In this document: positions 1 through 21,541 of the stretch, one piece after another
How the letters are laid out: every line of letters begins with the position of its first letter
Position numbering within the stretch: the first letter of the stretch is position 1
Source of the DNA: a virus
IMG/VR virus record: IMGVR_UViG_3300003691_000065
Coordinates: 1-21,541 of that record
Direction: 5' to 3' (one strand)
Length of the DNA stretch: 21,541 nucleotides
Notes under the pieces: generated by a model
What the model saw: only the letters and a program-made list of their open reading frames with translations
What the model was told of the DNA's origin: nothing
The model's database searches: none
Position numbers and translations under genes: made by a program

Positions 1-97
1 ATTTAATGGTATGCCTGCTAGCGGTGTAGATGGGGCCAGCATCGAGGCATGGATTGAAGCTAATCAGGAAGCTGAGATATTGAAGAGGCAAGCATAA
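1..97 (+). CDS. 3' end of an upstream gene (partial)
   Basis: An open frame enters from the window edge (first full codon at 2) and ends at TAA 95-97, giving about 31 C-terminal residues that finish EILKRQA. The stop overlaps the next start in a TAATG junction, so the two genes are probably translationally coupled. By position just before the portal region, this could be the C-terminus of the large terminase subunit, but the visible residues hold no diagnostic motif. The identity is therefore an inference from gene order only. Confidence 0.6.
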   Translation, partial: FNGMPASGVDGASIEAWIEANQEAEILKRQA

Positions 98-564
98 TGA
101 CCCTATACGATATACACCTAATACTGCCTGAAGCCACAGAATTCGATAACATGCCGCAGCCGCTTCAAGAGCAGCTTAATGCTTTGGATGCCAAGTGGCC
201 CAGCTTCCCCGGTATCGGCACTAAATCAAGCGACGGCAAGAAGCTAATTCACGCCCGTATTCGTCACCCGGCACTGAGCAAAGCTGTGCTAGATGGGTTG
301 TTTGCTGCATTTGGCCTAACGTGGGAAGTTGCAGGCATTCGTGAAGCTAGGATAACTCCAGCTACTTATGACAAGAATGGCGGGGTAGTTAATGAAGCCT
401 ACTACTTAACTATTGAGCAGGTAGACAAGGCAATTATACTACCCTACCTTGCGGATATTAATGAGTTGGATGGAGGGGGTAATGTCACAACAAGAGCAAG
501 AACTATGGCAGATGATATATACCTGTCCATGTACTCTGGAGTTACAGCTATACATTTAATTTAA
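97..564 (+). CDS. Hypothetical phage protein upstream of portal, 155 aa
   Basis: I do not recognise this family. The protein is soluble, with no signal peptide or membrane segment. It has a central basic, helix-prone stretch (KLIHARIRHPALSKAVLDGL, about residues 49-68) and a Gly-rich turn near the C-terminus (DGGGNV). The ATG overlaps the previous stop, and GAAGAGG at 82-88 sits about 8 bases upstream as a Shine-Dalgarno site, which fixes the start. Its place between the probable terminase end and the portal suggests a packaging or head-related role, but that is context only. Confidence 0.7.
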   Translation: MTLYDIHLILPEATEFDNMPQPLQEQLNALDAKWPSFPGIGTKSSDGKKLIHARIRHPALSKAVLDGLFAAFGLTWEVAGIREARITPATYDKNGGVVNEAYYLTIEQVDKAIILPYLADINELDGGGNVTTRARTMADDIYLSMYSGVTAIHLI

Positions 565-576
565 CTAGGCACTAAC

Positions 577-807
577 ATGACCACAACAAGAGTAGAATTA
601 AGCAGCACATATACACAAGTCACTACTGAAGATGACTTTATAGCACAAAATGTAAGTCCGCATATTCAAGAGTGGGTACGAGCTAGCTCTGCTCCAACCG
701 AATCAGTTAGTGGATTAATCATATCGCCTGAAAATGGCTTAACAAGTACTTTAGGTACTGGCACACCATATGCCCGAGGCAAGGGAAGCGTGGTGGTAGT
801 AACTTAA
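577..807 (+). CDS. Small beta-rich phage protein, 76 aa
   Basis: This is a small protein with no membrane segment, rich in Thr, Ser and Val and ending in a beta-strand-like VVVVT. Its layout (EWVRASSAPT, then SGLIISPENGL, then GTGTPYARGKG, then a terminal beta strand) resembles small proteins often found near the terminase and portal genes of tailed phages. Those are suspected virion decoration or trimerisation domains. I cannot name the family. The gap from the previous gene is only 12 bases and the ribosome site is weak (AGG at about 568), so expression may depend on coupling. Confidence 0.65.
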   Translation: MTTTRVELSSTYTQVTTEDDFIAQNVSPHIQEWVRASSAPTESVSGLIISPENGLTSTLGTGTPYARGKGSVVVVT

Positions 808-820
808 CTAAGGAGGAGAC

Positions 821-2128
821 ATGCCAGAAGAGATCGAAAACAGTAAGATAGAAATATCTAACAAAGTATCCCTGGCTACCCTATCTGACGGACTATCTAA
901 CCTAGCTACTGGACTCGGTACAGCCAAGGATAAGGCTACCCACAACCAGTGGAATCACTCTGGTAAGAACTACGACCACATTACTTTAAGTGTTCGATAT
1001 AGGGAAGACTGGTTAAGTCAAAAGGTATGTCAAATCATACCTCAAGACATGACTAGGGAGTGGCGCAAGCTAGTTGGAGATTCGGCTGTAGAGGCTGATG
1101 AAGACTTTGAAGTAGACAAGATCTTTAGAGAGGCATACAAGTGGGCTAGGCTATATGGCACTAGCTTTGTTGTCTTAGATATTGACGATGGCCGTACTAC
1201 AGATAAGCCAGTTAACTGGAAGAACCTTAAACCGGGTTGCCTGAGATCTATGCACGTTGTAGATAGGACACGTATTGTAACATTGGGTGAGATCGACCAA
1301 AAGCCAATGAGTGTTACTTTTGGTATGCCAGATCATTACCAGTTTGTAAACACTACTTCGCCAATCCATAAGGATAGGCTTATTAGGTTTGAAGGTACTG
1401 AGCTGCCTATCTATGAAAGGCAAAGGAACTTGTGGTATAGTGATAGTGTGCTTATCCCACTGATGCCACAGATAGATAATTTCCACACAGCTAGCTTTGC
1501 GGCTGCTCAGATGGTACAGGAAGCTAACACAGATATTATTAAGGTAGAAGGATTAGCCAATATCTTAGAGTCAGATCAAGGGACTTCTGCAATGCTAAGC
1601 AGGTTCTCTGACTGGAAGACTATTAAGTCAGTGTTCGGGGTATCTATACTAGACAGTACTGAAGAGTATGACCAGAAGAAGATTCAACTCTCAGGAGTTA
1701 AAGACTTAATCTGGGAGTACCTAAAGATGGTATCTGCCTCAGTATCAATACCTGCAACCAGGTTCTTGTCAGCTTCTCCAGAAGGCATGAATGCCACTGG
1801 TGAATCTGATCTAGTCAACTATATTGAAACCTTACAAGGTCTTCATAAGGATATATTTGTACCAAGGTTAAAGGTAGTTGATAAGTTATTGGCTGCCCAC
1901 TATGGTATTGACGAGACAGAGTTTGAGTATGAGTGGAATTGCATCTTCCCAGAGAGTGCAGCTCAGAGGACGGATAGACAGGCAAAGAAGATAGAGAGTG
2001 TCAGCCTAATGGTAACGAGTGGTTTGCTAAACTTGGAATCTGGGTTAGATGAATTGAAAGAGCATGAATGTGTGTTGGCCTCTGCTGTAGTAGGAGTTTT
2101 ACCAACAACAGGAACAGAAACTAAATAG
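821..2128 (+). CDS. Portal protein, DUF1073 type (PF06381)
   Basis: Forms the dodecameric ring at the packaging vertex through which DNA enters and leaves the head. The sequence matches the DUF1073 portal family. Near the N-terminus there is an NYDHITLSVRYRED block followed by a CQIIPQDMTREWRKL segment, then an YKWARLYGTSFVVLDIDD strand region. The C-terminal half has the PATRFLSASPEGMNATGESD block (about residues 320-340), typical of this family. At 435 residues it is near normal length. A strong AAGGAGGAG sits at 810-818 before ATG 821. Pfam now names this family after the N-terminal region of Acb1-like proteins, but no C-terminal 2H-phosphoesterase extension is visible, so an anti-CBASS role should not be assigned. 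The stop codon TAG forms part of the next Shine-Dalgarno site (TAGGAG). Confidence 0.93.
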   Translation: MPEEIENSKIEISNKVSLATLSDGLSNLATGLGTAKDKATHNQWNHSGKNYDHITLSVRYREDWLSQKVCQIIPQDMTREWRKLVGDSAVEADEDFEVDKIFREAYKWARLYGTSFVVLDIDDGRTTDKPVNWKNLKPGCLRSMHVVDRTRIVTLGEIDQKPMSVTFGMPDHYQFVNTTSPIHKDRLIRFEGTELPIYERQRNLWYSDSVLIPLMPQIDNFHTASFAAAQMVQEANTDIIKVEGLANILESDQGTSAMLSRFSDWKTIKSVFGVSILDSTEEYDQKKIQLSGVKDLIWEYLKMVSASVSIPATRFLSASPEGMNATGESDLVNYIETLQGLHKDIFVPRLKVVDKLLAAHYGIDETEFEYEWNCIFPESAAQRTDRQAKKIESVSLMVTSGLLNLESGLDELKEHECVLASAVVGVLPTTGTETK

Positions 2129-2137
2129 GAGCTGAAA

Positions 2138-3205
2138 ATGCCCAACAAAGCCTTACTAGGTATTGTATTAGAAGATCGGATTAGTGTACCTACCAGTCGT
2201 ACTTTGACTGATGCAGGACAGATGCACGTTCCATGTAAGTTCGCTCGTACAGGAACTCAGGTGTACTCAGCTAAACAGCTAGGTATTAAAGACGCAGATC
2301 CAAAGGCAATTGTTACTGTCTATCGTGATGAAGCTGATGTGTTTGACGAAGCAGCTATGGAAAGCTTCCGTAGTGCTCCCGTTACTATGGGCCACCCGAA
2401 AGATGAAGATGGTACGCCTAAGAAGTTAACCTCGGATAACTCGAAGGATTTGCAAGTCGGTATGCTTGAAGGTATGCCTACTCGTGATGAAGATACCCTT
2501 GGTGGTACACTAGTACTTACCGCACAAGAAGCTATTGATGCCCTCGAAGATGGTACTCAAGAGCTATCTGCCGGGTACACTTGTGATATTGAAGACGTTG
2601 ATGGTAAATTCTATCAGCGTAACATTCGGGCTAACCATATTGCTATCGTTGCCAAAGGTAGAGCAGGATCATCTTGCCGTATCTCTGACGAAGCACTAGA
2701 GCTTGCAGATGAGAAAGAGTCTGAGTTAGCTAAGACAGTTGCCCTACAAGATGAAGTGCTCACTAAGACTAAAGCTGAACTCTCAGCCAAGTCTGACTTA
2801 CTCACAGATGCACTTGAGAAAGCAGAGAAGGTAGAAGTAGAACTGGCCGATACCAAACTTAAGTTGGTTGATGCTGAGTTAGCTGCTACGCAAGGTGTTA
2901 TCGAGCGTTGCAATACTTTAGAGAATGCTCGCCTTATCGCTGACATGCGTGACCTAGGTTCCAAGTCAGTTAATGAGATCAAGCGAATGGTTGTTGAAGA
3001 CCAGATGCCTGACAAAGACTTTGAAGGAAAGAGCGAGGCTTACTTTGATGCCATGTTCGAGATCTTGGTAGATCACTCCAAAGGCGAAACACCTATGAGC
3101 AAAATCTTGAAAGAGCAAGATTCTCATATTACCGTAGATGCTAAACCCATCGACCCCGTAGCTGTCGCAAGAGAAGCTATGATTACCCGTAACAAAACTA
3201 AATAG
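2138..3205 (+). CDS. Prohead protease fused to scaffold (DUF2213, PF09979)
   Basis: This is a capsid maturation protease and scaffold in one 355-residue chain. The N-terminal domain (about residues 20-182) carries the DUF2213 signature: PVTMGHPKDE with His86, QELSAGYTCD with Ser144, and NHIAIVAKGRAG with His167. These match the His/Ser catalytic pattern of phage-type prohead proteases. From about residue 185 to 260 the chain is strongly charged and heptad-like (LADEKESELAKTVALQDEV), a predicted coiled coil that suits a scaffold. The tail (261-355) is acidic and helical. It lies directly between portal and capsid genes, as expected. I looked for an internal start that would make a separate scaffold and saw no in-frame ATG with a good ribosome site. 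The exact catalytic residues are inferred from the family. Confidence 0.85.
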   Translation: MPNKALLGIVLEDRISVPTSRTLTDAGQMHVPCKFARTGTQVYSAKQLGIKDADPKAIVTVYRDEADVFDEAAMESFRSAPVTMGHPKDEDGTPKKLTSDNSKDLQVGMLEGMPTRDEDTLGGTLVLTAQEAIDALEDGTQELSAGYTCDIEDVDGKFYQRNIRANHIAIVAKGRAGSSCRISDEALELADEKESELAKTVALQDEVLTKTKAELSAKSDLLTDALEKAEKVEVELADTKLKLVDAELAATQGVIERCNTLENARLIADMRDLGSKSVNEIKRMVVEDQMPDKDFEGKSEAYFDAMFEILVDHSKGETPMSKILKEQDSHITVDAKPIDPVAVAREAMITRNKTK

Positions 3206-3216
3206 GACAGTCTATA

Positions 3217-3720
3217 ATGACCATTCAAAACTTTAACATCTACACTGCAAAAGGCTACGAAGGCGATCTGGTTGATAGTGGCCCTCGTGTTGTTCAAACT
3301 GGAGTCTTAGTTGGCTCTGCCGCTGGCTTCGGTAAAGCTATGGTACGTGATACTTCTGTAGAGCGAGGCATTGGCTTAGGTTCTGATGAGATTGGCTCAA
3401 CTAGTACCACCAATGTATTTGCAATCTCTCAGCGAGAGTACAACCACGAAGCAGGATCACGTCCTTCTACTGGCAATGATACTGTCTACAACGAAACTGA
3501 GTCTGTATCCCTGATCCGTCAAGGTTACTTGTACGTTAAGATTGTTGACCATGCGGCTGTTGCTGGTGAAGCACTTGTCGTTGATGAAGCTACCGGTGTA
3601 TTTGTAGGTGGTGATGCCGCTTCTGGTACTGTAGCTGGCGAGTCTGTTGCCCTTAACGTATTTGCTGACGAGGCTGGCATTGCTGGCGACATCATCAAAG
3701 CCCGTATTGACATCGCGTAA
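3217..3720 (+). CDS. Capsid cement/decoration protein
   Basis: A 167-residue protein rich in Gly, Ala, Val and short beta strands, coded directly before the major capsid protein. This is the usual place for the structural cement (decoration) protein of DUF2184-type heads. Its features are an N-terminal SGPRVVQTGVLVGSAAGFGK region, a VFAISQREYNHEAG strand and a C-terminal beta domain (YLYVKIVDHAAVAGEALVVD). It is expected to bind the outside of the expanded capsid and stabilise it. Arg is coded mostly by CGT, as in the capsid gene, consistent with high expression. Assignment rests on position and composition more than on a sharp motif. Confidence 0.72.
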   Translation: MTIQNFNIYTAKGYEGDLVDSGPRVVQTGVLVGSAAGFGKAMVRDTSVERGIGLGSDEIGSTSTTNVFAISQREYNHEAGSRPSTGNDTVYNETESVSLIRQGYLYVKIVDHAAVAGEALVVDEATGVFVGGDAASGTVAGESVALNVFADEAGIAGDIIKARIDIA

Positions 3721-3747
3721 ACAAACTCACTAAATAGGATTTAGAAT

Positions 3748-4833
3748 ATGTCTAAGACAGTAAAAACTTTTGCAGTTGACTCAGCTTTACAGCCCATTGC
3801 AAACGAAACCGTTGAGTACGTTATCAATGACGCAGTTGAGAACCTTATTAATCAGGGCCTGTTAGTAGGTGATGACGAGGGTATCTTCTTCCAGCGACAG
3901 CTTGAATACATTCAGGCACAGAGCTATGACGTACTCTACCCAGACCTTATGGGTCGTACCTGCTTTGACCTCAATACAGAGGGTGGCGAAGGTATTAATC
4001 AGATCACTTACCGTAGCTATGACAAGCGTGGTGAGACTGCAATCATTGCTGGTAAAGCAACTGACTTGCCTCGTGGTGACATCTCTGGTAAAGAGTACAC
4101 CATTGACGTTCGTACCTTGGGTAATGCCTTTGGCTACTCTCGTCAAGAACTGGCCGCTGCTAAGTTGACTGGTATGCCTCTGGAAGCTCGTAAGGCTGAG
4201 GCTACTCGACGTTCTTATGAAGAGAAAGTTAACCAGATCATTTGGTTTGGCTCTCCCGAGAATAAGTTGCATGGTGTCTTTAGCGGCCCCACTGGTTCCC
4301 CTTCACTGACTGTAGCTAGGACTGCGGTAGATGGTGCTGTTGGTGGTGGTAACTCTACTGTCTGGGGTGTTGATAAAACTCCTGATGAAGTTATCGCTGA
4401 CCTTACTTCTGCTTGTGCTAAGATGTACAAAGAGACTAAGAAGATCTTCCGTCCTGACACTGTACTTATCAGTGTTGAGAAGAAGCTCTACCTTGAGAAC
4501 ACTCCTCGTTCCTTGCAGTCTGATATGTCTATCATGACTTGGTTCATCCAGAACAACAAGTTCATCAAGTCTGCTGATGCCTTTAAGGACATCAACGAAC
4601 TAGAAGGCATCTATGACAATGCTGGTGGCGCATTTGATCCTACTGGTGGTTCTGGTGAAGGCTTCACCATTATGGCTAGTGGTGCTGACAATGTTCGCGT
4701 TCGTGAGCCTTTCCCTTACATGCACTTGCCTGTACAGTACAAAGGACTCGAGTTCGAGATCAACTGCTATGGCCGCTTTGCTGGCGTAGAGATGATTCGT
4801 CCTGCTGCACTCCAGCACTTTTACGGCATTTAG
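3748..4833 (+). CDS. Major capsid protein (DUF2184, PF09950)
   Basis: Forms the icosahedral shell with an HK97-like fold. The 361 residues match the DUF2184 major capsid family. The N-terminal part has FFQRQLEYIQAQSYDVLYPD, followed by GEGINQITYRSYDKRGETAI and an FGYSRQELAAAKLTGMPLEA block. Near the C-terminus come VREPFPYMHLPVQYKGLEFE and a RFAGVEMIRPAA strand. An AGGAT ribosome site lies at 3737-3741. Of roughly 16 Arg codons nearly all are CGT/CGC, with a single AGG, against the AGG/AGA-rich usage of the tape-measure gene. This fits the most abundant virion protein. No delta domain precedes it, because scaffold and protease are supplied by the gene two places upstream. Confidence 0.93.
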   Translation: MSKTVKTFAVDSALQPIANETVEYVINDAVENLINQGLLVGDDEGIFFQRQLEYIQAQSYDVLYPDLMGRTCFDLNTEGGEGINQITYRSYDKRGETAIIAGKATDLPRGDISGKEYTIDVRTLGNAFGYSRQELAAAKLTGMPLEARKAEATRRSYEEKVNQIIWFGSPENKLHGVFSGPTGSPSLTVARTAVDGAVGGGNSTVWGVDKTPDEVIADLTSACAKMYKETKKIFRPDTVLISVEKKLYLENTPRSLQSDMSIMTWFIQNNKFIKSADAFKDINELEGIYDNAGGAFDPTGGSGEGFTIMASGADNVRVREPFPYMHLPVQYKGLEFEINCYGRFAGVEMIRPAALQHFYGI

Positions 4834-4846
4834 GATAGACTGGCCA

Positions 4847-5230
4847 ATGCAATGGATTAAAAATAATGTAGTTGGCTTGTTTGGTTTGGTATTTGTAGTA
4901 GGGGGTTCCTTAGGGACTCTCTACGTTAAGAGCGCAATCAATACTAAAGTAAATGACCAGCTAAGTGGTTCAGTTACTAACCTAACTGCTGCCCATGCTC
5001 ATCAAGCAACTACTCTTCACGGACAAGTAACTAGGCTAACTAGGCTTGAAGGTAAGATAGAAAACTTTTCCAGATCTAATGATAGGCTAATACTAGCCCT
5101 CGACAAACTTGATGTCGTGTATGGATCTATGAGAGTTGTAGGTGCTGTTCAAGATGAGCGCATAAGGCAATTAACTGTCAAAATAGATAAGATAGACTCA
5201 ACACTTAAAGAGAAACACTATGAAGATTAA
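4847..5230 (+). CDS. Small membrane-anchored protein with helical tail, 127 aa
   Basis: The N-terminus has one hydrophobic segment (about residues 8-27, VVGLFGLVFVVGGSLGTLYV) preceded by Lys5 and followed by Lys28, so it is predicted to be membrane-anchored or an uncleaved signal anchor. The rest (about 30-127) is hydrophilic and helical with a heptad-like spacing of Leu/Ile/Val, suggesting an elongated coiled coil. I cannot assign a family. A membrane protein between the capsid and connector genes is odd. It could be a misplaced lysis or spanin-like factor, a superinfection-exclusion protein or a minor virion protein. It uses AGG, AGA and ATA codons, unlike the capsid gene just before it. 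Its end overlaps the next gene by 11 bases. Confidence 0.7.
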   Translation: MQWIKNNVVGLFGLVFVVGGSLGTLYVKSAINTKVNDQLSGSVTNLTAAHAHQATTLHGQVTRLTRLEGKIENFSRSNDRLILALDKLDVVYGSMRVVGAVQDERIRQLTVKIDKIDSTLKEKHYED

Positions 5231-5501
5231 GAACAATACCCTAGCAAACCTTTCTGTAGGTGCAATTTCTACCAGAGGAGCTGCTGCTAAAAAGTACTTA
5301 GTAGTTCCCGGTGAAGCATCATTAGAGCTGGACGACGACTTATGGAAGTCTGAGTTTGCTGCTCCTGCTGCTGGCATGATCGAAGCTGGCAATCTGGAGA
5401 TCACTATTGATGTTGCACTAACTGAAGAAGAGCTTAAAGCTGTTGAAGCTGCTGAGCTAACTGCTGCGGAAGAGTTGGTTAAGAAAAGTAAAACTAAGTA
5501 G
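5220..5501 (+). CDS. Small acidic phage protein, 93 aa
   Basis: The N-terminal half is beta-rich (NNTLANLSVGAISTRGAAAK, then YLVVPGEASLELDDDLW). The C-terminal half is an acidic, Ala/Glu-rich helix (TEEELKAVEAAELTAAEELV) ending in a basic KKSKTK. This layout, a small beta domain for a stated value or pad followed by a helix, recurs in short proteins between capsid and connector genes of tailed phages. I do not know a defined function. The start overlaps the preceding gene by 11 bases. The TAG stop is part of the next ribosome site (TAGGAG). Confidence 0.7.
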   Translation: MKIKNNTLANLSVGAISTRGAAAKKYLVVPGEASLELDDDLWKSEFAAPAAGMIEAGNLEITIDVALTEEELKAVEAAELTAAEELVKKSKTK

Positions 5502-5510
5502 GAGTAACTC

Positions 5511-5870
5511 ATGGCAAGTGTCATAGATTTTCAGAAAAGGTTTCCAGAGTTTAATGATGAAGATAATGACCGTATCAAGATGTTTCTTGATGATGCTGCA
5601 CTTGTCATGGGGTCTGCATCTCGTTGGTTAGTATTTTATGACGTAGCTCACCTGTACCATGCCGCACACTTACTTGTTGTGGCACTGACTACAGAGTCTG
5701 GGGATAGTGGAATACTAGCTCCGGTAAACCATCAAGAGGTTGACGACGTAGTTATTAAGAATGCTATAGGTAATGTGTCTCCTACATTCGATGACATGTA
5801 CAGCACCTCTTATGGCAAGCGATATGTAGGCTATCGTAGGAAGTGTTTCGTAGGAATGATAGGAGTCTAG
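5511..5870 (+). CDS. Head-tail connector / adaptor (DUF4054, PF13262)
   Basis: A 119-residue adaptor expected to bind beneath the portal ring and begin the neck. The DUF4054 pattern is clear. The chain opens with a FQKRFPEF motif, follows with an FLDDAALVMG helix and an HLYHAAHLLVVAL helix, and ends in the SYGKRYVGYRRKCF segment, typical of the family's C-terminus. It is the right length and in the right place, straight before the closure and terminator genes. The start at 5511 follows AGGAGT at 5500-5505. Confidence 0.82.
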   Translation: MASVIDFQKRFPEFNDEDNDRIKMFLDDAALVMGSASRWLVFYDVAHLYHAAHLLVVALTTESGDSGILAPVNHQEVDDVVIKNAIGNVSPTFDDMYSTSYGKRYVGYRRKCFVGMIGV

Positions 5871-5871
5871 T

Positions 5872-6246
5872 ATGGCAATGCAAATGCAGCGAGCGTTCAA
5901 TAGCAGAATGCTCACTAAGTTAACCAGGCACTCTATAGCAGAGAGCACATATGACTCAAACAACCATGTAGTTCCTGGGGTATCCTCTACAAAGAAGATC
6001 TTTGGTGTTCTTCAGGCTGGCAACAAATTCTCCCAATTTGATGAGGGGATAGCCCTGCACTCTGAAGACGGTGGTAAGCGGTACTCTGACTTTCGCTCAC
6101 TATACCTGCAAGATAAGTTCAAGCTAGATCTTACAGATAAGATTGAGTACAAAGGAAACTACTACAACATACTACAGAAGTCTGATGAAAGTGAGTTTGG
6201 ATTTTCTTCATACCTACTTGAGAAATCAGAGGAGTGGACTCCATGA
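5872..6246 (+). CDS. Probable head-closure (neck) protein
   Basis: A 124-residue protein lying between the connector and terminator genes, where tailed phages code the head-closure (stopper) ring. The C-terminal half is beta-rich, with IEYKGNYYNILQKSDESEFG, reminiscent of the strand-turn-strand core of closure proteins that ask for a value and then a Tyr-rich strand. No firm family match can be made by eye. An AGGAG at 5861-5865 supports ATG 5872; the ATG at 5878 is a weaker alternative. Its TGA stop overlaps the next start in an ATGA junction. Confidence 0.68.
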   Translation: MAMQMQRAFNSRMLTKLTRHSIAESTYDSNNHVVPGVSSTKKIFGVLQAGNKFSQFDEGIALHSEDGGKRYSDFRSLYLQDKFKLDLTDKIEYKGNYYNILQKSDESEFGFSSYLLEKSEEWTP

Positions 6247-6773
6247 CTCCAGACGAAGCAGATGTTCTAGTGATGCAAAGGATGGTTGACTTGTTGGTAG
6301 GGATACCAAAATTTTCCTACCCAGCTAGACAGAGGGATGCGCCCAAACCTAAAGAAGAGTTCGCACACATAAGAGTGTTGGAGGAGTATCAAGAAGGTAT
6401 TCCAAACAACGTGATAGTGTCCCAGAATGCACTTACCACAACCTATAGATCTTACGGCTTAGTAAAGCTAAGGTATAGGATAGGTGTTGTAGAGACTACA
6501 GGCATCCCCAGCTCTAAGATTATGAACAGGTGGACTACCGAGTTCATGAAGGAAGAGATGTTAAGGACTGGCTATGGTTTTATCAAGTGTGAACCTATAG
6601 GTAGTGAAGATGCAAAGCTAGAGAAAGAGTGGGAGTACAGGAAAGGATTTTCCATAGACATGTACACTACCAGAGTTTTTGAGGAGGTAGTGGACAACAT
6701 TACTTCTGTTTCAATAAGTGGGGAATTCATATTGGATGACCTATCTAGCTATTTAATAAACATTAATGTATGA
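6243..6773 (+). CDS. Probable tail terminator / neck protein
   Basis: Expected to cap the finished tail tube and sheath so the tail can join the head. It is coded directly before the sheath gene, the normal place for the terminator of contractile tails. It resembles the neck-terminator (gp12-like) group: an N-terminal helix (EADVLVMQRMVDLLVGI), then PPxx-type strands (FAHIRVLEEYQEG), a long beta strand (YGLVKLRYRIGVVET) and an EFMKEEMLRTGYGF helix. I set the start at ATG 6243 (176 aa) rather than the in-frame GTG at 6234. GAGGAG at 6228-6233 is about 9 bases from ATG 6243, and ATG 6243 overlaps the previous TGA (ATGA). Confidence 0.72.
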   Translation: MTPDEADVLVMQRMVDLLVGIPKFSYPARQRDAPKPKEEFAHIRVLEEYQEGIPNNVIVSQNALTTTYRSYGLVKLRYRIGVVETTGIPSSKIMNRWTTEFMKEEMLRTGYGFIKCEPIGSEDAKLEKEWEYRKGFSIDMYTTRVFEEVVDNITSVSISGEFILDDLSSYLININV

Positions 6774-6790
6774 CAAACAGGAGTCGATGA

Positions 6791-8287
6791 ATGTCGATTG
6801 AAATTACTAACTTTGTTGATGTCAACATCTCCGTATCACCTACTGGTGTCGGGGGTGGTAACTTTGGCATCTTAGGTTTTCTTACCCTAAGCTCTGATGC
6901 AGCCTTAGTAGGTAAGGAAATTACCCCAACAGAACGATCAAGAGCTTACACTAGCTTACTTAGTGTTGGTGGAGACTGGAGCACCTCTTCTGAGGTCTAT
7001 AAAGCTGCATCTGCATTCTATGGCCAAACACCTACACCAACAGACTTCTTAGTTATTGTTAACTATACCACAAGTCAGTCTGGCTCTTTGGTTGGTGGTG
7101 GTTCTGACACTCTTGCAGAGTTGCAGACTATTTCCTCTGGCACACTAGACTTCTCTGTAGATGGCAACCTTGCCACACTAACTACTTTAGACTTCTCTAG
7201 TGCAACCAGCCTAGGTACTGATGGAGATGCTACAAGCGTTGCTGCTATCATTCAGGCTTCCCTAGACTTAGAAGCTACTGGAGCAGAAGATAGTGAGGTT
7301 ACCCACAACGGCTATCAATTTGTCATTACTTCTAATGCGGTAGGTGTATCTTCTGAGGTTGGCTTTGCTACTGGTACTGCTGCTGAAGCACTGGGCCTTA
7401 ATGTAGGTGTAGCTAAGTCCGAAGCTGGTATTGTGGCTGAGACAGCACTTGATGCACTATCTGGAGCCGTAAATAAAGGCGTGTTCTGGGTTGGTACAGA
7501 CTTGCACAAAGACTTGCGAGATAAGTTGATCTCTGAGGAGACTGGTTCTGTCAACTCTACAAATGAGATTGCTGCTTTCTGTGAAGCTAACAAGCGCATC
7601 TTCCTAAACACTTCTAATGATCTGACTACCCTAAACTCCACCACCGGCCATACGGCTGCTGAGATGAAAGCAGGTACTTATCGGTTCACCCTTAGTTGCT
7701 TTAGTAAGAACCCTAACCTGTATCCAGGATCATCTGTATTTGGTCGGGCTGCCTCAGTAAACTTCTCTGGTGTTGGCTCCACTATTACCCTGAACCTTAA
7801 ACAGGCTCCCGGTATTACTGCTGAAGACCTTACCCCTTCTGAGTTTGCTAAGCTGCGTGAGAACTATGTATCTGCTGTAGTGCAGATTGGAAGTTCAGCA
7901 AATGCCTTTACAGACTCTCGTATGGCGTCTGGCTCATGGTTGGATACTACCCACGGTATTATGTGGTTAGAGAATCGCTGTGAAGTTGACATGTTTAACT
8001 TGTTGTATACTACCAACACCAAGATCCCGTTTACCCAGACAGGCATTAACACAACTGCTGCAACCCTAATCCGGTCTCTGCAAGCTGCTGTACGAAATGG
8101 TTTGGCTGGCCCCGGCTTCTTGCCCGATGGCACTTACTTGCCTGAAGGATACATTGTTGAAGTAGTTCCTTTGGCTGACGTACCTGTATCCGATAAGGGT
8201 AATAGGTTGTACGCAGGGTTGTCTTTCAAAATGGTCGGTGCTGGCGCTCTACACGAAATCGCTATCTCCGGTGAATTCTCAGAATAA
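6791..8287 (+). CDS. Contractile tail sheath protein (DUF3383, PF11863)
   Basis: Forms the contractile outer tube of the tail. The 498 residues match DUF3383 throughout. The start is IEITNFVDVNISVSPTGVGG followed by NFGILGFLT, then an ITPTERSRAY element and YKAASAFYGQTPTP. An inserted beta/alpha domain spans about residues 115-215 (LDFSVDGNLATLTTLDFSS and after). The core then has GSWLDTTHGIMWLENRCEVD and a characteristic C-terminus SFKMVGAGALHEIAISGEF. The insertion is normal for the family and probably faces outward. Together with the DUF3277 tube, it shows the virion is a myovirus. An AGGAG at 6779-6783 precedes the start. Confidence 0.93.
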   Translation: MSIEITNFVDVNISVSPTGVGGGNFGILGFLTLSSDAALVGKEITPTERSRAYTSLLSVGGDWSTSSEVYKAASAFYGQTPTPTDFLVIVNYTTSQSGSLVGGGSDTLAELQTISSGTLDFSVDGNLATLTTLDFSSATSLGTDGDATSVAAIIQASLDLEATGAEDSEVTHNGYQFVITSNAVGVSSEVGFATGTAAEALGLNVGVAKSEAGIVAETALDALSGAVNKGVFWVGTDLHKDLRDKLISEETGSVNSTNEIAAFCEANKRIFLNTSNDLTTLNSTTGHTAAEMKAGTYRFTLSCFSKNPNLYPGSSVFGRAASVNFSGVGSTITLNLKQAPGITAEDLTPSEFAKLRENYVSAVVQIGSSANAFTDSRMASGSWLDTTHGIMWLENRCEVDMFNLLYTTNTKIPFTQTGINTTAATLIRSLQAAVRNGLAGPGFLPDGTYLPEGYIVEVVPLADVPVSDKGNRLYAGLSFKMVGAGALHEIAISGEFSE

Positions 8288-8299
8288 GGAACCTACAGA

Positions 8300-8785
8300 A
8301 TGTATCAATATAGTTTCGCCAATGTAGACCTCATGTTAGATGTGGACTACCCCGGCAATACAAACAACAAGTCTTTTAAAGTACAGGGCTTTGGCACAGG
8401 CGAAGGATTGATTAACATCGTCCGACGTGCTCCTATTGCAACAACTCAGTTTGGTGCTTACGGTGATATGGTTGTGTCTATGCAGCGTATTAGAGCTGGT
8501 GACTTAGTATTCCCAGTACTAATGAATGCTCCCGAGAACAAGGCTTTGCAAGACTATGCAAACTACTTCCAGCAGCAGGCTGATGACAACGGACAACTAG
8601 TTAAACCTATTCAAGGTCGCTTAGTTGACAACATGGGTAAGGATGAGGCTACACTAGATAATGGTGTAATCTTAGCTATGCCCGCTATGGTACGTGGTCA
8701 GAACATGAACACAGTAACATGGGTCATTACCTTTGAGCGAGTCACGTTTGATCGTAACACTGGTGCAGATTTCCAAGAACTGTAA
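8300..8785 (+). CDS. Tail tube protein (DUF3277, PF11681)
   Basis: Builds the rigid inner tube through which DNA is ejected. The 161-residue protein matches DUF3277: an N-terminal YSFANVDLMLDVD strand, a FGTGEGLINIVRRAP segment, then QFGAYGDMVVSMQRIRAGDL and a C-terminal NTVTWVITFERVTFDRNTG. It follows the sheath gene with only a 12-base gap, so the two are co-transcribed. A hairpin lies just downstream (8794-8820), which may reduce read-through into the chaperone gene. Confidence 0.9.
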   Translation: MYQYSFANVDLMLDVDYPGNTNNKSFKVQGFGTGEGLINIVRRAPIATTQFGAYGDMVVSMQRIRAGDLVFPVLMNAPENKALQDYANYFQQQADDNGQLVKPIQGRLVDNMGKDEATLDNGVILAMPAMVRGQNMNTVTWVITFERVTFDRNTGADFQEL

Positions 8786-8793
8786 GAAATATT

Positions 8794-8820
8794 GGTGGCC
8801 CTTCCTTAGGTTGGGTCACC
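8794..8820 (+). terminator. Hairpin after the tube gene (attenuator or partial terminator)
   Basis: The arms GGTGGCCC (8794-8801) and GGGTCACC (8813-8820) pair over 8 positions with one G-U pair, around an 11-base loop containing CCTTAGG. No T-run of terminator type follows, only TATTT at 8821-8825. A leaky terminator or an mRNA-stabilising 3' end would fit the drop in need from abundant tube protein to low-copy chaperone and tape measure. Confidence 0.6.
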
Positions 8821-8835
8821 TATTTGGAGAATTAA

Positions 8836-9231
8836 ATGTCAAATGGATACACAGGAACTTTAGTAGACGGTAGGAAGATATACATTCCAAACTGGTCGGT
8901 AAAGGTTCAGTACGAGAACTTGACTCAGGCATGCAAGTACCTAGGTCAAGACAACGTTATCAAAATATCATCCCTAAATGTTCCAGCAGCAATGTTGGCA
9001 GTAATGGGATCTGAGGATGCAAAGGCTAGCACTGAGTTACTATTACACTTTACTCAACAAGCTAACCTAGACGGTGATAAGATTACAGACAGTAGCCTGG
9101 ATGAAGTAGGCATGGATATTGTAATTGAGATCTTTACACATGTCATGTTCTCACAGTACAATGATTTTTTCGTATCAGGTTTAGCAAAGGCACACTCCCA
9201 AAACAAGTCGAGTCAGGACAAGAAAGACTAG
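8836..9231 (+). CDS. Tail assembly chaperone, zero-frame product (G-type)
   Basis: This 131-residue protein lies between the tube and tape-measure genes, where tailed phages code the chaperone that coats the tape measure during tail assembly (lambda gpG role). Residues read NWSVKVQYENLTQACKYLG, then VPAAMLAVMGSEDA and a helical MDIVIEIFTHVMFSQYN, and end in a Ser/Gln/Lys-rich tail (SQNKSSQDKKD). The gene holds a programmed frameshift site near its 3' end (9165-9171), so a fraction of ribosomes should make a longer product instead. A TTTGGAGAA ribosome site lies at 8823-8831. No sequence family is claimed; position plus the frameshift make the role strong. Confidence 0.85.
   Translation: MSNGYTGTLVDGRKIYIPNWSVKVQYENLTQACKYLGQDNVIKISSLNVPAAMLAVMGSEDAKASTELLLHFTQQANLDGDKITDSSLDEVGMDIVIEIFTHVMFSQYNDFFVSGLAKAHSQNKSSQDKKD
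9165..9171 (+). promoter_or_regulatory. Programmed -1 ribosomal frameshift site (T TTT TTC)
   Basis: In the zero frame the codons are GAT TTT TTC (9163-9171), giving the classic X XXY YYZ heptamer T TTT TTC. Sliding back one base lets both tRNA-Phe re-pair on TTT TTT. The -1 frame has a TGA stop at 9162-9164, directly 5' of the heptamer, and is then open to 9434. The open -1 frame therefore begins exactly at the slip site. I did not find a convincing downstream stimulatory stem-loop by eye. Confidence 0.9.
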
Positions 9232-9434
9232 TACCTATTGACTATGATAGTATCTATCCAGAGCTTAACGGGTATCTGATTAGACCTTTGTTAGTAAACC
9301 CTCCTATGCTCTTACTTAAAGAGCTAGATGATTGCACGTACACGTTATACGATATAGAGGTGATGCACCAGATCTTAGAGATTAAGGATCACCAAAGTAC
9401 TCCGGCTACTGTGCCAGAGTTTAAACAATACTAG
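9171..9434 (+). CDS. Frameshift extension of the tail chaperone (GT-type C-terminus)
   Basis: This frame has no start codon of its own and would be missed as a gene. Joined as 8836..9171 plus 9171..9434 it gives a 199-residue fusion: 112 residues of the chaperone followed by 87 new ones. The new part begins RIRFSKGTLPKQVESGQERL and continues with a protein-like region (VPIDYDSIYPELNGYLIRP, then PPMLLLKELDDCTYTLYDIE), ending at TAG 9432-9434. The layout copies the lambda G/GT system, where the minor long form binds the tape measure and the tube protein. The stop is 10 bases before the tape-measure start. This fills the otherwise gene-free 200 bases before 9445. Confidence 0.88.
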   Translation, partial: RIRFSKGTLPKQVESGQERLVPIDYDSIYPELNGYLIRPLLVNPPMLLLKELDDCTYTLYDIEVMHQILEIKDHQSTPATVPEFKQY

Positions 9435-9444
9435 TGAGGAAACA

Positions 9445-12400
9445 ATGGGTACACTTAAACTAGGAGCAAAGAACAAGTCACGTAGGGCAGTATCTAAAGC
9501 TAGCAAGACTGTTCCTAGTGATGTGACTGGCAGCACACCTTCAGGGTATGTTGCTGGTGGATACTCACAACCAGAAGAAGAACAACAGTTTGTAGACCTC
9601 AGAAACTCTCGATATGATACGGCAAGGAAAGAAAACAGTGTCAGGACTACCATGTCAGATACTGTGGAAAGTGAAGTACTAGAGAGTGTACTAGAAGAGG
9701 AAGTATACAACAACGAAACTGGTGAGACCTACTTTAGGGGTGTAGAAGTTCAGACACTTGCCGATGGCACTCCCCTTGGCTCCTCTGCTGCCACCGTACT
9801 ACTGGGGAGAGTTGGACATGTAGAGGGTAGGATTCAGGCAGGTATAAAGCATGTGGCTATGGGAGGAACTCTGTCAGGATCTTCCAAGCTAGAGTCTATG
9901 GCAATGCTAAGCGAGTTTAGGAAACAGTTGGGTGCAGACCCTAAAGTTTGGGCTGAGCAGATAGATGTAGATGAGTCTGTAGGACTTCCCAACTCTGCAC
10001 AAGATATAAGAACTGTCTACTCTATGATGGGAAAGACTTCTGGAGAGTACCTAGACAAAGGGCCAGGAGCAGCACTAGCTGGACATACCTTGCTAGAAGA
10101 GAAGAAAGGTAAGAATGAGGATGACCTTGCACTTGCTTACCAATACATAAAAGACATCTCTGAGCACTATGTACACAAGAACTCTCAGGGAGAGGCAAGA
10201 AGCAGCAGAATAAGCCAGACAGAGGCTGCACTAACTGCTAGGTTTATGGATGGCATGTTTGCTGATGGTTCTAAAGCCATCATACCTCTACCCAATGAGA
10301 CTGGGGTAAGTGGGCTTGTACCCACTATGTCCTATCGTGGCTTTATGGGAACTTCCTTTGACAGAGTAGGGTTTGCCAACTTTGCAGAAGAGCGAGGCAT
10401 TAGTGCAGACAGCCTTGCAGAAGAAGATAGAAATATGTATTGGGAGAACATGGGTAGTGCCAAAGACTCCCTAGTTCCCCGCAAAAGGTTGGGCAAGAAT
10501 GCTACTGATAAAGATAAAGAGAAGGCTAAGTCTGACCAGACCCACACATATGACACATTACTGTATAAGGCTCATGAAGCAAGGAAGATTTTAAGAAAGC
10601 ACTTCCCTACAAATTTTAATGAGTCAATGGGTACTGTGAGGTCTATAAACAAAAACAGGGCCTATGACGACCAAGTAGTAAGTATAAATCTTCAGAATGA
10701 GGCAAACATACAGGGACTGGATTTCTCCCAAAGATCTCATGAGGTAGAAGACTTAGGTCACAACCCAGAAGTAGTAGGTAAAGGATCTAGTAGGGGTGGC
10801 ATGTACGGAGACAGACCCCTATCTGAAGTAGATGTATTCGTAGAGAAAGGCAGAGAGGCAGAGGAAGCAGCACTTGCCAAGGTTGAGGAGGTTCCTGATG
10901 GATTCTTGGGAATCAAACAAAGAACTCCAGAATGGTACAAAGCTAGGGAAGGGCTAGTTACCGCCTCAGGACTTATAGATGAGAAAGGCCGAGAGCTTAC
11001 CGCAGATGAAATTGGGGAGGAGTTGGCCAAGAGGAAGGTTGGGCTTTCTGATGAGTTTATTGGAAATGATTATACAGAAGAAGGCACAAAGAATGAGGCC
11101 AAGGTACTAAGCTCGTTCTTAATGAGCCAGAGAAAGTTGGGCAACAACTTCACTCATGAAGAAGTGGGCCTGATGCTTAATAAGGATCTTCCTGGAATGG
11201 GAGCTTCACCGGACGGCAAGCTAAAGTTAGATGGAAAGAATGCAGGTCTGATAGAGCTTAAGTATCTAACTACCAGTAAAATGAAAGGAGCACTAGAGAA
11301 GTATACTCCACAGATGCAATTGCAGATGATGGTTACTGATGAGAAAGAGATGTATTTCCATGCCTACGATAGGTATACTGATAACACTATTACACACAAA
11401 GTATTTGCTGACAAAGATTATCAGGAAGAGCTTAAGCGTAGGATAGATAAAGCAGTAGCTATTGGTGAGGGACTTGACGTAAAAGATCTGTACGAGCTAG
11501 AGCAAGGCAGGAAGAAGATGGAACAAACAAAAGCGGAAAGGAAAGCAGGAGTTGTTTCTGACGACACCTCTGGACAAACTAAGTCATTCTCGATGAGCAG
11601 TAAGCCAGACCTTCCAATGAAGGGGTTTAGGGTTCCCAGCAAGCCCATAGATAATATGGAGAAGCTGTACGGGCCACTAGATCAAGCAGAGCTAAACTGG
11701 AGGAACTCTGACCCAGCCAAAGACTTTATACTGGCTGCTAGTGATAAGGAAAAGAAGGAAGCAAAAGCTAGTCAAGAGAAAGCTGATGCAGATAAGAAAG
11801 CTGCTGATGCTGCCCAGAAGACAGCCAAGGCACTAAGCACACTTGGTAAAGAAGCTAAGGATGCAGCAAACGTACTTGGAGAGATAGCTGGCTTTGTGTT
11901 GGGTGGAGACTCTAAGTCTACTGATCTTAGGATTAGGGCTGGAGCTGCCGGACTTCAAGAGAAGGACTTGTCTGGACTTGAGAGGCTGCTAAAGGTTAAT
12001 GGTTTAGACCAAGCAGCATCGAACAGGCTAGTAGCTGGTGCTACAGATGTGGCAGAAACCTACTCTGATAAAGCAAAAGCTGGAGCAGCCTACAAGGATC
12101 TTATGGCAGCAAAGGGTGCAACTGGTATTCCAGAAATCATGAACATGGAGCTACACTCACTAGAAGAGAGATCGGGGTTAGACTCTCAGCAGACTATGGC
12201 CATGATCTTGAAAGAGAATCAGTCGCTCAAGTCTCCTTATGCCAAGATGGTGCATGCAAATATGTATGGTAACTTGGATGGGATAACAGCTATACGGGAA
12301 AGTGTAACTCCCACACAGTTGGCTATGGCTACCAACCCCACCTACAACTTCGAGAACCAAGACACTACCCATGCCGGAGTTCAAAATACAGAGATACAGA

Positions 12401-13095
12401 AAGAGGAGGCTGCACTACAGACTACAGACTGGCTAGGTAGAACCTTTGGAGAAGCTGGAGGAGAAGTTTTAGGCGGCCTTAAGATAGCTGCTGAACTTGC
12501 TGGTTCGGCAACCATGACCTACTTGATGGGCAAGGGAATTTACTCTACCATTAAAGGTGCTAAGAAGGTTGGGCCAGTGCTTAAGGGCGCAGGCAATGTA
12601 ACAGCCAAGACTAGTTCTACAGTAGTGAACAAGACTCTTAACGTAAGTAAGTCTGTCCTAAATACTAGGGCTGCTGCTATGGCTCTGAAAGCTACCCCAA
12701 TGGCTGCGGCTGTGGGAGGAGCTTCTTACGCTGCGAGAGAGCTGGGTGGTATTGAGGATGATGGCTCGTTCGCTGACAGTGCTATGGATGTGCTAGAGTT
12801 TGCTGCAACAGGAGCTGCTATTGGGTATATAGTTCCTGGAGTGGGTACTATTGTAGGAGGAGGTATTGGCTTGTTGGGTGGTTTAGCTAATGAAGCATAT
12901 GAAAGCTTCAACAGTGATCCCGCAGTTCCAAGCAGGGCTATACCAATGCCTAATGCAGACCTAGATAGGAAAGCAACAGCACCTGTAATTAACATTGAAG
13001 TAAGCAACTCCATTAGCAAAGATCTCATAGTTACCGAAGTCAACGAAGACGGCGAGCAGGTTCACTATGGCGAAGATAGGGCTATTGGTCACTAA
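9445..13095 (+). CDS. Tape-measure protein with embedded lambda-exonuclease-like domain
   Basis: This is the largest gene (1216 aa), placed directly after the G/GT-type chaperone, so it should set tail length and line the tube. It is modular. Residues 1-484 are an unrecognised, partly charged region with a basic N-terminus (KNKSRRAVSKASK). Residues 485-661 are a YqaJ/lambda-exonuclease nuclease domain, described separately. Residues about 767-816 are a Lys/Ala/Glu-rich coiled coil (KADADKKAADAAQKTAKAL). A helical region follows to about 1000. The C-terminal part has hydrophobic, Gly/Ala-rich segments at about 1006-1030, 1077-1095 and 1119-1152, typical of tape measures that enter the host membrane. 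Arg is often AGG/AGA. An alternative reading, that it is not the tape measure, is unlikely because no other large gene follows. Confidence 0.85.
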   Translation: MGTLKLGAKNKSRRAVSKASKTVPSDVTGSTPSGYVAGGYSQPEEEQQFVDLRNSRYDTARKENSVRTTMSDTVESEVLESVLEEEVYNNETGETYFRGVEVQTLADGTPLGSSAATVLLGRVGHVEGRIQAGIKHVAMGGTLSGSSKLESMAMLSEFRKQLGADPKVWAEQIDVDESVGLPNSAQDIRTVYSMMGKTSGEYLDKGPGAALAGHTLLEEKKGKNEDDLALAYQYIKDISEHYVHKNSQGEARSSRISQTEAALTARFMDGMFADGSKAIIPLPNETGVSGLVPTMSYRGFMGTSFDRVGFANFAEERGISADSLAEEDRNMYWENMGSAKDSLVPRKRLGKNATDKDKEKAKSDQTHTYDTLLYKAHEARKILRKHFPTNFNESMGTVRSINKNRAYDDQVVSINLQNEANIQGLDFSQRSHEVEDLGHNPEVVGKGSSRGGMYGDRPLSEVDVFVEKGREAEEAALAKVEEVPDGFLGIKQRTPEWYKAREGLVTASGLIDEKGRELTADEIGEELAKRKVGLSDEFIGNDYTEEGTKNEAKVLSSFLMSQRKLGNNFTHEEVGLMLNKDLPGMGASPDGKLKLDGKNAGLIELKYLTTSKMKGALEKYTPQMQLQMMVTDEKEMYFHAYDRYTDNTITHKVFADKDYQEELKRRIDKAVAIGEGLDVKDLYELEQGRKKMEQTKAERKAGVVSDDTSGQTKSFSMSSKPDLPMKGFRVPSKPIDNMEKLYGPLDQAELNWRNSDPAKDFILAASDKEKKEAKASQEKADADKKAADAAQKTAKALSTLGKEAKDAANVLGEIAGFVLGGDSKSTDLRIRAGAAGLQEKDLSGLERLLKVNGLDQAASNRLVAGATDVAETYSDKAKAGAAYKDLMAAKGATGIPEIMNMELHSLEERSGLDSQQTMAMILKENQSLKSPYAKMVHANMYGNLDGITAIRESVTPTQLAMATNPTYNFENQDTTHAGVQNTEIQKEEAALQTTDWLGRTFGEAGGEVLGGLKIAAELAGSATMTYLMGKGIYSTIKGAKKVGPVLKGAGNVTAKTSSTVVNKTLNVSKSVLNTRAAAMALKATPMAAAVGGASYAARELGGIEDDGSFADSAMDVLEFAATGAAIGYIVPGVGTIVGGGIGLLGGLANEAYESFNSDPAVPSRAIPMPNADLDRKATAPVINIEVSNSISKDLIVTEVNEDGEQVHYGEDRAIGH
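10897..11439 (+). other. PD-(D/E)XK nuclease domain (YqaJ / lambda exonuclease type) inside the tape measure
   Basis: Residues 485-665 of the tape-measure protein carry the whole motif order of lambda-type exonucleases. QRTPEWYKAREGLVTAS contains W497 and R501, followed by the TAS of the family. GTKNEAKVLSSF has the first acid, E551. GASPDGKL has D590, and GLIELKYL has E604 and K606, giving D-x13-E-x-K. PQMQLQMMVT holds Q627 at the conserved Gln position. It lines up well with the SPDG...LELK and QVQYSMWVT stretches of lambda exonuclease as I recall them. In the family these residues bind metal ions and process 5' ends of duplex DNA. No key residue is missing, so the domain looks catalytically competent. 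Activity itself is not shown by the sequence. Confidence 0.9.
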
Positions 13096-13111
13096 CTAGG
13101 AGGACAGCAAG

Positions 13112-14077
13112 ATGCGGTCTACATTCGGACAAGAAATATTCTTGACTGTCCACAAGAAAGATAGCAATAGTGTAGTGTTTAAGGCAGATGGGCTTAGGGT
13201 TGATTTTAACGTTATGCTCATTGACGGATTTAGTAGAGGGACATTTACTCTCTACAATCTGGCCCCAGAGACTATCAGAGCCATAGCAAGTAGGGACAAC
13301 TATGTAACGCTTAAAACTAGGTTGCATGGTGGTTCACTAACTACTATAGCTAACAGCTACTACATCAGCAACATCATGGAAGAGAAGAAGATACCAGAGA
13401 GTGTCACTACCCTGTACTGCTTCGATAATCTAAAGAGACAGTACTTAGAAAAGCCAGTAGATATTATCGTGAGGCAACCTACCCTTAGAAAGGAGGTGGA
13501 GCAGATACTCAATTATGTAGAGTACCCATCCAAGCCAGTATTTAAGTCCTTCCCCGAAGGCAGGCTAGGTGCTCAGTCGGGAAGGGAAGGACTTAAACAT
13601 GTTGGAACAGCCCAGAGATGTTTGACTGGATTGCAGAAGGCGCACAAGTTTAAGTTGTACACTGACCCCAGTGATGGGATTGTGTGTATGTACTTGCCAA
13701 GCTCTGATGAGTTGCGATACACCACACTGCAAAATAGGAATGCTGACGTAAAGCTACACACCAATAACATGCGGTCTAACCCTGTGATAGGTGTGGCTTC
13801 CCTGCTTGTAACTAGCAACTTAGATGGCAGGATTAGGCCCACCTCTGTACTAGACATAGCAGACTTGTTAACGTTTACTCCGGGTACAGATGAGACTACA
13901 CTACAACTGGCTCAGGGCTTCTTGCAGAATCATGTGGATGGCTTTACTAAGTATCAGACTATTACTGTACAGCATAAAGGATCTAACTATACCGACGCAT
14001 GGCACACAATAGCTACATGCACAGCTCCTACTAGGGGCAAGCACATGCACCCCAGAAATTGGCACAGTGGAAAATAA
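13112..14077 (+). CDS. Baseplate hub-like protein
   Basis: A 321-residue protein immediately after the tape measure. Its N-terminal part has the strand pattern common to hub proteins: LRVDFNVMLIDGFSRGTFTL, then YNLAPETIRAIASRDNYVTL, then a YYISNIMEEKKIPESVTTLY strand. A second domain includes GLQKAHKFKLYTDPSDGIVC, and the C-terminus (HVDGFTKYQTITVQHKGSNY) resembles the end of hub proteins that ends in a beta strand. It should connect tube to spike. A strong AGGAGG at 13098-13103 precedes ATG 13112. The family label is by pattern, so moderate confidence. Confidence 0.7.
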   Translation: MRSTFGQEIFLTVHKKDSNSVVFKADGLRVDFNVMLIDGFSRGTFTLYNLAPETIRAIASRDNYVTLKTRLHGGSLTTIANSYYISNIMEEKKIPESVTTLYCFDNLKRQYLEKPVDIIVRQPTLRKEVEQILNYVEYPSKPVFKSFPEGRLGAQSGREGLKHVGTAQRCLTGLQKAHKFKLYTDPSDGIVCMYLPSSDELRYTTLQNRNADVKLHTNNMRSNPVIGVASLLVTSNLDGRIRPTSVLDIADLLTFTPGTDETTLQLAQGFLQNHVDGFTKYQTITVQHKGSNYTDAWHTIATCTAPTRGKHMHPRNWHSGK

Positions 14078-14086
14078 GGAGACTAT

Positions 14087-15220
14087 ATGTCAGTCCTAAC
14101 ACCAGCCAGACTTAAGTACTCTTTAAATGGGACTGACCAAGTTATTAGGTTCCATTCAGTTATCTCAGAAGGCCACGAAGCCACGGCTGAGATAACTAAG
14201 TACCCAGTACAGTCTGGCTTTGAGGTAAGCAATCATTCTATTAGAAGAAATAGAAGAGTAGTAATTCAAGCTATTATATCGAATTACTTAATAGAGAATG
14301 GAAGTACTTCATACCAGTACTCTTCCTCAGACAACAGCAAAACCATATTTAAGATACTGAAAGATCTAGTAAACTTAAAGACTGAAGTGGAAGTAACAAC
14401 CAACCTAGGCATATACAAACCAGTAATCTTCACTAGCTTTAAGACAAAGCAAGCTGCTGGTTCTGTAGACTCTATGACAGTTATGCTAAGTGGAGAAGAG
14501 CTACAAGTAGCGGGCGCGGCTAATGCAGTCTCTCCAGTTACCGTCAATTGGACTACTGTACTCCAGGAAAACTTGCCTGCTAAGATAGAGGAGTTAGCTA
14601 GAGCTGGTCTTGTAGTCAAAGCTGGTGCAGTCATAGAAGAGGTTGAAGTAAGTCTTGGCGAAAGCTTCGCTATTGAAAACTACACAACTGCTGGCCAAGC
14701 CATCTTAACGACTTTTGAAGCTTCAGGGTTTGACGTAGTTAAAGATGCGTATAAGTATGTAGTCCACACCACTGATACAGACATATATCAAAAAGCCAAA
14801 GACTTGGTAGTACCATTTATTGAAGACAACATAGATCGAATTAAGGCTGGTGCTAAAGAGGTGGGAGGTTGCCTGGCCACAGGAGCCTCTACCCTAGTTG
14901 TTGATGAAGTCATTGACCGAGTAGACACAGCAATGGGTAGCTACAGACGATCTGCTTATGGCATTATATATGATGCTATGCTAATGTCTAAGCATGACCT
15001 AGGTCAGAGTTTGATTGGTATGTCAACTGGTTGTGTAGTTAGAGGAATCTCTGGCTTTGAAGATCAATTTAAGCATCAGCCGGGTGAGTCAATACCTACA
15101 GCTACAGAAATTATTAACGGGGCAGTAAAAATAGGTAAAGACCTAGTATCCCCAGACAAGAACAGTAAGGGTATAGTAACTACTGAGACACTTTTAACTA
15201 AAGTTACTTACCCGCTTTAG
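14087..15220 (+). CDS. Dit-like baseplate / tail protein
   Basis: A 377-residue protein whose N-terminus matches the Dit-like N-terminal domain of phage tail proteins: RFHSVISEGHEATAEITKYP, then VQSGFEVSNHSIRRNRRVVI, then QAIISNYL. Later come LGIYKPVIFTSFKTKQAAGS and VDSMTVMLSGEELQVA, the strands closing that domain (to about residue 145). Residues about 150-377 are mostly helical and unrecognised. Its role is to join the tube end to the baseplate. The TAG stop at 15218-15220 lies inside the next ribosome site (TAGGAGGTG). Confidence 0.72.
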   Translation: MSVLTPARLKYSLNGTDQVIRFHSVISEGHEATAEITKYPVQSGFEVSNHSIRRNRRVVIQAIISNYLIENGSTSYQYSSSDNSKTIFKILKDLVNLKTEVEVTTNLGIYKPVIFTSFKTKQAAGSVDSMTVMLSGEELQVAGAANAVSPVTVNWTTVLQENLPAKIEELARAGLVVKAGAVIEEVEVSLGESFAIENYTTAGQAILTTFEASGFDVVKDAYKYVVHTTDTDIYQKAKDLVVPFIEDNIDRIKAGAKEVGGCLATGASTLVVDEVIDRVDTAMGSYRRSAYGIIYDAMLMSKHDLGQSLIGMSTGCVVRGISGFEDQFKHQPGESIPTATEIINGAVKIGKDLVSPDKNSKGIVTTETLLTKVTYPL

Positions 15221-15228
15221 GAGGTGTT

Positions 15229-15969
15229 ATGGATTTAATGAACGGCTACTTCAATATGCCGGGCAGGATAGTAGAGTACTTTGCTGAGACACAGACAGCA
15301 ACAATTAGGATCTGTGCAGAGATTGTTTACAATACCACAGATGGGCTAGATGTTGCTGAGCCTAGAGGGATTATCGAGGGTGTTCCTGTACACACACCTT
15401 CTGGCGGAGGTTGGTCTATGACTATGCCTATAGAGCCAGGAGATACATGTATTATTCTCTTTAGTCAGTTGGGCTATGACCACTGGCTACTTAGAGATGA
15501 GGATGGAGCTGGCTCTAGTCAGGGGTCTCCTAACTATTGGCTAGAGCGAACCTTCGACATAAACGATGGCTATGCTCTAGTTGGGCTTAACACACTACCA
15601 AGAGCCATCTCTGGCTACTCCTCAGAAGACTCTCAATGGAGAAACTCAGATGCTGCGCAGGTAATAAGCCTCAATAAAGATCTGAGCATCACTATAGATA
15701 GCCCCACAGCAGTTACTATCAATGCACCTGAGGTTAACGTAGTGTCGGAAGTGGCTAACATAACAGCTCCAGTAGTAAACATAACAACTGACCTACTAAA
15801 TGCAGAGGCCACGGTAACTAACTTCACTGGTAACGTTACTATATCTGGAACACTTGCAACAACTGGATTGATTACCGCAGCGGCTGGAATAGCATCTGCC
15901 GGAATAGTCTTTAATACTCATGTACACCCACCGGGAAATACACCTCCGGCTGGGCCTTCACTACCTTAG
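15229..15969 (+). CDS. Baseplate central spike, Gp138-like OB domain with beta-helix
   Basis: A 246-residue membrane-piercing tail spike. The N-terminal part (about 8-105) matches the Gp138 spike OB domain: MPGRIVEYFAETQTATIRIC, then PRGIIEGVPVHTPSGGGWSM and PGDTCIILFSQLGYDHWLL. The C-terminal part is a run of short Ile/Val/Thr repeats (for example ITAPVVNITTDLLNAEATV), as in trimeric beta-helix spikes. The chain ends with THVHPPGNTPPAGPSLP, in which His231 and His233 form the HxH motif that binds an iron at the tip in the P2 gpV and phi92 spikes. Trimer and metal are inferred from the family. Confidence 0.85.
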   Translation: MDLMNGYFNMPGRIVEYFAETQTATIRICAEIVYNTTDGLDVAEPRGIIEGVPVHTPSGGGWSMTMPIEPGDTCIILFSQLGYDHWLLRDEDGAGSSQGSPNYWLERTFDINDGYALVGLNTLPRAISGYSSEDSQWRNSDAAQVISLNKDLSITIDSPTAVTINAPEVNVVSEVANITAPVVNITTDLLNAEATVTNFTGNVTISGTLATTGLITAAAGIASAGIVFNTHVHPPGNTPPAGPSLP

Positions 15970-15976
15970 GTGACTT

Positions 15977-16336
15977 ATGGCATACTTAGCAATAGATAAA
16001 GGAACCCATGACATCATATTCCCCGAAGGTGGGGGAGTGTCTAGGGTAGATGCTGGGAGATTTGTAGTGCAGCAAGTTAAATGCAAACTACTATCCTGGC
16101 TAGGTGAGTGGGTTCTTGATCCTAGAGTAGGCTGGTTAGCTCCAGAAGACTTTGAAAAGAACTACGATGCCTATGACATTGAAGATAGAGCGAGACAAAT
16201 CATGCTTAACACGGATAACGTGCAGAGTGTAAACTTTATTAAGCTAACATACAAGAGCAGAAAATTGCTTATGGAGGCAGAAATGCAAACAAGTTATGGT
16301 GTTATTAACTTAACCGTACCTTGGGGAGTCAAATAA
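15977..16336 (+). CDS. Baseplate wedge protein, gp25-like
   Basis: A 119-residue protein of the gpW/gp25-like group, which begins the baseplate wedge and starts sheath assembly. Motifs are LAIDKGTHDIIFPEGGGVSR near the N-terminus, an AGRFVVQQVKCKLLSWLGEW helix and LDPRVGWLAPEDF, all typical positions. The C-terminal strands are MEAEMQTSYGVINLTVPWG. A weak AGGTG ribosome site overlaps the previous stop. Its own TAA (16334-16336) overlaps the next ATG. Confidence 0.8.
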   Translation: MAYLAIDKGTHDIIFPEGGGVSRVDAGRFVVQQVKCKLLSWLGEWVLDPRVGWLAPEDFEKNYDAYDIEDRARQIMLNTDNVQSVNFIKLTYKSRKLLMEAEMQTSYGVINLTVPWGVK

Positions 16337-17472
16337 TGGCAGGACTAACAGTTGATGGGTTTGAAGCGTTAACTTATGACGAGATAGTAGATAGGATTGA
16401 ATCTAGGTTGGAGGCACTTAACCCAGGATTTGACTTTAGTGTAGAGTCGCCCGATGGTCAGCTTATAGCTATCATGGCATTTGAGGTATCTCAGGTGTGG
16501 GATCAATTGGATTTACTCTATGGCTCATTTGATCCAAGGATAGCCTCTGGTCAAGCACTAAAGAACATTGGTTTAATCTCTGGCATACTTAAGTCTAATG
16601 CAGACAGGAGCTTTGCTTTCCTTACCTTAGTAGGTGTGGATGGCGTAGTTGTCCCTGCTGCTACCAAGTTCTCTGATTCAGACGGTCAAGTATTTGTTTC
16701 AGAGGTTGGCGGAGTAGTACCGGGCGTGATCCGGGTTATTGCTGAAATCCCAGGGCCTGTGCCAGTGCCTGCCGGTGGTATTGACACAATTGATACGGCA
16801 GTGGCGGGTCTTACTGGAGTCGTTCAGGCGGCAGATGGGGAGGTCGGGAAAGAGCCGGAATCAGAACAGCATTATAGGAACAGACGTACCGAAGCTGTCA
16901 TGGCTTCAACAGAAAGTGTAGCAGACTCACTGCGAGCCAAGCTAATCTTATTGGGGCTAGACCAAGTATCTATTATCAACAATGATGGAGCTAGCACCCT
17001 AGAAGATGGCACACCTCCAGGCTTCATCCACATTACAGCAACTGACTCATACATAACCAATGAACAGATAGCTGAAGTAATTTTGAAGTACAAGAGCTTG
17101 GGCACACCTACCTATGGAAACACATCAGAGGTAGTGGTAGACTCGAGAGGCCACACCCATACTATCTACTTTAGCAGGGCTGCCTCGGTTAGTGTTGCGA
17201 TAGAGTTGGATGTAACATTCCTTGGAGAAGACTTTGCAGGTGCTGAAGACTCTATTAAGGAGAGTTTGATAGACTACATCAACACTCTAGAGACAGGGGA
17301 AGATGTTATCTGGTCTAGGCTATTCGGATTGATTACTCCTTATGGGAAAGCTCAGGTCAACTCCCTACTAATTGGAGATACCTTATCTACGCCCACTACC
17401 AGTAACATATCAATCCCAAATAACATGTTTGCAAATCTTACTTTGGTCGACATATCCTTAACAGTGACTTAG
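16336..17472 (+). CDS. Baseplate J-like protein (PF04865)
   Basis: Forms the wedge that links the hub with the outer baseplate. The 378 residues match baseplate J-like proteins: YDEIVDRIESRLEALNPGFD, then SPDGQLIAIMAFEVSQVWDQ, then DPRIASGQALKNIGLISGI and the PVPAGGIDTIDTAVAGLTGV stretch before GEVGKEPESEQHYRNRRTEA, the family's hallmark charged segment. I use ATG 16336 rather than the in-frame TTG at 16321, because GGGGAG at 16323-16328 is 7 bases upstream and the start overlaps the wedge stop (TAATG). Confidence 0.9.
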   Translation: MAGLTVDGFEALTYDEIVDRIESRLEALNPGFDFSVESPDGQLIAIMAFEVSQVWDQLDLLYGSFDPRIASGQALKNIGLISGILKSNADRSFAFLTLVGVDGVVVPAATKFSDSDGQVFVSEVGGVVPGVIRVIAEIPGPVPVPAGGIDTIDTAVAGLTGVVQAADGEVGKEPESEQHYRNRRTEAVMASTESVADSLRAKLILLGLDQVSIINNDGASTLEDGTPPGFIHITATDSYITNEQIAEVILKYKSLGTPTYGNTSEVVVDSRGHTHTIYFSRAASVSVAIELDVTFLGEDFAGAEDSIKESLIDYINTLETGEDVIWSRLFGLITPYGKAQVNSLLIGDTLSTPTTSNISIPNNMFANLTLVDISLTVT

Positions 17473-17482
17473 GAGGTGTACT

Positions 17483-18247
17483 ATGTCAACATTTGATCCA
17501 CAAGACCTAGACACTACAGTTACTACCGACAAAGGGACTAGCATCTTTGGCAAACTCTTACTAACACAGTATGAGGAAAGCCCTAACTTCCTAGGATATT
17601 CACAGGCATTTATTGATGAGATGGATGAAGCGTTTGAGCAGACTGAGAGAGTCTACTTAGGCAGGTTCCTAGAGTTTGCAGAGGGAGCACAGCTAGATGT
17701 GTTGGGAGAGATAGTAGGTATATCAAGAGAGTTGAAAGTAGAAGACTTTAAGTTTGGGTTTGACTTCTCCTTAGGTGGCAAATCATTTTCAACTACAACC
17801 GACTCATCTCTTGGTGAAGTGTTTAATACGCTAAACCCAGGAACCGTAGTACTTACTGATACTTTATATACTAAAGCTATTCGTGCCAAGGCTATGTGTA
17901 ATGGAGCAGCTAGGCAGAGTGCCGAGTTTATGTATGAGATTGTCACTATCCTCTTAGGAGAGTCCCCAGCGGTACTCAAGCTAGAGCATGAGACAAGCAT
18001 AGTAAACTACACCCACTTTGGCTTTGATGGTGCATTAGACTCAGAGACTTTTGGTACAACTTCAGATAGCTCGGTAGGAGGAGTAATAAACTCTCCAAAC
18101 ACTTCGTACTCTTTTGAGGCACAGTTCAAGAATAAAGTAATACTAACACTAGGTGAGGATACTGAAGTAAGTACCCTAAGCCTGATTAACTCCTTTAAAG
18201 AGTTCTTTATCCCAGCCGGGTACAAGTTCGACTTAAAACTTATATAG
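17483..18247 (+). CDS. Baseplate / tail protein, DUF2612 type (PF11041)
   Basis: A 254-residue outer baseplate protein directly after the J-like gene, the normal slot of the gp48-like/DUF2612 (P2 gpI-like) protein that joins baseplate and fibres. Its helical N-terminus (LLLTQYEESPNFLGYSQAFI, then AQLDVLGEIVGISREL) fits the family. Two copies of an FGFD motif repeat occur at residues 91-114 and 179-202, with 13 of 24 positions identical: FGFDFSLGGKSFSTTTDSS and FGFDGALDSETFGTTSDSS. This suggests a duplicated small beta unit, perhaps where fibres attach. The ribosome site is TAGGAGGTG at 17470-17478, overlapping the J-like stop codon. Confidence 0.78.
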   Translation: MSTFDPQDLDTTVTTDKGTSIFGKLLLTQYEESPNFLGYSQAFIDEMDEAFEQTERVYLGRFLEFAEGAQLDVLGEIVGISRELKVEDFKFGFDFSLGGKSFSTTTDSSLGEVFNTLNPGTVVLTDTLYTKAIRAKAMCNGAARQSAEFMYEIVTILLGESPAVLKLEHETSIVNYTHFGFDGALDSETFGTTSDSSVGGVINSPNTSYSFEAQFKNKVILTLGEDTEVSTLSLINSFKEFFIPAGYKFDLKLI

Positions 18248-18256
18248 GTAACGTAA

Positions 18257-18745
18257 ATGGCAATTAAGAAATTTCCTACGTGGGCAACAACTCCCACAAC
18301 AGTATCAAATGGTGATCCCAGCCTAGAGGAGCCTAGCACTGGCCTGTTTACTGATGGCTGGGATATTGTAAAGCCTCTAGTACAGCATTTCAATTGGTTG
18401 TTCAATAGTATTGGATACTTTGTAAAAGCTAACAATGAGGTTAAAACTGTAACAAATGGGTACGAGGCAGAGGTTGGCGAAACAGTAGAGATCAACAACT
18501 CGACAGCCAATGTAACAGGACTGCTACCTGCTTCACCAATAGACATGCAACGAGTGACTATGGGCGGAACATCTAACCTTACTAGCTTTACAGTAACTAT
18601 CCTTGGAAATGGCAAGGACATTATGGAAGTAGGTGTAGATGCAGTTGTATTAGACATTCGATATAGACACTACACCTTTGTCTGGGATGAAACAGCAGGT
18701 CTGTGGATTATCGGGCTAGGTGACTTACAAGGAGCAATTCAATAA
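18257..18745 (+). CDS. Short tail-fibre or fibre-base protein, 162 aa
   Basis: The N-terminal part carries the pattern of virion-anchoring fibre domains: FPTWATTPTTVSNGDPSLEE, then FTDGWDIVKPLVQHFNWLFN. The shared idea is a WA motif, then GW..., P...., FNWLFN. The rest is a small beta domain (about 75-162) with Val/Thr-rich strands and a C-terminal WIIGLGDLQ. At 162 residues it is short, so it may be a base onto which the next, longer fibre is set, or a short fibre by itself. The TAA stop overlaps the next ATG (TAATG), suggesting matched production. Confidence 0.68.
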   Translation: MAIKKFPTWATTPTTVSNGDPSLEEPSTGLFTDGWDIVKPLVQHFNWLFNSIGYFVKANNEVKTVTNGYEAEVGETVEINNSTANVTGLLPASPIDMQRVTMGGTSNLTSFTVTILGNGKDIMEVGVDAVVLDIRYRHYTFVWDETAGLWIIGLGDLQGAIQ

Positions 18746-20787
18746 TGAGTACTAAGAACGCGTCAGAATTCTTTGAGATTGGTGCAGCAGGCTTACCTGT
18801 GGTGGCAACTCCAGTAAACAAATCTCCATCAGTAGGCTCAGTAGCTGGCTCTCAGACTCCTTTGCTACGGTCAGGAGGCTATGTAAGCCTGTACAACCAG
18901 CCACAGATGTCCGCTAGGTTTGTGATATATGATGCCACTGGATCTGTAATTATTCAGGACTCTGGAGACTTGCTTACAGTCAATGATGTGCCTATCGAGG
19001 AGTGGCAAGTACCTACTCCACTAGCCCTAGCCACTACTTTTATGTGGCAGCACAGTTTCCGCTCTACTAAGGGTGAGGACTACATCGACTCTGCTAAGAC
19101 ATCCTTTACCATGCCATCAAGCTCGGTAGGTGCTCCAGAGATTACCAACATTGTGGATGGTGAGGAGACTGAGCTACAGATCTTCGTACAAGGTTCTGCC
19201 TTTCAGTCTATTGGTACTGGGCAGACTCACCTAGCTACTACTATCCAGATAGCTACTGATGACAGCTTCACAGTAGATGTAGAAGAGTTTGTTCATAGTA
19301 CAGGAGATCTTACCTCTGCACTGATAAACTTATCTCAAGCCTCTACCAACTACTTTATTCGTATGAAGTATGAGGGTAACTTGACAGGATATAGTGCGTA
19401 CTCTGATGAGTTTATGGTAACTACTGTAAGCAACTCAGTAAAGATTCCCAGTATAGCGTCTCCCTATCATGGAGAGTTTGATGTACAGAACAATGTTAAG
19501 GTTATCAGCTCGGCATTTCAATATGGTGGACTACCTCAGTCTCACACTGGGGCAGAGTGGGAAGTCTATACAGATGCAGGACTAACTCAGCTAGTCTACT
19601 CTACAGGGCTATCTACCACTAGTCTTAACAGTATTAATGTGCCTAACTTATTAGAGTCTACATCCTACTTCGTGCGCAAGAGAGATGAGGGAAGCCTAAC
19701 TGGGCTATCTGATTGGTCAAACGTATCACAGTTTACCACGGCAGCTACGTTTTCAGATTGGAAGGGTTGGGATGCTACGGTAGATGGACTAGACTTTGTA
19801 ACTACCTCAGACTTAAGTGAGCTTGAAGATGAGACTAAGGTTGGTATAGTAGCCGGAAAAACTGTAGTAGTAACAACTTTTGGAAATGCAAGAGTTGACT
19901 TCCATCAGGTTGATACTTATGGGCTGGAAATATCTTCGCTAGATATATTTAGCGTAGTAATAACAGCAAATGACATGTTAGATATTGTCATGCTTGATGA
20001 GAGTGTACTTCTAGTGTATCGTGGGGTTACTATAAATACCATAGCAATCAAGACAGTAACGCCAAATGGCAATAGTTTTGATGTGGTAGATCATGGCCAA
20101 GTTGGCTCTGGAGACAAACTCAACTCCGTTATCTCAAGAGTTAATGGTAGTAAGATTGTAGAGATTAGTAAGCCGAGTGCAACCACAAACAGCCAATACT
20201 CAATTATAGAGTTAGTGGCTGGTGTGCCAACAGTTAAAACGGATAATGAGCCTACTGGGTTCGCTAACAGTAACCCAACTAGGATTAAAGTTAATAGCAG
20301 TGGCACATACGTTGCATCAAAACACGCATCTGATGTTTTCCTGCATACTTTAGACTTAAGTACAAATCTGTTTACTAGTACTATGCAAGTGGCTGGATCA
20401 CAGGTAGCTACTACTAATGGTGGGATGATGTGGTTGGCTGAAGATAAGCTGATGTTTACTAAAACATCCACAACACCTGTGGGACTGGACTTGAAGCTAG
20501 CATCTTATGATGGGACGACGGTTACTGTTGATTCTGTATTCTACACTGCTTACACAAAAACAAAGAGTGTCCTAGTAAATGACAGTGAGTTCTTCCTTTA
20601 TGGAGACTCGGATATAGCTCACTACAGGTTTGTTGGTGACTTTATATACGCAACTACTCCTGTTAGTCCGGCAGGAGCTGGTGTAGTGGTATATCTGTAT
20701 GTACTAGATCCTATAAGGATGTTGGCCATTAAAGATCCCGGAACTTTAGGTACTTGGAATATTATGAATGGAGAGGATCAAACATGA
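18745..20787 (+). CDS. Tail fibre with FN3-like repeats, 680 aa
   Basis: A long beta-rich protein and the likely receptor-binding fibre. Three related Ig/FN3-like units occupy about residues 28-123, 130-228 and 233-332. The last two are clearly homologous, with blocks YFIRMKYEGNLTGYSAYSD and YFVRKRDEGSLTGLSDWSN followed by TT. Residues about 335-680 form an unrecognised beta domain with repeated short strands (VVVTTFGNARVDF, SKIVEISKPSATTNSQYSII, LMFTKTSTTPVGLDLKLAS), which may be a propeller. No intramolecular chaperone or catalytic motif is seen. Its last codons overlap the next gene, which looks like a fibre-assembly factor, so the pair should act together. Confidence 0.72.
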   Translation: MSTKNASEFFEIGAAGLPVVATPVNKSPSVGSVAGSQTPLLRSGGYVSLYNQPQMSARFVIYDATGSVIIQDSGDLLTVNDVPIEEWQVPTPLALATTFMWQHSFRSTKGEDYIDSAKTSFTMPSSSVGAPEITNIVDGEETELQIFVQGSAFQSIGTGQTHLATTIQIATDDSFTVDVEEFVHSTGDLTSALINLSQASTNYFIRMKYEGNLTGYSAYSDEFMVTTVSNSVKIPSIASPYHGEFDVQNNVKVISSAFQYGGLPQSHTGAEWEVYTDAGLTQLVYSTGLSTTSLNSINVPNLLESTSYFVRKRDEGSLTGLSDWSNVSQFTTAATFSDWKGWDATVDGLDFVTTSDLSELEDETKVGIVAGKTVVVTTFGNARVDFHQVDTYGLEISSLDIFSVVITANDMLDIVMLDESVLLVYRGVTINTIAIKTVTPNGNSFDVVDHGQVGSGDKLNSVISRVNGSKIVEISKPSATTNSQYSIIELVAGVPTVKTDNEPTGFANSNPTRIKVNSSGTYVASKHASDVFLHTLDLSTNLFTSTMQVAGSQVATTNGGMMWLAEDKLMFTKTSTTPVGLDLKLASYDGTTVTVDSVFYTAYTKTKSVLVNDSEFFLYGDSDIAHYRFVGDFIYATTPVSPAGAGVVVYLYVLDPIRMLAIKDPGTLGTWNIMNGEDQT

Positions 20788-21374
20788 GCAGTCCAACATG
20801 GGCAGACGTAGTAAATGGTAGTGTGAGAAAGTACGCCACTTCAAACTCTGGCAAAGCTAAGGGGGATTGGTTGCCTGTTGTTGCAGTAGTACCTTACCAT
20901 AACCCAGTCACAGAGTTTCTTTCTGGGCCTGCTATCAACACTGGCACAACAGGAGTAGTACTAACCTACACTGTTAATGCTAAAGAGAATGCTTTAGAAA
21001 GTATGCAAGAGCATATCACTAATGAAGCAACTAAGCTTTTCCAAGAGAAGATCTCTGGCGTGACTGCTGGGTATGCTCCTGAGGAAGTGACTTCTTGGGC
21101 ACAGCAGAGGAAAGAATCAGAAGAGTACTTGCTAGATAACACAGTATCTACTCCCTTGATTGACTCTATAGTGCTACAGAGAGGACTTAGTAAGTCAGTG
21201 GTAGTAGACTTCATCAACACTAATGCTATTAAGTACGCAAGTGCTGTAGGGTTTTACTTAGGTAGGAAGCAAGCTATCTGGGATCTTACCTATGATGCAA
21301 GCGTGACTATGGCAGACCTTGAGACTATAGTAGAAGATGAATTAGAAGAAGGCTGGGTAATTCCAGTAGCGTAG
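20784..21374 (+). CDS. Tail-fibre assembly-like protein, 196 aa
   Basis: Coded straight after the fibre with an ATGA overlap, the usual place of fibre-folding chaperones. The central helical region (about 80-150) has the layout seen in tail-fibre assembly/DUF4376-like proteins: FQEKISGVTAGYAPEEVTSW, then AQQRKESEEYLLD, then TPLIDSIVLQRGLSKSVVVD. The N-terminal part (WLPVVAVVPYHNPVTEFLSG) is beta-rich and unrecognised. I prefer ATG 20784 over the in-frame TTG at 20754: the GGAGAGGA at 20769-20776 gives a good ribosome site. It is the last gene of the cluster, followed by a large hairpin. Confidence 0.7.
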   Translation: MSSPTWADVVNGSVRKYATSNSGKAKGDWLPVVAVVPYHNPVTEFLSGPAINTGTTGVVLTYTVNAKENALESMQEHITNEATKLFQEKISGVTAGYAPEEVTSWAQQRKESEEYLLDNTVSTPLIDSIVLQRGLSKSVVVDFINTNAIKYASAVGFYLGRKQAIWDLTYDASVTMADLETIVEDELEEGWVIPVA

Positions 21375-21380
21375 TAACTT

Positions 21381-21434
21381 GGCCCTACTTAGGATCTCAA
21401 CTGAACATATGTTATCAGTTGCCTAGGTGGGGCC
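21381..21434 (+). terminator. Long two-step hairpin closing the late operon
   Basis: The outer arms GGCCCTACTTAGG (21381-21393) and CCTAGGTGGGGCC (21422-21434) pair along 13 positions with two G-U pairs. An inner stem CAACTGA/TCAGTTG (21398-21404 and 21415-21421) is separated by a 4-base bulge on the left side, with a 10-base loop (21405-21414). No long T-run follows, so it may be a factor-dependent terminator or a stabilising 3' end. Its position after the last gene fits transcription ending. Confidence 0.75.
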
Positions 21435-21455
21435 TAAACGCTAATTATCTTTATG

Positions 21456-21530
21456 CTAGTATTCCCAACTAAGAAGACTGTCGAGACAGCCATACCATAC
21501 TTGTCCATCTTCTAGCTCTACATTATTCAT
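21456..21530 (-). CDS. Possible tiny minus-strand ORF, 24 aa (doubtful)
   Basis: On the minus strand an ATG at 21530 opens MNNVELEDGQVWYGCLDSLL and ends in a TAG at 21456-21458, 24 residues in all. The composition looks protein-like, but there is only a weak purine-rich leader and it lies in the non-coding tail after the late operon. An upstream in-frame stop rules out a longer gene in this frame within the window. I list it only because the region is otherwise empty of genes. Confidence 0.2.
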   Translation of the reverse strand: MNNVELEDGQVWYGCLDSLLSWEY

Positions 21531-21539
21531 CTTCTAGCT
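21506..21539 (+). repeat. 12-base direct repeat, 22-base spacing
   Basis: CATCTTCTAGCT occurs at 21506-21517 and again at 21528-21539, with starts 22 bases apart, close to two helical turns. Since 22 is not a multiple of 3, a coding repeat is unlikely. The window stops just after the second copy, so the array may continue. It could be a binding site or an origin-like iteron; no function can be set. Confidence 0.5.
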
Positions 21540-21541
21540 TG

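Follow-up and report, generated by a model that had tools for sequence, protein, structure and literature searches.

Phages of the family Chaseviridae probably carry a DNA end-trimming enzyme in their tails and deliver it with the genome

The tape measure protein (TMP) encoded in a 21,541-bp virus record (the window, that is, the whole stretch of DNA analysed here) almost certainly contains an intact and conserved nuclease domain of the lambda-exonuclease/YqaJ type. The known roles of tape measure proteins are those of ruler, pore former and vehicle for wall-cutting enzymes. Sequence comparisons identify the embedded nuclease as a family-wide trait of both Chaseviridae subfamilies and their uncultured relatives, and the tails of this whole phage family probably contain an enzyme that trims DNA ends and is delivered with the genome. 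Such an exonuclease, conserved and apparently active in the ruler throughout a family, would be evidence that DNA-processing enzymes are delivered by tails at entry, and would make RecBCD escape and the circularisation of entering ends directly testable in cultured coliphages (ST32, 4HA13, phiEcoM-GJ1).

The genes of the window are those of a myophage head and tail: portal, a protease-like protein, major head protein, sheath, a tube-like protein and a tail assembly chaperone (TAC), together with a 1216-aa ORF, baseplate hub, a Dit-like protein, spike and baseplate genes. The closest cultured phages by sheath are Chaseviridae (about 36–41% sheath identity), with an identical structural gene order, and judging from its predicted genes the window represents the structural module of a myophage resembling Chaseviridae. 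The phage is known from this 21.5-kb fragment; the whole-genome traits of Chaseviridae, a genome of 50–57 kb and a single-subunit RNA polymerase, were looked for in relatives. Between the major head protein and the neck genes, a small protein (4847–5230) gave a weak Rz-like spanin match (PHROG 739, 8e-4). The 1216-aa ORF is the predicted tape measure gene by its position, as the longest tail gene between TAC and baseplate hub/Dit. It starts with ATG, with the Shine-Dalgarno-like GAGGAAAC upstream. The features of this region are:

6791–8287, + strand, tail sheath (DUF3383; Pfam 6.5e-61, PHROG 205)
8300–8785, + strand, tail tube-like structural protein (KPP10_Orf10; Pfam/PHROG profile searches)
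8836–9231, + strand, TAC (PHROG 11820, 8e-8; Pfam TAC_15, 5e-4, slightly below cutoff)
9445–13095, + strand, predicted TMP with embedded nuclease, 1216 aa (longest ORF, between TAC and hub)
9445–10896, + strand, TMP N-terminal region, residues 1–484 (AF2 mean pLDDT 62.7; low-confidence 1–112, helical 113–395, low-confidence 396–484)
10897–11460, + strand, lambda-exonuclease/YqaJ (PD-(D/E)XK) domain, residues 485–672 (profiles, AF2, structure alignment)
11461–13092, + strand, TMP C-terminal region (charged/Ala-rich stretch, then a hydrophobic Gly-rich segment, residues 1126–1147, by hydropathy scan)
13112–14077, + strand, baseplate hub (PHROG 196, 1e-15)
14087–15220, + strand, Dit-like tail protein/tube initiator (Pfam Dit_like, 6.5e-21)

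A first-pass annotation, made from the sequence alone, had placed a lambda-exonuclease/YqaJ domain inside the tape measure, and profile and structure searches bore this out. Pfam YqaJ (PF09588) matches TMP residues 496–632 over profile positions 1–148 of 150 (E 4e-6; 27.6 bits versus a cutoff of 22), PHROG 434, a RecE-like recombination exonuclease, matches the domain at 3.4e-8, and the solved exonuclease LHK-Exo was found with the single sequence at 4.4e-7. For the domain profile and the AF2 model we used an alignment of 40 relatives from IMG/VR, free-standing YqaJ proteins among them. This profile retrieved LHK-Exo from the PDB at 1.8e-67, and the model of residues 480–700 reached a pLDDT of 93.4 and a pTM of 0.87. 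LHK-Exo and lambda exonuclease took the top Foldseek ranks, with VIA-align Z scores of 18.8 and 17.5, followed by mimivirus R354 (14.9), a Haemophilus phage exonuclease (14.3) and Cas4-like proteins (about 11). That is, comparing a model with lambda exonuclease and PF09588, which the annotation had proposed as a check, recovered the PD-(D/E)XK fold. The annotated span (10897–11439) corresponds to residues 485–665; the modelled domain extends further, to about residue 672–700.

The catalytic residues of lambda exonuclease all have equivalents in the window (E85=E551, D119=D590, E129=E604, K131=K606), as do those of the 5′-phosphate pocket (W24=W497, R28=R501, S35=S508, S117=S588, Q157=Q623), where we take S35, S117 and Q157 to be pocket residues of lambda exonuclease. 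The roles of W24, R28, E85, D119 and K131 have been reviewed (PMC7496540). Six residues of the earlier list (W497, R501, E551, D590, E604 and K606) were thereby assigned correctly. Its Q627 was not, since Q157 corresponds to Q623, with which the motif QMQLQM begins, and Q627 is a different, neighbouring conserved Gln; the pocket serines S508 and S588 are present in the domain and were absent from that list. An enzyme that begins at the 5′ ends of DNA would be expected to retain the phosphate-pocket residues, and we counted their retention for an end-acting exonuclease. The TMP nuclease is likely to be catalytically active.

For the N-terminal region, a structure search with a poor AF2 model revealed no known fold (best structural Z 5.1). 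Pfam matched neither EndA nor DUF4157 in the window TMP, and an SLT transglycosylase was detected neither in it nor in the Nefertitivirinae TMPs scanned. Used as a query against IMG/VR, the whole 1216-aa protein found zero relatives because the TMP frame diverges fast; relatives were reached through the nuclease-domain alignment first and the sheath profile afterwards. Outside the nuclease, hhalign gave only weak signs that the TMP frames of different clades are homologous (E 0.002 N-terminal, 0.026 C-terminal), and none with Cleopatravirinae. The three Cleopatravirinae TMPs scanned contain two enzymes, YqaJ and a C-terminal SLT transglycosylase (L007:10548-14387, L008:10555-14172, L094:38683-42297).

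The first-pass annotation had also suggested looking for the same insertion in the tape measures of related phages. Since loci fetched by the nuclease must contain it, we took 80 IMG/VR loci fetched by the sheath profile as an unbiased sample. All 45 complete ORFs of at least 900 aa downstream of the sheath contain the nuclease (some are near-duplicates, and a few contigs were known already from the nuclease search). Just three long ORFs lack it (L137, L140 and L155), and each of them is ended by a contig edge after 401–589 residues. Among 58 TMPs from the sheath-fetched loci, the equivalents of E85 and D119 are kept in 58/58, that of E129 in 55 of the 56 covered and that of K131 in all 56 covered; the loss of catalytic residues in relatives that the annotation had considered was not seen. 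Environmental L188 has a T at the E129 position, by alignment only and possibly through an alignment slip. In two close pairs of Aeromonas phages, the dN/dS of the nuclease is 0.055–0.061: the domain is under purifying selection.

Cultured phages gave the same picture. Every Nefertitivirinae and Cleopatravirinae phage examined has a Pfam YqaJ match in its protein at the TMP position, with scores slightly below cutoff for the whole protein in VPs20 and PVN03, and a six-frame search of whole records exceeded the cutoff in 13/13. No second YqaJ copy was found in 13 near-complete relatives, the TMP domain being the only match in each of the 13. The gene at this position in Aeromonas phage ZPAH14 is annotated 'exonuclease/yqaJ'. 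When the Faunus domain was compared by tblastn with 50,697 phage records, Chaseviridae-type proteins ranked first, annotated as tail fiber, tape measure protein, virion structural protein, putative endonuclease or hypothetical; weaker matches, among the matches listed, were mostly annotated exonucleases. Of the 80 IMG/VR loci kept from the search by nuclease, 14 have the domain inside a long protein; in the others it is free-standing or truncated. The order TAC, TMP, hub is common to the 13 loci compared, as far as their contigs reach. In five phages with more remotely related sheaths (Bordetella IFTN9, Vibrio XM1, Escherichia fHy-Eco03, Pseudomonas K8 and Klebsiella RCIP0034), the proteins at the TMP position have 479–788 aa, and nuclease profiles found no match within roughly 12–19 kb around their sheath genes. 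In the nuclease tree, the TMP nucleases fall into three clades; a single clade was not rejected (p-AU 0.135), and the fusion may have one origin or several.

We then considered the genomes of relatives. Searches of 14 related genomes for members of the RecT, ERF, Rad52 and Gam families found none, so that the annealing partner in a Red-type exonuclease–annealase pair appears to be missing in these relatives unless it is divergent or supplied by the host. All 14 genomes have a FEN-type 5′-3′ exonuclease family match, and 13 of the 14 match single-subunit RNA polymerase (G001 and G002 over cutoff, G003 only below). Direct terminal repeats are present in the records of ZPAH14 (3373 bp), PM1 (2665 bp) and IMG/VR genome G002 (2688 bp, 99.8%), and one of 3120 bp is annotated in 4HA13. 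The terminal repeat of G001 measures 177 bp only, and the G003 and Faunus records have none. The repeats of ZPAH14 (L095/L096) and PM1 (L097/L098) include the RNA polymerase match; the ends of G002 are L101/L102. A Vibrio phage VPs20 gene annotated 'recombinase' (L002:1222-3117; OP056089.1 21816-23711) matches ribonucleotide reductase and is a misannotation.

That the nuclease is built into virions, as the first-pass annotation supposed, has support from one relative, in which the nuclease-bearing TMP is a prominent virion protein. In LC-MS/MS of 4HA13, whose TMP carries the YqaJ domain and a C-terminal transglycosylase, the list of top virion proteins is headed by the major capsid protein, with the TMP next; the part of that report available to us does not mention a nuclease in the tape measure and gives a tail length of 116.5 nm (PMC9699118). 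At 0.15 nm per residue, about 777 helical residues would be needed for this tail versus a TMP of 1204 aa. ST32 has a tail of 132 nm (PMC6266442), corresponding to about 880 helical residues versus 1241 aa. By our own arithmetic, the surplus of 360–430 residues leaves room for enzyme domains outside the tail span.

The reading that accounts best for these observations, to which we give about even chances, is that of an active 5′-3′ exonuclease delivered with the genome and resecting the genome's own ends. Delivery into the cell with the genome is likely. That the enzyme acts mainly on the phage's own genome ends is a little less than an even bet, and we infer that the phage's own linear genome would be the most economical target. 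In phage 80alpha, three TMP copies are present and TMPs are thought to be expelled with the DNA (PMC11661146); lambda exonuclease is a trimeric ring that prefers 5′-phosphorylated ends (PMC7496540). The first-pass annotation had suggested that these two symmetries could suit each other. The copy number and the trimer lend this some support, but the ring should exceed the tail lumen and could form only after ejection. Because a ring of the size of lambda exonuclease should not fit there, the domain would ride in the tail with the TMP as monomers, probably single or partly unfolded domains. On contraction, the TMP would be expelled ahead of the DNA; at the cytoplasmic face the domains might then fold, or assemble into what may be a trimer. 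They would then engage the 5′-phosphorylated ends of the incoming linear genome and resect them into 3′ single-stranded tails. With direct terminal repeats, complementary tails could lead to circularisation or end-joining by annealing, a step that might rely on host proteins or on an annealase not yet recognised as such. RecBCD acts poorly on ends that have long 3′ tails. Tentatively, and with the odds somewhat against it, resection of the entering ends by the TMP exonuclease would let the tail itself both shield the DNA from RecBCD and start circularisation via the terminal repeats, before phage gene expression.

Several points speak against this reading. The usual partner of lambda exonuclease is missing unless divergent or host-supplied, and the FEN-type exonuclease of all 14 relatives could process the ends; the absent annealase genes and this extra exonuclease weigh against a full Red-type pathway. 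A processive exonuclease on the entering genome could be harmful, the first-entering end would be near the TMP but the last end far away, and the terminal repeats are known from relatives, the window itself being a 21.5-kb fragment.

Other explanations were weighed against the same evidence. That a recombination gene and a tape measure gene were brought together only by an error of assembly or annotation has practically no chance: evidence supporting it was not found, and the fusion recurs, with frames open throughout, in separately sequenced cultured phages and dozens of contigs. This recurrence in independent sequences also established the joining frame, named by the annotation as a possible assembly error, as genuine. 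Misjoining of a free-standing exonuclease to the TMP was ruled out by the zero other YqaJ copies in 13 genomes. The nuclease might instead work in the producing cell, before assembly or after cleavage, in recombination, packaging or the processing of concatemers, and be part of the tail only incidentally. These phages have no other YqaJ enzyme, and the Spp001 and pAh6-C records show the TMP gene split into two or three ORFs (L003:12927-16387, L109:301-3895), with the nuclease-bearing product apart from the remainder. But the Spp001 split resembles a frame change next to an intact sibling; it lies directly after the nuclease and is probably a sequencing error, since the gene is unbroken in close relatives. 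TMP made late is normally bound by its chaperone, and a permanent fusion in 45/45 genes would be odd for a free-acting enzyme, which makes such a late cytoplasmic role improbable.

We consider it equally unlikely that the virion injects an attack enzyme which degrades host, plasmid or prophage DNA at breaks and forks, thereby supplying nucleotide pools or shutting down the host. Carriage of the nuclease in the virion fits this, and the endonuclease activity of Tme, a TMP-related effector of a contractile injection system (CIS), underlies DNA-related phenotypes of its own producer (PMC11126660). However, an exonuclease of the lambda type cannot act without a dsDNA end, and an intact circular chromosome has none; the domain is of the exonuclease type with a phosphate pocket and not an endonuclease, and the few copies per virion amount to a low dose. 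A DNA-end clamp, gripping the 5′-phosphorylated genome end in the neck or tail or piloting it through the membrane with catalysis secondary or absent, has a similarly small probability. The 80alpha TMP N-termini lie just below the DNA end (PMC11661146), and lambda exonuclease encircles DNA and has a 5′-phosphate pocket (PMC7496540), but a pure clamp should tolerate loss of the acidic and lysine catalytic residues, which are nearly invariant in 58 TMPs.

Compared with known systems, the window domain has its fold, catalytic residues and 5′-phosphate pocket in common with lambda exonuclease and LHK-Exo. Those are free-standing proteins of about 200–230 aa, often encoded beside an annealing protein gene, whereas the window domain is internal in a 1216-aa tail protein. 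The closest precedent for the fusion is Tme of the Streptomyces davawensis CIS (PMC11126660), likewise a nuclease on a TMP-like protein of a contractile tail and experimentally active. Its nuclease, however, is an endonuclease of the EndA/DRGH type (DRGH, H-N-N motifs) and forms the C-terminal part of a CIS effector that has 2247 aa and a DUF4157 domain; Tme is neither a phage TMP nor a lambda-type exonuclease. The Chaseviridae TMPs (4HA13 gp67, ST32 ORF66, PM1_051, Faunus gp63, ZPAH14 gp34) match the window in gene position and embedded YqaJ, but the window clade is distant (domain 20–26% identical); the published descriptions, as far as available to us, call them tape measure or tail fiber and leave the nuclease unmentioned. 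TMPs with muralytic or peptidase domains likewise embed an enzyme delivered at infection, but those domains act on peptidoglycan or protein, versus the DNA expected here. T4 gp2 protects entering DNA ends from RecBCD by capping. With it and other virion-carried end-protection proteins the TMP nuclease may share the purpose of shielding entering ends, although gp2 is an unrelated protein and caps ends rather than resecting them.

The first-pass annotation knew of no described example. A TMP–exonuclease fusion was indeed not found described in the open-access text examined, but the fusion is a family-wide trait, and the 'exonuclease' label of a few such genes (ZPAH14, LA93P1) is already on public record. 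Nuclease-in-TMP and virion presence are separately on record, and no joint statement of the two was found in the same literature. New here, among enzyme-bearing TMPs, are the enzyme class and its family-wide distribution.

Long YqaJ proteins also occur elsewhere. Those of Vibrio phage 1.183.O (605 aa, L111:2489-4306) and Pseudomonas phage USP_25 (561 aa, L112:2489-4174) were rejected as tail proteins: with an N-terminal YqaJ and a long C-terminal part without Pfam match, they are encoded directly after ERF instead. Within the sheath-fetched sample, the nuclease is kept in TMPs of 1593–1723 aa (L157:3523-8694, L170:12674-17845, L192:4336-9117, L193:9136-13923), whose greater length may correspond to longer tails.
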